A stretch of 64,000 bases of DNA from positions 310,001 to 374,000 of the forward strand of contig NZ_JAAIXZ010000005.1 in assembly GCF_010894435.1 (NCBI RefSeq), in the 5' to 3' direction. Below, in pieces: positions 1 through 64,000 of this stretch. A model generated the notes under the pieces. That model was not told the DNA's origin, did no database searches, and worked only from the letters and a program-made list of their open reading frames with translations. Position numbers and translations under genes: made by a program. How positions within the stretch are numbered: position 1 is the stretch's first letter; each line of letters begins with the position of its first letter. Source of the stretch: Pyxidicoccus trucidator. Lineage in GTDB: Bacteria > Myxococcota > Myxococcia > Myxococcales > Myxococcaceae.

Positions 1-642
1 CCAGGATTCCCAGGCCAGCTCGCTTCCGTCCGCCAGCGCCACGTCCACCTCGGAGCGCCAAGTCTCGTCCAGGAACATGCCCCACGCCACGCCGTCGCGC
101 AGGCCGACGAAGAAGGGGATGGACTGGTAGAGCGGGTCGGTGTCCGGGTGGTGCGGCATCACGTCCGTGTTCCAGAACGTGAAGTGCATGCCGCGCTTGT
201 CCAGGGGGCCCACCTTCTCGCCGAAGCCCAGGTAGGCCTCGCCTGGAGGCGCGTGCAGCGTCAGCCAGGAGCGGTGGGTGCTCATCGGGTAGCCAGACTT
301 CGTCTCGCCCGCCACGCGGGTGCAGCGCGCCAGCTCGCGCCCGTCCGCGTCCCCGAAGCTCCAGGTGCCACGGTCCGTCGCCAGCTCCAGCGTCACGCCC
401 TCGGCGCGCACCCGCACGCGTCCCTCCTCGCGCGTGACGTCCAGCGGGCGGAGCCCGTCCGCGGACACCACGGCCCAAGAGCGTTTCGCGGGCAGCTGGG
501 GATGCAGGAAGCCGACGGTGGCGGACGTCGGCGCGTGGCGGAGTCGCAGCACGCCGGGGAGGGGACAGGTGACTTCGAGGGTGGCCCGGGGGCCCCAGGA
601 CCGCAGGCGGGCAGGCTCGACGGTCAGCTCTTCGATGCGCAT
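1..642 (-). CDS. Glycoside hydrolase family 31 (alpha-glucosidase-like), N-terminal part, runs off the left edge
   Basis: The 214 visible codons encode the N-terminal beta-sandwich of a GH31 enzyme; the catalytic barrel with its Asp nucleophile lies outside the window. Family blocks can be read near residue 135 (YLGFGEKVGPLDKRG), then FWNTDVMPHHPDTDPLYQSI and WGMFLDETWRSEVD, matching the GH31 pattern of aromatic-GFGEK, FWNTD and DPLY-SIPFF segments. The protein begins MRIEELTVEP with no signal peptide, so it is probably cytoplasmic and acts on imported alpha-glucosides. The ATG at 642 was chosen because the frame opens into recognisable family sequence from there. A 14-bp palindrome lies 36 nt upstream. 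Substrate cannot be judged from this part. Confidence 0.88.
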   Translation of the reverse strand, partial: MRIEELTVEPARLRSWGPRATLEVTCPLPGVLRLRHAPTSATVGFLHPQLPAKRSWAVVSADGLRPLDVTREEGRVRVRAEGVTLELATDRGTWSFGDADGRELARCTRVAGETKSGYPMSTHRSWLTLHAPPGEAYLGFGEKVGPLDKRGMHFTFWNTDVMPHHPDTDPLYQSIPFFVGLRDGVAWGMFLDETWRSEVDVALADGSELAWESW

Positions 643-677
643 GCGGGGATTGTACGGAGGGCACACGGCCAAACGGC

Positions 678-691
678 GAGACTTGAGTCTC
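678..691. promoter_or_regulatory. 14-bp palindrome upstream of the GH31 gene
   Basis: GAGACT-TG-AGTCTC is a perfect inverted repeat 36 nt upstream of the GH31 start. Its position suits an operator for a sugar-responsive repressor, but no regulator gene is adjacent, so the role is inferred only from symmetry and location. Confidence 0.35.
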
Positions 692-839
692 AGAACCGTG
701 GGAGATGTTCTTCCCGGACACCTGACTCCGCCCGAGAGGGTGTGCAAGGTCGTGCAGGAACTGGACGCGGCTGGCGGAAGTGATTCACGAGGTGGCGCCA
801 CTCGAGCGGCCCCATGCGATGCTCCTTGCGGAACAAGTC

Positions 840-1031
840 ATGACGAAGCCCCCGCCCGAATCCCTGCCCTTCCCGGACAGCCTCTGCCACCGCTGCGCCG
901 CGCCGCCGCGCTACGTCCAGTCTCGGACCACCACGTTCATCATGTGCCCGTTGCTGCCCCAGAAGTACCCGCCCCAGCCGGTGCGCGTCTGCGCGCTCTT
1001 CCGCCCCGCGGACCCCGAGACGTCCCGGTAA
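840..1031 (+). CDS. Small four-cysteine protein of unknown function
   Basis: A 63-residue protein with the centre LCHRCAAPPRYVQS, followed by FIMCPLLPQKYPPQPV and CALFRP. The CHRC pair plus two later cysteines could bind one zinc ion as a minimal ribbon. The composition differs from the arginine-rich translations of non-coding frames around it, and proline, tyrosine and cysteine spacing look selected. The ATG at 840 leaves little leader; an upstream in-frame ATG at 819 is possible. No clear Shine-Dalgarno is present. It stands alone between the GH31 gene and the kinase. No function can be assigned. Confidence 0.6.
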   Translation: MTKPPPESLPFPDSLCHRCAAPPRYVQSRTTTFIMCPLLPQKYPPQPVRVCALFRPADPETSR

Positions 1032-1191
1032 GCACGCTGCGGAGGCGCGGCCCCGCTTCCAGACCAGGAACGAGAGACGCGCTCCCGTCACGCCAGGCGG
1101 ACGGACCGTGCGGCTTGCGTCCACTCCGGGAAGCAGCCTGGAGGTCAGGCGTCACCCTGGAGATTGGCGGGCGAGCGGGCGGATGTGGGGC

Positions 1192-1197
1192 TACACT
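1192..1197 (+). promoter_or_regulatory. TACACT -10-like hexamer before the kinase gene
   Basis: TACACT ends 9 nt before the GTG at 1207. A start site 6-8 nt downstream of a -10 would put the first nucleotide almost on the start codon, implying a leaderless or near-leaderless mRNA. No convincing -35 at 17 nt. Confidence 0.4.
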
Positions 1198-1206
1198 CGC
1201 CGCGCC

Positions 1207-3627
1207 GTGTCCGAGGAGAAAAACCCCACCGCACCCCCAGGCGGCACCGATGTGACGGTGCTCACCCCCAAGCAAACCCCCGGCCTCGAGGCCGCGGCGG
1301 GCTCGGAGTTGTTCGCCGGCCGCTACGAGCTGCTCGGCCTCGTGGGGCGTGGTGGCATGGGCGCCGTGTACCGGGTGCGGGACACGCTGGTGGGCGACGT
1401 GGTGGCGCTGAAGGTGCTGGAGGTGGGCCCCGCGCCCGCTCCCGAGTGGATGGAGCGCTTCCGCCGCGAGGTCCGCCTGGCCCGCAGAATCTCCCACGGC
1501 CACGTGGCCCGGACCTTCGACCTGGGCGAGCACGCCGGGCGCCTCTACCTGACGATGGAGTTCGTGGAGGGGCAGAACCTCCAGCAACTGCTGGAGCGCG
1601 AGCGGGCCCTGGCGCCAGCGCGCGCCGCGCGCATCGCGCTGGCACTGTGCGAGGGGCTGGCCGCGGCGCATGCCGCGGGAGTGGTGCACCGGGACCTCAA
1701 GCCGGCCAACGTGCTGGTGGAGGCCGGCGGCCGGGTGGTGCTCACCGACTTCGGCATTGCCCGTGCGGTGGCGGGCGAGGTGTCCTCGCGCACGCAGGGC
1801 CTGGTGGGCACGCCCCTCTACATGGCGCCGGAGCAGCTGGAGAGCGGCGAGGTGGACGCACGCGCGGACCTCTATGCCATGGGGCTGCTGCTCTACCAGT
1901 TGCTCACCGGCGAGCCGCCCTTCACCGGCGAGTCGGCCATGGCCGTGGCCTTCGCCCGGCTGCGGCAGCCCCCTCCGGACCCGCGCCTGCGCGCCTCGGT
2001 GCCGGATGCGCTCGCGGAGGTGGTCCTGGCCTGTCTGGCGCGGGAGCCGGCGGACCGGCCCGGCGGAGCCCTCGCCGTGGCGGTGGCGCTGCGGGGCTGG
2101 CTGGCGTCCGTGGGTGAGCCGGTGGAGCCGACGGGCACGCCAGTCCCGGGCGCCACCTCCACCGGAAGGGCCTTCCCACCCGTGACGCCCCCGCCGGCCG
2201 GGGCGCAGCGCTTCACGCCGCGCACACCGCTGCGCCCGGGAGAGCAGTCGCTGGCGGTGCTGCCGCTGCGCTTCATGGGGCCTCGCGAGCAGGAGGCGCT
2301 GGGTGATGGGGTGACGGAGTCGCTCATCGACCTGCTGTCGCGCACGCGCGGGCTGCGGGTGCAGAGCAGCGGGGCGACGGCCCGCTTTCGCCAGGAGCGG
2401 GAGCCCCGGGCGGCGGCACGTGAGCTGGGGGTGGAGCTGCTGGTGGATGGGACGGTGCAGGGCATGGGCAGGTCGGTGCGCGCCACGCTGCGGCTGGTGG
2501 AGGGCGCGTCCGGCACCCAGCTGTGGAGCGACCGGTTCGACGAGACGGACGAAGACGTCTTCACGCTCCAGGACCGGCTGGGGCAGCGGATGGCGGAGGG
2601 GCTGCGCAACGAGCTGCTCCTCCTGTCGTACCGCGACACGGTGCCCGAGGAGGCGAGGGCGCTCTACCGGCAGGTGCTGACGCGGCAGCGCTCGACGACG
2701 CGGGGCGTGACGGAGGACCTCCTCGCGCCGCTGCGGCAGGTCCTCGACCTGGCGCCGGACTTCCCTCCCGCGGTGGCGCAGTACGCCGTGGCGGCCGTGC
2801 GAGCCTGGTTCCTCCGCTTGTCGGACAAGGCGCGTGACTGGGAGGCAGAGGCCCGGAATGCCCTGGAGCATGCCCTGCGGGTGGCGCCGGAGCTGGTGGA
2901 CACGCAGCTGGCGCGCGCCATCCTGGCCATGCACGAGGGCCAGTGGCGCGAGGCCGTGGTGGCGCTGCGCGCCGCGCTGGACGTGGCTCCCGCCTTCGCG
3001 CCCGCGATGCAGCAGCTCGGCAACCTGCAGTGCGAGGCGGGTCGGGCAGCCGAGGGGCTGGAGCGGCTGCGGCTCGCGTATGCCCTGGAGCCCGGGCTGG
3101 TCATCTCCCTGGTGGACGTCGCGCGTTGCAGCGCGCTGCGGGGGGACCACGACACCTACCGCTGGTGCCTGGAGCGGCTGGAGGCGCAGCCCCGGCTGGC
3201 GCTGGTGACGCTCACCCTGCGCATGCGCGTGGCCGCCTGGAGCGGAGACTTGGACGAGCTCCGTCGCTGCCGGGAGCGGCTGCGCGACGAGCTGGACCCC
3301 GTCGCGAACCATGCGGCCAGCTACTGCTCCGTCGTGCTGGGAGAGACGGACGTGGACCACGCGGTGGAGTCGCTGGACACGCTCCTCTCCCTGCGGCTGA
3401 GCCCGCGCTTCGCATCGCTGCTGTGCCAGCTCGCCGCCGAGCAGCTCTGCCTGCGTGGGGCCACGGAGCACTCGCTGCGGTACCTCCAGCGGGCGGCGGA
3501 CGCGTCGCTCATCGACCTCGAGTGGATGGACCGCTGCCCGGCGCTCACCCCCCTGCGGACGCTGCCTGGCTTCCCCGAGGCCCGGCGCAAGGTGCGCGCC
3601 CGCGTGGAAGCCATCTGGTCCGCGTGA
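1207..3627 (+). CDS. Serine/threonine protein kinase with TolB-like domain and TPR region
   Basis: A Hanks-type kinase of 806 residues. The kinase domain starts near residue 35: P-loop GRGGMG (about 47), invariant Lys in VALKVL (about 67), catalytic HRDLKPAN (161-168), DFG (about 181) and APE in YMAPEQL (about 207). After a proline-rich linker a second domain begins LAVLPLRFM and contains LGVELLVDGTVQ and GTQLWSDRFD, the signature of TolB-N/FlgO-like segments found C-terminal to bacterial kinases and in adenylate cyclases. The remainder is alanine- and leucine-rich helical repeats of TPR type. No transmembrane helix is seen, so the kinase is soluble. The GTG at 1207 is preferred over an upstream GTG at 1108 because it follows a -10-like TACACT. 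Substrates are unknown. Confidence 0.92.
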   Translation: MSEEKNPTAPPGGTDVTVLTPKQTPGLEAAAGSELFAGRYELLGLVGRGGMGAVYRVRDTLVGDVVALKVLEVGPAPAPEWMERFRREVRLARRISHGHVARTFDLGEHAGRLYLTMEFVEGQNLQQLLERERALAPARAARIALALCEGLAAAHAAGVVHRDLKPANVLVEAGGRVVLTDFGIARAVAGEVSSRTQGLVGTPLYMAPEQLESGEVDARADLYAMGLLLYQLLTGEPPFTGESAMAVAFARLRQPPPDPRLRASVPDALAEVVLACLAREPADRPGGALAVAVALRGWLASVGEPVEPTGTPVPGATSTGRAFPPVTPPPAGAQRFTPRTPLRPGEQSLAVLPLRFMGPREQEALGDGVTESLIDLLSRTRGLRVQSSGATARFRQEREPRAAARELGVELLVDGTVQGMGRSVRATLRLVEGASGTQLWSDRFDETDEDVFTLQDRLGQRMAEGLRNELLLLSYRDTVPEEARALYRQVLTRQRSTTRGVTEDLLAPLRQVLDLAPDFPPAVAQYAVAAVRAWFLRLSDKARDWEAEARNALEHALRVAPELVDTQLARAILAMHEGQWREAVVALRAALDVAPAFAPAMQQLGNLQCEAGRAAEGLERLRLAYALEPGLVISLVDVARCSALRGDHDTYRWCLERLEAQPRLALVTLTLRMRVAAWSGDLDELRRCRERLRDELDPVANHAASYCSVVLGETDVDHAVESLDTLLSLRLSPRFASLLCQLAAEQLCLRGATEHSLRYLQRAADASLIDLEWMDRCPALTPLRTLPGFPEARRKVRARVEAIWSA

Positions 3628-3709
3628 TGCGCAGTTGACGTTGGCGCCACCTCCGCCCGCGAGCTTTTCACTGGGGGCCGCAGTGGCTAGCGGCCATCGG
3701 GGCTTGGTG

Positions 3710-3715
3710 CTAACT
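3710..3715 (+). promoter_or_regulatory. CTAACT -10-like hexamer before the pterin genes
   Basis: CTAACT ends 5 nt before GTG 3721. It would start transcription at about 3722, giving a leaderless GTG start or a 29-nt leader if the ATG at 3751 is used. Confidence 0.3.
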
Positions 3716-3720
3716 CAGGC

Positions 3721-4248
3721 GTGACTTTTCCCTTCAGCTTCGGGCTGCCCATGTCGCGCACGACCACCATCGAGCTGCACAAGGAAGAGATGAAGTTCTC
3801 GGCCGGGCACTTCACCATCTTCTCCGCCACGCACCGGGAGAACCTGCACGGCCACAACTTCACCGTCTACGTCGCCCTGACGGGCGCGGTGGTGGAGAAC
3901 GGGCTCCTGTCGGACTACGGCCCGCTGAAGCAGGCCGTCATCTCCCGCTGCCGCGCCTGGAACGAGACGTTCCTGCTGCCGGGGCGCTCTCCCTACCTGC
4001 GCCTCGAGCAGGACGTGCGCGGCGACTACCTCGCGCGGTTCCATGACGAGGAGCTGCGGTTCCTCGCCAGGGATGTGACGGTGCTCCCGGTGGAGAACGT
4101 GACGCTGGAGGAGCTGGCCCGCGTCTTCGGTGAGGAGCTGGTGGCGGATGGCGCCGTGCTGAAGAGCTCGGGCATCACCCGCGTCGTGGTGAAGTGCGCC
4201 TCGGGCCCCGGCCAGTGGTCGTCCTGGGAGTGGGAGAACCATGGCTGA
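3721..4248 (+). CDS. Divergent 6-pyruvoyltetrahydropterin synthase-fold protein
   Basis: A T-fold pterin protein of the PTPS/QueD superfamily. The zinc-site histidines are recognisable: MKFSAGHFTIFS and LHGHNFTVYV. The catalytic Cys of the CxxxHGH motif is missing; the sequence is HRENLHGH, giving Arg at the Cys position and a Glu three residues before HGH, as reported for PTPS-III type enzymes. The DH dyad that normally precedes NLN is replaced by WNETFLLP. Chemistry may therefore differ from both PTPS and QueD. The gene overlaps the next one, an SDR reductase, by 8 nt, so the two are probably translated together and act on the same pterin. The start may instead be the ATG at 3751. Confidence 0.82.
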   Translation: MTFPFSFGLPMSRTTTIELHKEEMKFSAGHFTIFSATHRENLHGHNFTVYVALTGAVVENGLLSDYGPLKQAVISRCRAWNETFLLPGRSPYLRLEQDVRGDYLARFHDEELRFLARDVTVLPVENVTLEELARVFGEELVADGAVLKSSGITRVVVKCASGPGQWSSWEWENHG

Positions 4249-4948
4249 TTGGGCAATCATCACCGGCGCGAGCCGGGGCATCGGACAGGCGCTGGCCGTG
4301 CGCTTCCGCCAGCATGGCTGGGGGGTGATGAACCTCTCCCGCAGGCCCTGCCCGGTACCGGGCGTGGTGAACGTGGGCGTGGACCTCGCGGCCCCGGGCT
4401 GGGAGGCGCAGGTGGGGCAGGCCCTGCGCGACTCGGTGGGCCCTCCGTCCGGGCGCCTCTCGCTCGTCCACAACGCGGCGCTCTACGAGCATGACGACGC
4501 CCTGTCGCTGACAGCGGAGCACTTCCGGCGGGTGCTGGAGGTCAACGTCGTCGTCCCGGCGGTGCTCAACCGCCTCGTCAGGGAGCGCCTCACCGACGGC
4601 TCCTCCATCCTCTACGTGGGCTCGACGCTGTCGGAGAAGGCGGTCCGGGGCAACGCCTCGTATGTGACGTCCAAGCACGCGCTCGTCGGGCTGATGCGGG
4701 CCACCTGCCAGGACCTCGTCGGGACGCGCGTCCACACCGCCTGCATCTGCCCGGGCTTCACCGACACGGAGATGCTCCACGAGCACGTCGGCGAGGACCC
4801 GGCGATCCTCGAGGCCGTGGCGAAGCGGACGACGTTCGGCCGCCTCATCGAACCCCGGGAAATCGCCGACGTGGTCTGGCTGTGCGCCAACACGCCGGTG
4901 CTCAACGGCGCGGTCCTCCACGCGAACCTGGGGCAGATAGAGAGCTGA
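4241..4948 (+). CDS. Short-chain dehydrogenase/reductase, likely pterin reductase
   Basis: A classical SDR of 235 residues. The cofactor motif is TGASRGIG (residues 8-15), the NNAG equivalent is VHNAALYE, and the catalytic Ser and Tyr-X3-Lys are in YVGSTLSEKA and SYVTSKHALVG. The loop before the C-terminus (ICPGFTDTEM) is typical of NADP-dependent members. Overlap with the PTPS-fold gene suggests it reduces a pterin side chain or ring in the manner of sepiapterin or dihydromonapterin reductase; that substrate is inferred from context only. A QueD gene converges 6 nt downstream, so two pterin systems lie side by side. Confidence 0.88.
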   Translation: MADWAIITGASRGIGQALAVRFRQHGWGVMNLSRRPCPVPGVVNVGVDLAAPGWEAQVGQALRDSVGPPSGRLSLVHNAALYEHDDALSLTAEHFRRVLEVNVVVPAVLNRLVRERLTDGSSILYVGSTLSEKAVRGNASYVTSKHALVGLMRATCQDLVGTRVHTACICPGFTDTEMLHEHVGEDPAILEAVAKRTTFGRLIEPREIADVVWLCANTPVLNGAVLHANLGQIES

Positions 4949-4954
4949 CGCTGC

Positions 4955-5353
4955 TCAGCCCTCGGCGGGGTAGACGGTGCACGACGACGTGCACGTCTCC
5001 GCCACGCGGATGCGCACCACGCGCGCGCCCGGCAGGCTCAGTCGCTCGAAGAGCCACGCCGCCAGCAGCTCGCTCGTGGGGTTCTCAAGACCGGGCACGT
5101 CGTTCAGGAGCCGGTGGTCCAGCTGCGCGTGGAGCGGCTGCCAGGCCGCGTTGAGCTCGGCGAAGTCGACAATCCAGCCGAGCTTCGGGTCCACGGGGCC
5201 GCGGATGGTGAACTCGACGTTGTAGCTGTGCCCGTGCACCCGGGCGCACTTGTGCCCTTCGGGAACGTTGGGCAGCCGGTGCGCGGCCTCGAAGGTGAAC
5301 TCCTTCGAGATTTCGGTGACGAGAGCGACCTTCTTCGAAGGATGGGCTTCCAT
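4955..5353 (-). CDS. queD: 6-carboxy-5,6,7,8-tetrahydropterin synthase (QueD)
   Basis: QueD converts 7,8-dihydroneopterin triphosphate to 6-carboxytetrahydropterin in queuosine synthesis. All family motifs are present in this 132-residue protein: FTFEAAHRL (first zinc His), CARVHGHSY with the intact catalytic Cys and HGH, the DHRLLND dyad block, NPTSE and the C-terminal RVAETCTSS with the pterin-binding Glu. The length is normal. It converges on the SDR gene. Having all catalytic residues, it contrasts with the divergent paralogue about 700 nt away at 3721-4248. Other queuosine genes are not in the window. Confidence 0.93.
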   Translation of the reverse strand: MEAHPSKKVALVTEISKEFTFEAAHRLPNVPEGHKCARVHGHSYNVEFTIRGPVDPKLGWIVDFAELNAAWQPLHAQLDHRLLNDVPGLENPTSELLAAWLFERLSLPGARVVRIRVAETCTSSCTVYPAEG

Positions 5354-5546
5354 GGGGACTGGCTTCTACTTCGGAGCCGGCGGGAAGGCCACGCACGCGG
5401 TGCACCCGCGCGGCACATCCGGGCCCCTCCGGCCAGGCAGCCTGGCAGAGCGGTCTGACACGGACTTGGCGTGGAATACACGACTTACAGAATTGGTCGT
5501 TTTGTGGGACTTTGAGGTGATTCATCACCTCAAGGAGCCGCTCCGG

Positions 5547-7217
5547 ATGAAACGACGCTTCGCCCTGGCTCTCACCGTATGCGCGACCGCCTGCGCACCG
5601 GATGAGCGCCCACCCGACGCACCCACCATTGCCCCGCTCACCGAGGCTCGGCAGGCCGTCGACACGCTCGCGGTTCCCGCCGAGCAGAACGCCATCCGCT
5701 TCCTGGAGCAGGCCACCTTCGGCCCGCGCCTCGCCCAGGGCGCGAGCCCGCTGCCCATCGACTCGGTGGAGCAGGTGGTCGCCGTCGGCGTCTCCGCCTC
5801 CATCACCGCGCAGTTCAACGCCCCGCGCTCCACGTTCGACCCGGCGGCCGCTCCGGACCTGGGCTCGCAGTTCTTCTACAACGCCGTCCATGGGCAGGAT
5901 CAGCTCCGGCAGCGGGTGGCGTTCGCGCTGAGCCAGATTCTGGTCGTCTCGCAGAACGGCATCCCCAACCCGGGGGGCACGCCGGAGAACGAGCCGCGGC
6001 TCGCGATGGCGGGCTACCTCAACCTGCTCTCCCAGCGCGCCTTCGGCAACTTCCGCCAGCTGCTGGAGTTCGTCACGCTGGACCCCGCCATGGGGACGTT
6101 CCTCGACATGGCGAACAACAAGGCCTTCAAGGCGAACGGCCAGCGCGTCGAGCCGAACGAGAACTACGCGCGGGAGATGCTCCAGCTCTTCACGCTCGGC
6201 CTCCACCAGCTCAACGAGGACGGCACCGAGAAGCTGGACCCCATCACCGGCGCGCGCATTCCCGCGTACTCCGAGGCCCAGGTGCAGGCGTTCGCGGCCG
6301 CCCTCTCCGGGTGGACCTATGCCAGCGCCACGGGCTGCCCGGCGAGGGGCGGCTCGAACCCGGCCAACTACCCGGAGCCGATGATTGGCTGTGACGTGAA
6401 CCACGACTCCCGCGCGCAGCTGCTCCTGCGGGGGCAGCTTACGACCGCCGGAGCCGGCGCCGCGCAGCACCTGGAGGAGGCGCTCGACAACGTCTTCGCC
6501 GACCCGAACCTCCCGCCGTTCATCTGCAAGCAGCTCATCCAGCATCTGGTCACCAGCAACCCGACCCCCGCCTACGTCCAGCGCGTGGTGAACGCCTTCA
6601 AGAACGACGGCACCGGCGAGCGCGGCAACCTGCGCTTCGTGGTGCGCAAGGTTCTGGAGGACGCCGAGGCCCGCGGCCCGCTGGCGCCGGCCTCGCAGCA
6701 GGCAGCGTACGGGCACCTGCGCTCTCCCGCGCTGTTCGTCACCACCGTCATCCGGTGGCTGAACGGGACGCTCGACACGACCGGGGGCAAGGACCCGGGC
6801 GCGAAGCTCACCACCTGGAGCCGCAACATGGGGCAGTACGTGCCCCGGCCGCCGTCGGTCTTCAGCTACTACCCCCCGAACGCTCCGGCGCCCGGCGCCA
6901 ACGGCCTGCTCGGCCCCGAGTTCGCCATCCTCGACACCGCCACCGTCACCGCGCGCGCCAACTTCGTGCACGAGCTGCTCCACTCCACCTCTCCCGCCAG
7001 CGTCGGCGTCCTCATCGACCTGGCCGTCGTCCCCTCGGCGTCCACGGACCTGGTGACCTGGCTGGACCGCTACCTCCTCCACGACACGATGTCCTCGGAC
7101 CTCCAGCTCCTCCTCGAGACCTCCCTCGCGGACTCGCGCGCGGGCGATGCGCTGCGGAAGAAGAAGCTGGCCCTCTACCTCACGACCCTTTCTCCCGAGT
7201 TCCAGATCCAGAGGTAA
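5547..7217 (+). CDS. DUF1800 family exported protein
   Basis: A 556-residue member of the DUF1800 family, which usually sits next to a DUF1501 gene, as here. It begins MKRRFALALTVCATACAPDE, a signal peptide with a plausible lipobox cysteine. Family features include FLEQATFGP near the mature N-terminus, NENYAREMLQLFTLGL in the middle and PFICKQLIQHLVTSNPTP. The ATG at 5547 is chosen because AAGGAG lies 9 nt upstream and the signal peptide starts there. The next gene follows after 5 nt. The biochemical role of the family is unknown; the pair is exported and probably works together at the cell surface. Confidence 0.9.
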   Translation: MKRRFALALTVCATACAPDERPPDAPTIAPLTEARQAVDTLAVPAEQNAIRFLEQATFGPRLAQGASPLPIDSVEQVVAVGVSASITAQFNAPRSTFDPAAAPDLGSQFFYNAVHGQDQLRQRVAFALSQILVVSQNGIPNPGGTPENEPRLAMAGYLNLLSQRAFGNFRQLLEFVTLDPAMGTFLDMANNKAFKANGQRVEPNENYAREMLQLFTLGLHQLNEDGTEKLDPITGARIPAYSEAQVQAFAAALSGWTYASATGCPARGGSNPANYPEPMIGCDVNHDSRAQLLLRGQLTTAGAGAAQHLEEALDNVFADPNLPPFICKQLIQHLVTSNPTPAYVQRVVNAFKNDGTGERGNLRFVVRKVLEDAEARGPLAPASQQAAYGHLRSPALFVTTVIRWLNGTLDTTGGKDPGAKLTTWSRNMGQYVPRPPSVFSYYPPNAPAPGANGLLGPEFAILDTATVTARANFVHELLHSTSPASVGVLIDLAVVPSASTDLVTWLDRYLLHDTMSSDLQLLLETSLADSRAGDALRKKKLALYLTTLSPEFQIQR

Positions 7218-7222
7218 GCCCC

Positions 7223-8761
7223 ATGCCCATCTCACGACGCCTGTTTCTGCGTGGCACCTCCAGCACCCTGGGGCTCCTCGCTGCTTCCTCGACCTTTCCC
7301 CGGTTCTTCGGCGCGGCCGAGGCCGCCACCCTCAGCGGGTACGCCGGCTACCGCGCGGCCGTCTGTGTCTTCCTGCTGGGCGGCAACGACGGCAACAACG
7401 TCCTCGTTCCCCTGACGAGCGGCCCGCACGGGCGCTACCTCGATGCGCGGCCGAACATCGGCTTCGAGACGACCGAGCTGCTCGCCATCAACCCCGTGGG
7501 CCAGGCCGCGGCCTCCTACGGGCTGCACCCGTCGCTCACGAAGCTCCGCACCCTCTTCGAGCAGGACCGCGCCGCGCTGCTCTGCAACGTGGGGCCCATG
7601 GTGCTGCCCATGGATAAGGAGGACTTCACCACGGGCACGGTGGCCCGGCCCGACAACCTGTTCTCCCACGCCGACCAGCAGGATGCCTGGGCGAGCGCCG
7701 TCGCGAACCCCTCCACCTGGGCTCCGCCCCCGTCGCTCATCGGCAAGGTCACCGGGTGGGCCGGCCGCACGGCCGACAAGCTGCACACGCTCAACCCGGG
7801 GGAGTACCCGGAGGTGACCTCGTTCGGGGGCAAGCCGCTCTTCTCCGTGGGCGGGGACCGCCAGCCGATGGTGGTGTCGCCCAGCGGCGTGCTCGAGTTC
7901 ACCGACCTCAACGATGTCGGCTTCAGCGCCCTCCGGGCAGACGCGCTGGCCCAGGCGGTGGCGCTCGACAATGGCGTGGCCCTGGAGGCCTCCTACGGCG
8001 GGGTGTTCACCACGGCGCAGACGTTCGCCGCGGCGCGCACCGCCGCCCGGGCGGCGGCCTGGAGCGTGCTCCCGCTGGCCACGCGCAACAGCATCGACAC
8101 GCTGTTCACCACCCCGGCGGGAATGAGCCAGCAGCTGCGAGACCAGCTCTACCAGGTGCTTCAGGACCTCATCGCGGGAGCCATGCCCGCGGCGCAGGGC
8201 GGCCTGGGCGTCCGGCGGCAGGTGTACTCGGTAGGGTTGGGCGGCTTCGACACGCATGCGAACCAGCGGCAGACGCAGGACGAGCTGCTCGCGGAGCTCG
8301 ACTTCGCGCTCGACGCCTTCTACCGGTCGGTGGACCTGCTCCGGGCGGAGACCGCCTTTGGCGGGAACCCGCCTCAGGCCACGCTCTTCACGATGAGCGA
8401 CTTCGGCCGCACCCTGCTGGAGAACTCGGACCGGGGCACCGACCACGGCTGGGGGAATCACGCCATCGTCCTGGGGGAGCGTGTCCAGGGGCGCCGTCTC
8501 TATGGCACCTTCCCCAGCCTGGACCTGTCGGGTGGCGCCGCGAACAACCCGAACACCACCGACGCCAAGGGGCGCTGGATTCCCACGCTGACGGTGGACC
8601 AGTACTCCTTCTCCATCGCCTCCTGGCTGGGGCTGTCGACGGCCGCGGAGCGCGACTACGTGTTCCCGAACCTGGATGGTTACGTCCAGGCCGCGAAGAC
8701 CGGCGGCTTCCCGCTGTCCGCGCAGGCCTACAAGGTCGCGTTCATGCTGCCGGACGCGTAA
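7223..8761 (+). CDS. DUF1501 family protein with Tat signal
   Basis: A 512-residue DUF1501 protein. The N-terminus MPISRRLFLRG followed by a hydrophobic stretch is a twin-arginine signal, so it is folded before export. Family blocks include VCVFLLGGNDGNNVLVP, DQQDAWASA, GLGGFDTHANQ and the C-terminal TMSDFGRTLLEN followed by DHGWGNHAIVLG, which resembles metal-binding parts of the alkaline phosphatase/sulfatase superfamily. It is 5 nt downstream of the DUF1800 gene and ends at a strong inverted repeat, so the two genes form a complete operon. Substrate unknown. Confidence 0.92.
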   Translation: MPISRRLFLRGTSSTLGLLAASSTFPRFFGAAEAATLSGYAGYRAAVCVFLLGGNDGNNVLVPLTSGPHGRYLDARPNIGFETTELLAINPVGQAAASYGLHPSLTKLRTLFEQDRAALLCNVGPMVLPMDKEDFTTGTVARPDNLFSHADQQDAWASAVANPSTWAPPPSLIGKVTGWAGRTADKLHTLNPGEYPEVTSFGGKPLFSVGGDRQPMVVSPSGVLEFTDLNDVGFSALRADALAQAVALDNGVALEASYGGVFTTAQTFAAARTAARAAAWSVLPLATRNSIDTLFTTPAGMSQQLRDQLYQVLQDLIAGAMPAAQGGLGVRRQVYSVGLGGFDTHANQRQTQDELLAELDFALDAFYRSVDLLRAETAFGGNPPQATLFTMSDFGRTLLENSDRGTDHGWGNHAIVLGERVQGRRLYGTFPSLDLSGGAANNPNTTDAKGRWIPTLTVDQYSFSIASWLGLSTAAERDYVFPNLDGYVQAAKTGGFPLSAQAYKVAFMLPDA

Positions 8762-8769
8762 GGCCCCAC

Positions 8770-8801
8770 GGAGGCCGGGGCGTCGTCGCGCCCCGGCCTC
8801 C
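8770..8801 (+). terminator. 13-bp perfect hairpin after the DUF1800/DUF1501 operon
   Basis: Arms at 8770-8782 and 8789-8801 pair perfectly (GGAGGCCGGGGCG) around a 6-nt loop, 8 nt after the stop codon. No T-run follows, as is common in very GC-rich genomes. Confidence 0.65.
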
Positions 8802-8970
8802 GCCGTGTCCGCATTCCGATGTCCCTGTTCCTCTGCCATGGGTCTGCGGGTGCGGAGCCCGCAACGCGTCTGGCCCCGTACGAGTGGCTCGGCCGGAGTG
8901 AGGTAGGCGTTGCCGCCACGGGGTGGGGATGTTCTATGGCCGCTCCGCGTTCCTTCCAGGGAGCCTTCAC

Positions 8971-10473
8971 ATGAGAGTCGTCTGCGCCCGCCTGTCCTGG
9001 GCCCTGCTTGCCGTGCTCGCCGCCTGTGGGAGTGCCTCGCCGGAGGATGAGGTCGGCGCGCTGCACGGAGAGGTGCTGGCCAATGCCCGGACGCTCACGT
9101 GCGCGACGTTGCAGGTGGCGCGTGGCTCCATCGGCTCGGGGCAGGGCGTCCAGGGCCTTGCGACCCAGACGCTCACGGGCACGCAGGACCGCTGGGCGGA
9201 GTACGTGGAGTTCTCCCCCAACACCTCGGCCACGTGCAGCTACCCGCTGCCCGTGGACGTGACGGCCGCGACGGTGCAGGCCGCCGAGATTGGGGTGAAC
9301 TACCGCGGGCCCCGCAAGGCGGAGATGCGCTGGGTCTTCGAGGCCTGGGACTACACCGCGGGCGCCTGGGTCGTCGTGGGGGACAACACCTTCGCCCTGT
9401 CGTGGAAGTGGACGGCGACGTCGCTGGCGCTGCCCGCGCCGGTGGGCCGCTTCCTGGACGGTGGGCCGGTGAAGCTGCGCTATCGCACGGACTCCTCCGC
9501 CGACGCGTCGCTGCTGGACCTGTGGGTGGTGCGCGTGCAGGTCGCGAGCACCGATGCCGGTGCGCCCCAGGATGCGGGGACTCCGGTCGACGCGGGCTCC
9601 CCGGTGGATGCCGGCACGCCCACCGATGCCGGCACGTCCGGTGACGCGGGCACCCCCGTGCCCTGGGAGGGGGTGAGCAGCTTCACGTACCAGCTGACGA
9701 ACTACGCCAACAACCGGCTGGACCAGATTGCTGGCTCGAAGTTCGACCTGGCCATCGTCGAGCTGTCGCGCGATGGGCACAGCGACTACTTCCGCGCGGA
9801 CGAAATCGCGGCGCTCAAGGCAGGGGGCAAGCAGGTGCTCGCGTACTTCGAGATTGGCGCCATCGAGGAGTACCGCCCCGAGTGGCCGCTGGTGCCCGCG
9901 GACCTGAAGCTCGGGCCCGTGGATGGGTGGCCGGACGAGCAGTACGTGAAGTACTGGGACGAGCGCTGGTGGCCCATCGTCCAGGGCCGCATCGACCAGG
10001 CGCTCGCCGCGGGCTTCACCGGCTGCTACCTCGACATGGTGGTGACGTACGAGGAGATTCCCGCCAACTCCGCCGGCACCAACCGCGCCGACCTCGCGCG
10101 GAAGATGGTGGCCCTCATCGCCCGCATCAACCAGTACGCGAAGGCGAGAGAGCCGGGCTTCAAGGTGATGCCGCAGAACTCTCCCGAGCTCATCGACTAC
10201 ACCGGCTACCTCGCCGCCATCGATGGGCTGGGCATGGAGGACATGTACTGGTCGGATGACGTCGCGTGCAGCCAGAGCTGGTGCGCGGAGAACCGGACCA
10301 ATGCCGCGCGCGTGCGCGCCGCGGGGAAGCTGGTGCTCTCCACCGACTACGCGGTGCAGGCCGCGCACGTGGCGGACGCCTACACGCGCTCCCGGGCCGC
10401 GGGCTTCGTGCCCTACGTCAGCGTGCGTGCGCTGGACCGGATGACGGTGAACGCCGGCTGGGACCCGCAGTAG
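8971..10473 (+). CDS. Lipoprotein with GH114-like (endo-alpha-1,4-polygalactosaminidase) catalytic domain
   Basis: A 500-residue lipoprotein. The signal peptide ends in a lipobox (LLAVLAAC) and the ATG at 8971 has AGGGAG about 9 nt upstream. Residues about 35-190 form a beta-rich domain, followed by a spacer of six-residue Asp-Ala-Gly repeats (about 192-228). The C-terminal 270 residues match the GH114/TM1410 type TIM barrel: FTYQLTNY, DLAIVELSRDG, VLAYFEIGAIEEYRP, GFTGCYLDMV and MEDMYWSDD. The Asp in YLDMV and the Glu in YFEIG are likely catalytic. Such enzymes cut galactosaminogalactan, so an exopolysaccharide or prey wall polymer is a possible substrate; this is inference from family. Confidence 0.85.
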   Translation: MRVVCARLSWALLAVLAACGSASPEDEVGALHGEVLANARTLTCATLQVARGSIGSGQGVQGLATQTLTGTQDRWAEYVEFSPNTSATCSYPLPVDVTAATVQAAEIGVNYRGPRKAEMRWVFEAWDYTAGAWVVVGDNTFALSWKWTATSLALPAPVGRFLDGGPVKLRYRTDSSADASLLDLWVVRVQVASTDAGAPQDAGTPVDAGSPVDAGTPTDAGTSGDAGTPVPWEGVSSFTYQLTNYANNRLDQIAGSKFDLAIVELSRDGHSDYFRADEIAALKAGGKQVLAYFEIGAIEEYRPEWPLVPADLKLGPVDGWPDEQYVKYWDERWWPIVQGRIDQALAAGFTGCYLDMVVTYEEIPANSAGTNRADLARKMVALIARINQYAKAREPGFKVMPQNSPELIDYTGYLAAIDGLGMEDMYWSDDVACSQSWCAENRTNAARVRAAGKLVLSTDYAVQAAHVADAYTRSRAAGFVPYVSVRALDRMTVNAGWDPQ

Positions 10474-10535
10474 CCAGGGGCCTCCACGCCTCCCGGGCGC
10501 GCCGTCGTGCGAGCGCTGCCTGGGGCTCAGGTGCC

Positions 10536-10566
10536 GGCCGAGTGCGTCAACTTGACGCACTCGGCC
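10536..10566 (+). promoter_or_regulatory. RegA/ActR-type operator 1 within a 31-bp palindrome
   Basis: The core GCGTC-N5-GACGC (10544-10558) sits in a perfect palindrome with 15-bp arms (10536-10550 and 10552-10566). The same core precedes two nearby genes. A GGTTAT element follows 22 nt after the core (10581-10586). The site is just upstream of the kinase gene, consistent with autoregulation by the adjacent RegA-like protein. Confidence 0.75.
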
Positions 10567-10604
10567 CGCGAAGCAGGCCGGGTTATGAAGGAGGGGTGTC
10601 CAGC

Positions 10605-11978
10605 ATGCCGACCGACGCCCGGGCGGTCCTGCAAGGCGCTCCGGTGCTGAAGCAGGAGCCGTCGCGCAGTGCCTTCCACCGCACGGCGCGGGAGGTGGTG
10701 GCGCGGCTCTCGTCCAGCGCCATCGCCCTGGGCTGGCTGGTGCGGCTGCGCTGGCACGCGGCCGCCGGGCAGGCGCTGACGGTGGCCGTCGCCACGCGGG
10801 GGCTCGGCCTGGAATTGCCCGTGGTGCCGCTGCTGGCGCTGGTGGCGACGACGGCGGTGTCCAACCTCCTCCTCGTGCTCTGGCTCCGCCGCGCCCCCAC
10901 GGTGCGCCCGGAGGTGCTGGGCGGCGTGCTGGCGCTCGACCTGCTCCTGCTGACGGGGCTGCTGGCGCTCTCCGGCGGGCCGTCCAACCCGTTCGGCATG
11001 CTGTACCTCGTCCACGTGACGCTCGCCGCGCTGGTGCTGGGCCCGCGCTGGACGGGGCTCATCGCGCTGCTGGCCGTGCTGGGCCATGCGAGCCTCTTCG
11101 CCTTCCACGTCCCCCTGCCGGAGGCCACGCACGTCCAGGGAGCCAGGGGGCTGGACTCGCTCCACCTGCTCGGCACGTGGATCGCCTTCGTGCTCACGGC
11201 CCTGGTCATCGCCTTCGTCGTCGCCCGGGTGTCGGCGGCGCTGAAGGACCGACAGGAGGCGGTGGTGCGCTCCCAGCAGTTCGCGGCGCGCGCGGAGAAG
11301 CTCGCGTCGCTGAGCACCCTGGCCGCGGGCGCGGCGCACGAGCTGGGCACGCCGCTGGGCACCATCGCCATCGCCGCCAACGAGCTGGAGACGCTCATCC
11401 AGGAGGAGCCCCAGGAGGCACTGGAGGACGCGCGCCTCATCCGCGACGAGGTGGAGCGGTGCCGGGACATCCTGGAGCGCATGAGCGCGCGCGCGGGTCG
11501 GTCGCTCGGAGAATTCCCGGAGCGGACCACGACGGGCGCCGTCCTCTCGCGCCTGCGTGAGCAGCTCGGGGCCGCGGAGCTGGCGCGGCTCCACTTCGAC
11601 GCGGGGCCGGACCTGCCGCTCTGGTGCCCCGCGCGAGGGCTGGTGCAGGTGCTGGCGAACCTCGCGCGCAACGGGCTGCAGGCCAGCGAGGCCACGCAGG
11701 GCACCGTCACCGTCACGGCGCGTGGAGACGCGGACCGCGTGCACTTCACGGTGGAGGACCGTGGCACCGGCGTCCCCCGCGCGCTGCTGTCGCGGCTGGG
11801 GGAGCCCTTCTTCACCACCAAGCCTCCCGGGCAGGGCATGGGGCTGGGGTTGTTCCTCAGCCAGACCTATGCCGAGCTGTGCGGGGGGCGCCTGGAGCTG
11901 GCCTCCGAGGAGGGGCAGGGGACGCGCGTGACGCTGGAGCTGCCCTGCCGGACGGAGGTCTTCCATGCAGCCGGGTGA
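10605..11978 (+). CDS. regB: RegB/PrrB-type redox sensor histidine kinase
   Basis: A 457-residue membrane histidine kinase. Five or six hydrophobic segments occupy residues about 40-210. Between them is GGPSNPF (about 124-130), equivalent to the ubiquinone-sensing GGxxNPF motif of RegB. The dimerisation H-box is AAHELGTPLGTIA with His near 245, the form typical of RegB, and the ATP-binding domain shows NLARNGLQA, DRGTGVP, FFTTK and GMGLGL. RegB signals redox state through the quinone pool to RegA. The next gene is a RegA homologue overlapping by 14 nt. The ATG at 10605 has AAGGAGG upstream; an in-frame GTG at 10596 fits a leaderless start if the GGTTAT at 10581 is the -10. Confidence 0.9.
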   Translation: MPTDARAVLQGAPVLKQEPSRSAFHRTAREVVARLSSSAIALGWLVRLRWHAAAGQALTVAVATRGLGLELPVVPLLALVATTAVSNLLLVLWLRRAPTVRPEVLGGVLALDLLLLTGLLALSGGPSNPFGMLYLVHVTLAALVLGPRWTGLIALLAVLGHASLFAFHVPLPEATHVQGARGLDSLHLLGTWIAFVLTALVIAFVVARVSAALKDRQEAVVRSQQFAARAEKLASLSTLAAGAAHELGTPLGTIAIAANELETLIQEEPQEALEDARLIRDEVERCRDILERMSARAGRSLGEFPERTTTGAVLSRLREQLGAAELARLHFDAGPDLPLWCPARGLVQVLANLARNGLQASEATQGTVTVTARGDADRVHFTVEDRGTGVPRALLSRLGEPFFTTKPPGQGMGLGLFLSQTYAELCGGRLELASEEGQGTRVTLELPCRTEVFHAAG

Positions 11979-12516
11979 GGCGCCTCCCTCGGTGCTCGTC
12001 GTCGACGATGACGAGCCCTACCGCGAGCGGCTGGTACGGGCCTTCGGGCGGCACGGCTTCGCGGCGCACGGTGCGGCCAGCGCGCAGGAGGCGCTCGAGC
12101 GGGCCCGCGAGCTGCGTCCGGGCTACGCGGTCATCGACCTGCGCCTGCCGGACGGCTCCGGGCTGGAGGTGGTGCGCGAGCTGAGGGCGCTGGACGCGCG
12201 CAGCACGCTGGTGGTGCTCACGGGGTACGGGAGTATCGCCACGGCGGTGGAGGCCGTGCGGCGGGGCGCCACGCACTACCTCACGAAGCCCGCGGACGTG
12301 GACGACATCCTGCTGGCCTTCGCCGGAGCCACGCTGCCCGAGGGCGAGGAGGCGGCCCGGGGACACCAGGTGCCCTCGCTCGCGCGCGCGGAGTGGGAGC
12401 ACATCCAGCGCGTGCTCGCGGACTGCGGAGGCAACATCTCCCAGGCCGCGAGGCTGCTCCGCATCCAGCGCCGCAGCCTGCAGCGCAAGCTGGCCAAGCA
12501 CCCCGTTCCGAAGTGA
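11965..12516 (+). CDS. regA: RegA/ActR/PrrA-type response regulator
   Basis: A 183-residue regulator with a receiver domain (VLVVDDDE, phosphoacceptor Asp near 58 in VIDLRLPDG, Lys in YLTKPAD) and a short Fis-like helix-turn-helix at the C-terminus: VLADCGGNISQAARLL and RRSLQRKLAKHPV. That ending is diagnostic of the RegA family, whose DNA-binding helix is highly conserved. The gene overlaps the kinase. Three inverted repeats of the form GCGTC-N5-GACGC, which match the recognition pattern described for this family, lie within 3 kb and probably are its targets. Confidence 0.93.
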   Translation: MQPGEAPPSVLVVDDDEPYRERLVRAFGRHGFAAHGAASAQEALERARELRPGYAVIDLRLPDGSGLEVVRELRALDARSTLVVLTGYGSIATAVEAVRRGATHYLTKPADVDDILLAFAGATLPEGEEAARGHQVPSLARAEWEHIQRVLADCGGNISQAARLLRIQRRSLQRKLAKHPVPK

Positions 12517-12537
12517 GCCCGCGCGTCGGCGCGTGGT

Positions 12538-12578
12538 GCGTCATCAAGACGCACGAGGCGCTTCGCGGGGGCCGTTAG
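12538..12578 (+). promoter_or_regulatory. RegA/ActR-type operator 2 plus downstream CGTTAG element
   Basis: GCGTC-ATCAA-GACGC at 12538-12552, flanked by GT and AC that extend the symmetry to 7-bp arms. CGTTAG at 12573-12578 follows after 20 nt. The pair stands upstream of the membrane protein starting at 12625. Confidence 0.72.
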
Positions 12579-12624
12579 GGTGTCGCGGCACCGCCATGCC
12601 CATACGGGCCGACAGGTGAACGAC

Positions 12625-13092
12625 ATGCTGTACTCGCTGGTTCTCTTCCTCCACTCGTGGGTGCGCTGGGGCGTCGTGGTGTTTGGCGTGCTGGCGCTCG
12701 GAGGTTCCCTCTCCGGCTGGCTGCGTGGCCGGGACTGGACGCGCTCCGACCGGCGACTCCAGCTCCTCTTCGTCTCCGCCTTCGACCTCCAATTGCTGCT
12801 CGGGCTGACGCTCTACTTCGGCCTCAGCCCGCTCTCGCCCAGGTCCATGGACGCGCTCCGGATGAGCATGTCCGTCTCCTTCCTCCGGTTCTTCAGCCTG
12901 GAGCACCCGCTGTTGATGCTCCTGGCGCTCACCGCCGCGCACGTGGCGTCCGCGCTCAGCCGCCGGGCCGAAGCACCCACCGCGAGGCATCGGGTGTGGG
13001 CGGTGGGGCTCCTCATCGCCCTGCTCCTCGTCGCGCTCGGGATTCCCTGGCCCGCGCTGTCCCACGGCCGGCCCCTGTTCCGGGGCTTCTGA
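12625..13092 (+). CDS. Four-helix membrane protein, candidate RegA target
   Basis: A 155-residue protein with four hydrophobic segments. Conserved-looking polar positions are LHSWVRW near the N-terminus, LQLLLGLTLYF in helix 2, RFFSLEHPLLM before helix 3, RHRVW before helix 4 and GIPWPAL at the end. The histidines at the membrane faces could bind haem, but this is only a suggestion. Similar small membrane proteins with an HSWxRW motif are, as I recall, common in Bacteroidetes and unnamed. The ATG at 12625 is preferred over 12580 because it lies beyond the putative promoter and has AGGTG upstream. Its operator links it to the RegB/RegA system. Confidence 0.8.
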   Translation: MLYSLVLFLHSWVRWGVVVFGVLALGGSLSGWLRGRDWTRSDRRLQLLFVSAFDLQLLLGLTLYFGLSPLSPRSMDALRMSMSVSFLRFFSLEHPLLMLLALTAAHVASALSRRAEAPTARHRVWAVGLLIALLLVALGIPWPALSHGRPLFRGF

Positions 13093-13115
13093 GGCCGGGC
13101 CGCTCACCCCGCCAC

Positions 13116-13157
13116 GCGTCGATTTGACGCATGCCGCGTAATTCCGGTCGCGGTTAT
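13116..13157 (+). promoter_or_regulatory. RegA/ActR-type operator 3 plus downstream GGTTAT element
   Basis: GCGTC-GATTT-GACGC at 13116-13130 and GGTTAT at 13152-13157, 21 nt apart, repeat the arrangement of operators 1 and 2. A further GACGC half-site lies at about 13170. The only gene downstream on this strand is the short ORF at 13203. Confidence 0.7.
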
Positions 13158-13202
13158 TCGTCTTCCCTGACGCAGTTCCCCACGCTCCAAGAGGCGCACC
13201 CC

Positions 13203-13409
13203 ATGCTCGACGTGCTCTGGATGATTTGGATGATGCCCGAGATGCCGGACCCGAAGTCCGGCACTCCGCTGGGACTGGGGGGCCCGCGCTCGCCACCGGG
13301 AAACCCGAAGCGGAAGCGTGAGCGCCGCGAGCGGCTGAGGCCCGCGCGAAGCGCTGCGGCCCCGAAAGACGCCAGCGCGCGGAGGACGCGCGCTGGCGGG
13401 ACGGCGTGA
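13203..13409 (+). CDS. Short ORF downstream of RegA-type operator 3
   Basis: A 68-residue reading frame beginning MLDVLWMIWMMPEMPDPKSG and continuing into an Arg/Lys-rich tail. The hydrophobic, methionine-rich start could be a short membrane anchor. AAGAGG precedes the ATG, and a complete copy of the operator/GTTAT arrangement lies 45 nt upstream, which is the main reason for calling it. The downstream half is weakly coding-like and could be chance. It converges with the M28 peptidase gene, ending one base before it. Function unknown. Confidence 0.45.
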   Translation: MLDVLWMIWMMPEMPDPKSGTPLGLGGPRSPPGNPKRKRERRERLRPARSAAAPKDASARRTRAGGTA

Positions 13410-14630
13410 CTACTGCGCGGTGCCCTTGGCCAGCTCGGCCACGTACGCGGCGGCAATCTTGGAGAACTTGAGCGCGTGGTTGGCGTTGTTCGCCGAGCGC
13501 GCCAGCGTGTCGTTCGCCGTGTGGATGTACGGGTTGCTCGTGCTCAGCGTCGCCTCGAAGGGAATGGACGCGGCGAAGCCCTGGGCGTTCCACGACGCGT
13601 GGTCCGAGCAGCCGTAGCCGCACGTGGAGTTCGTCTGCGGAATCTTCACGTACGTGGTGATGAGGTTCCGGAGGAACGTGTTCTGCGCGGCGTTGGTGTT
13701 GTCGGTGATGAGGGCGACATCCGCCGTCGTGCTGCCCTTGTAGTTCGTCATGTCGAGCTGCAGCACGCCCACCACGTTGATGGCGTTGTTCTTGTGGTAC
13801 GCGGCAATCTCCTTGGAGCCGCGCAGCCCGACCTCCTCCGCGGCGTAGGCCATGAACTTCACGGTGCGCTGCGGCCGGTAGTTGCGCGCCATGGCCACCC
13901 GGATGACCTCGGTGAAGGACGCCACGCCCGAGGCGTCATCGTCCGCGCCCGGCGCGTTGCCTCCCGAGCTGTTGATGGAGTCCAGGTGCCCGCCTACCAC
14001 CACCACCTCGCTCGCCAGGGTGGTGCCGGTGATGGTGAGGATGACGGACGGCTGGGCCCAGGCCGTGTGCCGGAACAGCTCCACCTTGACGTCGGTGCGC
14101 GCGGCGGGGACGTAGCCCTTCCACTTCGCGAGCAGCGAGTTGGCCGCGTCCACGCCGCCCTGGGACGTGTAGTAGCGCGTCGAATAGCCGGACAGCATGG
14201 TGATGGTGCCGCGGACGTTGGCCTCCGTCATCGCCCCCATCAGCGTGTTGACGGTGGTGGCGTTGTTCAGCGTGTAGGTGACCAGGTTCTGCGGAGCCAC
14301 CGCCAGAGCGGGCTCGAGCGTGGCCAGGGCCTCCTCGCGCGTCTCGGAGGTGATGAAGCCCGCGCACCGGTTGAACTTCTCGTGCATGAGCGTCGCCAGC
14401 CGCGACAGCTGCGACTCGCGGAGGCGGAACATCGCCGCCTGCTCCTTCGCGACGACGGCGGTGGGCTCCTCCCAGCCCGCGCTCTTGAAGGACTCTCGCA
14501 TCGGCGCGACGGCATCGGCGCCCATGGTGACCCAGACCTCCCGGTCGGGAGCCTCCGGCTTGCCCTTCTCGGCAAGGGCAGGCGTGGTGCTCAGCATCAT
14601 GGCCACTGGAATCAGGCTCTTCAGGCGCAT
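13410..14630 (-). CDS. Secreted M28 family aminopeptidase
   Basis: A 406-residue precursor with a signal peptide (MRLKSLIPVAMMLSTTPALA). After a propeptide-like region the Aeromonas/Vibrio aminopeptidase domain carries all zinc ligands and the catalytic acid: His in VVGGHLDSI, bridging Asp in GADDDASG, Glu pair in YAAEEVGLRG, Asp in LQLDMTNY and His in YIHTANDTL. A cysteine pair in STCGYGCSDHA matches the disulfide near the active site. It probably releases N-terminal residues from extracellular peptides during predation or protein feeding. Confidence 0.94.
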   Translation of the reverse strand: MRLKSLIPVAMMLSTTPALAEKGKPEAPDREVWVTMGADAVAPMRESFKSAGWEEPTAVVAKEQAAMFRLRESQLSRLATLMHEKFNRCAGFITSETREEALATLEPALAVAPQNLVTYTLNNATTVNTLMGAMTEANVRGTITMLSGYSTRYYTSQGGVDAANSLLAKWKGYVPAARTDVKVELFRHTAWAQPSVILTITGTTLASEVVVVGGHLDSINSSGGNAPGADDDASGVASFTEVIRVAMARNYRPQRTVKFMAYAAEEVGLRGSKEIAAYHKNNAINVVGVLQLDMTNYKGSTTADVALITDNTNAAQNTFLRNLITTYVKIPQTNSTCGYGCSDHASWNAQGFAASIPFEATLSTSNPYIHTANDTLARSANNANHALKFSKIAAAYVAELAKGTAQ

Positions 14631-14874
14631 CGTTGCTCCGCGGGGGACGACGGGGGTGCGCTGCCGGCCGGGGGCTTCGGTTCACCCGTTGCCCCCAGCC
14701 GGACGCGCATCCTGCTTCTCGCGAATTCCGTGGATATTTGGGAATAATTGGAGCGTTCAGAACCGAACAGACAAACGACCTGGGTGGTCGGCGACCTGGG
14801 GAGCTTCGCCACGCGTGTCTGGCTTCAGCGCGCAGCCCGGGGCGGTAAAGTCGTCTCTCCTCCGGGGGGATGCC

Positions 14875-15771
14875 ATGGCGAGACAGGGTGGGAGCGCGCT
14901 GGACGAGTACAACGCGCTTGTGGCGCAGCAGAAGTCGAGGTCCTTGAGTGCCGACGAGGAGCAGCGACTCGAGCTGCTGCGGGACGTCCTGCTGGAGCTG
15001 GGGGCGCTGCCTCCGGCCGGGAGCGGGCTGCCCGTCCGGCCCGCGCGCGCGGACGTGGTGCTGGAGCTGTCCTTCGCCACGCATGAGGACGTGGTGCGCG
15101 CCTACAGCAAGAACATCGGCGCGGGTGGCCTCGCCATCCGGACCTCGCGGGCGCTGCCGGTAGGGAGCACGCTGGAGCTGCGCATCACCCTGCCGGACGC
15201 GCCCCAGCCGCTGCTGGCGCACGGGCAGGTGGCCTGGTCTCGCGAGGACGGCATGGGCGTGGCCTTCACCCAGCTTCCTCCCGAGGGGGAGCGCCGGCTG
15301 AAGACGTTCCTCGCGGCGGACGCGTCGCTGCTCAACCGCGTGCGGAGCGTGCTGAAGACAGACGTCATCGAGCTGCTGAAGACGGACGTGCGCGAGCTGG
15401 GCAAGGGACCGGCGCCCCAGGCCGCGCAGGCGCAGGAGGTGGACACGCGGCCCATCGTCCTGGTGCGGCTGCTGGACGCGCGGCTGACGGCGCTCGTCAC
15501 GGAGCTGTTCACCCAGCAGGGGCTGCGCATCGTCGCGGAGACGGACAAGCCCGCGTCCATCATCGTCGTCGACACGGGCACGGCCCTCGACGTGCTGCGG
15601 GCCGCCGGCCGTCCCGGCGCGCGCATCGTCATGGTGAACGTGAGCGGCCCGGACTCGCTGGTGGGCCGGCTGACGAACCTCAACCCCGCCGCCTACGTGA
15701 AGCATCCGGCCACGGCGGCCTCGGTGCTCCAGGCCGTGGCCCGCCTGCTGGGGCCCACCGAGCCACGCTGA
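14875..15771 (+). CDS. PilZ-domain protein with C-terminal receiver-like region
   Basis: A 298-residue protein. The PilZ domain spans about residues 55-145: RADVVLELSF, YSKNIGAGGLAIRT (the NIGxGG element) and the strand AHGQVAWSREDGMGVAF. An upstream RxxxR c-di-GMP motif is not clear, since RPARADVV shows only part of it, so ligand binding is uncertain. It resembles the Myxococcus paralogous PilZ family. The last 110 residues (PIVLVRLLDARLTALV to SVLQAVARLL) follow a receiver-like alternation but lack a clear phosphoacceptor Asp. The ATG at 14875 has a GGGGGGA tract upstream. Confidence 0.82.
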   Translation: MARQGGSALDEYNALVAQQKSRSLSADEEQRLELLRDVLLELGALPPAGSGLPVRPARADVVLELSFATHEDVVRAYSKNIGAGGLAIRTSRALPVGSTLELRITLPDAPQPLLAHGQVAWSREDGMGVAFTQLPPEGERRLKTFLAADASLLNRVRSVLKTDVIELLKTDVRELGKGPAPQAAQAQEVDTRPIVLVRLLDARLTALVTELFTQQGLRIVAETDKPASIIVVDTGTALDVLRAAGRPGARIVMVNVSGPDSLVGRLTNLNPAAYVKHPATAASVLQAVARLLGPTEPR

Positions 15772-15950
15772 GGCCCCGCGTCTCGGCTGCCGTGCCGCGC
15801 CGCGCTCGGAGCCGGGGTCGGGGCCGCCGACTCCACCCGCGCACTCCGGCAGTGCGACCCGGAGCGCGTCCGGCCGCGCTGGCCGTGCGCCAGTCCCGCG
15901 AGCAGGCGGGCGCCCCGGGTTCCGCGTCCGGGGATGCCCCGGGTCTGGCA

Positions 15951-15956
15951 TAGAGT
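15951..15956 (+). promoter_or_regulatory. TAGAGT -10-like hexamer for the GMC oxidoreductase
   Basis: TAGAGT lies 73 nt upstream of ATG 16030; a start site near 15963 supports the ATG at 16030 over in-frame upstream codons. Confidence 0.3.
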
Positions 15957-16029
15957 GGGCACGCCCGAGGGGCCGCCTGGCGTGACGTGCGCGGGAGTGG
16001 CCTCGTTATGGGACTGGGAGGCGGACGTC

Positions 16030-17676
16030 ATGGACTGCGACTGGCTCATCATCGGCTCGGGGTTTGGAGGCAGCGTCAGCGCGCTGCGGCTGACCGAGAA
16101 GGGCTACCGCGTGGTGATGCTGGAGAAGGGCCGGCGTCTGCGCGGCCCGGACTTCCCGAAGACGAACTGGGATTTGAAGCGCTGGCTGTGGATGCCCCAG
16201 CTCGGCTGGCGCGGCCTGTTCAAGATGACGTTCTTCCGCCACGTCACGGTGATGTCCGGCGTGGGGGTGGGCGGCGGCTCGCTCGTCTACGCCAACACGC
16301 TGCCCATTCCGAAGGACGACTTCTTCCAGGCCTCCTCGTGGGGGCACCTCGCGGGGTGGAAGGAGGAGCTGGCGCCCCACTACGTCACCGCGCGGCGGAT
16401 GCTCGGGGCCACCGTCAACCCGCTGACCACCTTCCCGGACAAGGTGCTGAAGGAAGTGGGGGAGGACCTCGGCCGCACCGACTTCCAGCCCACCACCGTG
16501 GCCGTCTACTTCGGCGAGCCCGGCGTCACGGTGAAGGACCCGTACTTCAACGGCGAGGGCCCCGAGCGCACCGGCTGCATCTCGTGCGGCGGCTGCATGC
16601 TTGGCTGCCGGCATGACTCCAAGAACACGCTCGACAAGAACTACCTGTACCTGGCGGAGCGGCGCGGCCTCACGCTGCATGCGGACACGGAAGTCACGTG
16701 GGTGCGCCCGCTGCCGGAGGGTGGCTACGAGGTGGAGGCACTGCGGGGGGCCCGGCACTTCTTCCGCGAGAAGGTGCGCTTCACCGCGCGCAACGTCGTC
16801 TTCGCCGGCGGCGTGCTGGGCACGGTGGACCTGCTGACGCGGCTGAAGGAGCGCCAGGACGGGCTGCCTCGCCTGTCGGACCGGCTGGGAGACGGCGTGC
16901 GCACCAACTCCGAGGCGCTCATCGGCATCGTCAGCGGGCGCGAGGACCAGGACCTGTCCAAGGGCATCGCCATCGGCTCCATCCTCCACACCGACGAGCG
17001 CTCCCACCTGGAGCCGGTGCGCTACTCGGAGGGCTCGGGGTTCTTCCGGCTGCTGATGGCGCCGCAGGTGCCCGGGGCCACGATGTTCGCGCGGCTGGCG
17101 GGGCTGTTCAGCGTCCTCGCGCGCCACCCGGTGCGCTTCCTCAAGGCGTGGTTCGTCCCGGACTTCGCCCGGCGGACCCTCATCCTCCTTTATATGCGCA
17201 CGCTGGAGGGGCACCTGCGCATGCGGCGCGGGCGCGGCCTGACGACGGCGCTGCGCAGGGGCCTGACGACGGGCCTGCAGTCGGGGCCCGCTCCCACCTC
17301 CAACATGCCGGAGGCGTTCGACCTGGCGAAGCGCGTATCCGACAAGGTGGACGGCTACCCCATGACGATGGTGAGCGAGACGCTGCTGGGCATCCCCACC
17401 ACCGCGCACATCCTGGGCGGCTGCTGCATGGGGGACTCGGCGGAGACGGGGGTCATCGACCCCCGCCATCGCGTCTACGGCTACGACGGGCTCTACGTGG
17501 TGGACGGCTCGGCCATCTCCGCCAACCCGGGCGTCAATCCATCGCTGACGATTACGGCGCTGGCCGAGCGGGCCATGACCTTCATCCCCGCCGCGAAGGA
17601 GCTGCCGCGCGGGGACACCGAGGCCGTGGTGGAGCCCGCGAAGAGGACCGCGGGCTCCATGGCCGCCGGAGCCTGA
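16030..17676 (+). CDS. GMC-family FAD oxidoreductase, cholesterol-oxidase-like
   Basis: A 548-residue flavoprotein. The dinucleotide fold is at the N-terminus (DWLIIGSGFGGSVSALRL), the FAD-contacting GVGVGGGSLVYANT near residue 80, and the C-terminal GMC block includes HILGGCCMG, YVVDGSAISANPGVNPS. A four-cysteine cluster GCISCGGCMLGC near residue 185 is typical of the bacterial cholesterol-oxidase-like subgroup and may bind an iron-sulfur centre. GGGAGG lies about 9 nt before ATG 16030. No export signal is visible. A sterol or other hydrophobic alcohol is a possible substrate. Confidence 0.88.
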   Translation: MDCDWLIIGSGFGGSVSALRLTEKGYRVVMLEKGRRLRGPDFPKTNWDLKRWLWMPQLGWRGLFKMTFFRHVTVMSGVGVGGGSLVYANTLPIPKDDFFQASSWGHLAGWKEELAPHYVTARRMLGATVNPLTTFPDKVLKEVGEDLGRTDFQPTTVAVYFGEPGVTVKDPYFNGEGPERTGCISCGGCMLGCRHDSKNTLDKNYLYLAERRGLTLHADTEVTWVRPLPEGGYEVEALRGARHFFREKVRFTARNVVFAGGVLGTVDLLTRLKERQDGLPRLSDRLGDGVRTNSEALIGIVSGREDQDLSKGIAIGSILHTDERSHLEPVRYSEGSGFFRLLMAPQVPGATMFARLAGLFSVLARHPVRFLKAWFVPDFARRTLILLYMRTLEGHLRMRRGRGLTTALRRGLTTGLQSGPAPTSNMPEAFDLAKRVSDKVDGYPMTMVSETLLGIPTTAHILGGCCMGDSAETGVIDPRHRVYGYDGLYVVDGSAISANPGVNPSLTITALAERAMTFIPAAKELPRGDTEAVVEPAKRTAGSMAAGA

Positions 17677-17679
17677 CGG

Positions 17680-18195
17680 CTACAGGCGGACCTGCAGCTC
17701 GTAGCGGCGGTTCTTCGCCTTCTTGGCCGCGGTGTCGTCCGGCTTGACGAGGGGCTTCTCGGAGCCGAGGCCCACGGCGACGATTTCGTTGCGGGGCACG
17801 CCGCGCGACACCAGCTCCTTGACGATGGTCTCCGCGCGCTGCTCGCTGAGCTTCTTGTTCTTCGCCGCGTCGCCGGACGAGTCGGTGTGGCCGGAGACCT
17901 CGAACTTGTAGCTCTTCGCACCGGCGCCATCGAGCTGCTTCTTGGCGTCGATGAGGGCGGAGGCCAGCTTCTTCAGCTTGGCGTCGCAGCCGGCGTCCAA
18001 CTCGGCGGTGCCCGTCTTGAAGCTGCACTGGTTCTTGCGGCCCTCGTCCATCAGCTTCGTGTTGACTCGCTTCTCGACGGCACCCTTGCCGGCGTCGCCC
18101 GCGGTCTTCTTGATGACGTCCAGCGCGCCCTGCGCGGAGGCCACTCCAGGGAGGGCCAGCAGCGACACGGCGAGACACAGCGCCTTGAGCTTCAT
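17680..18195 (-). CDS. OmpA-family envelope protein
   Basis: A 171-residue precursor with a signal peptide (MKLKALCLAVSLLALPGVASA). The mature part has a short helical region, then an OmpA C-terminal peptidoglycan-binding domain: YKFEVSGHTDSSGD, NKKLSEQRAETIVKELV and AVGLGSEKPL ending NRRYELQVRL. The Asp in GHTD and the Arg in NRR are the residues that bind diaminopimelate. CAGGAG precedes the ATG at 18195. It converges with the GMC gene with 3 nt between them. Confidence 0.9.
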   Translation of the reverse strand: MKLKALCLAVSLLALPGVASAQGALDVIKKTAGDAGKGAVEKRVNTKLMDEGRKNQCSFKTGTAELDAGCDAKLKKLASALIDAKKQLDGAGAKSYKFEVSGHTDSSGDAAKNKKLSEQRAETIVKELVSRGVPRNEIVAVGLGSEKPLVKPDDTAAKKAKNRRYELQVRL

Positions 18196-18382
18196 GAGGA
18201 GAACTCCTGGATTTCGAGGGTGAAGGGTGGAACGGCGCGCAAGGCTGCCCACGCGGGCCCGCCACGTCCAGCGCGGAGAAGTCCCCGGAGCAGGTGGCAG
18301 GGGGCCCGACTGTCTGCCCGCCAGGCGGCGCGCATGGGGTGGGCGCCCGGGAAAACTTGCCTCGGCCGGGGGCCGGAGCAGC

Positions 18383-19882
18383 ATGGGCCGGCAGGTCCTT
18401 CCGCACAGCGAGGCAGCCGTGGGCAGCAGCAGTCGAACGGACAGATGGAAGGAACTTCTCTCGCCCCACCGGGTGGGCACCCCCGCGCCGAAGGAGGGGA
18501 CACCGGAGAAGGCCGCGCCCCCTCCGGACGAGCGCATCCTTCCGGACGAGCGCAGTGACTACGACAAGGACTACGACCGCATCGTCTTCTCCAGCGAGTT
18601 CCGCTGTCTGCACGACAAGACGCAGGTGTTCCCGCTGTCCACGAGCGACTACACGCGTACGCGGCTGACCCACAGCATCGAGGCCTCGTGCGTGGGGCGC
18701 TCCCTGGGCCATCTTGCCGGGCGCCACCTGTCGCGCGAGCAGGGCGTGGAGGTGGACCCCTCTCACCTGGGCACCATCGTCGCGGCGGCGTGCCTGGCGC
18801 ACGACATCGGCAACCCGCCCTTTGGCCACTCCGGCGAGGCGGCCATCCAGCACTGGGTGGAGCAGCAGCTGGCGCCACCGGCGGAGGAGGGTATGAGCCC
18901 CTTTCAGGGGCCGGCGGAGTGGAAGGACCTGCAGAGCTTCGAGGGCAACGCGCAGGGGCTGCGCATCCTCACCCGGCTCCAGTCGCGGGAGCGGTGGGGT
19001 GGGCTGCGCTACACAGCGGCGACCCTGGGCGCGATGAGCAAGTACCCGCGTCCCTCGGTGCTCCCTGGCGGGCGGCTGCCGGTGAAGGGGCGCGTGTCGG
19101 AGAAGAAGTTCGGTTACTTCCAGGACGACCAGAAGCTGGCCGTGGAGGCGTACCAGAAGCTGGGCCTGCGGGAGCGTGAGCCCGGCGTGTTCTCCCGCCA
19201 CCCGCTGGCCTTCCTCGTCGAGGCGGCGGACGACATCTGCTACGCGGTCATCGACTTGGAGGACTCGGCGAAGCTGGGGCTGGTTCCGATGAAGGAGGCG
19301 TGCGAGCTACTGGAGCAGGTGCTGCCGTCGCTGCCCTCGCCGGGCAGGCCGACGCGGCCTCCGCCCCCGCACCTGGAGACGCGCATGGCGCAGGCGCGGG
19401 CCCGGGCCATCGGCATGCTGATTCCGGCGTGCGTGAAGGTGTTCCTGGAGCACGCGGAGGAGATGGAGCAGGGCGAGTGGGAGACGCCGCTGGTGTCGGC
19501 GCATCCGGACGTGCGCGGGCAGCTCGACGAAATCAAGCGCATCACCCGGCGCCAGGGCTACGAGAGCGAGCGGGTGCTCCAGATTGAGAGCGCGGGCTTC
19601 AAGACGCTGGGTGGCCTGCTGGACATGTTCGCGCTGGCGGTGGTGACGGACCAGCCCAACCGCGAGCAGCGCAAGCTGCGTCAGCTGCTGCCCATGGAGT
19701 CCTTCCAGCGGCCGGAGCACGCCGAGGACGACGCCAAGAAACCGCCCGAGCGCGACGCGGCGATTGAGCGGTTGTCGAAGTACCAGCGCCTGCTGTGCGT
19801 CACGGACTACATCTCCGGGATGACAGACGGCTTCGCAGTGGAGTTGTTCCAGCGCCTGTCGGGTATCAAGCTGCCGACGTAG
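18383..19882 (+). CDS. dgt: dGTPase-like deoxynucleoside triphosphate triphosphohydrolase
   Basis: An HD-domain enzyme that cleaves dNTPs to the nucleoside and triphosphate. Motifs: RLTHSIEAS (metal His), LAHDIGNPPFGHSGE (HD pair), FEGNAQGLRIL and EAADDICYAVIDLED (distal Asp). The family N-terminus WKELLSPHRVG is present. Start choice is uncertain: ATG 18383 gives a 24-residue lead, and GTG 18420 would place the start closer to the usual family N-terminus. A 140-residue insertion-rich C-terminal half is usual. The following YkgJ-type gene begins 8 nt downstream, suggesting one transcript. Confidence 0.9.
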   Translation: MGRQVLPHSEAAVGSSSRTDRWKELLSPHRVGTPAPKEGTPEKAAPPPDERILPDERSDYDKDYDRIVFSSEFRCLHDKTQVFPLSTSDYTRTRLTHSIEASCVGRSLGHLAGRHLSREQGVEVDPSHLGTIVAAACLAHDIGNPPFGHSGEAAIQHWVEQQLAPPAEEGMSPFQGPAEWKDLQSFEGNAQGLRILTRLQSRERWGGLRYTAATLGAMSKYPRPSVLPGGRLPVKGRVSEKKFGYFQDDQKLAVEAYQKLGLREREPGVFSRHPLAFLVEAADDICYAVIDLEDSAKLGLVPMKEACELLEQVLPSLPSPGRPTRPPPPHLETRMAQARARAIGMLIPACVKVFLEHAEEMEQGEWETPLVSAHPDVRGQLDEIKRITRRQGYESERVLQIESAGFKTLGGLLDMFALAVVTDQPNREQRKLRQLLPMESFQRPEHAEDDAKKPPERDAAIERLSKYQRLLCVTDYISGMTDGFAVELFQRLSGIKLPT

Positions 19883-19889
19883 GTGGCCC

Positions 19890-20411
19890 ATGGAACCCAT
19901 TCCAGATGCGCAGCGGGAGGCGCTGGAGTCGCTGTACAAGCGCGTAGGCGAGCGGGCCGCGGACATCACCGGCGCGCACGCGTGGTGGCCCTGCCGTAGG
20001 GGGTGTGACCACTGCTGCCGCCACCTGTCCGCCCCGTTGCCACTGACGGAGCTGGAGTGGCGCTACCTGTGGGAGGGCTTCCAGCGGCTGTCCACGGAAG
20101 AGCGCGAGGAGGTCCGCGCCCGCGTGGCGGAGCTGGAGCGCACCGGGGCCACGCGGCCGTACACCTGCCCGCTGCTGGACCGGGAGTCGGGCGCCTGCCG
20201 CGTCTATGCGCACCGGCCGCTGGCCTGTCGCTCCTACGGCTTCGCCGCCGCGCGGGACGGAGGCCGCTGGTGTCACTTCATCACCGGCCTGCTGGAGCAG
20301 CATGGTGACGGCGACATCGTCTGGGCCAACCAGGACGCGCTCGAACAGACGCTGGCCGCGCTGGGCGGGCCGACCTCCACACTGTTCGAGTGGTTCGCGG
20401 CCCACCCGTGA
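19890..20411 (+). CDS. YkgJ-type cysteine cluster protein
   Basis: A 173-residue member of the zinc/iron-chelating cysteine-rich family (Fli1/YkgJ type). Cysteines are arranged as CRRGCDHCC near residue 31, then CPLLDRESGACRVYAHRPLAC and a CHF late in the domain. RPLxCRSYGF is the family core. These proteins may bind a metal cluster; their reaction is unknown. It is directly downstream of dgt and probably co-transcribed. Confidence 0.88.
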   Translation: MEPIPDAQREALESLYKRVGERAADITGAHAWWPCRRGCDHCCRHLSAPLPLTELEWRYLWEGFQRLSTEEREEVRARVAELERTGATRPYTCPLLDRESGACRVYAHRPLACRSYGFAAARDGGRWCHFITGLLEQHGDGDIVWANQDALEQTLAALGGPTSTLFEWFAAHP

Positions 20412-20421
20412 GGAGCTCAGG

Positions 20422-21213
20422 TCAGGGCGTTCCGGCGGCCAGTTCCTGTTGCGTGGGGATGCGGGTCAGCACGCGCTGCCCTCGGCGGCGATTGTAGCCC
20501 ACCGCATAGAGCTCGTTTCCGATGGCGACCACCGCTGGAGGCGGAGGCTCTGGTTGGGTCATCAGCCATGCGCCAGCATCCTCCTGGCTCGCGAAGGCTC
20601 TGAGCGGAGGGGCGGTCCTGGCGGAGCGGATGCTCTCCACGTAGTCCTCGAAGCCACGCTCCTCCCCTATGTGAATCACGAAATCAAAAGAGATCTTGGC
20701 GGTCCTGAGGGCTTCGAGCTGCTCGGGCGAGGACGTTCGCTTTTCCAGCTCGTGGAGGTGGTGGCAGGTCCTGCTGTAGAGCTCGAAGAAGCTGAACCGC
20801 TCGCCGGGGCGCGGCTTTGGTGGGACGGGCTCGTCCTCGTCCTCGGCCGCATCCAGAGCGCCGTATTCTTCCGGCGGGGGGAGGCGGAGCAACTTCCGGT
20901 GGTTGAGTTCTCGTACATCGGCGACGGAGTAGAAGTCATTGGCTGCCCGGATGATGGCGCCGTGAGGCGGGGCAGGGTGATTCCGCAGCCAGTCATCCGC
21001 TTCCTCTCTCGTGGAGAAGGAGAAGAGGGGTGTCAGGGGCGCGGTGCCGAAGTTTTCGACGAACTTCGTGAATTCCCCTGAGTCGCCTCTTCCAAGGATG
21101 AAGTGCAGGAGGGTCCGAGAGGCTTGGAGCGCGTCGAATTGCTCCGAGGTGGATGGTTGTCGCTCCAACTCACGGAGCACGGTCAGGGTGCGCTGGATGA
21201 ACTCGGGGGTCAT
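20422..21213 (-). CDS. Unnamed protein made of two diverged repeats, partner of the upstream lipoprotein
   Basis: A 263-residue cytoplasmic protein. It contains two copies of one unit. Copy 1 (about 1-115): MTPEFIQRTLTVLRELERQ, EQFDALQASRTLLHFILG, FSTREEADDWLRNHPAPP, AANDFYSVADV. Copy 2 (about 145-255): SFFELYSRTCHHLHELEKRT, EQLEALRTAKISFDFVIH, FASQEDAGAWLMTQPEPP, IGNELYAVGYN. An acidic linker with DAAEDEDEPVPPKPRPGE separates them. The gene follows a lipoprotein gene by 38 nt, a pairing that recurs, as I remember, in myxobacterial genomes. It may be an immunity or chaperone partner; function is not known. Confidence 0.8.
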   Translation of the reverse strand: MTPEFIQRTLTVLRELERQPSTSEQFDALQASRTLLHFILGRGDSGEFTKFVENFGTAPLTPLFSFSTREEADDWLRNHPAPPHGAIIRAANDFYSVADVRELNHRKLLRLPPPEEYGALDAAEDEDEPVPPKPRPGERFSFFELYSRTCHHLHELEKRTSSPEQLEALRTAKISFDFVIHIGEERGFEDYVESIRSARTAPPLRAFASQEDAGAWLMTQPEPPPPAVVAIGNELYAVGYNRRRGQRVLTRIPTQQELAAGTP

Positions 21214-21251
21214 GGGGGCACTCCATTGCGCCGCGAAGTAGGCATCCTGGT

Positions 21252-21824
21252 TCAACCGGCCACGAGCACGACGGGTGCCAGGACCACCAGTCCCGCGCCA
21301 GCCGAGAGAATCACGAAAGCAGCACCCGCGATGACGACGATGCCGCCAACGAGGAGCTCCGTGCGGTGGCGTTTCAGCCAGTCGACCGCCTCGTTCGTGC
21401 TGGTGAATTGCAGGGCGTGTGATTGCTGCAGCTTGAGGCAGTCCTGATACTGCCTCAGGCACTCTGTCGAACAGTATCGGCTCTTGCTGCCGTCTTCGCG
21501 CTTGAGGTGATTCCATTTGGCCGGAAGCCTGCGCTTCATGCAGTCCCGGAAGCAGTCGATATGCTCCTGGTCACAGTCTCTCGGGCGGGATGACGCGAGC
21601 AGGATGCTTCCAGTTGTACCGCCGACGCGGGCTCGGAGGTCATACCGGGACAGGTCGAACCCGGTGGCGAGTTGCCAGGAGTGGTGGACCTGACCATCCG
21701 GTGCCTCTTCGATGACGAGCACGTAGCCGGTGAGCTCTTCGGCGCGTGGAGGCGCGGAATGGCGAGTGCTACCGCAAGAGACCAGCAGCAGCGCGAGCCC
21801 CGCCGCGAGCAGCCCGCCAATCAC
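21252..21824 (-). CDS. Myxobacterial paralogous lipoprotein with C-terminal membrane segment
   Basis: A 190-residue lipoprotein starting at a GTG, with lipobox LLLVSC. The mature start ELTGYVLVIEEAPDGQVHHSW and the block RPRDCDQEHIDCFRDCMKR resemble the Myxococcus paralogous lipoprotein family TIGR02269 as I recall it. Six or more cysteines (CSTECLRQYQDCLK) suggest disulfides. The C-terminus is a glycine/alanine-rich hydrophobic hairpin (ELLVGGIVVIAGAAFVI, GLVVLAPVVLVAG) that stops abruptly. It is probably co-transcribed with the two-repeat protein downstream. Confidence 0.8.
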   Translation of the reverse strand: MIGGLLAAGLALLLVSCGSTRHSAPPRAEELTGYVLVIEEAPDGQVHHSWQLATGFDLSRYDLRARVGGTTGSILLASSRPRDCDQEHIDCFRDCMKRRLPAKWNHLKREDGSKSRYCSTECLRQYQDCLKLQQSHALQFTSTNEAVDWLKRHRTELLVGGIVVIAGAAFVILSAGAGLVVLAPVVLVAG

Positions 21825-21925
21825 CAGTTGGTGGTGTGAAGGCCCATGGCGTGGAGCATCGCTTGAACGTGGCGCTCCGGTCTCGCGCTCGTCGGCACCT
21901 CCGGTACGCCGACGCGGCCCTGGGG

Positions 21926-21931
21926 TAGACT
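21926..21931 (+). promoter_or_regulatory. TAGACT -10-like hexamer before the LytS-type kinase
   Basis: TAGACT ends 10 nt before GTG 21942, implying a leaderless or very short leader. Confidence 0.4.
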
Positions 21932-21941
21932 TTGGGGCATC

Positions 21942-23078
21942 GTGTCCCCAACGGAGAATGCACCGCCAGTCCCCTGGCGTCGGTGGGCGTGGCAGGTCGC
22001 GCTCTGGACCGCACCCGCGACGCTCGCCGCACTGGAGACGTACTTCTTCAGCCGCTCGGGCCCCCAGTCACTGCCGCTGTGGCGGGCGTTCGCCTCGCAG
22101 GTGCCCGCCTGGTACGTGTGGGTCCCCACCACGCCCCTCGTCGTCCACCTGTCCCGCCGCCTGCGCCTGGGGCTCCCGCCCTCGGCCCGCGCGGTAGGTG
22201 TCCACCTGGCCGCGTGCCTTGGCGTGGGCGCTCTCTTCGGAGGGGTGTACACGCTGGCCCACCTGGCCTTCATGCCTCCCATGAGCACCCCCACACCCTG
22301 GTGGATGCTGGGGCTGCGCTTCTGGCTGGGCTGGCTGCCGATGACGGCGATGACGTACGCGGCGGTGCTGGGCGTGTCGCAGGCGGTGGACTCGCAGCGG
22401 CGCGCCCGGGAGAACGAGCGTCAGGCCGCGGCGCTCTCCGTGCAGCTCGCCGAGGCCCGCCTCCAGGCGCTGCAGACGCAACTCCACCCTCACTTCCTCT
22501 TCAACACCCTCAACGCCATCGTCGTGCTGGTGCGTGAGCGGGAGACGGACACCGCTGCCCGCATGCTGGTGCTGCTCAGCGACATCCTCCGCCAGTTGCT
22601 CCAGCAGGGGGCCACGCAGGAAGTGCCCCTGCGCGACGAGGTGGCCGTGCTGTCGCGCTACCTCGAAATCCAGCAGCTCCGCTTCGAGGACCGGCTGCGC
22701 GTGGACTGGGACGTGGACGACGGCGTGCTGGACGCGCGCGTGCCGCACCTGGTGCTCCAGCCGCTGGTGGAGAACGCCATCCGCCATGGGGTGTCCATGC
22801 GCTCGGCTGCGGGCGTGCTGCGCATCCGCGCGCGGAGGCAGGGAGACGTACTGTCGTTGGAGGTGGTGGATGACGGCCCGGGGCTGCCGGCGGGCTTCGA
22901 GCTGGAGCGCAGCCCTGGCATCGGCCTGTCCAACACGCGCGCCCGGCTGGCCCAGCTCTATGGTGACGCGGGGAGCCTCCGCGTGGTGAGCCCTCCTGGA
23001 GGCACCGGCACCGTGGCCACCGTGCTGCTACCCCTGGGCGCGTCCACCCCCGCTGGAGCGGAGCGCGCGCATGGCTGA
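21942..23078 (+). CDS. LytS/YehU-type membrane sensor histidine kinase
   Basis: A 378-residue kinase. Four hydrophobic segments cover about residues 12-145, then a coiled coil, then the His_kinase domain with LHPHFLFNTLNAI (phospho-His near 183) and the ATP site motifs LVLQPLVENAIRHG, VVDDGPGLP and GIGLSNTRARL. These kinases pair with LytTR regulators, which is the next gene (8-nt overlap). The membrane part has no large outside domain, so the signal is likely within or near the membrane. Confidence 0.92.
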   Translation: MSPTENAPPVPWRRWAWQVALWTAPATLAALETYFFSRSGPQSLPLWRAFASQVPAWYVWVPTTPLVVHLSRRLRLGLPPSARAVGVHLAACLGVGALFGGVYTLAHLAFMPPMSTPTPWWMLGLRFWLGWLPMTAMTYAAVLGVSQAVDSQRRARENERQAAALSVQLAEARLQALQTQLHPHFLFNTLNAIVVLVRERETDTAARMLVLLSDILRQLLQQGATQEVPLRDEVAVLSRYLEIQQLRFEDRLRVDWDVDDGVLDARVPHLVLQPLVENAIRHGVSMRSAAGVLRIRARRQGDVLSLEVVDDGPGLPAGFELERSPGIGLSNTRARLAQLYGDAGSLRVVSPPGGTGTVATVLLPLGASTPAGAERAHG

Positions 23079-23886
23079 GCTGCGCGCCCTGCTGGTGGAT
23101 GACGAGCCGCTGGCCCGCCGGGGACTGCGGCATGCGCTGGCCCGGCACCCGGAGGTGGAGGTGTGCGGGGAGTGTCGGGACGGGCGCGAGGCCGTGGCCG
23201 CCATCCGCGAGCTGCGGCCCCACCTGGTGTTGCTCGACGTGCAGATGCCGGAGCTGGACGGCTTCGGCGTCATCCGCGAGGTGGGCGTGGACCACATGCC
23301 CGCGGTCATCTTCATCACCGCGTATGACGCCTTCGCCGTGCGCGCCTTCGACGTGCATGCGGTGGACTACCTGGTGAAGCCCTTCGCGGACGAGCGCTTC
23401 GATGAGGCCCTCCACCGCGCCAGGCAGCGGCTGCGCCAGGACGAGGCGGTGGAGCTGGGGCGCAGGCTCGCGGGCCTGCTCGCGGACTCCCCCGGTCCCC
23501 GCGCACCGGCACTCGAGCTCCCGGAGCCGAAGCCCGAGCGTCCGGCGGAGTCCCCGGGGCGACTGCTGGTGAAGGTGGGCACCCGCTCCGTGCTGGTGGC
23601 CGTGGCGGACATCGACTGGATTGAAGCCGACGACTACTGCGTCACCCTGCACGTGGGCAGTCAGGATCACGTGCTGCGGGAGAGCCTGTCGGCATTGGAG
23701 GCGCGGCTGGACGCGGAGCGCTTCGTGCGCATCCACCGCTCGGCCATCGTCAACGTGGAGCGCATCCGCGAGCTGCACCATGCCTCGCCCATGGAGACGG
23801 TGGTGGTGCTGGGCTCGGGGCAGCGGCTGCGGGTGAGCCGCAACCGCCGCGAGCACCTGGAGCGCCGGCTGGGCCGGGCCCGGTAG
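23071..23886 (+). CDS. LytTR-type response regulator
   Basis: A 271-residue regulator. Receiver domain: ALLVDDEPLARRGL, phosphoacceptor Asp near 56 in LVLLDVQMPELDG, TAYDAFAVRAFDVHAVDYL and the Lys in LVKPF. After a proline-rich linker the LytTR DNA-binding domain runs from about residue 165: DWIEADDYCVTLH, LRESLSALEARLD, FVRIHRSAIVN and LRVSRNRREHL. It overlaps its kinase gene by 8 nt. Target promoters are not identifiable here. Confidence 0.93.
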   Translation: MAELRALLVDDEPLARRGLRHALARHPEVEVCGECRDGREAVAAIRELRPHLVLLDVQMPELDGFGVIREVGVDHMPAVIFITAYDAFAVRAFDVHAVDYLVKPFADERFDEALHRARQRLRQDEAVELGRRLAGLLADSPGPRAPALELPEPKPERPAESPGRLLVKVGTRSVLVAVADIDWIEADDYCVTLHVGSQDHVLRESLSALEARLDAERFVRIHRSAIVNVERIRELHHASPMETVVVLGSGQRLRVSRNRREHLERRLGRAR

Positions 23887-23897
23887 CCCTCCACCTC

Positions 23898-25433
23898 TCA
23901 GGGCGTGGTTGCCGCCGCCGGAGCGCGGGTCTTCTCCACCGACTCGGCGAGGGCCTTCCACTCCGTGGCGTCCAGGTGCATGCCGAAGGCGCGTGCCACA
24001 TCCAGCTTCTCGCGCGTGGCCACGTCCGCCGCCTCCGCCACCTGCTGCGGGTTGAAGAAGCCACCGCCCGGCACCGGCTGCACCAGGTCACTGGTGTAGA
24101 GGAGCCGGTGCTCCGGCAGCCAGACGAAGAGCATCCGCTCGCCCGTCTCCGTGCGCACGGGAAGCAGCTCCAGCCGGTTCGTGCCCGTCCCCAGCGTCGT
24201 GCGCCGGCCCACGGACTGGAGCTTCGCGGCGCGGGGCGCCTTCGCCAGCGCGTCCGGCACGCGCGTCCGGGGTGCCTTCAGCAGCCGCTCCACCAGCGGG
24301 CGGTTGAGGTCCAGCACCTGGAGGGGAATGCCGCGCGCGACGTACTCTCGCAGGCCGCCCACGTGGGGCCACGCGTCGCTGGTGGAAACCACCGCCTTCA
24401 CCTTCACGCCGGGGAAGCGCTTCGCGGCCTCCTCCAGGACGCGAGCCGAGTAGCCCGGGGCGATGGGCGCTTCAATCACCACCAGCCCGTCCTCCTGCTT
24501 CACGAGGGCCACGTCCCAGGGCCCGGGCAGGTGCACCACGCCCGGGGCCAGCTCGACGGCGGGGCGGTCCGGGCGGCCCAGTGGTGTGGCGTCCGCCGTG
24601 GTGTGGCGGCGCGCCTCGAAGCCCTTGCGCACGTCGTCCGGAATGGCGAAGTCCGCGTCGGACACTTTCGGGTCCAGCTCCAGCGCCGTCACGGTGAACG
24701 CGTGGTAGCCGTGGCCGTTGCGCTCCCACTCCCAGTTGCGTGGGTAGCGCAGCCCGCCCGGCTCCAGAGACCAGGACTGGAAGGACAGCCGGGTGCGCAC
24801 GTCACCCCAGACGCTCCAGAAGAAGTCGGCGGGGTGGGCGTCCTCGGTCTCCACCTGGGTGGGCAGCCCCGTGTGGGAATTGAGGAAGAGGCGCACGGCG
24901 GCGGTGCCGTGGTGGAAGGTCACCACGTGATGGGGCACGTCCTGCACCACCGTGTCCGGAGCGGCGTGCAGGTCGGCCGCATCCAGGGCGGTGAGGAGCA
25001 CGCGCTCGGGCGCGAAGTCGAGCCGCTCGCGCAGGTCCCGGAGCTGGGCGCCGCTGGTGGGGCGGAACGTCCCCCCGCGCTCCACGGCCACCACGTCGCC
25101 ATCCATCACCAGGGACAGGGCTTGCCACGTGGCAAGCCCCGCGGTGCCCCGGCTCTCGGTCTTCTGGCTCAGGCGCCGCCGGGCGGGGACTCGCAGCTCA
25201 TCCACCTGCTCGTACATGACGAGCCAGGGTGGGGCGGGGCGCTCGGATTGCTCCATCAGGTTCCAGTGGCCCAGGCCCTGGATGCGCAGGCTGGAGAGGG
25301 CCCGGAGGCGGGCCTCTCCGCCCATGGCCTCGGCGGCGGCCTGGACCCGGGCCCGGGCCCCGTCATCGGCCGCGAGGGCAGGCAGGGCGAGCAACAAGAA
25401 GGAGACGAGGGGAAGGAGGGCGGTTCTTCGCAT
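23898..25433 (-). CDS. Exported metallo-beta-lactamase-fold protein with degenerate metal site
   Basis: A 511-residue protein with signal peptide (MRRTALLPLVSFLLLALPALA). The N-terminal 250 residues resemble outer-membrane lipoprotein-like beta domains. The C-terminal part follows the metallo-beta-lactamase fold: VVHLPGPWDVALVKQEDGLVVIEAP and VVSTSDAWPHVGGLREYV. The canonical THxHxDHxGG is here TSDAWPHVGG, so three of four ligands are gone, though LLYTSDLVQP keeps the later Asp. It is therefore probably not a zinc hydrolase of the usual kind. It converges with the LytTR gene. Two 11-bp repeats lie upstream. Confidence 0.82.
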   Translation of the reverse strand: MRRTALLPLVSFLLLALPALAADDGARARVQAAAEAMGGEARLRALSSLRIQGLGHWNLMEQSERPAPPWLVMYEQVDELRVPARRRLSQKTESRGTAGLATWQALSLVMDGDVVAVERGGTFRPTSGAQLRDLRERLDFAPERVLLTALDAADLHAAPDTVVQDVPHHVVTFHHGTAAVRLFLNSHTGLPTQVETEDAHPADFFWSVWGDVRTRLSFQSWSLEPGGLRYPRNWEWERNGHGYHAFTVTALELDPKVSDADFAIPDDVRKGFEARRHTTADATPLGRPDRPAVELAPGVVHLPGPWDVALVKQEDGLVVIEAPIAPGYSARVLEEAAKRFPGVKVKAVVSTSDAWPHVGGLREYVARGIPLQVLDLNRPLVERLLKAPRTRVPDALAKAPRAAKLQSVGRRTTLGTGTNRLELLPVRTETGERMLFVWLPEHRLLYTSDLVQPVPGGGFFNPQQVAEAADVATREKLDVARAFGMHLDATEWKALAESVEKTRAPAAATTP

Positions 25434-25482
25434 GGCGCCAGGATGGCGAGGTGCGAAGGCCCGCTGCCGGGGCATGCTGCCA

Positions 25483-25514
25483 ACGGTAGGCGGCACGCGG
25501 CGAACGGTAGGCGC
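25483..25514. repeat. Two direct repeats of AACGGTAGGCG at 21-bp spacing
   Basis: AACGGTAGGCG occurs at 25483-25493 and 25504-25514, two helical turns apart, 50-80 bp upstream of the minus-strand gene starting at 25433. Such phasing suits a regulator bound twice on one DNA face. Confidence 0.4.
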
Positions 25515-25631
25515 GGCGCGGCGAGTGGATGCCGGAGCGATGCCCGTCCACCGCGGGGCGGGGCTCCGAAACCTCTCCGCACCGTCCGTGTTGGCCGGCC
25601 TGCCGCTGAACGGGCCGAGGCACCCGCCGGC

Positions 25632-26567
25632 TCACGCGCCCCGGCGGGACGGGGGGCTTCCGTGATACCGGCGGGGCAGCCGCGTCCGCAGGTTGAAGGG
25701 CACGCCCCACTCCCGCGAGAGCCGCTCGGCGCGTGTGTTCAGCTCCGCGCGGGAGCGCTTCCCCGTATCCGGCAGTCCGACCAGCACCTGATTGAAGGAC
25801 TCCTCCACGGTGAAGGCGTGGAGCTGGGCGAAGCTCTCCTTCCAGGTGGGGGCCATGGAGGAGTTCCGCCTGCTCGGGTGTCTCAACACGTTGCCCACCA
25901 CCACGCCTCCCGGTGCCAGGCGAGCCCGGGTCGCCAGGAGGAACTCCCGCGTCGCCAGCACTGGGGGGATTCCACGGGGGTCAAAGGCGTCCAGGAGGAT
26001 GGCGTCATAGGGGAGCCCGGGCGTCTCGAGGAAGCGCCGCGCATCCGCCACGTGGGAATGCAGCGCCGCATCCTCCCGGAAGCCGAAGTAGCGCCGGGCC
26101 ACCTCCAGCACCTCGGGGTGGATATCCACCGCGTCGATGTGCGCCTGGGGCAGCACGGCGCGGAGGAACATCGGAATGGCGCCCCCTCCCACGCCCACCA
26201 CCAGGATGCGCCGGGGCTCCTCGACGAAGGCCAGTGCGGCCACCATGGCCCGCGTGTAGTCCGACTCCAGCCGCAGCGGGAACCCGGGCCACACCACGCT
26301 CTGGGAAGCGCCCAGCCAGCCAAATTGAAGGAAGCGCCGGCCCTCGTCGTCCTGGGTGACGACGAGCAGGCCGCTCGGCGACGTCGCCACGTGCAGCACC
26401 CTACGGGGGTGTTCGTACGCGCGGGAGACTCGTGCCAGGGCCATCACGGCCCGCCGGGACGCGCCTTCCGGCGGTGGGCTTCCCAGTCTCGGTCGAGGCC
26501 AGCAGGTGGGGGAGGGCTTCCAGAAGCGCTCTCGCCCTCCCTGGCCTCCGTGGCGCATCCACATCAC
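25632..26567 (-). CDS. Spermidine-synthase-like methyltransferase-fold protein
   Basis: A 311-residue protein of the spermine/spermidine synthase superfamily. Rossmann motif ILVVGVGGGAIPMFL, acidic loop IDAVDIHPEVLEVA, and DAILLDAFDPRGIPPVL where the family has the DxxD-type active-site Asp. Polyamine enzymes normally have a D-x-x-x-P pattern and a Y/Q substrate pocket; these are only partly present, so an unassigned SAM- or dcSAM-dependent role is safer. Start: GTG 26567, next to a TATGCT hexamer, gives a 41-residue basic lead; ATG 26444 would start at the conserved region. Confidence 0.8.
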   Translation of the reverse strand: MMWMRHGGQGGRERFWKPSPTCWPRPRLGSPPPEGASRRAVMALARVSRAYEHPRRVLHVATSPSGLLVVTQDDEGRRFLQFGWLGASQSVVWPGFPLRLESDYTRAMVAALAFVEEPRRILVVGVGGGAIPMFLRAVLPQAHIDAVDIHPEVLEVARRYFGFREDAALHSHVADARRFLETPGLPYDAILLDAFDPRGIPPVLATREFLLATRARLAPGGVVVGNVLRHPSRRNSSMAPTWKESFAQLHAFTVEESFNQVLVGLPDTGKRSRAELNTRAERLSREWGVPFNLRTRLPRRYHGSPPSRRGA

Positions 26568-26573
26568 GCCTGG

Positions 26574-26579
26574 AGCATA
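26574..26579 (-). promoter_or_regulatory. TATGCT -10-like hexamer before the spermidine-synthase-like gene
   Basis: On the minus strand TATGCT ends 6 nt before GTG 26567, so a start site at the expected distance falls on the start codon. Confidence 0.4.
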
Positions 26580-26604
26580 CGAAGTAGGCGCTGACTGTGC
26601 CGCC

Positions 26605-27279
26605 TCAATCCCCCGCCACGGCGAACAGCCAGTCGCCCTTCGCGCTGATGGCCAGGCGCAGGCCGAGGTAGCCCCCCTCCTTCTTCATCTCGCGGAGCTG
26701 CTCCTCCGGGTAGACACCCGAGAGGGCCTGCCAGTTCTTCTCCGTGACGGTGACGTGCACGGCGGGCCAGACGAACATCTCGTCCTCCTTGGCATAGGGG
26801 AGGTTGAGGAGCTGGACCATCCGCGCGAGCACGGGCTGGCCTTCCTTCTCATGCTCGCGCCAGTAGGCCGTCGGGCTCTCGCCATCCCCGAAGGTGTAGG
26901 TGAGGCCCTTGCCATTCTCGTCGGCCAGCTTCTCGAGCGCCGCATAGTCGCAGGCCACCGCCGCGGCGATGATGCGGCGGCGCATGCGCTCCACCGGGGG
27001 CGGAGGAGGCGGCATCGGAATCTGCGTCTTCGCGCTCAGCCTGCTGGCCGAGCACGCTCCGCTCCCCGCGTCCGGGGCACCCGCGTCCGGCGCTTCGGCG
27101 AGGGCGCCCGCGTCGGCGGGGGCCGCCTCCACGACAGGCTCCGGGGCCCCGGCATCGACGACCTCGGGGCGGGCCTGGACGGGGGCCGCGCCGGCATCGG
27201 CGGTGGGGCCCGGCGAGCGCTCCGAGCAGGCGAGGAGTGAGACGGCGAAGCAGGCGGACAGCAGCGCGAACCGGTTCAT
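26605..27279 (-). CDS. Lipoprotein with Asp-Ala-Gly-rich spacer
   Basis: A 224-residue lipoprotein, lipobox SLLAC at Cys18. The mature N-terminus is a low-complexity spacer rich in Ala, Pro and DAG units (about residues 20-75) that probably holds the globular part away from the membrane. The globular half (about 90-224) has RIIAAAVACDYAALEKLAD, TYTFGDGESPTAYWREHEKE and KGDWLFAVAGD at the end. No known domain is recognised; the shape resembles SnoaL/NTF2-like single-domain proteins, but that is a guess. Confidence 0.83.
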   Translation of the reverse strand: MNRFALLSACFAVSLLACSERSPGPTADAGAAPVQARPEVVDAGAPEPVVEAAPADAGALAEAPDAGAPDAGSGACSASRLSAKTQIPMPPPPPPVERMRRRIIAAAVACDYAALEKLADENGKGLTYTFGDGESPTAYWREHEKEGQPVLARMVQLLNLPYAKEDEMFVWPAVHVTVTEKNWQALSGVYPEEQLREMKKEGGYLGLRLAISAKGDWLFAVAGD

Positions 27280-27330
27280 GGCGCGTCCTTGTAGTTCAGG
27301 GCGCGCGAGGGAGGCACCGGTTTCAGGCGC

Positions 27331-27546
27331 TCAGCCGCCGCCCTTCGGTGACTCGATGACGACGGCGAACGGATCGAACGGCGAGTCGTCCCGCTTCTTC
27401 TTCTTGTCGGGCATGCCGTACTCCCCGGTGGGGTGGTCCGGCCGCACGGAGGCATACGGGTCTATCTTCACCGGCACCCCGAACACCTTCGGGTTCTTCT
27501 TCGGCTCCGAGGGTGTGCCGAACTTCGACTTGCTGTCGTCGCTCAT
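27331..27546 (-). CDS. Small acidic/lysine-rich conserved-looking protein
   Basis: A 71-residue soluble protein starting MSDDSKSKFGTPSEPKKNPK and containing FGVPVKIDPYASVRPDHPTG. Codon use is that of real genes: third positions are nearly all G or C while the protein is not arginine-rich. A run of six G precedes the ATG and could serve as a ribosome site; TAGGCT ends 7 nt before the ATG. No function is recognised. Confidence 0.7.
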   Translation of the reverse strand: MSDDSKSKFGTPSEPKKNPKVFGVPVKIDPYASVRPDHPTGEYGMPDKKKKRDDSPFDPFAVVIESPKGGG

Positions 27547-27553
27547 GCCCCCC

Positions 27554-27559
27554 AGCCTA
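27554..27559 (-). promoter_or_regulatory. TAGGCT -10-like hexamer before the small protein gene
   Basis: TAGGCT on the minus strand ends 7 nt before ATG 27546. Confidence 0.35.
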
Positions 27560-27629
27560 CCGCGTCGGCCGTTCGCCTGCTTCCTGGCACTCCCACCATG
27601 ACTTTCTTGGGCCTCGCGCCAGACGGGGC

Positions 27630-27635
27630 GATAAT
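27630..27635 (+). promoter_or_regulatory. GATAAT -10 hexamer before the SRAP gene
   Basis: GATAAT, one base from the sigma-70 consensus, ends 8 nt before ATG 27644, so the message should begin at or next to the start codon. Confidence 0.5.
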
Positions 27636-27643
27636 CCAACGCC

Positions 27644-28318
27644 ATGTGTGGCCGTGTCACCGTCCGGACCTCTCCCGACCAGCTCGTAGCGGAGCTGGGC
27701 CTTGCTGGCATCCGCGCCTCCGTGGATCGCCCGCGCTTCAACCTGTGTCCCACCCAGCTGATGCCCGTCGTGCCCAACGACGGCGCGCGCATGCTGGACG
27801 CCTTCCGCTGGGGGCTCATCCCCTCGTGGGCGAAGGACGCGAGCATCGGGAGCAAGCTCATCAACGCCCGCGGTGAGACGGTGGCGGAGAAGCCCAGCTT
27901 CCGCACCGCGCTCAAGAAGCGGCGCTGCCTGGTGCTGGTGGACGGCTGGTACGAGTGGAAGCAGTCCACGAAGCCGAAGACGCCGTACTTCTTCCACCGC
28001 AAGGATGGCGGGGCGCTGGCCCTCGCGGGCCTCTGGGAGGAGTGGACGGCGCCGGACACCGGCGAGGTGCTCAACACCTGCACCATCATCACCACCGGCC
28101 CCAACCCGCTGATGTCGCCCATCCATGACCGGATGCCCGTCATCCTCCCGCCCGAGGCGCGAGAGCTGTGGCTGCGCCCCGAGCCCCAGGACCCCGCCGC
28201 GCTGCTGCCCCTGCTGGTGCCCTTCTCCGGCGACACGCTGGACGTGTACGAGGTGGCGCGCGTGGTCAACTCGCCGGGCAACGACGTGCCCGCCTGCGTG
28301 GAGCGCGTGGCCGCCTGA
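27644..28318 (+). CDS. SRAP domain protein (YedK/HMCES family)
   Basis: A 224-residue SOS-response-associated peptidase family protein. The catalytic Cys2 is exposed after Met removal (MCGRV). Other conserved residues: Asn and Glu in INARGETV, GWYEW, and IHDRMPVILP with the active-site His. SRAP proteins form a covalent thiazolidine link to abasic sites in single-stranded DNA and protect forks. A GATAAT hexamer 8 nt upstream suggests a leaderless transcript; a LexA box is not evident. Confidence 0.95.
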   Translation: MCGRVTVRTSPDQLVAELGLAGIRASVDRPRFNLCPTQLMPVVPNDGARMLDAFRWGLIPSWAKDASIGSKLINARGETVAEKPSFRTALKKRRCLVLVDGWYEWKQSTKPKTPYFFHRKDGGALALAGLWEEWTAPDTGEVLNTCTIITTGPNPLMSPIHDRMPVILPPEARELWLRPEPQDPAALLPLLVPFSGDTLDVYEVARVVNSPGNDVPACVERVAA

Positions 28319-28327
28319 GCGGCCCCG

Positions 28328-28717
28328 TCACGCCTTGCGGCGCACGCGGGCGTCGAGGCTCCAGGGCCCGGCGCCCGCCAGCACCACCGCTACCATGACG
28401 GTGAGGTAGAGCAGCGACAGCTCCATGCGGCCGAACGGGTCCGCGCGGTGGCGGAAGAGTGCCACCAGCATGGTGAAGCCGGCGAAGGCCGCTGCGGGAC
28501 GGGTGAAGAGGCCCACCGCCACCAGCAGCCCGCCCAGGAACTCCGCCAGCGACGCGCACCAGGCGAAGAAGAGCGGGAAGGGGAAGCCCAGCGCGGCCAC
28601 GCCCTGCGCGAACTGGCTCATGTCGCCGCGGACCTTCGACATCCCGTGCCCCAGCGCGAGCGTGAGCCCGAACACCACCCTCACCAGCGTCCATCCCAGC
28701 GCTGAACGTCCCACCAT
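28328..28717 (-). CDS. DoxX family membrane protein
   Basis: A 129-residue protein with four hydrophobic helices. DoxX features: RVVFGLTLALGHGMSKV in helix 1, FFAWCASLAEFLGGLLVAVG and LFTRPAAAFAGFTMLVALF. HRADPFGRMELSLLYL precedes the last helix. DoxX-like proteins are linked to quinone or thiosulfate redox and to envelope oxidative stress, but many have no defined role. GGAGGGA lies about 8 nt before the ATG. Confidence 0.88.
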   Translation of the reverse strand: MVGRSALGWTLVRVVFGLTLALGHGMSKVRGDMSQFAQGVAALGFPFPLFFAWCASLAEFLGGLLVAVGLFTRPAAAFAGFTMLVALFRHRADPFGRMELSLLYLTVMVAVVLAGAGPWSLDARVRRKA

Positions 28718-28890
28718 TCGTGTGTCCCTCCAATTTTGCGCCAGCCTCGCATGGTCGCGCTGAAGCGTCCCGTTTCAGACGGTTGCGTGCGCGCGGTCCA
28801 TGTCAGAGCCCCGGCTAGAGTCTGGTTTGGCGCGGTATTCAGGTATCGCGCTGATAGCAGGTTTCAACCCGTGGTCAGCAGGGGCATGCC

Positions 28891-30303
28891 ATGAAGCAGA
28901 CGAAGCAGACCCGTCGTCCCGAGCAGCGCTGGCTGTTGCGACTCGGAGCCGTCTCGTGTGTGGGCCTGGGGCTCGTGGGGTGTGGCGCGGCGGGAGACGA
29001 GGGTGGGGCGGCGTCCGCTCCGGAGGCTTCCTCCGCGAGCATCGGCCTGGTGGAGCGCGTCCGCGACAGCAGGGAGCTGGCGAAGATGCAGCGGCACCTC
29101 GAGTCGCTCTACGACGCGAAGGACGTGGTGCACCATTTCAGGAGCCGCGCGGGGGACGACATCGACTGCGTGCCGCTGCACCTGCAGCCCGCGCTGCGGC
29201 AGCCGGGCATGGAGGGCCACCGCATCCAGCTCGCGCCGAGCACGCTTCCCCAGCCGGACGCGAAGGCCGTGGCCGCGGACCCGGCGGCGCCCCGGCGCGA
29301 CACGCTGCCCGCGACGCTCGAGGCCGGAGTCTCGGGCCCGGGTGACGTGGACGGCACGGGGGCGATGCGGCGCTGCCCGGAAGGCACCGTGCCCATCGTC
29401 CAGCTCAAGCTGGAGACGCTGAAGCGCTTCGAGACGCTGGACGAGTTCCGGCGCAAGGTGCCCAACCACCTGTCCGGCCGGCTCCCCGAGGACACCGGCA
29501 AGCCCCGGGGCTTCGAGGGAATCGAGCCGCCGCGCAGCGGCCCCACGGCCCTGCACCAGTACGCCCACGCCCACCAGTGGGTGGACAACATGGGCGCGGA
29601 GAGCATCTTCAACGTCTGGAATCCCTACACCGAGCTGACCAGTGAGTTCAGCCTGTCGCAGATGTGGGTCGTCCGCGGCTCGGGCGCGTCCCTGGAGACG
29701 GTGGAGGCTGGCTGGCAGAAGTACCGGGACTTGTACGGTGACGACAACTCGCGCCTCTTCATCTACTTCACGCCGGACAACTACGGCAGCGGCGGTTGCT
29801 ACAACCTGAGCTGCGGCGCCTTCGTCCAGGTCAACAACACCGTTCCCATCGGCGGGCGGTTCGACCTCTACAGCGTGGCCGGTGGCGACCAGCGCGAGTT
29901 CAAGCTCCTCTGGTTCAAGGACGGCACCGCGGGCAACTGGTGGCTGAAGTACGGCGACATCTGGGTGGGCTACTACCCGCGCACCCGCTTCGACGCGAAC
30001 GGCCTGGCGGACCGCGCCTGGTCCATCGACTTCGGCGGCGAAATCATCGACAACCGCAACCTCAACCTCCACACGGCCACGGACATGGGCAGCGGCGCCT
30101 ACCCCGCGTCGTGGTACCGGTATGCGGCGTACCAGCGCAACCTGCTCTACGTGAACACCAGCAACGTCTACACGGACCCGTCCGGGCTCACCGCGTACCG
30201 TGACGACGCGTTCTGCTACGACATCTCGCTGAACAACGACCCGGGGAACTGGGGCCGCTACTTCTTCTTCGGCGGCCCTGGCTACAACGCCAACTGCACG
30301 TAG
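28891..30303 (+). CDS. Neprosin-family secreted glutamic peptidase (lipoprotein)
   Basis: A 470-residue protein with a lipoprotein-type signal (GLGLVGCGAA, Cys near 31). The C-terminal half matches the neprosin domain known from plants and some bacteria: EFSLSQMWVVRGSG, LETVEAGWQKY, LYGDDNSRLFIYFTPDN, GCYNLSCGAFVQVNN, GNWWLKYGDIWVGYYP, SIDFGGEIIDN and TDMGSG. The two catalytic Glu of the family correspond to Glu272 (VEAGW) and Glu384 (FGGE). Neprosins cut after proline. The N-terminal half is likely an activation peptide. An M43 metalloprotease lies 187 nt downstream on the same strand. Confidence 0.9.
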   Translation: MKQTKQTRRPEQRWLLRLGAVSCVGLGLVGCGAAGDEGGAASAPEASSASIGLVERVRDSRELAKMQRHLESLYDAKDVVHHFRSRAGDDIDCVPLHLQPALRQPGMEGHRIQLAPSTLPQPDAKAVAADPAAPRRDTLPATLEAGVSGPGDVDGTGAMRRCPEGTVPIVQLKLETLKRFETLDEFRRKVPNHLSGRLPEDTGKPRGFEGIEPPRSGPTALHQYAHAHQWVDNMGAESIFNVWNPYTELTSEFSLSQMWVVRGSGASLETVEAGWQKYRDLYGDDNSRLFIYFTPDNYGSGGCYNLSCGAFVQVNNTVPIGGRFDLYSVAGGDQREFKLLWFKDGTAGNWWLKYGDIWVGYYPRTRFDANGLADRAWSIDFGGEIIDNRNLNLHTATDMGSGAYPASWYRYAAYQRNLLYVNTSNVYTDPSGLTAYRDDAFCYDISLNNDPGNWGRYFFFGGPGYNANCT

Positions 30304-30425
30304 CCCGCCCTCGCGCCTCCCCCACCGCCTGGGACGCTCCGTGCGACGCCCTGAACTCACGGGAGGGTTGTTCAGTAATTTGAGAAAATGAATGCGGGGG
30401 CGGAAACATCTGAGCCCAAATCATT

Positions 30426-30465
30426 GATAATAGCCTTCAGCGGAGGGCCGCGAATGGCCCTCCGC
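30426..30465 (+). promoter_or_regulatory. GATAAT -10 followed by a 10-bp stem-loop in the M43 protease leader
   Basis: GATAAT at 30426-30431 would start transcription near 30438. The message would then begin with a stem-loop, arms 30440-30449 and 30456-30465 (GCGGAGGGCC and complement), ending 25 nt before the ATG and just before the GGAGG. It may stabilise the mRNA or control access of ribosomes; a terminator for the upstream gene is the alternative. Confidence 0.45.
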
Positions 30466-30489
30466 CTTCCCCCAAGTGGAGGCGTATCA

Positions 30490-31425
30490 ATGAAGGGTTT
30501 CTCCCGATTCGGTGTGCTGGGTGCGTGTTTTCTCGCGACGGCTTGTGTCTCGAAGGAGGAGCCGACGCCGGCACCGACGGAGACGGAGACTCCCGCGCAG
30601 GAGCAGAGCCTCTCCAAGACGAAGGTCGCCGGCGAGCGCTGCGGCACGCGTCCGCTGACGGACGTGGAGGAGCAGCAGGTCAAGTCGCACCTGTCGAAGT
30701 TCTCCGCGGCCATGGCGGAGAAGAAGCCGGGCGGTGGTGGCGGCGGCGCGTCGGTGACGGGGGGCACCATCAACGTGTACTTCCACGTCATCAACCAGGG
30801 CAGCGGCGTGTCCAACGGTGACCTGACGGCGGCGATGATCACCGACCAGATGAACGTGCTGAACGACGCCTACCGGGCGTGGGGCTGGCAGTTCAACCTG
30901 GTGACGACGACGCGCACCAACAACAGCACCTGGTTCAACACCTGCGACGTCGTCTCGGTGGAGACGGCGATGAAGACGGCGCTCCGCCAGGGCACGGCGG
31001 ACGACCTGAACATCTACAGCTGCAACCCGGGGGGCGGCCTGCTGGGCTGGGCGACCTTCCCCAACTGGTACGCCGGCGCGCCCAAGGATGACGGCGTGGT
31101 GCTGCTCTTCGCGTCGGTGCCGGGCGGCTCGGCGGCCCCGTACAACCTGGGCGACACGGCCACCCACGAGGTCGGCCACTGGATGGGCCTGTACCACACG
31201 TTCCAGGGCGGCTGCGCCAAGACGGGCGACTCCGTGAGTGACACGCCCTCCGAGCGGAGCGCCGCGTTCGGCTGCCCCACCGGCCGCGACACGTGCAACG
31301 GCACGGGCGTGGACCCCATCACCAACTTCATGGACTACACCGACGACTCCTGCATGGACCGCTTCTCGGCGGGCCAGGACACGCGCATGGACGAGATGTT
31401 CAGCGCGTACCGCTACAACAAGTAG
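30490..31425 (+). CDS. M43 (pappalysin/cytophagalysin-type) zinc metalloprotease, lipoprotein signal
   Basis: A 311-residue metzincin. Signal with lipobox-like LATAC (Cys19). The zinc site is HEVGHWMGLYH with His226, His230 and His236 plus catalytic Glu227; the Met-turn is NFMDYTDDSCMD. INVYFHVINQG and NNSTWFNTCD are typical of the M43 fold, and disulfide cysteines are in place. GGAGG precedes the ATG at 30490. It ends at a strong terminator. Likely a secreted digestive protease of predation. Confidence 0.94.
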   Translation: MKGFSRFGVLGACFLATACVSKEEPTPAPTETETPAQEQSLSKTKVAGERCGTRPLTDVEEQQVKSHLSKFSAAMAEKKPGGGGGGASVTGGTINVYFHVINQGSGVSNGDLTAAMITDQMNVLNDAYRAWGWQFNLVTTTRTNNSTWFNTCDVVSVETAMKTALRQGTADDLNIYSCNPGGGLLGWATFPNWYAGAPKDDGVVLLFASVPGGSAAPYNLGDTATHEVGHWMGLYHTFQGGCAKTGDSVSDTPSERSAAFGCPTGRDTCNGTGVDPITNFMDYTDDSCMDRFSAGQDTRMDEMFSAYRYNK

Positions 31426-31453
31426 TCACCTGCCGAGCTGAGCCGTACCACCG

Positions 31454-31494
31454 CGCCACCGGGGCTCCCTGAGTCCCGGTGGCGTTTTCCTTTT
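31454..31494 (+). terminator. Rho-independent terminator after the M43 protease
   Basis: A perfect 10-bp stem (CGCCACCGGG, arms 31454-31463 and 31475-31484) is followed by TTTTCCTTTT, the clearest intrinsic terminator in the window. Confidence 0.88.
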
Positions 31495-31524
31495 CGCCGG
31501 ACGACGCGCCCCGCCCGGGTCCGT

Positions 31525-31565
31525 CAGGCGGAGGGGACGCCCCCGTCAGGGGGGCAGACCGCCTG
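31525..31565. other. Nested inverted repeat upstream of the nucleoside hydrolase gene
   Basis: Outer arms CAGGCGG (31525-31531) and CCGCCTG (31559-31565) enclose an inner CCCCC/GGGGG hairpin (31540-31553). It lies 55 nt before the next start codon and may be a leader structure or a back-up terminator. Confidence 0.35.
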
Positions 31566-31620
31566 GCGTGTCTCTGGCGAGTCCCGCCCGGGAGGCCGGC
31601 CCCTTCCTGGTGACGGTGCG

Positions 31621-32505
31621 ATGCAAGACCTTCTCTTCGACATGGAGACGAGCGACCCGGATGACGCGCTCACCCTCTGCCTGCTGGCCACCCATCCGGA
31701 CGTGGCGCTGCGCGCGGTAACGGTGACGCCCGGCTCCCGGGCGCAGGTCGGCCTGGTGCGCCATCTGCTCTCGCGCGCGGGCAGGAGTGATGTGCCGGTG
31801 GGCGCGCGCAACCCGGGCGCGGAGCGCGACAGTGTCTCGGGCTTCCACACGGTGTGGCTCGGAGCGCTGTCGCCCGCCGAGCCGGATGCGCTGGCACACG
31901 AGGTGCTGGCCGTCACGCTCGCGAAGTACCCGGACGCGGCCCTGCTCACGGGCGCGCCGCTCCAGAACCTGCGGCTGCTGCTCCAGGAGCACCCCGAAGC
32001 GCGGGTGTCCCGCTGGGTGGCCCAGGGCGGCTTCGCGGGTGACAACGTGGTGCCGCCGGAGCACCGGCTCCCGAAGTTCGCGGGCCGCCGCACCTGCCCC
32101 ACGTTCAACTTCAATGGCGACCCCAAGGGGGCACTGCTCGCGCTGTCCACGGACCGCATCGGCTCGCGAGACCTGGTGTCCAAGAACGTCACCCACGGCG
32201 TGGCCTACGACGTTGCCTTTCACGAGCGGATGCGCCCCCACCGGGACGCGACGGCCGGCCTCGCGCTCGTGTTCGAGGCCATGGAGCGCTACCTGCGAGA
32301 GAAGCCGGAAGGCAAGCTGCTGCATGACCCCATCGCGGCGTGCGCGGCCATCGACCGGGACCTCATCACCTGGGCGCAAGTCGACATGGTGCGCGAGCGC
32401 GGGGAGTGGGGCGCGGAGCTGGCGCCGGGCTCACGCACCTCCATCTCCGTGGCGCTCGACAGGGAGTCCTTCTTCCAGACCTTCGTTCGCGCCCGGCCCC
32501 GCTGA
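31621..32505 (+). CDS. Nucleoside hydrolase family protein
   Basis: A 294-residue protein resembling inosine-uridine nucleoside N-ribohydrolases. The N-terminal calcium-binding aspartate cluster appears as FDMETSDPDDALTL (family DTDxGxDDA), the middle has AALLTGAPLQNLRLLL and GGFAGDNVVPP, and the calcium-ligand region KLLHDPIAACAAID is near the C-terminus. The mid-sequence block CPTFNFNGDPKGA fits the NxNxDPxA substrate-binding loop. Spacing in the first motif is altered relative to standard members, so the substrate may not be a common nucleoside. Confidence 0.85.
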   Translation: MQDLLFDMETSDPDDALTLCLLATHPDVALRAVTVTPGSRAQVGLVRHLLSRAGRSDVPVGARNPGAERDSVSGFHTVWLGALSPAEPDALAHEVLAVTLAKYPDAALLTGAPLQNLRLLLQEHPEARVSRWVAQGGFAGDNVVPPEHRLPKFAGRRTCPTFNFNGDPKGALLALSTDRIGSRDLVSKNVTHGVAYDVAFHERMRPHRDATAGLALVFEAMERYLREKPEGKLLHDPIAACAAIDRDLITWAQVDMVRERGEWGAELAPGSRTSISVALDRESFFQTFVRARPR

Positions 32506-32551
32506 AGCCAGGGCCCACTTCAGCGGTGGCCGCGGTGAAGGGGCCCGGTGC

Positions 32552-33598
32552 TCAGGACGCCGAGGCGGCATGAGCCTTCTGCCAGCCCTGCGGCGTCTCA
32601 CCGCTCCAGCGGCGGAAGGCGCGGGTGAAGGCGCTCGGGTCGCTGAAGCCGAGCAGGAAGGCAATCTCGAACTGGGCGAGCTGCCCGTCGCGCAGAAGCT
32701 GGAAGGCGCGCTCGCGGCGCACCTCATCCTCGAGCCCGGCGAAGGAGGCTCCCTCCTCACGCAGGCGGCGCTGGAGGGTCCGCTCGCTCACCGCGAGCCG
32801 TGAGGCCACGTCCGCCGGGCCGAGCTCGCCGGTGCGGGGCTGGGCCGCCAGCACCGCGCTGACGCGTTCCTTCCAGGCGCGGCGCTCGGCGGCGTGGGCA
32901 TCGGCCAGGGCGGCCTCGGCGCGGGCGTGGAGGAGGTTGCCCAGGTCGATGTCGGCGTGGCGGATGGGAAGCGAGGGGATGGGCTCATCCGCCTCCATGA
33001 CGTAGGCGCCCGCCTCGTACTCCACGGGGGCTCCGAGGAAGTCCTCCACGGCCTGGGAGGCCGCATGGCGCGGGTGCGCGAAGCGGACCCTCCGGGGGCT
33101 CCAGTGCGTCCCGGTGAGGGCACGGCCCGTGGCCACGATTCCCAGCAGCAGCCCTTCGGTGGGGTGGCGCAGGGACTTCGCCCAGGCGTCCTCCGGGTGC
33201 AGCCGCAGCTCCGCGCGCATTCCGGTGGGCGTGTCGTGGGTGAGCCACTCGGTGCGCGGGTCCACCAGGGTGTAGACGCGGCAGTGGCGGCGCATGGCCG
33301 TGCGCAGGTCGGGGCTGTTGACGAGCACGTACCCCACCAGACCGAAGTGGGTGGGCTCCAGGGACTCCGCCAGCCGCACTCCGAGCGGCTGTGCGCCACC
33401 CTCGGAGACGAGCAGCTCCCACACGCGGCGCAGCGCCTCGTAGGGCACGCGGGTGTCCGGGGCCGCCAGCCGCTCCTCCGGCTCGCCGGTGGCCTCCAGC
33501 AGGCGCGCCCGGGAGATGCCGAGCGACTCACCGACGCGGAACAACGTGCGGAAGACGGAGGACTGGAGCGCCTGTGGACGCATCGGACGGAGGAGCAT
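32552..33598 (-). CDS. AraC-family transcriptional regulator (OruR/ArgR-like, Arabinose_bd type)
   Basis: A 348-residue regulator with the N-terminal AraC arabinose-binding-like region seen in long single-function AraC proteins (FRTLFRVGESLGISRARLLE, LESLEPTHFGLVGYVLVNSPDL) and a C-terminal double HTH: VASRLAVSERTLQRRLREEG and FEIAFLLGFSDPSAFTRAFR, then RWSGETPQGW. It is divergent from the P450 gene with 118 nt between the starts, so it probably controls that gene. The start at 33598 is preferred because the open frame upstream reads into the P450 promoter region; ATG 33583 is also possible. Confidence 0.9.
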   Translation of the reverse strand: MLLRPMRPQALQSSVFRTLFRVGESLGISRARLLEATGEPEERLAAPDTRVPYEALRRVWELLVSEGGAQPLGVRLAESLEPTHFGLVGYVLVNSPDLRTAMRRHCRVYTLVDPRTEWLTHDTPTGMRAELRLHPEDAWAKSLRHPTEGLLLGIVATGRALTGTHWSPRRVRFAHPRHAASQAVEDFLGAPVEYEAGAYVMEADEPIPSLPIRHADIDLGNLLHARAEAALADAHAAERRAWKERVSAVLAAQPRTGELGPADVASRLAVSERTLQRRLREEGASFAGLEDEVRRERAFQLLRDGQLAQFEIAFLLGFSDPSAFTRAFRRWSGETPQGWQKAHAASAS

Positions 33599-33716
33599 GG
33601 CCGAGCGGCCAGGGGGCCGCAATGTGTCCTGGCGGCAGGGGACAACGGGTTGGCGGCGGCGGACAATGCAGCGGGCGCCAGCCCGGGGCATGTGTTGGCG
33701 CACAAGGAGACACGCC

Positions 33717-35132
33717 ATGTCGACCACCGCGACGCGAACGCCGGACACCACCGCTCCCCGTATCGCCCCGGGTCCCCGGGGCCACCTGCTGATGGGCGTG
33801 CTGCCCGAGGCGCGCCGGGACGTGCTCGGCATGCTGCTGGGGTCGGCGCGCCAGTACGGAGACGTGGTCCGCTACAAGCTGGGCCCCATGACGTCGCACC
33901 TCATCGCCCATCCGGATGGGGTGCGCCACGTGCTGCAGGAGCACGTGGGCAACTACACCAAGGACCACCTGTCGTACCGGCTGGTGAGCCGCGTCGCCGG
34001 CAACGGGCTGCTGACGAGTCAGGGCTCCTTCTGGCTGCGGCAGCGGCGGCTGGCCCAGCCCGCCTTCCACCGGCAGCGCATCTCCGCCATGGCCGACGGG
34101 ATGACCCGGGCGACGGCGGAGATGCTGGAGCGCTGGGCGGCGCACGCCGAGCGAGGGGAGCCCGTGGGGGTGATGGAGGAGATGAGTCGGCTGGCGCTGA
34201 CCATCGTCGGGGAGGCCCTCTTCGGGACGGCGGTGGGGGACCTGGCGGCGGTGGTGGGGCCCGCGTTCAACGTGCTGAGCGAGCAGACCACCACCCGCTT
34301 CCGCACGCTGCGCCTGCTGCCGCCGGTGCTGCCCACCCGCTATGACCGCGAGTTCCGTGCCGCGAGCCGGGCGCTCCAGGGCGCCGTCATGGGCCTCATC
34401 TCGGAGCGGCGCCGGAGCGGCGAGGACCGGGGCGACCTGCTCTCCATGTTCATGCTGACGCGGGACGAGGAGACGGGCGAGACGATGAACGACGCGCAGC
34501 TGCGCGACGAGGTGCTCACCATGCTGGTGGCGGGCCACGAGACGACGGCCACGACGCTGAGCTGGGTGTGGGCGCTGCTCGACCAGCACCCGCACGTGGA
34601 GGCGAAGCTGCACGCCGAGCTGGACGCGGTGCTGGGCGGGCGCCTGCCCACGGCAGGGGACGTGCCCCGGCTGGGCTACACGCGCATGGTGGTGGAGGAG
34701 GCGATGCGGCTCTACCCGCCGGCCTACGTCTACAGCCGGGCGGTGAAGGAGGACGACGTCATCGGCGGCTTCCGGATTCCCGGAGGCACCCTGGTGGACC
34801 TCAGCCCCTACGTCACCCACCGCCACCCGGACTTCTGGGAGCGCCCCGAGGAGTTCCTCCCAGAGCGCTTCTCGCCGGAGGCCTCCGCGCAGCGCCCACG
34901 CTACGCGTACTTCCCCTTCAGCGGCGGGCCGCGCCAGTGCATCGGCAACGGCTTCGCGATGATGGAGGCGCAGCTCATCCTCGCCACCGTGGCCCAGCGC
35001 TACCGGCCGAGGTGTGTCCCGGGCCACGTGCTGACGCCCGAGCCGCTCATCACCCTGCGCCCCAAGGGAGGCCTGCCCATGCTCCTGGAGCGGCGTGCTC
35101 CCGGAAGGAATGCTCCTTCCAGCGCGGCGTGA
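33717..35132 (+). CDS. Cytochrome P450
   Basis: A 471-residue P450 of the soluble CYP102-like/fatty-acid-hydroxylase-resembling class. I-helix LVAGHETTATT near residue 272, K-helix EEAMRLYPPAY (ExxR near 327), the meander FWERPEEFLPERF and the haem loop FPFSGGPRQCIGNGFA with Cys near 407. AAGGAG lies 8 nt before the ATG. No reductase or ferredoxin gene is adjacent. Its substrate is unknown; the divergent AraC-type gene is the probable regulator. Confidence 0.95.
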   Translation: MSTTATRTPDTTAPRIAPGPRGHLLMGVLPEARRDVLGMLLGSARQYGDVVRYKLGPMTSHLIAHPDGVRHVLQEHVGNYTKDHLSYRLVSRVAGNGLLTSQGSFWLRQRRLAQPAFHRQRISAMADGMTRATAEMLERWAAHAERGEPVGVMEEMSRLALTIVGEALFGTAVGDLAAVVGPAFNVLSEQTTTRFRTLRLLPPVLPTRYDREFRAASRALQGAVMGLISERRRSGEDRGDLLSMFMLTRDEETGETMNDAQLRDEVLTMLVAGHETTATTLSWVWALLDQHPHVEAKLHAELDAVLGGRLPTAGDVPRLGYTRMVVEEAMRLYPPAYVYSRAVKEDDVIGGFRIPGGTLVDLSPYVTHRHPDFWERPEEFLPERFSPEASAQRPRYAYFPFSGGPRQCIGNGFAMMEAQLILATVAQRYRPRCVPGHVLTPEPLITLRPKGGLPMLLERRAPGRNAPSSAA

Positions 35133-35153
35133 GTGCCGCCAACAGCCGGGGGC

Positions 35154-35174
35154 CCGCACCGACTCGCGGTGCGG
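35154..35174. terminator. Hairpin between the convergent P450 and Hsp70 genes
   Basis: CCGCACCG (35154-35161) pairs perfectly with CGGTGCGG (35167-35174) across a 5-nt loop, in the 66-nt gap between converging genes. It lacks a T-run and can serve both directions. Confidence 0.5.
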
Positions 35175-35198
35175 ACCGGCCCGGGGGCGCGCTTCGCG

Positions 35199-36716
35199 CT
35201 ACGAGGCGGTGCGCTTGGGCGCGCGGAGGTCGGTGATGGGGAGCGGGTGGCGGGCGCCCTGGGGGGCGACGAGGGCGGCGTTGAGGACGAAGTCCTGGCC
35301 CATGCGCAGCTCCAGGGTGGTGGGCCCCTTGTGGGTGGTGCGCCAGTCCAGGTCGATGCGGACGGTGCCCAGCAGCTCGCGGTCCACGGTGGTGGTGTCG
35401 AGCGACTCGAAGAGGGCCACGGAGATGGGGCCGGGGATGAGGGGCAGCTCCAGGGTGATGGACTTCGTGGCGGGCACGGGGGTGTTGGCGGGGATGACCT
35501 CGTGCTGGGCGCCGCCGGGCACCATGATGCTGATGGGCATGGGCACCACGTCCGCCAGGCCGGTGATTCCGCGCGCCAGGTTGCGCCCGAGGATGGCGGC
35601 GCCCACGGCCACGCCCAGCTCCGGGTGGACCTCCTTCTCGGAGGACAGGCGCTTGAAGTGGGAGAAGCGCTGGCGGATGACGGGCATGCGCGTCTGGCCG
35701 CCCACCATGACCAGCTCGTCAATCTGGTCCGCCTTCAGCTTCGCGCGCTCCAGCACGTCGTCGCACGCGGAGGCGGAGCGCTCGACGAGCTGGAACACCA
35801 TCTCCTCCAGTTGCTTGCGGGTGAGGGTGTAGTCGAAGTCGATGAAGCCGCCGTCCTTCTGGGCGATGCAGGGCACGCGGAGCACCGTCGCGTCGCGCTG
35901 GCTCAGGGACATCTTCGCGGACTCGGCGGCGAAGACGAGCCGCTGCATGACGACCTTGTTGCCGCGCAGGTCGATGCCGTGCTTCTGCTGGAAGTCCTGC
36001 ACCAGCATCTCGACGATTCGCTCGTCGAAGTTGGCGCCGCCCAGGAAGGCGTCGCCGCCGGTGGCCAGCACCTTCACCACCTTGTTCTGCACGGCGAGCA
36101 GGGTGGCGTCGAAGGTGCCGCCGCCCAGGTCGAACACCATGACGGTCTGCTCGGGGTTGCGCAGGTTGGCGTAGTAGAGCGCGGCGGCGGTGGGCTCGTT
36201 GACGATGGCGCGCACCTGGAGGCCGGTCTGCTCCGCGGCCTGCCGCACCGCCTCGCGCTGGCGGATGCTGGCGTGGGCGGGCACGGTGAGGACGCACTCG
36301 CGGAAGGGCTCTCCGGCGGCGTGGTTCGCCAGGGTGAGCATCTGCCGGATGATGAGGTGGGCGACCTCCGTGAGGGAGGTCATCTTCCCGTACATCTTCA
36401 CGGCGGTGTAGCCGTCCGGGGCCTCCATCAGCTCGAAGGCGTACTTGTCCTTGTGCTGGGTGACGTACTCGGACTGGAAGCGGCGCCCGAGGAAGCGCTT
36501 CGCGCCGAAGACGGTGTGGCGCGGGTCGTCGATGATTTGCCGCCGCGCGGCGTGGCCGACGATGGACTTGTCCGCCGCGTGGAACCACACCACCGAGGGC
36601 AGGGTGAAGCTCTTGTCCGTCACGGGCACGACGCGAAGCTTGCCCGTCTTGTCGAAGAAGGCCGCCGAGGTGTTGGTGGTCCCGAAGTCGATGCCGAGGA
36701 TGGAGGCCGTGCTCAT
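35199..36716 (-). CDS. Hsp70-family protein (DnaK-like, short C-terminus)
   Basis: A 505-residue Hsp70 homologue. ATPase motifs: ILGIDFGTTNTSAAFF (phosphate 1), VMVFDLGGGTFDATLL (phosphate 2), VMVGGQTRMPVI (adenosine) and AIVNEPTAAALYYA. The substrate-binding beta domain follows (MVPGGAQHEVIPANTPVPA) but the helical lid and EEVD-type end of DnaK are absent: the protein is about 130 residues shorter than DnaK. It resembles the many extra Hsp70-like proteins of myxobacteria. No DnaJ or GrpE gene is adjacent, so it may act on particular clients. Confidence 0.92.
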   Translation of the reverse strand: MSTASILGIDFGTTNTSAAFFDKTGKLRVVPVTDKSFTLPSVVWFHAADKSIVGHAARRQIIDDPRHTVFGAKRFLGRRFQSEYVTQHKDKYAFELMEAPDGYTAVKMYGKMTSLTEVAHLIIRQMLTLANHAAGEPFRECVLTVPAHASIRQREAVRQAAEQTGLQVRAIVNEPTAAALYYANLRNPEQTVMVFDLGGGTFDATLLAVQNKVVKVLATGGDAFLGGANFDERIVEMLVQDFQQKHGIDLRGNKVVMQRLVFAAESAKMSLSQRDATVLRVPCIAQKDGGFIDFDYTLTRKQLEEMVFQLVERSASACDDVLERAKLKADQIDELVMVGGQTRMPVIRQRFSHFKRLSSEKEVHPELGVAVGAAILGRNLARGITGLADVVPMPISIMVPGGAQHEVIPANTPVPATKSITLELPLIPGPISVALFESLDTTTVDRELLGTVRIDLDWRTTHKGPTTLELRMGQDFVLNAALVAPQGARHPLPITDLRAPKRTAS

Positions 36717-36899
36717 GACGGCCCGAAGTCTCCCACGTCCGGGGGCCCGCTTCAGCCCCCGAAGTGCCGGGATGGTGTGAATGGCGGGGCCTTGTGCGCC
36801 CGGCCGCCCGGGGCCGCTACTCCGCGTCTCTGCCGGGTGCTCCCGGCTTGCTACCGCGCACCGCTGGCTCCGTCGCCTGCCAGCAGGGGCCGCGAGGGC

Positions 36900-37178
36900 T
36901 CACTGGCAATAGGAGAAGAGCTGCTGCTCGTAGCGGCCTCGCGTCGTTCCATACTTCTCGAGGGTGCCTTCGCACGAGCAGTACTCGACGCCGACTTCCA
37001 GGCCCGTGGTGGTCGAATACCAGGTGCGCTTCCAACTGCTGCTCCAGGGGCACTGATAGAGCAGGGCCTGCTCGGTGCTATCGAGCGACTCCTGCGCCAG
37101 CTCTTCCGGAGAACCTTCACCACAAGCACCCAGGAGGAGGGCGGCGACACCGACGATGAGGACGTGCTTCGTCAACAT
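36900..37178 (-). CDS. Small cysteine-rich lipoprotein
   Basis: A 92-residue precursor: MLTKHVLIVGVAALLLGACG with lipobox LGAC, then a short linker and a domain with four cysteines (LLYQCPWSSSW, VEYCSCEGTL, LFSYCQ). AGGAG precedes the ATG. Related in style to the second small lipoprotein at 38643-38993. Such proteins are abundant in myxobacteria and unnamed. Function unknown. Confidence 0.8.
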   Translation of the reverse strand: MLTKHVLIVGVAALLLGACGEGSPEELAQESLDSTEQALLYQCPWSSSWKRTWYSTTTGLEVGVEYCSCEGTLEKYGTTRGRYEQQLFSYCQ

Positions 37179-37310
37179 GATGGGCTCCTGCCTGTCTGTA
37201 GAAATGAAGTAGACGGGTAATCCCAGTTTATCAAGTTTCAGAGCCTGCGCCCACGGCGAAGCTGCTTCGCGGGAAGCGCGAGTCCGGACACCGGGCAGGG
37301 AGCGCGCGTG

Positions 37311-37316
37311 TAGCAT
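37311..37316 (+). promoter_or_regulatory. TAGCAT -10-like hexamer before azlC
   Basis: TAGCAT ends 8 nt before ATG 37325, implying a leaderless azlCD transcript. Confidence 0.4.
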
Positions 37317-37324
37317 GCGCCGCC

Positions 37325-38053
37325 ATGGCCACTGTCGAGCGCGCCCTGGTCCGTGATGTCGCAGCCATCGCCGCGGCGGCGGGCGTGGTGGGCGTGTCGT
37401 TCGGCGCCATCGCGGTGGCGGCGGGCGTGTCCGTCTGGCTCGCCTCGCTGATGTCGGTGCTGGTCTTCGCGGGCGGCTCGCAGTTCATGGTGGTGGGCGT
37501 GGTGGCTGGCGGTGGAAGCCCGGTGGCCGCGGTGCTCGCCGGGCTGTTGCTGAATGCGCGGCACCTGCCGTTCGGCCTGGTGGTCTCCGACGTGCTGGGG
37601 AGGACGTGGCCGCTGCGGTTGCTCGGCTCACACCTGATGGTGGACGAGTCGGTGGCCTTCGCCCTGGCGCAGAAGGACCCGGCCCGGCGGCGCGCCGCGT
37701 ACTGGCTCTGTGGCGGGACGCTGTTCGTGGCGTGGAACGTCGGCGTGCTCGTGGGCGCGCTGGCGGGGCGGGCGCTGGGGGACCCGGATGCGCTGGGGCT
37801 GGATGCCGCGTTTCCGGCCGCGATGTTCGCGTTGCTGCTGCCCTCGCTGAGGGCTTCACCCGAGGAGAAGGCTCCGGCGGAGGGTGGCCAGGACGCGACG
37901 GGAGCGGCGGCGCCGAGGTCGGGGAATGCGGCGGCCATGGCACGCCGGGTGGCGCTCGTGGGCGCGCTCATCGCGCTGGTCACCACGCCCGTGCTTCCCG
38001 CTGGACTGCCGGTGCTCCTGGCGTTGCTCGGCGTGGCGGTGGCCCTGCGATGA
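37325..38053 (+). CDS. azlC: AzlC family branched-chain amino acid exporter subunit
   Basis: A 242-residue membrane protein with the AzlC pattern: GVSFGAIAVAAGVSVWLAS, FAGGSQFMVVGVV, LLNARHLPFGLV and SHLMVDESVAFAL. AzlC and AzlD together export branched-chain amino acids or similar compounds. azlD overlaps by 4 nt (ATGA). A charged, alanine-rich loop of about 35 residues precedes the last helices. Confidence 0.93.
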   Translation: MATVERALVRDVAAIAAAAGVVGVSFGAIAVAAGVSVWLASLMSVLVFAGGSQFMVVGVVAGGGSPVAAVLAGLLLNARHLPFGLVVSDVLGRTWPLRLLGSHLMVDESVAFALAQKDPARRRAAYWLCGGTLFVAWNVGVLVGALAGRALGDPDALGLDAAFPAAMFALLLPSLRASPEEKAPAEGGQDATGAAAPRSGNAAAMARRVALVGALIALVTTPVLPAGLPVLLALLGVAVALR

Positions 38054-38358
38054 CGCTGCTGACCATCCTGGTGCTCGCCGCCGGCACATACGCCTTCCGG
38101 CTGGCGGGTCCGCTGCTCAGTCAGCGCATTCAGATATCCACGCGAGTGCAGCGACTGTTGACGCTGTCGGCGATTGCCCTGCTCTCCGCGCTGGTGGCCA
38201 CGGCGACGCTGACCTCGAATGGCGGCTTCACGGGCTGGGCCCGGACGGCGGGCGTGGCCGTGGGGGCGCTGGTGGCCTGGTGGCGGCTGCCCTTCGTCGT
38301 GGTGGTGGTCGCCGCGGCCGGGACGGCGGCGGTGCTGCGCATGCTTGGCGTTTCGTAG
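38050..38358 (+). CDS. azlD: AzlD family small transporter subunit
   Basis: A 102-residue protein with three to four helices, starting MTLLTILVLAAGTYAFRLAG and containing LTLSAIALLSALVATATL and RLPFVVVVVAAAGTAAVLR. The start codon overlaps the azlC stop (ATGA), so the pair is translationally coupled. AzlD is required with AzlC for export. Confidence 0.92.
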   Translation: MTLLTILVLAAGTYAFRLAGPLLSQRIQISTRVQRLLTLSAIALLSALVATATLTSNGGFTGWARTAGVAVGALVAWWRLPFVVVVVAAAGTAAVLRMLGVS

Positions 38359-38642
38359 GCCGCGTCGCGGTTGCGGTCCTCATGACGTCGGTGCCACGCA
38401 TTGATGCGACATGCCCGTTGCGGCTCAAGGCGATTGCGTCCGGCGGCTCACGAGTGAAAGCGCCATGGCATGTCAGGTGCGACCTCCAGGTCAACACCCC
38501 ACCGGGAGAGTGGCGTGCCAGGCCGGGCCCGGAATCGCCGGGCCCGGTCGCAGCACACCCGCGAGCTACACGTGGAGAGGTGAGAGGAGCCCTATATCAT
38601 CCGAGAGCTGCGGGCCCTGCACACCCCCGCCCCGCCTGGGCA
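38359..38642. other. Intergenic stretch downstream of azlCD
   Basis: No coding potential is seen in these 284 nt. Two copies of CCGGGCCCGG, itself a palindrome, at 38523-38532 and 38538-38547 can pair and may end transcription from either side. Otherwise nothing is recognised. Confidence 0.4.
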
Positions 38643-38993
38643 CTACTCGCAACAGAAGTATCCGAAACGGCAAACGTAGCCGACGGGGTAGCCCTGGCAG
38701 GTGGGAGAGGGCGTGTCGCACCAGGTAGAAAACATGTGGTTGGCTCGCGTCATGCCCATTTCGGCGCAGTGCACGTCTGCGTTTGCCAGCAGCACTGTAA
38801 TGTCCTGGCAGAGGGGGGTATACTCTGATATAATGTAGGGAGTGCAGGCGAGCGCGCCCGTCTGCTCCACGCTGTTGTGCGAAAGCGTCTGTGATTCAGC
38901 TCCAGTCGACTCCTGGTAATCCTTCTCGTCTACGCCACAGGCGGTAAGAAGCACGACGGCGGCAACAAGGGCTGTCCTGAGCTGGAATTGCAA
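38643..38993 (-). CDS. Small cysteine-rich lipoprotein, low-GC
   Basis: A 116-residue precursor with TTG start, hydrophobic signal and lipobox LLTAC. The mature part has eight further cysteines: LACTPYI, PLCQDIT, VHCAEMG, TWCDTPSPTCQGYP, VCRFGYFCCE. The paired pattern suggests four disulfides in a compact secreted domain. The region is noticeably richer in A and T than neighbours, hinting at recent arrival or relaxed selection. Function unknown. Confidence 0.75.
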   Translation of the reverse strand: MQFQLRTALVAAVVLLTACGVDEKDYQESTGAESQTLSHNSVEQTGALACTPYIISEYTPLCQDITVLLANADVHCAEMGMTRANHMFSTWCDTPSPTCQGYPVGYVCRFGYFCCE

Positions 38994-39176
38994 GGATGCG
39001 CCATTCTTTCTTGCGGCAGGTGTAGTGCCTTGCCAGATGACTCATCCGAACGCCCGGCCGCGAGCGGTCCTGGTGGCACACCTGGACTATATCCCAGGCG
39101 CCATCACGAGTTGGTGAGTTCTGGACAATCCCTGCCACGCCTGACTCCCGTGGCGCGGAGCAGGAGCCGCGAGCCC

Positions 39177-40697
<1,521 letters not shown>

Positions 40698-40883
40698 GGC
40701 GGGCGTTCCCGGCGCTGGGCCGCGGGGCGCGGCCACTCACGGGCAGACCGCACAATTTCACGGAAAATATTTGGAGATTCAAGGGTTTCGGGGCGCGCAG
40801 GGGGTGTCGCGGATGGGACAAATGCTTTGACTCGCCCGGCCACTGGGACTACACGCGTCGCAACCTGCCCCTAGCGGGCGTGT

Positions 40884-40900
40884 ATTCGTTTTTCACGAAT
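40884..40900 (+). promoter_or_regulatory. Inverted repeat in front of the Pal/OmpA lipoprotein gene
   Basis: ATTCGT-N5-ACGAAT lies 13 nt before the ATG at 40913, between the AT-rich divergent promoter region and the GGAGG. It could be an operator or a leader hairpin. Confidence 0.35.
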
Positions 40901-40912
40901 TCGGGAGGAATG

Positions 40913-41665
40913 ATGCGTCGGATTACCCTTTGGGCGGGGCTCTCCCTCGCCTTGGCCGTGCTGACCGGCTGCCCCCCTTCGTACCCCAACTGCAAGGACG
41001 ACTCGACCTGCACCGAGAAGGGCGAGGTCTGCGTCCAGGGTACCTGCCAGGAGTGCGCCACCGACGCCAACTGCAAGGAGGGCTTCACCTGCCAGGCCAA
41101 CAAGTGCGCCCCCAAGCCGCCGGAGTGCACGACGGACGGCGCCTGTGGCGAGGGCCGCATCTGCGAGGCCGGCAAGTGCGCCGAGGCCCAGTGCAAGGAC
41201 GACTCGGCGTGCCCCGGTGGTGGCAAGTGCCAGGCCGGCCGCTGCCAGGTGCCGTCGGACACCTGCTCCGCCAACACCGACTGCGGTGAGGGCCAGGAGT
41301 GCCAGGCCGGCAAGTGCGTGACGGCCTCCGCGAGCCGCTGCGACTGGAGCCCCGTCCGTTTCGGCTTCAACGAGTCTTCGCTGTCCTCCGAGGCCCAGCA
41401 GCGCCTGGCCGACCTGGCCCAGTGCATGAAGACGGGTCAGCAGGGCGCCCTCACGCTTGCCGGGCATGCGGACGAGCGCGGCACGGAGGAGTACAACCTC
41501 CAGCTCTCCAACCGCCGCGCCGCCTCGGTGAAGCGGTACCTGACGGACCTGGGCGTCTCCGGCAACCAGGTCAAGACGGTGGGCTATGGTGAGACCCGTC
41601 CCGTCGCCAACGCGTCGAGCGAGGAGTCGTGGTCGGAGAATCGCCGCGTGGAGTTCCAGCGGTAG
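40913..41665 (+). CDS. OmpA/Pal-type lipoprotein with cysteine-repeat spacer
   Basis: A 250-residue lipoprotein, lipobox VLTGC. Between anchor and C-terminal domain are several cysteine-rich repeats of the type C-x-DD-x-x-C (CKDDSTC, CATDANCKEGFTC, CKDDSACPGGGKC, CSANTDCGEGQEC), about residues 25-140, common in myxobacterial surface proteins. The C-terminal OmpA domain has VRFGFNESSL, LAGHADERGTEEYNLQLS and YGETRPVANASS with ENRRVEF. It probably ties the outer membrane to peptidoglycan. The second ATG, 40913, fits the GGGAGG better than 40910. Confidence 0.92.
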   Translation: MRRITLWAGLSLALAVLTGCPPSYPNCKDDSTCTEKGEVCVQGTCQECATDANCKEGFTCQANKCAPKPPECTTDGACGEGRICEAGKCAEAQCKDDSACPGGGKCQAGRCQVPSDTCSANTDCGEGQECQAGKCVTASASRCDWSPVRFGFNESSLSSEAQQRLADLAQCMKTGQQGALTLAGHADERGTEEYNLQLSNRRAASVKRYLTDLGVSGNQVKTVGYGETRPVANASSEESWSENRRVEFQR

Positions 41666-41673
41666 TTCTGGGG

Positions 41674-41679
41674 TAGGCT
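41674..41679 (+). promoter_or_regulatory. TAGGCT -10-like hexamer before the chemosensory operon
   Basis: TAGGCT ends 10 nt before ATG 41690 of the first cheW gene. Confidence 0.35.
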
Positions 41680-41689
41680 GGCGCGCGTC

Positions 41690-42124
41690 ATGGCCGTCCA
41701 CGAGCCGGAAGCGCGTCAGTCCTATCTAGTCTTCGCCTGCGGTAGCAGCTGGTACGCGGTGCCCGCGGAGAGCGCGGCGGAGGTCGTCACCTTCCCCGAG
41801 CTCACGCGGGTGCCCGGCTCTCCGGCCCACCTGCTCGGCGTGTTCGCCCACCGGGGAGAAGTCATCCCGGTGGTGGACATGGGCCTGCTGGTGGGCGGTG
41901 CCAGTCAGTCGTCCCGACGGGCGGTGCTGGTGCGGCTCCCGCGCGGCACCCTTGCCCTCACGGCCAGCACGGTGGCCGGCGTCTCCCCGGTGACGGGCAC
42001 GCTGGACCCGCTCGGCCCCACCGGCGTCCACGTCCACCTGCGCGGCCCCGCCAAGAGCGGCCCCCGGGACGTGGCCGTCATCGACCCCGAAGGCCTCTTC
42101 GACCACCTCAGCCAGGGCGCCTGA
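41690..42124 (+). CDS. cheW: CheW coupling protein 1
   Basis: A 144-residue CheW-like protein: YLVFACGSSWYAVPAESAAEVV, LTRVPGSPAHLLGVFAHRGEVIPVVDM and PRDVAVIDPEGLFD. CheW connects receptors to CheA in the chemosensory array. First gene of a seven-gene cluster whose members are spaced by 3-80 nt or overlap. Promoter-like TAGGCT precedes it. Confidence 0.93.
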   Translation: MAVHEPEARQSYLVFACGSSWYAVPAESAAEVVTFPELTRVPGSPAHLLGVFAHRGEVIPVVDMGLLVGGASQSSRRAVLVRLPRGTLALTASTVAGVSPVTGTLDPLGPTGVHVHLRGPAKSGPRDVAVIDPEGLFDHLSQGA

Positions 42125-42127
42125 GTC

Positions 42128-42493
42128 ATGGGGCCTCCCGGCGTCCGAGGAATGCTCCTGTGTCATGCGGGGCCGCACCGCCTCGCCTTCCACGCGCACG
42201 AGGTGGCCTCCATCTCCACGGCGGTGGGGCAGGCCGCGGCGTCCGCCCGGCGGGCCTTCCAGGTCCCTGACGGCGCCACCCGCGTGCTGGTGTCCGCGAC
42301 GGGCGGGGCGGTGGGCGTGGACACGCTGGAGATTGAAGCCGAGCCGCACCCGCTCCTGCCCGCGCCGCCGGTGGCCGTGGTCGCCTCGGGCGGCAGCCTC
42401 CAGGGCTTCGTCCTGGTGCAGGGCAAGCTGTGGCCGCTGGTGGGGTTGGTGGACTTCGAGCGCTTCCTGCGCGGACTCGTGGAGGCGACATGA
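42128..42493 (+). CDS. CheW-like coupling protein 2 (divergent)
   Basis: A 121-residue protein with the CheW beta-barrel outline but weaker similarity: LLCHAGPHRLAFHAHEVASIS, DTLEIEAEPHPLLPAPP, LQGFVLVQGKLWPLVGLVDFE. The RxP receptor-binding region of CheW is reduced. It stands where frzB stands in the Frz system and may play a similar accessory coupling role. Its stop overlaps the start of mcp 1 (ATGA). Confidence 0.78.
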   Translation: MGPPGVRGMLLCHAGPHRLAFHAHEVASISTAVGQAAASARRAFQVPDGATRVLVSATGGAVGVDTLEIEAEPHPLLPAPPVAVVASGGSLQGFVLVQGKLWPLVGLVDFERFLRGLVEAT

Positions 42494-44298
42494 AGGCACC
42501 CGAGGGACTCAAGGGGCTGGCGCGGTGGACGGCGCGCCCCGCCTGGCTGGGCAGCATCGTCGGCACGGTGCTGGCGCTGCTGCACGGCTGGCGCACGGAT
42601 GCACTGCCACAGGGCACCTGGGACGAGATGGGCCTGCTGTTGGCGGCCACGCTGGGGGTGTCGCACTGGCTCATCGGCCTGCATGCCCGGCGCGTGCTCC
42701 GCGTGCTGTTCGCGCTGGGCGAGCAGCGCCTGCCTCCCACGAAGGAGCACCTGCGTGCCGCGCTGCTGGAGGCGCGCGCGTTCCCCGAGAAGACCTTCGC
42801 CTTCATCCTCCAGAACTGGGGGGGCGGCGCGCTGGTCCTGGCCCTCCTCTTCGTGCCCCTGGTGGACGCCCCCTCCCCCTGGCTGATGGGGATTCGCATC
42901 GTCCTGATGGGCGTGTCCCTGGGGCCGCTGAGCGCGCTGTTCCTCTACCTGCTGGTCGCGCGCCGCGCGCGCAACGCCGTGGAGCTCATCGCCGCGCAGG
43001 GGCTGTCGCCGCTGGAGGTGGTGGCCACGGTGCCTCCCCGGCGCATGCAGCTGCGCCGACGCATGGTGCTCTTCACCGCCATCGCGGTGCTCAGCCCCTC
43101 GCTCTTCATCCTCGATGCGTCTGTCTTCCACACCCTGAGCGCGGTGGACCAGGTGCTGGAGGCGTCCACGGAAGATGACAACGCGCGGGCCGTGGAGCGC
43201 GCTCACGAGAACTCCAGGCTGGAGGTGTCAGGGCTCGTCGCCCTGCTGGTGCTGCTCACCGCATACCTGGGCGGCACCGTCATTGCCCAGCCGCTGCGCT
43301 CCATCACCGAGGACGCCACGCGCATCGCCCAGGGGGACCTGCGCCCGCCGCGCGTCATCGCCGCGGAGGACGAGGTGTGGGCCACCTCCGCCGCCTTCGC
43401 GCAGATGCAGACGCAGCTGGGTCAGGCGCTCATCCAGCTGCGCCGCGCGGGCCTGCAGATTTCGACCACCACCGAGCAGCTCGTCGCCACCTCCGGCGAG
43501 CAGGAGTCCGGCGCGGACGAGCAGGCCAGCTCGCTCAACGTGACGAGCGCCACCACCGAGGAGCTGGCGCGCTCGGCGCAGCAGATTGCCGGCAACGCCG
43601 AGTCCGTGTCCGCCATCGCCGAGACGACCTTCGGCGCCGCGCAGACGGGCCAGCGCGGCGCGGCCGCCTTCCTGGGCGCCATGCAGCGCATGAAGGAGGA
43701 CAACCAGGCCATCGCCGACGCCGTCGTCCGCCTCAACAAGCGCGTGCAGCAGATTGGCAAGGTGGTCGAGTTCATCAACGAGATTGCCGACAAGTCGGAC
43801 CTGCTGGCGTTGAACGCCGAGCTGGAGGGCACCAAGGCGGGCGAGGTGGGCCGGGGCTTCTCGCTGGTGGCCGCGGAGATGCGGCGACTGGCGGAGAACG
43901 TCATCCGCTCCACCAAGGCGATTGAGCAGCTCATCGAGGAGATTCGCGACGCCACCCACGCGGCGGTGATGGCCACCGAGGCGGGGCTGAAGACGACGGA
44001 CGCGGGCACGGTGCTGGCGGCCCAGGTGGACGAGAGCCTGAGCCTCATCCTGGAGCTGGCGCGGCAGACGTCCCATGCGGTGCGGAGCATCTCCCTGGCC
44101 ACGCAGCAGCAGCAGACGGGCACGGACCAGCTCGCGGCCGCCATGGGCGACATCCTCCGCGTCACCGAGCAGAACTCGGCGGCCACCAAGCAGATGGCGG
44201 CGGCCAACGCGGACCTGTCCTCGCTGTCCCGGGACTTGAAGCGGGTGGTGGAGCGCTTCCACGTGGGCTCTGGCGTGGACTCTGGAAATGGGGCGTGA
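42490..44298 (+). CDS. Methyl-accepting chemotaxis protein 1, membrane sensor without large periplasmic domain
   Basis: A 602-residue MCP. Several hydrophobic helices in the first 270 residues with only short loops between, then a HAMP-like region (AQPLRSITEDATRIAQGD) and the coiled-coil signalling domain. The hairpin tip reads ADKSDLLALNAELEG then TKAGEVGRGFSLVAAEMRRL, a variant of the usual QTNLLALNAAIEA sequence. The sensor is thus likely membrane-embedded. A 101-nt stretch is identical with the next mcp gene. Confidence 0.93.
   Translation: MKAPEGLKGLARWTARPAWLGSIVGTVLALLHGWRTDALPQGTWDEMGLLLAATLGVSHWLIGLHARRVLRVLFALGEQRLPPTKEHLRAALLEARAFPEKTFAFILQNWGGGALVLALLFVPLVDAPSPWLMGIRIVLMGVSLGPLSALFLYLLVARRARNAVELIAAQGLSPLEVVATVPPRRMQLRRRMVLFTAIAVLSPSLFILDASVFHTLSAVDQVLEASTEDDNARAVERAHENSRLEVSGLVALLVLLTAYLGGTVIAQPLRSITEDATRIAQGDLRPPRVIAAEDEVWATSAAFAQMQTQLGQALIQLRRAGLQISTTTEQLVATSGEQESGADEQASSLNVTSATTEELARSAQQIAGNAESVSAIAETTFGAAQTGQRGAAAFLGAMQRMKEDNQAIADAVVRLNKRVQQIGKVVEFINEIADKSDLLALNAELEGTKAGEVGRGFSLVAAEMRRLAENVIRSTKAIEQLIEEIRDATHAAVMATEAGLKTTDAGTVLAAQVDESLSLILELARQTSHAVRSISLATQQQQTGTDQLAAAMGDILRVTEQNSAATKQMAAANADLSSLSRDLKRVVERFHVGSGVDSGNGA
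43786..43886 (+). repeat. 101-nt segment identical in both mcp genes (copy 1)
   Basis: This segment encoding the signalling tip is base-for-base the same as 45611-45711, including third codon positions, while flanks differ. Confidence 0.85.
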
Positions 44299-44305
44299 GG
44301 GGACC

Positions 44306-46123
44306 ATGAGCACGCGCGAGGGCTCCCGGCGGGCCTCCTTCAGCCGACACCTGATGATTCCCATCCCCCTGGCCAACCTGGTAGGGGCGGTGCTCAGCCT
44401 GTACTTCGCCTCGTTGACCCTGGCCGGGCCGCTGGAAGAGCAGATGGCCTTCTTCGGGGGCATGGGCGCGTTCCTGACGACGATGACGCTGCTGGCGGGC
44501 GCGGCGATATCCCTGGGGCGGATGCGCACCCTGCGCGGGCTGGAGCGCGGGGACGTGCCCTCCACGCCGGAGAAGCTGGCGGCGGCGGTGGCCGAGGTGA
44601 CGCGGGCTCCGGACGACGCCTTCCTCGGCTCGCTGGGGCTGTGGCTGCTCACCACCATCTCCCTGGGGGGCGTCATGTGGGGCCTGGGTGGGGTGCCGTG
44701 GGGGGTGGCGGGGCACATCGCGGGGCTGGGGCTGCTGTTCGGCCCGCTCACCGCGCTGCTCGTCCACTGCCTCGTCATCCTCCGCTCCCGCAGGGTGGTG
44801 CTGTGGCTGGCGGAGCTGGGCATGACGCACCCGCAGCTCATCGCCGCCATGCCCCGCCGGGGAGAGATTCGCGCGCGACTGGTGGCCTTCACCTTCATTT
44901 GCGTGGTGACGCCCGCGGTGCTGTCCGCCCAGCTCGCCACGGCGCTGAGGGAGCAGCTCTTCGCGCGATTGCAGGCGGAGCCCAGCCTGGCCACACAGCA
45001 GTCGATGGCCAACGGGCTGCTCATGGAGGCGCTCATCTCGGGCGGCGTGCTGGTGGTGCTCGTCTTCGGGCTGGCGCTCACCACCGCCTGGCTGGGAGGG
45101 ACGCTGCTGGGCCGGCCCCTGCGCGAGCTGTCCAGCGAGGCGCGGCGCATCGCCGAGGGTGACCTGGCCAGCCCGCGCGTGGTGCCGGCCGAGGACGAAA
45201 TCTGGGACGTGTCCGCCGCCTTCACCACCATGCGCGCGCACCTGGCGGACGTCATGTCCCAGCTCCAGCGCGCCGGAGCGCAGATTTCGGCCACCACGGA
45301 GGAAATCCTCTCCACCTCCGGGCGCTACGAGGCGGGCGCCGCGGAGCAGGCCAGCTCGCTGGACGAGACGAGCGCCACCACGGAGGAGCTGGCGCGCTCG
45401 GCGCGGCAGATTGCCGAGAACGCGGGCTCGGTGGCGGAAATCGCCCACCGCACGCTGGGCGCGGCGCAGCACGGACAGGGCAGCGCGGAGGCCTTCCTCG
45501 GCTCCATGGCCCGCATGCGTCAGGACAATGGCGCCATCGCCTCCGCGGTGGTGCGGCTCAACAAGCGCGTGCAGCAGATTGGCAAGATTGTCGAGTTCAT
45601 CAACGGCGTGGCCGACAAGTCGGACCTGCTGGCGTTGAACGCCGAGCTGGAGGGCACCAAGGCGGGCGAGGTGGGCCGGGGCTTCTCGCTGGTGGCCGCG
45701 GAGATGCGGCGGCTCGCGGAGAACGTGCTGGAGTCCACCAAGGAAATCGAGGGGCTCATCGAGGAGGTGCGCGAGGCGTCCGCCGCGGCCGTGTCCGCCA
45801 CGGAGGGCGGCGTGCGCGCGGTGGAGACGGGCACCAACCTGGCGCAGCAGGTGTCCGAGTCCCTGCGGCAGATTGTGGACCTGGCCGGGCAGACGTCGGA
45901 CGCGGTGCGGACCATCTCCCTGGCCACGCAGCAGCAGCAGACGGGCACGGACCAGCTCGCGGACACGATGGCGGACATCCTCCGCATCACCCAGCAGAGC
46001 CTCAACGCCACCAAGCAGGTGAGCACCGCCAACACGGACCTGCTGGTGCTGGCGAGGGACTTGCGCGGTGTGGTGGAGCGCTTCCAGATTGGCCAGGACA
46101 CGCTCCGGGAGGATGGCGGGTGA
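44306..46123 (+). CDS. Methyl-accepting chemotaxis protein 2, membrane sensor without large periplasmic domain
   Basis: A 605-residue MCP, paralogue of the preceding one. Hydrophobic segments in the first 270 residues (PLANLVGAVLSLYFASLTL, FLTTMTLLAGAAISL, GVAGHIAGLGLLFGPLTALL), HAMP-like LSSEARRIAEGD, then the coiled-coil domain with the same DKSDLLALNAELEG tip. AGGGG precedes the ATG at 44306. The cheA gene starts within its stop (GTGA), so the operon is tightly coupled. Confidence 0.93.
   Translation: MSTREGSRRASFSRHLMIPIPLANLVGAVLSLYFASLTLAGPLEEQMAFFGGMGAFLTTMTLLAGAAISLGRMRTLRGLERGDVPSTPEKLAAAVAEVTRAPDDAFLGSLGLWLLTTISLGGVMWGLGGVPWGVAGHIAGLGLLFGPLTALLVHCLVILRSRRVVLWLAELGMTHPQLIAAMPRRGEIRARLVAFTFICVVTPAVLSAQLATALREQLFARLQAEPSLATQQSMANGLLMEALISGGVLVVLVFGLALTTAWLGGTLLGRPLRELSSEARRIAEGDLASPRVVPAEDEIWDVSAAFTTMRAHLADVMSQLQRAGAQISATTEEILSTSGRYEAGAAEQASSLDETSATTEELARSARQIAENAGSVAEIAHRTLGAAQHGQGSAEAFLGSMARMRQDNGAIASAVVRLNKRVQQIGKIVEFINGVADKSDLLALNAELEGTKAGEVGRGFSLVAAEMRRLAENVLESTKEIEGLIEEVREASAAAVSATEGGVRAVETGTNLAQQVSESLRQIVDLAGQTSDAVRTISLATQQQQTGTDQLADTMADILRITQQSLNATKQVSTANTDLLVLARDLRGVVERFQIGQDTLREDGG
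45611..45711 (+). repeat. 101-nt segment identical in both mcp genes (copy 2)
   Basis: Same sequence as 43786-43886. A second shared block of 50 nt occurs downstream in each gene (CATCTCCCTGG onward, at about 44088 and 45913). Confidence 0.85.
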
Positions 46124-48585
46124 ACCCGAGCGACCGCCTGCTCAAGCAGTTCCGGGACCTGGTGACGGTGCGCCTGGAGCGCATCAACCGGTCGCTCATG
46201 GAGCTGGAGGCCGGCGCGACCGCGGAGGCCGGGCGGGGCGTGCTTCGCGAGCTGCACGGGCTCAAGGGCGAGGCCCGGATGATGGGCTTCGACGACATCA
46301 ACGTGCTCGTCCACGAGATGGAGGAGCTGGTCCGCTGCACCGAGTCCCACCGCTACAGCCTCTCCGCGCCGTCCGCCGATGCGCTCCTGCTGGCCGCCGA
46401 TGCGGTGCTGCTGCTGTCCGGGGCACTGCCCTCCGTGGACGCGCCGCCGCAGGTGGACAAGCTCGTCGGCTCGCTGCGGGCCTGCATCCGCGCGGAGGCG
46501 GACCGCATCGCCCTCCTCGTCATGCCGCAGTCCGCGCCCGTCCCGGCGACTTCCGCCACGAGCCCGCGCGGCGACGCCGGACGGGAGGCCGCGGGCGCGC
46601 CGGCGCCGGGGGGGGGCGAGACTTCGGGAAGCCCGGTGCGGAGCGAGCCTGGGGCCTCGAGCGGTACGGCGCGCAGGGCGCTCCTGTTGAAGAGCGCGCC
46701 CGGCGTGGCCTCGGGAGGTGCTTCCGGCGCCCCGGCAACCCACCGGGAACCGGCACTCCCGCTCGCGGCGGCGGCCACGGCGCCCCCCACCGCCACGTCC
46801 AGCGCGGCGGCGACGATGGGACGGATGCCGGCCCCGAACGCCGCGGCGGGGCGGGGGCCCGGTGGGGCCACGACGCCCGCCCGTCAGGGGGAGGCGCGCA
46901 CGGACACGGCGGTGCGCATCGGCGTGGCCAGCCTGGACGTGCTGACCAGCGCCGTCACCAACCTCACGCAGGTGGCGCGGCGGCGGGAGCTGGCCAACGC
47001 CCGGCGCCTGGCCCTGGCCCGCGAGCTGAGCCAGCTGGCGCGCGAGGCGGAGGACCTGGGGCCCGCGGGGGCGGCGCTGGCCGCGCGGCTGGGCACGGCC
47101 AAGGAGCTGGCCGCCGCGCTCCACCGCGAGTCCAAGCTGCTGTCCAACGCGGAGCTGCGAGATTTGGGGATGGTGGTGGAGGAGGTGCAGACGCTGCGCA
47201 TGCTCCCGCTGTCCGTCCTCTTCGAGCCCTACCCGCGCATGGTGCGGGACTTGTCACGCTCGCTGGGCAAGGAAGTGGAGCTCGTCGTCGACGGCGAGGA
47301 CACCCGCGCGGACCGGGCGGTGGTGGAGGCCCTGCGCGAGCCGCTCATGCACCTGGTGCGCAACGCGCTGGACCACGGGCTGGAGACGCGCGTGGACCGG
47401 GTGGCCTCGGACAAGAAGCCTCGGGGCTGCCTCACGCTGCGCGCCGCGCGCGAGGGCAGCCGCATCGTCCTTCGCGTGGAGGACGACGGCATGGGGCTGG
47501 ACCCCGTCCAGCTGCGCAAGGTGGCGGTGCGCCGGGGCTTCCTGGACGAGGGCGCCGCCAACGCCTTGTCGGACGCCGCCGCCCGCGAGCTCATCTTCCT
47601 CTCCGGCTTCACCTCCCGCGAGGTGGTGACCGACCTGTCGGGTCGGGGCGTGGGGCTGGACGCGGTGCGCACCTCCATCCAGGCGCTGGGCGGCGACGTG
47701 GGGGTGGAGTCCGCGCCCGGCTGGGGCACCATCTTCGAGGTGAGGGTGCCCGTCTCCCTCACCGTGGCGCCGCTGCTCTTCATCCAGGTGGGCGAGGAGA
47801 CGCTGGCCCTCAGCGCCACCCACGTCTCGCGCGCCGTCAAGGTGGAGTCGATGAACCTGTGCGAGGTGGCCGGCCGCCCCTCGCTGCTGGTGGAGGGACG
47901 GGTGCTGCCGCTCGCGCCGCTGGCCTCGCTGCTGGGGCTCGCGCCCGAGCGCCCCGTGCGCGAGGGGGAGCTGGTGCTGGTGGTGCGGAGCCAGGGCGGC
48001 GCCGCCGCGCTGATGGTGGACCGGGTGCTGGAGGAGCGCGTCCAGGCCATCCTCCCCGTACGGGGCGTGCTCGCCCGCTTCGCCCACCTCGCCGGCGCCA
48101 CGTGCCTGGCGGACGGGCGCCTGGCCATGGTGTTGTCGGCCGCCTACCTCACCGCCAGCGCCCATGGCACGGGCCCGCTGCGGCTGCCCCGCTCGACGTC
48201 CCCGGGCCTGGGCTCCCGGCGCCGTCGCATCCTCGTGGTGGACGACTCGCCCCTCACCCGGGAGCTCATCTCCAACCTCCTGGAGGCGGTGGGGTACGAC
48301 ACCGTCATGGCCGGCGACGGGGCCGAGGCCCTGGACACGGTGGACTCCCACCCGCTGGACCTCGTCGTCACGGACCTGGAGATGCCGGGGGTGGACGGCC
48401 TGGAGCTCACCCGGCTCCTCAAGGACCACCCCACCCACTCCCGCCTGCCCGTCGTCATCCTCACCACGCGTGGTGGCGAAGAGGACCGGCGGCGTGGGTT
48501 GGCGGCCGGGGCGGACGGCTACATCACCAAGGGGGACCTGGTACGACAGGACCTGGTGGATGTGGTGGGGCGCCTGTTGGGCTGA
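46120..48585 (+). CDS. cheA: CheA histidine kinase fused to a receiver domain (FrzE-like)
   Basis: An 821-residue hybrid. HPt domain with phosphorylatable His46 in LHGLKGEARMMGF; a long Ala/Pro/Gly linker (about 140-265) where a P2 domain would be; dimerisation and ATP domains with MHLVRNALDHGLE (N box), VEDDGMGLD (G1), GFTSRE and GRGVGLDAVR (G2); a CheW-like P5 domain (LTVAPLLFIQVGEETLAL); and a C-terminal receiver with ILVVDDSPLTREL, Asp752 in VVTDLEMPG and Lys in YITKGD. The order matches FrzE of Myxococcus. GTG start overlaps the mcp stop. Confidence 0.94.
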   Translation: MNPSDRLLKQFRDLVTVRLERINRSLMELEAGATAEAGRGVLRELHGLKGEARMMGFDDINVLVHEMEELVRCTESHRYSLSAPSADALLLAADAVLLLSGALPSVDAPPQVDKLVGSLRACIRAEADRIALLVMPQSAPVPATSATSPRGDAGREAAGAPAPGGGETSGSPVRSEPGASSGTARRALLLKSAPGVASGGASGAPATHREPALPLAAAATAPPTATSSAAATMGRMPAPNAAAGRGPGGATTPARQGEARTDTAVRIGVASLDVLTSAVTNLTQVARRRELANARRLALARELSQLAREAEDLGPAGAALAARLGTAKELAAALHRESKLLSNAELRDLGMVVEEVQTLRMLPLSVLFEPYPRMVRDLSRSLGKEVELVVDGEDTRADRAVVEALREPLMHLVRNALDHGLETRVDRVASDKKPRGCLTLRAAREGSRIVLRVEDDGMGLDPVQLRKVAVRRGFLDEGAANALSDAAARELIFLSGFTSREVVTDLSGRGVGLDAVRTSIQALGGDVGVESAPGWGTIFEVRVPVSLTVAPLLFIQVGEETLALSATHVSRAVKVESMNLCEVAGRPSLLVEGRVLPLAPLASLLGLAPERPVREGELVLVVRSQGGAAALMVDRVLEERVQAILPVRGVLARFAHLAGATCLADGRLAMVLSAAYLTASAHGTGPLRLPRSTSPGLGSRRRRILVVDDSPLTRELISNLLEAVGYDTVMAGDGAEALDTVDSHPLDLVVTDLEMPGVDGLELTRLLKDHPTHSRLPVVILTTRGGEEDRRRGLAAGADGYITKGDLVRQDLVDVVGRLLG

Positions 48586-48629
48586 CAGGCACCGCCCTCA
48601 ACGTCCTGAGGACAGTCCCGCGCATTGGC

Positions 48630-48635
48630 TATACT
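48630..48635 (+). promoter_or_regulatory. TATACT -10 hexamer before cheB
   Basis: TATACT, one base from consensus, lies 31 nt before ATG 48667 in an 81-nt gap, so cheB-cheR may have their own promoter within the cluster. Confidence 0.45.
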
Positions 48636-48666
48636 CCCCGACTCGCGCACGGGGTATGGACAGGGC

Positions 48667-49725
48667 ATGGGCAAGAAAGTGTCGGTGCTGGTGGTCGATG
48701 ACTCACTCATCTGCCGACAGCTCATCTGCGACGCGCTGACGAAGGACCCGGACATCCAGGTCGTGGGCTCCTGCGCGGACGGCAAGCAGGCCATCGAGAT
48801 GACGAAGGAGCTGCGTCCCCACGTCATCACCATGGACGTGGACATGCCCGTCATGGACGGGCTGACGGCCACCGAGCACATCATGGCCGAGTGTCCCACG
48901 CCCATCCTGGTGCTCACGGCGGACCCGCGCTCGCAGGCCCCGGAGCTGACGTACCGCTCGCTGGAGCTGGGGGCGCTCGCCCTGCAGATAAAGCCCGCCA
49001 TCGACGCCGGGCCGGACGCGTGGAACCTGGTCCGCGAAATCAAGCTGCTGTCCTCGGTGCGCGTCATCCGCCACATCCGCCGGCCGCAGAAGGGCAACAT
49101 CACCCCGCCCCGGGTGGCCACCTCGGTGCTGCCGGCGGTGTCCATGGGCGTGGTGGCCGTGGCGGCCAGCACGGGCGGGCCGCAGGTGCTCTTCCGGATG
49201 TTGTCGGAGCTGCCGGCGGACTTCCCGGCGCCCATCGTCATCGTCCAGCACATCAACTCGGCCTTCGCGGAGTCGCTGGCGGGGTGGCTCGGGGGCACCA
49301 GCCGCCTCAAGGTCCGGCTGGCGCAGGACGGCGAGCCGCTGATGCCGGGGCACGTGCTCATCGCCCCGCCGGGGCAGCACCTCGTCATCCCCTTCCGGGG
49401 GCGGGTGGGGCTCAAGCCGGGCGTGGAGCGCGACGGGCACATGCCCTCCGGTACGGTGCTGCTGGAGAGCGCGGCGCGGACCTATGGCCGGCGCGCGGTG
49501 GGCCTGGTGCTCACGGGCATGGGCGCGGATGGCGCGGAGGGGCTCCTGTCCATCAAACAGGCCGGAGGGCTGACGCTGGCGCAGAACGAGGAGTCCTGCG
49601 TGGTCTTCGGCATGCCGGGCGCGGCGGTGGAGCGCAAGGCGGTGGACCACCTCATCCACGGGGACGACGTCGCGAGCACGCTGGCGCGGCTGGCCCGGGG
49701 TGAGTCCCTCGCCGTGGGGCGCTGA
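48667..49725 (+). CDS. cheB: CheB protein-glutamate methylesterase
   Basis: A 352-residue CheB. Receiver domain ([14 protein letters not shown], phosphoacceptor Asp57 in [12 protein letters not shown]) and methylesterase domain with catalytic Ser168 in AASTGGPQ, His195 in VQHIN and Asp288 in [11 protein letters not shown]. It removes receptor methyl groups or deamidates Gln. The presence of CheB and CheR shows that the two MCPs are probably adapted by methylation despite their unusual tips. ATG 48667 has no strong Shine-Dalgarno; an upstream in-frame start at 48625 overlaps the promoter. Confidence 0.94.
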
Positions 49726-49731
49726 GTCCGG

Positions 49732-51036
49732 GTGGGGGCCGCCGAGGCGCGATGGGCGGCTGTGCGTGCCTTTCTCACGGCGCGTACGGGCATGTCGCTG
49801 AGCGGGCCCCAGGTCCGCCGGCTGGATGAGCGGCTGGCCGCGCGCAGCCACGGACTCACCCCTCAGCAGTACCTCAACCACCTCAAGTCCCCGTCCGGCG
49901 CGCTGGAATTGGAGGCGCTCATCAACGCGGTGGTGGTCCACAAGACGGACCTCTTCCGGGACGAGGTGCAGCTCTCCGCCTTTCGCACCCAGGTGCTCGT
50001 TCCGCTGGTGGACCGGGCGCGGCGGCCGCTGCGCGTGTGGAGCGCGGGCTGCGCCACGGGCGAGGAGGTGGCCACGCTGCTGGTGCTGCTGGCGGAGGCG
50101 GGAGCGGAGGCGGGCAGCACGGTGCTGGGCACGGACATCTCCGCGCCCGCGCTGCGGCAGGCCCAGGGGCTGGGCTTCGCCCCGGAGCAGCTCCGCCGGG
50201 TGCCCGCCGGGACGCGCGAGCGCTACTTCGTCCAGGCGGGAGCGCGCGTCGCGCTGGCGCCCGCCCTGCGCGAGCGGGCCACCTTCCAGCTCCACAACCT
50301 GATGGACACGCCGTACCCGGCCCCGGCGGGCGGCGGCGGCTTCGACGTCATCTTCTGCCGCAACGTGCTCATCTACTTCACGGTGGAGGCCTTCCAGCGG
50401 ACGGTGGAGGTGCTCGCCGGAAGTCTGGCGCCCGGCGGCACGCTGGTGCTCTCCTCCTCGGAGCCGCTGCTCCAGTTGCCGACGTCGCTGCGGGTGCTGC
50501 GCGGCGAGCAGGCCTTCTTCTACGTGCGCGCGGACGAGGCCCCCGAAGGTGGGGGCGCCCCGGCCTTCCCCCTGGAGCGGAAGCGGGATTCCGGCAGCTT
50601 CCCGACGGTGGGGGCTCCGGGGCCCGGGGCGAACGGGCGGAAGGGGATTGACGCCGGGCGTCCGGGTGAGGCGGGCCGGGGGCTTCCGTCCGCCCGGCCT
50701 CCGCCACGCGTCGAGCCCGCCTCCGCCGAGGCGGACCACCTCTTCGCGGGCGTCCTCGACGGGACGTCCTCCGGGGGCACGGAGGACGTGGCCGAGAAGG
50801 ACCTTCGCCGCTGCCTCGCGCTGGACCCGGACCACGCCGCCGCGCGCTACCTGCTGGGGCTGCTGCTGGAGCAGGGGGGGCGGCCCGACGAGGCCTGCGT
50901 CGAGTACCGCCGCGCGCTCCAGTCCCTGGAGGCGGGCCGTGCGCGGGCCGTGCCCTTCTTCCTCAACCCCGCCCGGCTCCAGGTGGCCTGCGCGCACGCC
51001 ACCGAGCGCCTGGAGGCGGCCGGCCGGACGGGCTGA
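49732..51036 (+). CDS. cheR: CheR methyltransferase with C-terminal TPR (FrzF-like)
   Basis: A 434-residue protein. CheR N-terminal helical domain (GLTPQQYLNHL, VHKTDLFRDEVQL), SAM domain (VWSAGCATGEEVATL, VLGTDISAPAL, DVIFCRNVLIYF, LVLSSSEPL) and, after a Pro/Gly-rich linker, a short TPR unit (DLRRCLALDPDHAAARYLLG, GRPDEACVEYRRAL). TPR-tailed CheR occurs in Frz systems as FrzF. GTG start, 6 nt after cheB. Confidence 0.93.
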   Translation: MGAAEARWAAVRAFLTARTGMSLSGPQVRRLDERLAARSHGLTPQQYLNHLKSPSGALELEALINAVVVHKTDLFRDEVQLSAFRTQVLVPLVDRARRPLRVWSAGCATGEEVATLLVLLAEAGAEAGSTVLGTDISAPALRQAQGLGFAPEQLRRVPAGTRERYFVQAGARVALAPALRERATFQLHNLMDTPYPAPAGGGGFDVIFCRNVLIYFTVEAFQRTVEVLAGSLAPGGTLVLSSSEPLLQLPTSLRVLRGEQAFFYVRADEAPEGGGAPAFPLERKRDSGSFPTVGAPGPGANGRKGIDAGRPGEAGRGLPSARPPPRVEPASAEADHLFAGVLDGTSSGGTEDVAEKDLRRCLALDPDHAAARYLLGLLLEQGGRPDEACVEYRRALQSLEAGRARAVPFFLNPARLQVACAHATERLEAAGRTG

Positions 51037-51104
51037 AGGAGCAGCCGGGCGGGCTCTCCACCCCGGCCCCCGCGAGAAGTCCGGACAGGCGGGGCGTTCG
51101 GCCG

Positions 51105-51110
51105 TAAGAT
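51105..51110 (+). promoter_or_regulatory. TAAGAT -10-like hexamer before the TPR lipoprotein
   Basis: TAAGAT ends 9 nt before ATG 51120, giving at most a few leader bases; this promoter would also drive the coupled selenoprotein gene. Confidence 0.4.
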
Positions 51111-51119
51111 GCGTGCCCC

Positions 51120-51968
51120 ATGCGAAGGCTCGTCCTGTTCGCCCTGCTGCTGGCACTCCCTGGTTGCTTCTATCCCGCCGACCGTGGCCGCGCCCTCGAG
51201 GCGAAGGTGGACCGGCTCGGCGCGGAGACTGCCCAGATGCAGGCGGAGTTGAAGGAAGCGCGCGGCCAGCTCGCCGCCACCCTGCCGAAAATCGATGAGA
51301 AGGTCGCCGAGGTCACCAAGGCCCTCCAGGGCCTGGACACCGCCGCGCGCCGCAAGGACGCGGACATCGGCATCCAGCTCCAGAAGTCCGTCGAGGACCT
51401 CGCCCAGCTCCGTGGCCAGGTGGAGACCTACCTCCACAAAATCACCGAGCTGGAGACGGCCCTGGGCGAGCAGGACAAGAAGCTCGTCGCCATGCAGGGC
51501 GCGGAGGCGGTGAAGGAGGCCGAGGCCAAGAAGAAGGCCGAGGAGCTCCAGCGCCCCGCCGACAAGAAGGAGTTCCTCGCGCTCGCCCAGGAGAAGGCGA
51601 AGGCGGGCGACGTGCCCCTGGCGCGCCAGCTCTACAACGAGTTCCTGAAGAAGTGGTCCAAGGACGCGCTGGTGGCGGACGCCCACTATGGCCTCGGCGA
51701 GACGTACTTCACCGAGTCCCGCTGCCGCGAGGCCCTCTTCGAGTACGGCAAGGTGGTGCAGGACTACCCCAAGGCGTCGTCCGCGCCGGACGCGTACCTG
51801 CGCTCCTCGGAGTGCTTCTCCAAGCTGAAGATGAAGGACGAGTCGCGGCTGGCCCTCGAGGAGCTCGTGAAGGGCTACCCGAAGTCCGCGGCGGCCAAGA
51901 CGGCGAAAGAGCGCCTCGCCGAGCTGGACAAGGCCGCGAAGACGCCCGCCAAGAAGGGGAAGAAATGA
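51120..51968 (+). CDS. CpoB/YbgF-like TPR lipoprotein
   Basis: A 282-residue lipoprotein: short signal with lipobox ALPGC, a long coiled coil (about residues 25-140, rich in Glu, Lys and Ala heptads) and C-terminal TPR repeats (LARQLYNEFLKKW, ADAHYGLGETYF, REALFEYGKVVQDYPK, APDAYLRSSECFSKL). This is the CpoB/YbgF layout seen near Tol-Pal, coordinating envelope constriction. The UshA-like gene starts inside its stop codon (ATGA), so both are made together. Confidence 0.9.
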   Translation: MRRLVLFALLLALPGCFYPADRGRALEAKVDRLGAETAQMQAELKEARGQLAATLPKIDEKVAEVTKALQGLDTAARRKDADIGIQLQKSVEDLAQLRGQVETYLHKITELETALGEQDKKLVAMQGAEAVKEAEAKKKAEELQRPADKKEFLALAQEKAKAGDVPLARQLYNEFLKKWSKDALVADAHYGLGETYFTESRCREALFEYGKVVQDYPKASSAPDAYLRSSECFSKLKMKDESRLALEELVKGYPKSAAAKTAKERLAELDKAAKTPAKKGKK

Positions 51969-53110
51969 ACCTGCGTCCGCCGCGGCTCGCCGCGCTCGCG
52001 CTGCTGCTCCTGCTGCCCCTGGTGGCGGGGGCGGCGCCGAAGCAGCTCACGCTGCTCTTCACCGGAGACAACGGGGGCGAAATCGCCCCCTGTGGTTGAA
52101 GGCACAACCCGTCTGGCGGTCTGGCCAGACGAAAGAAGGTGATTGAGCAGGAGCGCGCGAAGGGCGTGCCGGTGCTCGTGCTGGACGCGGGCAATGCGCT
52201 CTTCCGCAGCCGCGACAGTGGCGAGGCCCCGGACGCGAAGGCGCGCGCGGAGCTGCTGCTGTCGCAGCTGGACGCGCAGGGCACCGCGGCCATGGCCGTG
52301 GGCACGCGCGACCTCGTGCTCGGCGTGGACTTCCTCAAGAAGGGGACGAAGAAGGCGAAGCTCAAGCTGCTGTCCGCGAACCTCGTGGACGACAAGGGCA
52401 CGCCCTTCTTCCCGGCCTCCCTGGTGACGGACGTGGGCGGGGTGAAGGTCGGCGTGGTGGGAGTGTCTCCCGCCACGGCCCAGCCGGTAGCCGCGGCTCC
52501 GCCCGTGAAGGGCCGGCCCACGCCCATGATGAAGGGGCTGCCGGTGGAGCCCGCGGTGGCGGCCGAGGCGAAGCGCCTGCGCGAGCAGGAGAAGGTGGAC
52601 CTGGTCGTGGTGCTCGCGGCCGTGCCCTACGACGAGGCCCTCCGCGTCGCCGAGCGGGTGGAGGGCGTGGACTTCGTGGTGCAGTCCCACGAGGGGCGCG
52701 GCCAGGGCATCGCGCAGCGCCAGGCGTTCGCCACCCTCATCCCTCCCGGAGACCGGGGCAGGCAGCTGGCGAAGCTGGAGCTGGGGCTGGACGGCCCCGG
52801 CCGCTTCACCGACATCACCGAGCAGAACCGGGCCCGGCAGAACCTGGGCATCGTCGAGAACAACCTCGCCAAGGCGAAGGAGCGGCTCGCGGCCGAGAAG
52901 GACGCGGCGAAGAAGGCCTCCTATGAGCAGGCGGTTGCCGGCCTGGAAGCCCGGCGGGCGGCCTTGAAGAAAGTGGCCGAGGGGAGCGCAACGGGCGCCG
53001 CCCGGACGCATCTACTGTCGTACATCCAGCTCGGGAGCGACGTGCCGGCGGATCCGGCTGTCCAGAAGCTGGTGGAACGCATCGAGCCTCCCGGCTCGGC
53101 GGCCCACTGA
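51965..53110 (+). CDS. Exported UshA-like (5'-nucleotidase/metallophosphatase-related) selenoprotein, TGA at codon 45 read as selenocysteine
   Basis: A 381-residue product if TGA 52097-52099 is decoded as Sec. Signal peptide MNLRPPRLAALALLLLLPL ending near AGA. The mature start TLLFTGDNGGEIAPCG is followed by Sec45 and RHNPSGGLARRKKV; homologous UshA-related proteins have Cys here in CGC...GGLARR. Then VLVLDAGNALF and MAVGTRDLVLG follow the metallophosphatase outline, and VGVVGVSPA, VDLVVVLAAVPYDEALRVAE, VDFVVQSHEG. The frame is open for 1 kb on both sides of the TGA, and a bacterial SECIS-like hairpin lies right after it. Several calcineurin-type metal histidines are not evident, so enzyme activity is uncertain; the C-terminal 80 residues are coiled coil. 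Coupled to the upstream TPR lipoprotein by ATGA. A plain truncated gene is the alternative, less likely. Confidence 0.88.
52097..52131 (+). promoter_or_regulatory. Selenocysteine UGA codon with bacterial SECIS-like hairpin
   Basis: After UGA (52097-52099) a perfect 8-bp stem pairs 52110-52117 (CGTCTGGC) with 52124-52131 (GCCAGACG) around the loop GGUCUG (52118-52123). The loop begins 18 nt after the UGA, the same distance as the GGUCUG of the E. coli fdhF element as I know it, and has the G in the first two loop positions required for SelB binding. All of it is translated, as in other bacterial SECIS elements. Confidence 0.88.
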
Positions 53111-53122
53111 CCCGGCCTGGCC

Positions 53123-53151
53123 TTGTGAACCGGCCGGCGCGCCGTTATAAG
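53123..53151 (+). promoter_or_regulatory. Sigma-70-type promoter of rpmE
   Basis: TTGTGA (53123-53128), a 17-nt spacer and TATAAG (53146-53151). The start site near 53158 leaves a leader of about 65 nt containing a strong hairpin. Confidence 0.65.
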
Positions 53152-53177
53152 CGCCGGCCAACCTCAGTGCCGGACCT

Positions 53178-53197
53178 CCTACCCGCCAGCGGGTAGG
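53178..53197 (+). promoter_or_regulatory. Hairpin in the rpmE leader
   Basis: Perfect arms 53178-53186 (CCTACCCGC) and 53189-53197 with only CA between; in RNA the inner pairs would open into a larger loop. It ends 26 nt before the start codon and could serve feedback control by L31, which is known for rpmE in E. coli. Confidence 0.4.
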
Positions 53198-53222
53198 GGA
53201 AAGGCACACTGGAGAGAGCGTC

Positions 53223-53519
53223 ATGAAGCCCGAGATTCATCCGGTTTATCCCGCTGCCCGAGTGACCTGTGCCTGCGGCAACTCGGTGGAGACGAAGTCC
53301 ACCCGCGGCTCGTTCTCGGTGGAAGTCTGCTCGAACTGCCACCCCTTCTTCACGGGCAAGTACAAGCTCATGGACACGGCCGGCCGTATCGACCGCTTCC
53401 GCAAGAAGTACGCGAACAACCCGGTCAAGGTCGAGGGTGCGGCCGCCGCCGAGGGCGCCGAGGCTGCCCCCGCCGAGAAGCCCGCCGCCGCCAAGAAGGG
53501 CAAGAAGGCCGAGGCCTGA
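53223..53519 (+). CDS. rpmE: 50S ribosomal protein L31
   Basis: A 98-residue zinc-type L31: [20 protein letters not shown] has the first cysteine pair and [20 protein letters not shown] the second with its His, then [10 protein letters not shown]. The C-terminal 30 residues are an Ala/Glu/Lys-rich extension longer than in E. coli, a feature of GC-rich deltaproteobacterial-type genomes. GGAGAG precedes the ATG. Own promoter present. Confidence 0.97.
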
Positions 53520-53562
53520 GTCACGGCCCCAGGGCCTTCTTCACAGCCTGAGCAGTGCCCGT

Positions 53563-53611
53563 CGAGCAGGGTGTCGGAGGGCCTCCACGAGAGGCGCTCC
53601 CGCCCTGCTCG
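53563..53611 (+). other. Closed RNA-like structure downstream of rpmE
   Basis: CGAGCAGGG (53563-53571) pairs perfectly with CCCTGCTCG (53603-53611); inside are GGAGG/CCTCC (53576-53586) and a GAG...CTC pair. A short GGCCC/GGGCC hairpin with TTCTT just upstream (53525-53541) probably ends rpmE transcription. The 49-nt structure may be a terminator or small RNA. Confidence 0.35.
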
Positions 53612-53627
53612 CGGTGCTTCTACGGCC

Positions 53628-53691
53628 TGAAGTCACCGTCAAGTTTCAGGGTGCTACAGACCAGAAATTAGACGTAGCAGTGAAGTCACCG
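53628..53691. repeat. Direct repeat TGAAGTCACCG, two copies 53 bp apart
   Basis: TGAAGTCACCG occurs at 53628-53638 and 53681-53691, bracketing an AT-richer stretch in front of the DNA methylase gene, which could be its promoter region. Confidence 0.35.
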
Positions 53692-53733
53692 CACATTCCG
53701 CCGCGTCCACGACGAGAGTCCGACGGAGGCGAG

Positions 53734-54612
53734 ATGTCCGCGCACGCTGCAGCCCCTTCCCTGAAGGTTGTCCGCCGCTCCCTGAGCGAGAGCGTCTATG
53801 CGAAGGGGGAGGACTACACGCTGCTGCACGGCGACAGCCTGGAGCTGATGGAGCAGTTCGAGCCCCAGACGTTCGACATGATTTTCGCGGACCCGCCGTA
53901 CTTCCTCTCCAACGGCGGCACCACCTGCAAGGGTGGCAAGCGCGTGTCCGTGGCGAAGGGCAAGTGGGACGAGTCGCGCGGCGTGGAGGAGGACCACAAG
54001 TTCACCACCGCGTGGCTCGCCGCCTGCCAGCGCCTGCTCAAGCCGACGGGCACCCTCTGGGTGAGCGGCACCCAGCACGTCATCTTCAACGTCGGCTTCG
54101 CGATGCAGAAGCTCGGCTTCAAGCTGCTCAACACCGTCACCTGGTTCAAGCCCAACGCCAGCCCCAACCTGGCGTGCCGCTACTTCACCCACTCCACGGA
54201 GCTGCTCATCTGGGCGTCTCCGAAGTCGGGCGGCAAGCTGCAGCACACCTTCAATTACTCGCGCATGAAGGCGGAGAACGGTGGCAAGCAGATGCGCGAC
54301 GCGTGGGTGCTGCCGCCCTCCGGCGACGCGGAGCTCACCGCGGACGGCGAGGGCCGGCTGTGGACGCTGACTGTCCCGCGCGGCGGCGAGGAGAAGGCCC
54401 ACGGCAGCCACCCCACGCAGAAGCCGGTGGCCCTGCTGGAGCGCATCCTCGAGGCGAGCTGCCCCCAGGACGCGCTGGTGCTGGACCCCTTCAACGGCAG
54501 CGGCACCTCCGGCGTGGCGGCCCTCAAGCTGGGCCACCGCTACGTGGGCATCGACATGGACGAGAAGTACCTCGCCCTGTCGCAGAAGCGCCTGCAGGCC
54601 GTGTCGAAGTAG
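53734..54612 (+). CDS. DpnA-type adenine DNA methyltransferase, apparently orphan
   Basis: A 292-residue beta-class amino methylase: catalytic motif DPPY at residues 53-56 (FADPPYFLSNGGTTCKGGK), a target region in the middle, and the SAM motif DPFNGSGTSG at about 251-260. The stretches RYFTHSTELLIWA, HPTQKP and GTLWVSGTQHVIFNVG closely follow M.DpnA (DpnII system), suggesting methylation of adenine in GATC or a related site and possible action on single strands. No restriction nuclease is adjacent, so it is more likely a solitary regulatory or protective methylase. GGAGG precedes the ATG. Confidence 0.9.
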   Translation: MSAHAAAPSLKVVRRSLSESVYAKGEDYTLLHGDSLELMEQFEPQTFDMIFADPPYFLSNGGTTCKGGKRVSVAKGKWDESRGVEEDHKFTTAWLAACQRLLKPTGTLWVSGTQHVIFNVGFAMQKLGFKLLNTVTWFKPNASPNLACRYFTHSTELLIWASPKSGGKLQHTFNYSRMKAENGGKQMRDAWVLPPSGDAELTADGEGRLWTLTVPRGGEEKAHGSHPTQKPVALLERILEASCPQDALVLDPFNGSGTSGVAALKLGHRYVGIDMDEKYLALSQKRLQAVSK

Positions 54613-54622
54613 CCCCGCGTTT

Positions 54623-56377
54623 CTAGGTGCGGGCGAGGATGAGCTCCACGCCCTGCCGTGCAATGGGGTGGTAGCGCTCCGCGTGCTTCTTGAAGAGCGT
54701 GCGGGCCACACCCCGGTACTCGCGTGACGAGGCGAGCACGCCATACAGCGGCTTGAGGTACTTCATGCGGCCCACCTCGCCGAGGAACGCCTCGGTGCGC
54801 TGGAGGGCCGGCTCCCAGCCCGCGCGCAGCGCCGCCACCAGCCACGACACCAGCACCTCCGAGTTGCGGCTCTTCGTGAGGCTGAAGCGCTCGTCGAGCT
54901 GCCGGATGATGTCTCTCGGCGTGTCCGACGGCAGCCACTCCAGGTAGAGCTGCCACTCCGTGGGCGTCCAGTCCTTCACCGTGTCCAGGGAGGGCACGGT
55001 GCCGCGCACGCGCACCAGCGCCTCCAGCCGGCCCGAGCGGGGGGAGGGCGCACCCGCCGGCACGCCCGGCCTGTTCAGGTACGCGTCTCCGTCCACCTTC
55101 GCCAGCACTCCGGGCAGCTCGCGCTCGGCGAAGGCGACGAACTCCTCGGTGGTGAGCGCGCGGAAGCGGTACGTGGCGAGGTAGCGGCGGAGGAACTCGT
55201 CGAAGGCCGGGCGCCCCGCGGCGTCCTCCATGGCGCGCAGCAGCAGGTAGCCCTTCTCGTACGGAATCTGGGAGAAGGCCTCGTCCGGGTCCACGCCCGC
55301 CAGGTGCGTGCGCAGCGCGGTGAGGTGGGGGTGGGCGCGGAAGTGGTGCAGCGCCTCCTCCAGCGCGCGCCGCCCCAGCGCCCCATGCAGCGCCGCGACT
55401 TCCGGCCCCGCCAGCGCCTCCAGGATGCGGCGCTCGGCGAAGACGGTGAAGCCCTCGTTGAGCCAGAAGTGCTCCGCGGACGCGTTCGTCACCAGGTTGC
55501 CCGTCCACGAGTGCGCCAGCTCGTGCGCCACCACATTCACCAGGCTCTTGTCGCCCGCGATGAGCGTGGGCGTGAGGAAGGTGAGGCGCGGGTTCTCCAT
55601 GCCGCCGTAGGGGAAGGACGGGGGCATGGTGAGCAAATCGAAGCGCTCCCAGTCGTATGGGCCGAAGAGGGCCTCGGCGGCGCGGAGCATGTCGTCCACG
55701 CCCTCGAACTCGTCCGCCGCCTCCTCCAGCAGCTCCGGCTCCGCCCACACCCGCGAGCGCGGGCCCAGCTCCTTCGGCGCGAGGCTGCCCACGGCGAAGG
55801 CCAGCAGGTACGGAGGCACCGGCTGCGGCATCTCGTAGTGCTCCTCCGCCTCCACGCCGTGCTCCTCGCGCCGCACGAAGCTGGCGGCCATGACGGCCTT
55901 CAGCGCCTTGGGCACGCGCAGCGACGCCCGGTAGCGGATGCGGATGCGCGGCGTGTCCTGGAGCGGCACCACGCTGCGGGCGTGGATGGCCTGACACTGG
56001 CTGTACAGGAAGGGGTGCTGCCCGCCGGCCGTCTGCGAGGGGGTCAGCCACTGGAGCGCGCTGGCGCCCGGCGCCGTCCGGTAGCGCACGGTGAGCTGCC
56101 GCAGCCCGGGTGGCAGCTCCACCCGCAGGCGGCTGCCCAGAATCGCCTCTGGAGGGGACAGCATGTAGGGCAAGGGGCGACCACTCGGGTCCACCACCCC
56201 CCGAATCTCCAAATCCCGGGTGTCCAGGTCGAGGGGACCGGCGGAGGCCTCCTTCAGCGTGAGCGTGGCCTCCGCGTGCAGGCGGTGCGTCCGGAAATCG
56301 ACGCGCGCCTTCCAGTCCAGGGTTTCCGTCTCAGGCTGCGTGCTGTCGTTGTAGGAGTGTGGGTCGAGGCGCGCCAT
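54623..56377 (-). CDS. M1 family zinc aminopeptidase (LTA4-hydrolase-like)
   Basis: A 584-residue cytosolic M1 peptidase. N-terminal beta domain (FRTHRLHAEATLTL), substrate motif GGMENP (YGGMENPRLTFL), zinc site HELAHSW near residue 283 with the second Glu in NEGFT 19 residues later, and the C-terminal armadillo-like helical region found in leukotriene A4 hydrolase (WTPTEWQLYLEWLPSDTP, SREYRGVARTLFKKH). The start at 56377 (MARLDPHSYND) fits family N-termini; upstream in-frame ATGs overlap the divergent promoter. It removes N-terminal residues from peptides. Confidence 0.93.
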   Translation of the reverse strand: MARLDPHSYNDSTQPETETLDWKARVDFRTHRLHAEATLTLKEASAGPLDLDTRDLEIRGVVDPSGRPLPYMLSPPEAILGSRLRVELPPGLRQLTVRYRTAPGASALQWLTPSQTAGGQHPFLYSQCQAIHARSVVPLQDTPRIRIRYRASLRVPKALKAVMAASFVRREEHGVEAEEHYEMPQPVPPYLLAFAVGSLAPKELGPRSRVWAEPELLEEAADEFEGVDDMLRAAEALFGPYDWERFDLLTMPPSFPYGGMENPRLTFLTPTLIAGDKSLVNVVAHELAHSWTGNLVTNASAEHFWLNEGFTVFAERRILEALAGPEVAALHGALGRRALEEALHHFRAHPHLTALRTHLAGVDPDEAFSQIPYEKGYLLLRAMEDAAGRPAFDEFLRRYLATYRFRALTTEEFVAFAERELPGVLAKVDGDAYLNRPGVPAGAPSPRSGRLEALVRVRGTVPSLDTVKDWTPTEWQLYLEWLPSDTPRDIIRQLDERFSLTKSRNSEVLVSWLVAALRAGWEPALQRTEAFLGEVGRMKYLKPLYGVLASSREYRGVARTLFKKHAERYHPIARQGVELILART

Positions 56378-56439
56378 GGAGGTCCGGTTTGTAGTCGGTG
56401 TCACGACCCCATGGCGAGCCATCCGGCCATCTGATTCGG

Positions 56440-56466
56440 TTGACTTTCGAGTCAATCGCCTACATT
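56440..56466 (+). promoter_or_regulatory. Promoter of the beta-oxidation operon with palindromic operator over the -35
   Basis: TTGACT-TTCG-AGTCAA (56440-56455) is a perfect inverted repeat whose left half is a near-consensus -35; TACATT at 56461-56466 is a suitable -10 with a 15-nt spacer. Binding of a repressor here would block the promoter, as expected for a fatty-acid-responsive regulator. Confidence 0.55.
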
Positions 56467-56514
56467 TGTGCAGTCCTCTCCTTCCCAACCTTCCCTCATA
56501 GGGAGCCTTTCAAG

Positions 56515-58893
56515 ATGACGACGCGGATCCGCAAAGTGGCTGTGCTGGGCGCTGGAGTCATGGGCAGCGGCATCGCCGCGCACCTGGCGAACTCGGGCGT
56601 TCGCGCGCTCCTCCTGGACATCGTCCCCCCCAAGGCCAACCCGGGCGAGGACACCTCGTCCAAGGCCTTCCGCAACAAGTTCGCGGCGGGCGCGCTGGCC
56701 AACATGCGCAAGCAGAAGCCCAGCCCCATCGTCTCCGAGCAGGTCTTCGCCAACATCGAGGTGGGCAACTTCGATGACGACCTGCCCCGCATCGCCGAGT
56801 GCGACTGGGTGGTGGAGGTGGTGAAGGAGGACCTCGAGGTCAAGCAGTCCCTCTTCGCGCGCGTGGAGAAGCATGCCCGCCCGGGCACCATCGTCTCCTC
56901 CAACACCTCCGGCATGTCCATTGTGGGCATGACGCAGGGCCGCGGCGCGGACTTCCGGAAGAACTTCCTCGTCACGCACTTCTTCAACCCCGTCCGCTAC
57001 ATGAAGCTGCTGGAGCTGGTGGCCGGCAAGGAGACGGACCCGGAGGTGCTGAAGACGCTGCACCGCTTTGGCGAGGAGGTGCTCGGCAAGGGCATCGTCT
57101 ACGGCAAGGACACCACCAACTTCATCGCCAACCGCATCGGCACGTACGGGATGATGAAGACCATCGCCGGCATGGGCCCCGCCGAGCTGACGATTGAAGA
57201 GGTGGACAAGCTCTTCGGTCCGCCCATGGGCCGTCCCAAGTCCGCCGTCTTCCGCACCACGGACATCGTCGGCCTGGACACCTTCGTCCACGTGGCGAAG
57301 AACTGTTACGACACCCTCACCCAGGACGAGGAGCGCGAGGCGTTCCGCATGCCCGAGTTCATCCTCGACATGGTGAAGAAGGGGGTGCTGGGCGACAAGA
57401 GCGGCGGCGGCTTCTACAAGAAGCAGGGCAAGGACATCCAGGTCCTCGACCTGAAGACGATGGAGTACCGCGCGCAGAACAAGGTGCGCTTCGAGTCGCT
57501 GGGCGCCGCCAAGGACGTCGAGGACGTGCGCGAGCGCGTCGCCGTGGTGCTCAACGGCCAGGACAAGGCCGCGAAGTTCGCCGAGCGCATCACCCTGGAC
57601 GTCCTGGCCTACACCAGCCGGCGCATCCCGGAGATCGCCGACGACGTGGTGAACGTGGACCGCGCCATGCGCTGGGGCTACGCGTGGGATTTGGGCCCCT
57701 TCGAGGCGTGGGACGCCTACGGCGTGAAGAAGGGCGTGGAGCGGATGAAGGAGCTGGGCCTGAAGCCGGCCGCGTGGGTGGAGGAGATGCTGGCCGCGGG
57801 CCGCACGTCCTTCTACGGCGTGGAGGGCAGCAAGGACACGTACTGGGACATCCCCACGAAGTCCGAGAAGATGGTGCCGGAGAACGCGCGCACCCAGCGC
57901 GTGGAGTACCTCAAGCGCGGCAACAAGAAGCTTGCCGGCAACGACTCCGCGACCCTGTGGGACATGGGCGACGGCGCCACGCTGCTGGAGTTCCACAGCA
58001 AGATGAACTCCATCGATGACCAGATCATCGAGATGATGAACACCGCGCTGGACGAGACGGAGAAGAACCACAAGGGCCTGGTCATCGGCAACGACGGGTC
58101 CAACTTCTCCGCGGGCGCGAACATCGTCGCGCTGCTGTGGGCGGCGAAGAGCGGCGAGTTCGAGTCCATCCGGAAGATGGTGAAGGACTTCCAGACCGCC
58201 AACCAGCGCATGCGCTACAGCCCGGTGCCGGTGGTGACGGCGCCCTTCAACCTCACGCTGGGCGGCGGCTCCGAGGTGACGATGGGCGGCAACGCCGTCC
58301 AGGCCAGCGCCGAGCTGTACATGGGCCTGGTGGAAGTGGGCGTGGGCCTCATCCCTGGCGGCGGCGGCAACATGCAACTGCTGCGCAATGTCTTCGGCCC
58401 GTACGCGGCGGAGAAGGACTTCGAGTCCATGCCCTTCCTGAAGAAGGTGTTCCTGGCCATCGGCATGGCGAAGGTGGCCACCAGCGCCGAGGAGGCCCGG
58501 GAGATTGGCTTCCTGTCGCAGCAGGACGGGATTACGTCCAACCGCGACTTCCTCCTGTCGGACGCGAAGGCGCGGGTGCTGGGCATGGCCGACGCGGGCT
58601 TCAAGCCGCCGCGCCCCACGCGCTTCCGCCTGCCGGGCCCCAGCGCCGCGGCCACCTTCGACATGATGCTCTACGACATGGAGCTCAACGGCCAGGTGAG
58701 CGCCCATGACCGGAAGATTGCCCAGAAGCTGGTCCGGGTGCTGACGGGCGGCGACACCAGCACGTCCGTGCTCCTCACCGAGGAGCGGCTGCTGGAGCTG
58801 GAGGCGGAGGCCTTCCTGAGCCTGTGCGGCGAGGAGAAGACCCAGGACCGCCTGCAGCACATGATTGAGAAGGGCAAGCCGCTGCGGAACTGA
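56515..58893 (+). CDS. 3-hydroxyacyl-CoA dehydrogenase/enoyl-CoA hydratase fusion (FadN-like)
   Basis: A 792-residue bifunctional beta-oxidation enzyme in the order dehydrogenase then hydratase, as in Bacillus FadN, the reverse of E. coli FadB. NAD fold VAVLGAGVMGSGIAAHLANSG at the start; HFFNPVRYMKLLELV and NFIANRIGTY are the dehydrogenase signature; the hydratase part (about 490-790) has VIGNDGSNFSAGANI and LGGGSEVTMGGNAV (oxyanion and Glu). GGGAG lies 10 nt before ATG 56515. The thiolase gene follows, giving two of the three enzymes of each cycle round; acyl-CoA dehydrogenase is elsewhere. Confidence 0.94.
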   Translation: MTTRIRKVAVLGAGVMGSGIAAHLANSGVRALLLDIVPPKANPGEDTSSKAFRNKFAAGALANMRKQKPSPIVSEQVFANIEVGNFDDDLPRIAECDWVVEVVKEDLEVKQSLFARVEKHARPGTIVSSNTSGMSIVGMTQGRGADFRKNFLVTHFFNPVRYMKLLELVAGKETDPEVLKTLHRFGEEVLGKGIVYGKDTTNFIANRIGTYGMMKTIAGMGPAELTIEEVDKLFGPPMGRPKSAVFRTTDIVGLDTFVHVAKNCYDTLTQDEEREAFRMPEFILDMVKKGVLGDKSGGGFYKKQGKDIQVLDLKTMEYRAQNKVRFESLGAAKDVEDVRERVAVVLNGQDKAAKFAERITLDVLAYTSRRIPEIADDVVNVDRAMRWGYAWDLGPFEAWDAYGVKKGVERMKELGLKPAAWVEEMLAAGRTSFYGVEGSKDTYWDIPTKSEKMVPENARTQRVEYLKRGNKKLAGNDSATLWDMGDGATLLEFHSKMNSIDDQIIEMMNTALDETEKNHKGLVIGNDGSNFSAGANIVALLWAAKSGEFESIRKMVKDFQTANQRMRYSPVPVVTAPFNLTLGGGSEVTMGGNAVQASAELYMGLVEVGVGLIPGGGGNMQLLRNVFGPYAAEKDFESMPFLKKVFLAIGMAKVATSAEEAREIGFLSQQDGITSNRDFLLSDAKARVLGMADAGFKPPRPTRFRLPGPSAAATFDMMLYDMELNGQVSAHDRKIAQKLVRVLTGGDTSTSVLLTEERLLELEAEAFLSLCGEEKTQDRLQHMIEKGKPLRN

Positions 58894-58938
58894 GCGCTGG
58901 CCGGTATCCATTGACCACTGATTTGAATTTCGCTGACT

Positions 58939-58957
58939 GCCCGGGTGCTACCCGGGC
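58939..58957 (+). promoter_or_regulatory. Hairpin immediately before the thiolase ribosome site
   Basis: GCCCGGGT (58939-58946) pairs perfectly with ACCCGGGC (58950-58957); GAGGAG follows at once. It may tune translation of the second gene or stop mRNA decay from reaching it. Confidence 0.45.
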
Positions 58958-58972
58958 GAGGAGACACTCAAG

Positions 58973-60145
58973 ATGCCTGGTCGAGTCGTGATTGCCAGCG
59001 CGGTGCGCACGCCCTTCACCCGCGCGCACAAGGGAGAGTTCAAGGACACGCGGCCCGAGACGCTGGCCGCCGTGGCCATCAAGGAGGCCGTGGCGCAGGT
59101 GCCCGGCCTGAAGCAGGAGGAGGTCGAGGACGTCATCCTGGGCTGCGCCATGCCGGAGGCGGAGCAGGGGATGAACGTCGCTCGCCAGGCGGCCCTGCTG
59201 GCGGGCCTGCCGGTGACGACGGCGGCGATGACCATCAACCGCTTCTGCTCGTCGGGCTCGCAGGCGATTGCCCAGATTGCCCAGGCCATCATGACTGGGA
59301 CGATTGAAGTGGGCATCGGCGGCGGCACCGAGTCGATGACGATGGTGCCCATGGGCGGCAACAAGCCGAGCGCCCACCCGGAAATCATGGCGAAGCTGCC
59401 GGAGGTCTACACCTCCATGGGCGCCACGGCGGAGAACATCGCCTCGCGCTACAACGTCTCCCGTGAGGACGCGGACAAGTTCGCCGCCGAGAGCCAGCGC
59501 CGTGCCGCCACCGCGCGCGAGACGGGCAAGCTCAAGGATGAGATCGTCCCCGTCACCACGACGTACTACGAGGAGGACGGCACGCCGAAGACGGTGACGG
59601 TGACGGTGGACACCATCCTCCGTCCGGACACCACGGTGGAGGGCCTGGCGAAGCTGCGGCCGGCGTTCAACGCCAAGGGCGTGGTGACGGCGGGCAACGC
59701 GTCGCCGCTGACGGACGGCGCCGCGGCGGCGGTGCTGATGAGCGAGGAGAAGGCGAAGCAGCTGGGCGTGAAGCCGCTGGGCTACTTCATCGACTCCGCA
59801 GTGGTGGGCGTGCCTCCGGAAATCATGGGCGTGGGCCCGGTGCCGGCGGTGCGCAAGCTGCTGGCGAAGAACAAGCTCGAGGTGAAGGACATCGACGTCT
59901 TCGAGCTGAACGAGGCCTTCGGCGCGCAGGCGCTGCACTGCATCCGTGAGCTGGGCGTCCCCATGGACAAGGCGAACCCGAACGGCGGCGCCATCGCCCT
60001 GGGCCACCCGCTGGGCGTGTCCGGCGCGCGCATGGTGGCCACGATTCTGCGCGAGCTGAAGCGCCGCAATGGCCGCTACGGCGTCGTCACCATGTGCATC
60101 GGCGGCGGCATGGGCTTCGCGTGCCTCATTGAGGCGGCGAAGTAG
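58973..60145 (+). CDS. fadA: Acetyl-CoA C-acyltransferase (thiolase)
   Basis: A 390-residue thiolase. Nucleophile Cys92 in [22 protein letters not shown] with the active-site His, and CIGGGMGFA with the second Cys near 374. [21 protein letters not shown] is the usual N-terminus, and [12 protein letters not shown] the NEAF motif. It follows the FadN-like gene after an 79-nt gap containing a hairpin, and ends at a terminator. It performs the final thiolytic step of beta-oxidation. Confidence 0.95.
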
Positions 60146-60170
60146 TCAGTATGCCGGTGTGAAGTGAGCG

Positions 60171-60210
60171 CGGGCCTCGGGGACACTCCCCGGGGCCCGT
60201 GTTGCTTTGT
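60171..60210 (+). terminator. Terminator after the beta-oxidation operon
   Basis: A 13-bp stem (60171-60183 with 60187-60199, one G-U type mismatch) with a 3-nt loop, followed by a T-rich stretch (TGTTGCTTTGT). It lies between converging genes. Confidence 0.75.
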
Positions 60211-60215
60211 GGGGT

Positions 60216-60602
60216 CTACCAGCAGGGCCAGTCGCACTCCTGAGAGGTGACGTTGCCTTGCCCGTCGATGGTGACGTCCAACCGCTGGCGCGGGCGCAGG
60301 AAGGGGCCGGTCCAGCCGCCATTGTGGGGACCAATCCAGAAAGCCAGGTCGAGGGGGAACTCCGGGTCCGGCTGGAAGCGGAAGCGGTCGGACTGCCCGC
60401 GCCGGAGTTCCGTGGCGTGTTGCTTCTCGGCGCCCACGATGACGTAGAGGGGAGCCAGGACGGCGTCCTGCTCCGGCATGAAGTGGACCGTCACTACGGC
60501 CTGGCGTGCCTGGAGGAACGCCCAGCACAGCAGGAGCACGGCGGCCAGTGCGGCGCCGGTGAGCCATCGGGGCATTCGCTTGCGTGAGGACGGCTCAGGC
60601 AC
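60216..60602 (-). CDS. Membrane-anchored protein downstream of the toxin, candidate immunity protein
   Basis: A 128-residue protein with one N-terminal transmembrane helix (WLTGAALAAVLLLCWAFLQA) and an extracytoplasmic domain ending in SQECDWPCW. GTG 60602 is chosen because GAGG lies 9 nt upstream and the frame continues into it; ATG 60575 is the alternative. It starts 8 nt after the stop of the type-44-like toxin gene, the usual place of an immunity gene, and its membrane anchoring suits neutralising a toxin in the periplasm. No known domain is recognised, so the role is from position only. Confidence 0.65.
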   Translation of the reverse strand: MPEPSSRKRMPRWLTGAALAAVLLLCWAFLQARQAVVTVHFMPEQDAVLAPLYVIVGAEKQHATELRRGQSDRFRFQPDPEFPLDLAFWIGPHNGGWTGPFLRPRQRLDVTIDGQGNVTSQECDWPCW

Positions 60603-60610
60603 GGGCGTCT

Positions 60611-61321
60611 CTACCTCGCGGCCCTCAGCGGCCTGCGGCTGAGGCCCTGCGTGTTCTGCACCAGGTGCAAGATCTCCGCGACGGTCGGGTCGCGCGGGTA
60701 GAGCTTGATGCCCATGTCGATGGAGAGCCGGTCGGATGGGGCGTCGAAGCGCCGCAGTCCCCTTGTGCCCGGAGAGGAGGGGTGGCGGAAGAAGTGCTTG
60801 CCCGCGACGATGTTGGAGCCGATCTGCTCGAGCCCGGCGCCATCCAGCAGCTCGGAGGCGGAGAAGCCGCAGGCCCGTCCCACGTAGCCGTAGTGGATGT
60901 TGGACCAGATGTCGAAGTAGTAAACCCAGCCATTGAGGTGGTGCCAGTGCTGTTCGCTGGCGGAAGCGTCTGCCTGGCGGAAGGTCTTCTTGATGTGGGG
61001 CTTGTGGTCCCAGGGGCCGTTCTCGCGGACCTGGTAGGCCCACTCGCCGAAGGCCAGCAGCTTTCCGCTCATGGTCGTCTGGTGGCAGGACTCCAGGAAC
61101 TGTCCGCCGGCCAGGAACCTCTGCAGCCACGGCATCGCCCGGTACTCGGCAATGCAGTCCTGTCTGGCCAGGGCGTTGTGGCGCTGGATGCTCGTGGCCG
61201 CACGGGAGCGCGCGTTGTTGATCATCTCGCCGACGATGTAGCGGGCGATGGGAGTGACCTCGTCACCGCGCGGCGGTGACGCGCCTTGCTGCTCGACGGT
61301 GATGACCTGCTGGGAGTCCAT
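60611..61321 (-). CDS. Polymorphic toxin type 44 domain protein
   Basis: A 236-residue protein resembling the Ntox44 family: ARYIVGEMINNARS, FGEWAYQVRENGPWDHKP, YYFDIWSNIHYGYVGRACG and ELLDGAGLEQIGSN. The GPWDHK and YDIWSNIHYGYVG segments are the family core and include likely catalytic His and Asp. No signal peptide and no Rhs or PAAR part is attached, so it may be a displaced C-terminal toxin or a separate cargo effector. ATG 61321 is chosen over TTG 61330. A membrane-anchored candidate immunity gene follows. Confidence 0.78.
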   Translation of the reverse strand: MDSQQVITVEQQGASPPRGDEVTPIARYIVGEMINNARSRAATSIQRHNALARQDCIAEYRAMPWLQRFLAGGQFLESCHQTTMSGKLLAFGEWAYQVRENGPWDHKPHIKKTFRQADASASEQHWHHLNGWVYYFDIWSNIHYGYVGRACGFSASELLDGAGLEQIGSNIVAGKHFFRHPSSPGTRGLRRFDAPSDRLSIDMGIKLYPRDPTVAEILHLVQNTQGLSRRPLRAAR

Positions 61322-61446
61322 GAGATTCAAGCTTGGCTCATGATGGGTTTGCAGCGTGGCACGGGCATGAGTGTTGTTGGAGTTGCCCTCGTCAAATCGG
61401 ACAACTCAATGTTGAGAGTTGGCAACCCGGAACTCGCGGGGTGACG

Positions 61447-61617
61447 TTATCTTGATGCCCCGGTGAGGAGTTCATCACTACGGTCGAGCGCTGCTTCGAC
61501 GAACTCCGGCAACTGATCGAAATCGAGTAGCAGGTAATCGCCGACACCTGCCGCGCCGGCAGAGCCTCGCTTGCGGAGCGGCTGCGCGGAGATCCGGCAG
61601 CCTGCGGGATGAATCGT
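61447..61617 (-). pseudogene. Remnant of an immunity-type gene
   Basis: Directly after the stop of the 61618-62436 gene the same frame continues with protein-like sequence and no start codon: CRISAQPLRKRG, then VGDYLLLDFDQLPEFVEAAL, DRSDELLTGASR and a stop at 61447. The end has the look of many immunity protein C-termini. It is either a fragment of an old immunity gene or a lost C-terminal extension of the preceding gene. Confidence 0.5.
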
Positions 61618-62436
61618 TCACTTGGGCTCCACGACGGGTTTGAGCGATGCCCCACGGACGCCGCTTTTCGCGAGCGAGCGAGCGAGGTCCTGGGACATGA
61701 GCACGTGTTGGTCGGCTTGCGCGCCACTTCCGAAGTACTCGGCGGTGCGCAACATTGAACCAACCGGCGTGTCGCGGAGTGCAGGGAACGGCCCGCGGGT
61801 GATGGGCAGATACTTCGTGCGTCCGCACCGCTCGCATTGCTCGGCAGGGAGGCCTTCGGTGATGATGCTCGCTGTAGTCTGCACGACGAGTTGAACCACC
61901 GTCTTGAGCTCGGCTCCCTTCGTGTTCAGGACGGGGCGGCACTCCACGTGAGCAGGCTCGAAGACCCGATTCCAAACGTCGGGGGTGACGAACAGTTCGC
62001 CGTAGATCCACACGAGTTGCATGATCGCATTGCGCCCCCACTTGGGCTCGCCCTTCATCTGAAAGGGCGCCTTCTGCTTCATTCCGATGCCGCACTTCTC
62101 GCACCAGTCCGTGAGGTCGTACGTCGCTTGGCGATACCCGAAGACGTCCTCTGCCGGCTGCGGGTAGCCGTGGTGCCATGCGCCGATCTCCAACCAGCGC
62201 GCAGAATCGATCTCCTTCTTCGTGAATTCGGTACGGGTCACGTCGGAAGCTCGCCACCGCTGAAACAGCGATGAGAGTGCTCCCCAGTTCTGGTGCTCCT
62301 CGTCCACGTCGAAGGCCAGGAGTGAATCGCCGCCACCAGGGAGGGCGACCCCCTCGGGAAGCTTCACGCCGAGTGTCTCAATCTCGCGCCGCTGCTCCGG
62401 ATTCGCCCGAAGTCCGATTCGATGAACAACTTTCAT
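61618..62436 (-). CDS. Double-CxxCG protein, candidate immunity protein to the Rhs toxin
   Basis: A 272-residue soluble protein with two CxxCG motifs, WCEKCGIGM (about 112) and QCERCGRTKY (about 202), likely a zinc site. Paired CxxCG immunity proteins are, as I recall, associated with myxobacterial SitA-type toxins. The start codon overlaps the Rhs stop (ATGA), so it is translated with the toxin, the classical place of an immunity gene. Base composition is lower in GC than the Rhs core, as in the toxin tip. Its specificity is inferred from position. Confidence 0.78.
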   Translation of the reverse strand: MKVVHRIGLRANPEQRREIETLGVKLPEGVALPGGGDSLLAFDVDEEHQNWGALSSLFQRWRASDVTRTEFTKKEIDSARWLEIGAWHHGYPQPAEDVFGYRQATYDLTDWCEKCGIGMKQKAPFQMKGEPKWGRNAIMQLVWIYGELFVTPDVWNRVFEPAHVECRPVLNTKGAELKTVVQLVVQTTASIITEGLPAEQCERCGRTKYLPITRGPFPALRDTPVGSMLRTAEYFGSGAQADQHVLMSQDLARSLAKSGVRGASLKPVVEPK

Positions 62437-64000
62437 AGGCCCAGCGCCTTCAATATCCCGGGGTACGATGAGTATATTTGCCGCGCGGCATCCCTAACCA
62501 TCTCAGGATTCGCTGCGCCTGTTCCCTTTGTTCCGTAGGGAATCAGCGCCCGCCACGCATTCGTGAATACTTGGTGTTCCGTCGGCGTAACCGCAACAGA
62601 CACCATCTGACGCGCTTTTTCGTTCATAACCTTCGCAAAGCGCTTCTCGAGCAGGTGATGCGCCTGGAGACCGGTCCCCTTGATCGCCTTGCCGAGTTGC
62701 CCGTAGGACTTCAGGCCGAACTCGCCCGCCCGAGAAAGCCCACCGAAGGCTTGTAGCGCACCCTTCGCGGCATCACCACATTTGCTCAGCCCCAAGGGAT
62801 CGGTGGCAGAGAGTGGATCTTCGGGGTAGCCGTAAAGACGAGGCCCTGCCGCCAGCCCTAGCGGGTCCTGGCTGATGTAGCGCCCAGCCTCTGCGTCGTA
62901 GTAGCGGAAGCGATTGTAGAGGAGGCCCGTCTCCTCATCCTCGTACTGGCCAGGCCAGCGCCAGGGGCAGTGACGAACGGCGACGTCGGACCTTCCCACC
63001 CCGAAGGCATCCAACTGCATCCGCCAGGCGAGCTGACCCAGTTCGTCGTACATCTCGGTTGGCGCACCCAGGTGGTCCGTCACCACCGAGTAGCGCCCAG
63101 TCGCGTCCTCCCGCGCCATCGGGGAGAAGCTGTCCGGCTCGAACAACCACGTCGTGACTCCCTCAGCTGAAGCCACCTCGTGCAGGGGCACGTGCCCGTC
63201 CCACACGAAGCGCACCTCGCGCTTGGAGGCGGCCACGGGGCCTGCTCCTTCCGCGCCCAGCACCACCTTCTGGGTGCGTCTGTCCAGCGCGTCATAGCCC
63301 AGGAGCACACGCTGGCCATCCGGCCGTTGCACCTCGTGCAGCAGGCCCGCCCCGTTCCATCCATAGCGCCAGGTTCCCTGGGCCGTCTGCTTCTCCGTCA
63401 GGTTGCCGTCGGCGTCATATTCGTAACGGGTACCGTCCGCCTCCAGCAGCCGCCCGCCCGGTCCATAGCGCCTGTCTTGCCGCTCTCGGGTGCGGTAGAG
63501 GTTGCCCACCGCGTCCATGGCGCGGTGCTGGAGGCTGCCGTCCGGCCTTCGCTCCCCCACCAGCCGTCCCCGGATGTCGTGGAAGTACTCGGTGGCTCGG
63601 TCGTGCGCCGTGTCCGACATGGCCGCCAGCTGCCCCTCGGGGCGCCAGCGCCACGTGCGTTGAGCTTCCTTCCTCCCACCAACGAGAGTCCGTCTCTCGG
63701 TGGGAAGGCCGGCCTCGTCGTGCTTCCAGGCGGCGACCACACCGCCGGGCATCCACCGCGTCACCTCCAGCCCGCCCGCGTCCCGCTCCATCCGGACGGT
63801 CCACTCCGCCCGGCCCGGCGAGCTGTACGTCACGCCACTGACCGCGCCCAGTGCATCCCGCAGCAGCTTCTGGTGGGCCCCCAGGGTGCTCTCCACCTCC
63901 ACCCGGTGACCGGCCGACGAGTAGCGTGACGTCACCTCGCCATCCGCCTGCTTCTCCGACACCACCCGTCCCAGCGCGTCCCGCTCCAGCGCCACCTTGC
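62433..64000 (-). CDS. Rhs-repeat toxin protein, C-terminal part, continues beyond the window
   Basis: About 522 residues of an Rhs/YD-repeat protein. YD repeats run through the core (ERDALGRVVSEKQADGEV, YFHDIRGRLVGERRPDGSL, YEYDADGNLTEKQTAQGTW) and close with GLLYNRFRYYDAEAGRYISQ and DPLGLAAGPRLYGYPEDPLSA. The core ends at DPLGL (62788-62802), where self-cleavage releases the toxin. The 117-residue tip has GLQAHHLLEKRFAKV and TPTEHQVFTNAWRALIPYG and IYSSYPGILKAL, an HH-type nuclease pattern. Delivery (type VI or other) is not shown here. Confidence 0.92.
   Translation of the reverse strand, partial: KVALERDALGRVVSEKQADGEVTSRYSSAGHRVEVESTLGAHQKLLRDALGAVSGVTYSSPGRAEWTVRMERDAGGLEVTRWMPGGVVAAWKHDEAGLPTERRTLVGGRKEAQRTWRWRPEGQLAAMSDTAHDRATEYFHDIRGRLVGERRPDGSLQHRAMDAVGNLYRTRERQDRRYGPGGRLLEADGTRYEYDADGNLTEKQTAQGTWRYGWNGAGLLHEVQRPDGQRVLLGYDALDRRTQKVVLGAEGAGPVAASKREVRFVWDGHVPLHEVASAEGVTTWLFEPDSFSPMAREDATGRYSVVTDHLGAPTEMYDELGQLAWRMQLDAFGVGRSDVAVRHCPWRWPGQYEDEETGLLYNRFRYYDAEAGRYISQDPLGLAAGPRLYGYPEDPLSATDPLGLSKCGDAAKGALQAFGGLSRAGEFGLKSYGQLGKAIKGTGLQAHHLLEKRFAKVMNEKARQMVSVAVTPTEHQVFTNAWRALIPYGTKGTGAANPEMVRDAARQIYSSYPGILKALGL

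Follow-up and report, generated by a model that had tools for sequence, protein, structure and literature searches.

UshA-like selenoproteins with a CxU motif (COG0737; NF041198) have been published since 2008; they are listed in PMC2398784, with 76 sequences from the GOS set, and in tables of PMC9312934 and PMC13188914, as given in the accessible portions of these three papers. A second family, NF049981 (UshA-like selenoprotein family 2), has a related N-terminal domain, but its motif is CxxU rather than CxU according to the accessible portion of PMC13188914. For myxobacteria, the accessible portion of PMC1794560 gives 11 selenoproteins in Anaeromyxobacter dehalogenans, with UshA not among them; the word "UshA" was not found in PMC1914089, PMC12013277 or PMC8318568, and literature searches on myxobacterial selenoproteins gave no account of the gene described here.

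The gene lies in a window of 64,000 nucleotides of the Pyxidicoccus trucidator genome (contig NZ_JAAIXZ010000005.1, positions 310,001 to 374,000), in which a sequence-only reading had proposed an exported UshA-like selenoprotein with a SECIS hairpin like that of fdhF. It belongs to an already known selenoprotein kind, of which it is a short form lacking haem motifs. The same domain, the PCG[CU] motif (taken from the name of the model NF041198, UshA_like_PCGU, an equivalog) and the alternation of Sec with Cys are found in both, whereas the branch of the window gene is shorter, appears to lie below the model's cut-off and has CxxCH in none of 68 aligned proteins. The window protein matched NF041198 over model positions 16–374 of 519 with 187.4 bits (E 3.9e-55; cut-off 275), compared with 35.7 bits against NF049981 (cut-off 140), and no significant family was found for it in Pfam. 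Against NF041198, every one of the 68 aligned members had an E value of 1e-5 or lower, down to 4.4e-62. The paralogue L011 of this genome, which is longer and has the same domain fused to a multihaem cytochrome c554 (PF13435), scored 225.7 bits at E 9.7e-67, from which it follows that none of the 68 should reach 275 bits. At its cut-off, the model that identifies the family appears to miss the short branch.

The coordinates of the gene and its features are collected in Table 1. The predicted reading frame starts with ATG, and codon 45 is its sole in-frame stop before the terminal TGA at 53108–53110, in agreement with the sequence-only reading. The start codon overlaps the stop of the upstream ORF by 4 nt (ATGA), in keeping with the proposed coupling to the neighbouring gene. 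The expected splitting of the gene by automated annotation was seen in a plain ORF listing, which gives 52139–53110 as a separate ORF.

Table 1. Coordinates in the window of the predicted selenoprotein gene, its features and its immediate neighbours
Feature	Position	Strand	Basis
Predicted selenoprotein gene, short UshA-like PCGU protein, 381 codons, TGA at codon 45 read as Sec	51965..53110	+	
Putative signal peptide, ~23 residues	51965..52033	+	read by eye
Cys43-Gly44-Sec45 motif (TGT GGT TGA), within insertion beside former first metal ligand	52091..52099	+	
TGA, predicted selenocysteine codon	52097..52099	+	
Predicted SECIS hairpin, 8-bp stem, apical loop GGTCTG at 52118-52123, loop start 18 nt after TGA	52110..52131	+	
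CpoB/YbgF-like TPR gene, upstream neighbour	51120..51968	+	TIGR02795
rpmE (ribosomal protein L31), downstream neighbour	53223..53519	+	

To define the residue at column 45, homologous loci were gathered as matches at E 1e-20 or better, together with L011; a C-terminal fragment (G080:C751) was left out, and weaker matches, mostly of the L011 kind, fall outside the set. Seven named records (L053–L059) were dropped because they score and read like genomes already counted. Two of the resulting 121 loci were unreadable: L138 (G049), which starts after the motif and was dropped, and L117 (G027), in which the TGA is present but the frame is broken later and which was counted as UGA at genome level only. 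The other 119, the window locus included, carried UGA (93 loci in 92 genomes) or Cys (26 loci in 22 genomes) without exception, as expected if the column is only Cys or UGA. Most read C-G-[C/U], with L156 reading C-H-C, and C43, G44 and C/U45 were invariant in all 68 aligned members. That TGA might encode an amino acid other than Sec was rejected, since the alternative residue was always Cys in the loci read. Eleven distant matches without the motif (L060–L070) had unrelated residues at this column in nine cases and were unaligned in two, which fits the finding that the PCGUR stretch is an insertion after the first metal ligand relative to E. coli UshA. Some match was found in 93 of 96 genomes of the bacterial family, and in the phylum 104 of 195 genomes had a match at E 1e-20; a usable copy was absent from 11 of the 96 (G001, G046, G048, G049, G052, G081, G082, G084, G085, G086 and G089).

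A sequencing error, one of the refuting outcomes named in the sequence-only reading, is excluded because 92 other loci carry the same TGA. More generally, the codon could be a true stop, in a pseudogene, a misread sequence or a 44-residue leader followed by a 323-residue ORF starting at GTG 52139, and the separate ORF in the plain listing is what such an arrangement would produce. Against it, the frame after the TGA stays open for a median of 329 codons in the 93 UGA loci of 92 genomes, and dN/dS downstream of the TGA was 0.34–0.51 against seven orthologues, indicating purifying selection and therefore not a decaying pseudogene. The hairpin that follows the TGA covaries, and where Cys takes this column, tRNA-Sec was mostly not found (both described below). 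A true stop is accordingly regarded as extremely improbable.

The hairpin proposed downstream of the TGA is present as a perfect 8-bp stem (52110–52117/52124–52131) closed by the GGUCUG loop. The 18-nt spacing from UGA to loop was checked on the E. coli K-12 sequence (NC_000913) and is equal to that of fdhF. The description "fdhF-like" holds for loop and spacing only: the upper stem of the folded fdhF stretch is short and bulged, with additional pairing beneath, whereas the stem of the window gene is perfect over its 8 bp. With its 6-nt loop GGUCUG, 8 bp and 18-nt distance, the hairpin agrees with the bacterial SECIS constraints printed in the accessible portion of PMC13188914. Its folding energy was −17.8 kcal/mol over 54 nt and −16.9 over 48 nt, with z scores of −1.84 and −2.45, respectively, which are moderately unusual at most; the case for a SECIS is carried by conservation and not by folding energy alone. 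Across 100 first-order resampled windows, the mean number of TGA-N18-GGTCTG occurrences on both strands was 0.48, none of them with a stem of at least 5 bp, compared with a single occurrence with an 8-bp stem in the real window.

Conservation of the element was pronounced among the UGA loci. GGUCUN began exactly 18 nt after the UGA in 92 of 93 UGA loci (GGTCTG in 83, GGTCTT in 7, GGTCTC in 2; the remaining locus has GGCTTC), compared with 1 of 26 Cys loci (GGTCTC). Among 48 distinct UGA sequences, 86.7% of stem cells were paired, and slid versions of the stem scored worse than the true register. Double-change cells numbered 22 against a shuffled mean of 6.0, a value reached in 0 of 500 shuffles, while for a second covariation measure, the number of pairs with a double change, 22 of 500 shuffles matched or exceeded the observed value; the shuffles ignore relatedness. 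Covariation was absent from 25 Cys sequences, which paired no better than shuffles (L147, which lacks one codon, was left out of this alignment only). Most pairing resided in the inner five pairs, with pair 15–34 broken in 24 of 48 sequences and pair 16–33 in 13 of 48.

Synonymous identity at Gly51, Gly52 and Ala54 was 1.00 in 51 UGA genes, compared with 0.41, 0.38 and 0.33 in 17 Cys genes; at Arg55 and Arg56 it was not raised in UGA genes (0.48 and 0.53). Of 308 seven-codon windows in other parts of these UGA genes, 2 reached the mean of codons 50–56. Across five ORFs of the window, AGA accounted for 0 of 214 Arg codons and TCT for 1 of 139 Ser codons, and the hairpin uses both. No Rfam family exceeded its gathering score in the window. 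With a SECIS model (R1), a second element of the same type was not found among the 150 of 16,382 candidates scored in the genome; the next match reached 19.9 bits compared with 62.1 for the window hairpin, which is in the model by construction. One UGA copy (L151, in G152) has the loop GGCTTC with its stem kept; G152 also carries another UGA copy, L159, of canonical form.

The genome (12.67 Mb assembly) was searched for the selenocysteine machinery, and all four genes, selA, selB, selC and selD, were present. The tRNA-Sec scored 73.7 bits (cut-off 47) with anticodon tca, selA 557.9 bits, selB 311.8 bits with its C-terminal part included, and selD 374.8 bits. The selD gene carries an in-frame TGA and is a selenoprotein gene itself (LSHCAGUAAKLR; L021 2345-2400, minus strand; C1:52118-53047). 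Its best fold puts a hairpin of ordinary stability (z −0.79), with the loop GUC, some 33 nt downstream of the TGA; this may be a SECIS whose spacing differs from that of the window gene.

Overall, tRNA-Sec was found in 92 of 93 with a UGA copy compared with 2 of 10 with Cys copies only. Within the family the counts were 80 of 81 UGA genomes, a set that includes the window's own genome and G027, against 0 of 4 Cys-only genomes (Fisher 2.5e-6, relatedness ignored; the search filters used here lose weak matches), and for selA 79 of 81 against 1 of 4 (p 4e-4, relatedness ignored). Outside the family, tRNA-Sec was found in 12 of 12 UGA genomes and 2 of 6 Cys-only genomes. On a quick tree of the 68 members the UGA/Cys label changes eight times, six of them forced by starred branches, and of six independent pairs three go with the machinery, none goes against it and three do not differ, a number too small to reach significance (p 0.25).

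A complete Cys-only genome illustrates the association. In G036 (100% complete, two contigs) the syntenic copy has TGC at column 45 and GGCTTG at the loop position, with the TPR and L31 neighbours in place; tRNA-Sec, selA and an over-cut-off selB were all not found. Six stem pairs are still possible in this orthologue, although its lowest-energy fold is another. There were exceptions. G083 (87% complete, 900 contigs) has a UGA copy, and tRNA-Sec, selA and an over-cut-off selB were not found in it; G009 has a UGA copy and no selA was found; G088 has a Cys copy and no tRNA-Sec was found, with selA and selB kept. G106 and G162 have Cys copies together with tRNA-Sec, and neither gave a selB match at E 1e-40. 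The Cys copy of G162 (L147) retains GGTCTG at +15 with one codon missing, in a genome whose tRNA-Sec scores 51.6 bits, possibly a recent loss of Sec. In another genome (G007) two tRNA-Sec matches exceeded the cut-off.

The machinery, the UGA/Cys column and the conserved hairpin together support the central claim of the sequence-only reading, and the TGA at codon 45 is almost certainly a selenocysteine codon, as judged by comparative sequence evidence.

An AF2 model of the window protein (mean pLDDT 91.4, with low confidence in the signal-peptide region) matched the N-terminal domain of the 5'-nucleotidases (CD73/UshA) at Z of about 31 over about 275 residues; the best structural match had Z 31.8 and an rmsd of 2.8 over 276 aligned residues, so that the metallophosphatase fold shared with the E. 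coli 5'-nucleotidase/UDP-sugar hydrolase UshA is present. A helical hairpin is predicted at residues 284–338. The window protein ends at residue 381, and the aligned ranges end at 357–360 of the 506–525-residue UshA chains; judged from the model, the C-terminal substrate-binding domain of UshA is absent. The positions compared for the metal site were those which we take to be the dimetal ligands of E. coli UshA. Here the window protein has H43 replaced by G, D84 by N, N116 by T, H117 by R and H217 by A, with D41 kept. Thus "UshA-like" is apt for the fold and fails for the catalytic site, in which most ligands are replaced. Unlike UshA, the window protein lacks most metal ligands, the catalytic His and the C-terminal domain, and has the PCGUR insertion. 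His117, the catalytic histidine of UshA according to the accessible portion of PMC7922932, corresponds to Arg in 60 of the 68 members. In one alignment 48 of 68 members retain His252 (as H242), while a second alignment setting left His252 and Gln254 unaligned. The window protein could still bind some metal, judging from these residues. Identification as a UshA enzyme was rejected, since the catalytic site is lost.

These data bear on whether the protein, with Sec inserted, might nevertheless belong to the hydrolases of the 5'-nucleotidase/SoxB group, its substrates perhaps being esters of sulfur or selenium that the Cys-Gly-Sec motif would anchor. The protein matches SoxB both in sequence (E 1.8e-13; 49.6 bits against a cut-off of 550, with 54 of 68 members matching) and in fold (Z 29–30), and the retained D41 and, in the one alignment, His252 would suit such an activity. 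The Arg at the catalytic position in most members, the replacement of His43, Asp84, Asn116 and His217 in most of them and the missing substrate domain all argue against hydrolysis, which we consider unlikely.

The preferred reading, that Sec is inserted and that the product is an envelope redox protein on a dead phosphatase scaffold, is given a probability of about 0.7; if Sec coding is granted, the redox role on this scaffold becomes slightly more probable again. Its components differ in strength: Sec coding, the SECIS, the fold and the loss of metal ligands are supported by sequence comparison, while we infer export, redox activity and a partner in trans. The redox role is suggested by the invariant Cys/Sec pair, by the number of Cys/Sec residues, which is exactly two in 50 of 68 aligned proteins (C43 and U45 only in the window protein), and by the cytochrome fusion in the longer paralogue. 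SelB, together with Sec-tRNA(Sec), would bind the hairpin whose GGUCUG loop starts 18 nt after the UGA. With Sec inserted at codon 45, the product would have 381 residues, a putative export signal and the Cys-Gly-Sec motif. It would fold like the metallophosphatase (N-terminal) domain of UshA/5'-nucleotidase with most of the dimetal site lost, and the Cys/Sec pair, predicted to sit in a loop beside the old active site, may act as an envelope thiol/selenol redox centre through a reversible selenenylsulfide, exchanging electrons with a partner in trans.

Two close, invariant Cys/Sec residues in proteins mostly devoid of other Cys would equally suit soft metals, and the motif could instead bind a metal or metalloid (Cu, Hg, Zn or Se) in an envelope carrier or sensor that is not an oxidoreductase. 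The multihaem cytochrome fusion in the paralogue points to electron transfer, and the two immediate neighbours of the window gene are a TPR protein and L31; neither observation is decisive, but a metal carrier or sensor is thought improbable, to the same degree as a hydrolase.

The neighbourhood of the gene was compared across loci. The upstream TPR protein scored 86.4 bits against TIGR02795, just below the cut-off of 90.1. In flanks of about 1.5 kb per locus, some of them cut by contig ends, a CpoB/YbgF-like TPR gene adjoined 86 of 93 UGA loci compared with 6 of 26 Cys loci, and an L31 gene adjoined 50 of 93 compared with 1 of 26. An in-frame start/stop overlap was found 30–61 codons upstream of the UGA in 88 of 93 UGA loci. 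The TPR/L31 neighbourhood points to a cell-envelope setting, as far as gene order can indicate. A common redox partner was not found beside eight distant loci, for each of which the four longest ORFs were read by eye. A plasmid gene was rejected as an origin, there being no match in 72,556 plasmid records.

The name "UshA-like selenoprotein" is now joined to evidence of a lost nucleotidase site in this branch, which points towards redox chemistry, and the gene provides a selenoprotein that is clean and open to testing, in a group to which Myxococcus xanthus (L057) belongs. Because ORF calling splits the gene and the NCBI model falls 88 bits short, it may be misannotated across the phylum. More tentatively, a phylum-wide branch of metallophosphatases might have lost its metals and turned into an envelope oxidoreductase that depends on selenium and is translationally coupled to an envelope protein like CpoB. 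On this idea, which we consider possible but doubtful, the protein could be among the main clients for which myxobacteria keep the selenocysteine machinery, since a relative without the machinery has Cys in place of Sec.

Further copies and neighbours were noted. Sec and Cys copies occur side by side in twelve genomes of the family, the window's own included. The Cys paralogue in this genome (L010; C3:477036-478130) is 53% identical and lies on a separate, starred branch, whose other copies are without a TPR neighbour. Over 57 bases from the TGA, the match in record BNCN01000006.1 (L055) is identical to L039, a locus from a genome of the window's genus, and it scores equally; the record bears the title "Comamonas sp. 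KCTC 72670", a genus name that looks wrong. Directly upstream of the TPR gene in the window lies a chemotaxis-like cluster (44288–51036), named by eye from ORF translations, with a methyl-accepting protein, a CheA-type kinase with a receiver, a CheB-like protein and a CheR-like protein with repeats.
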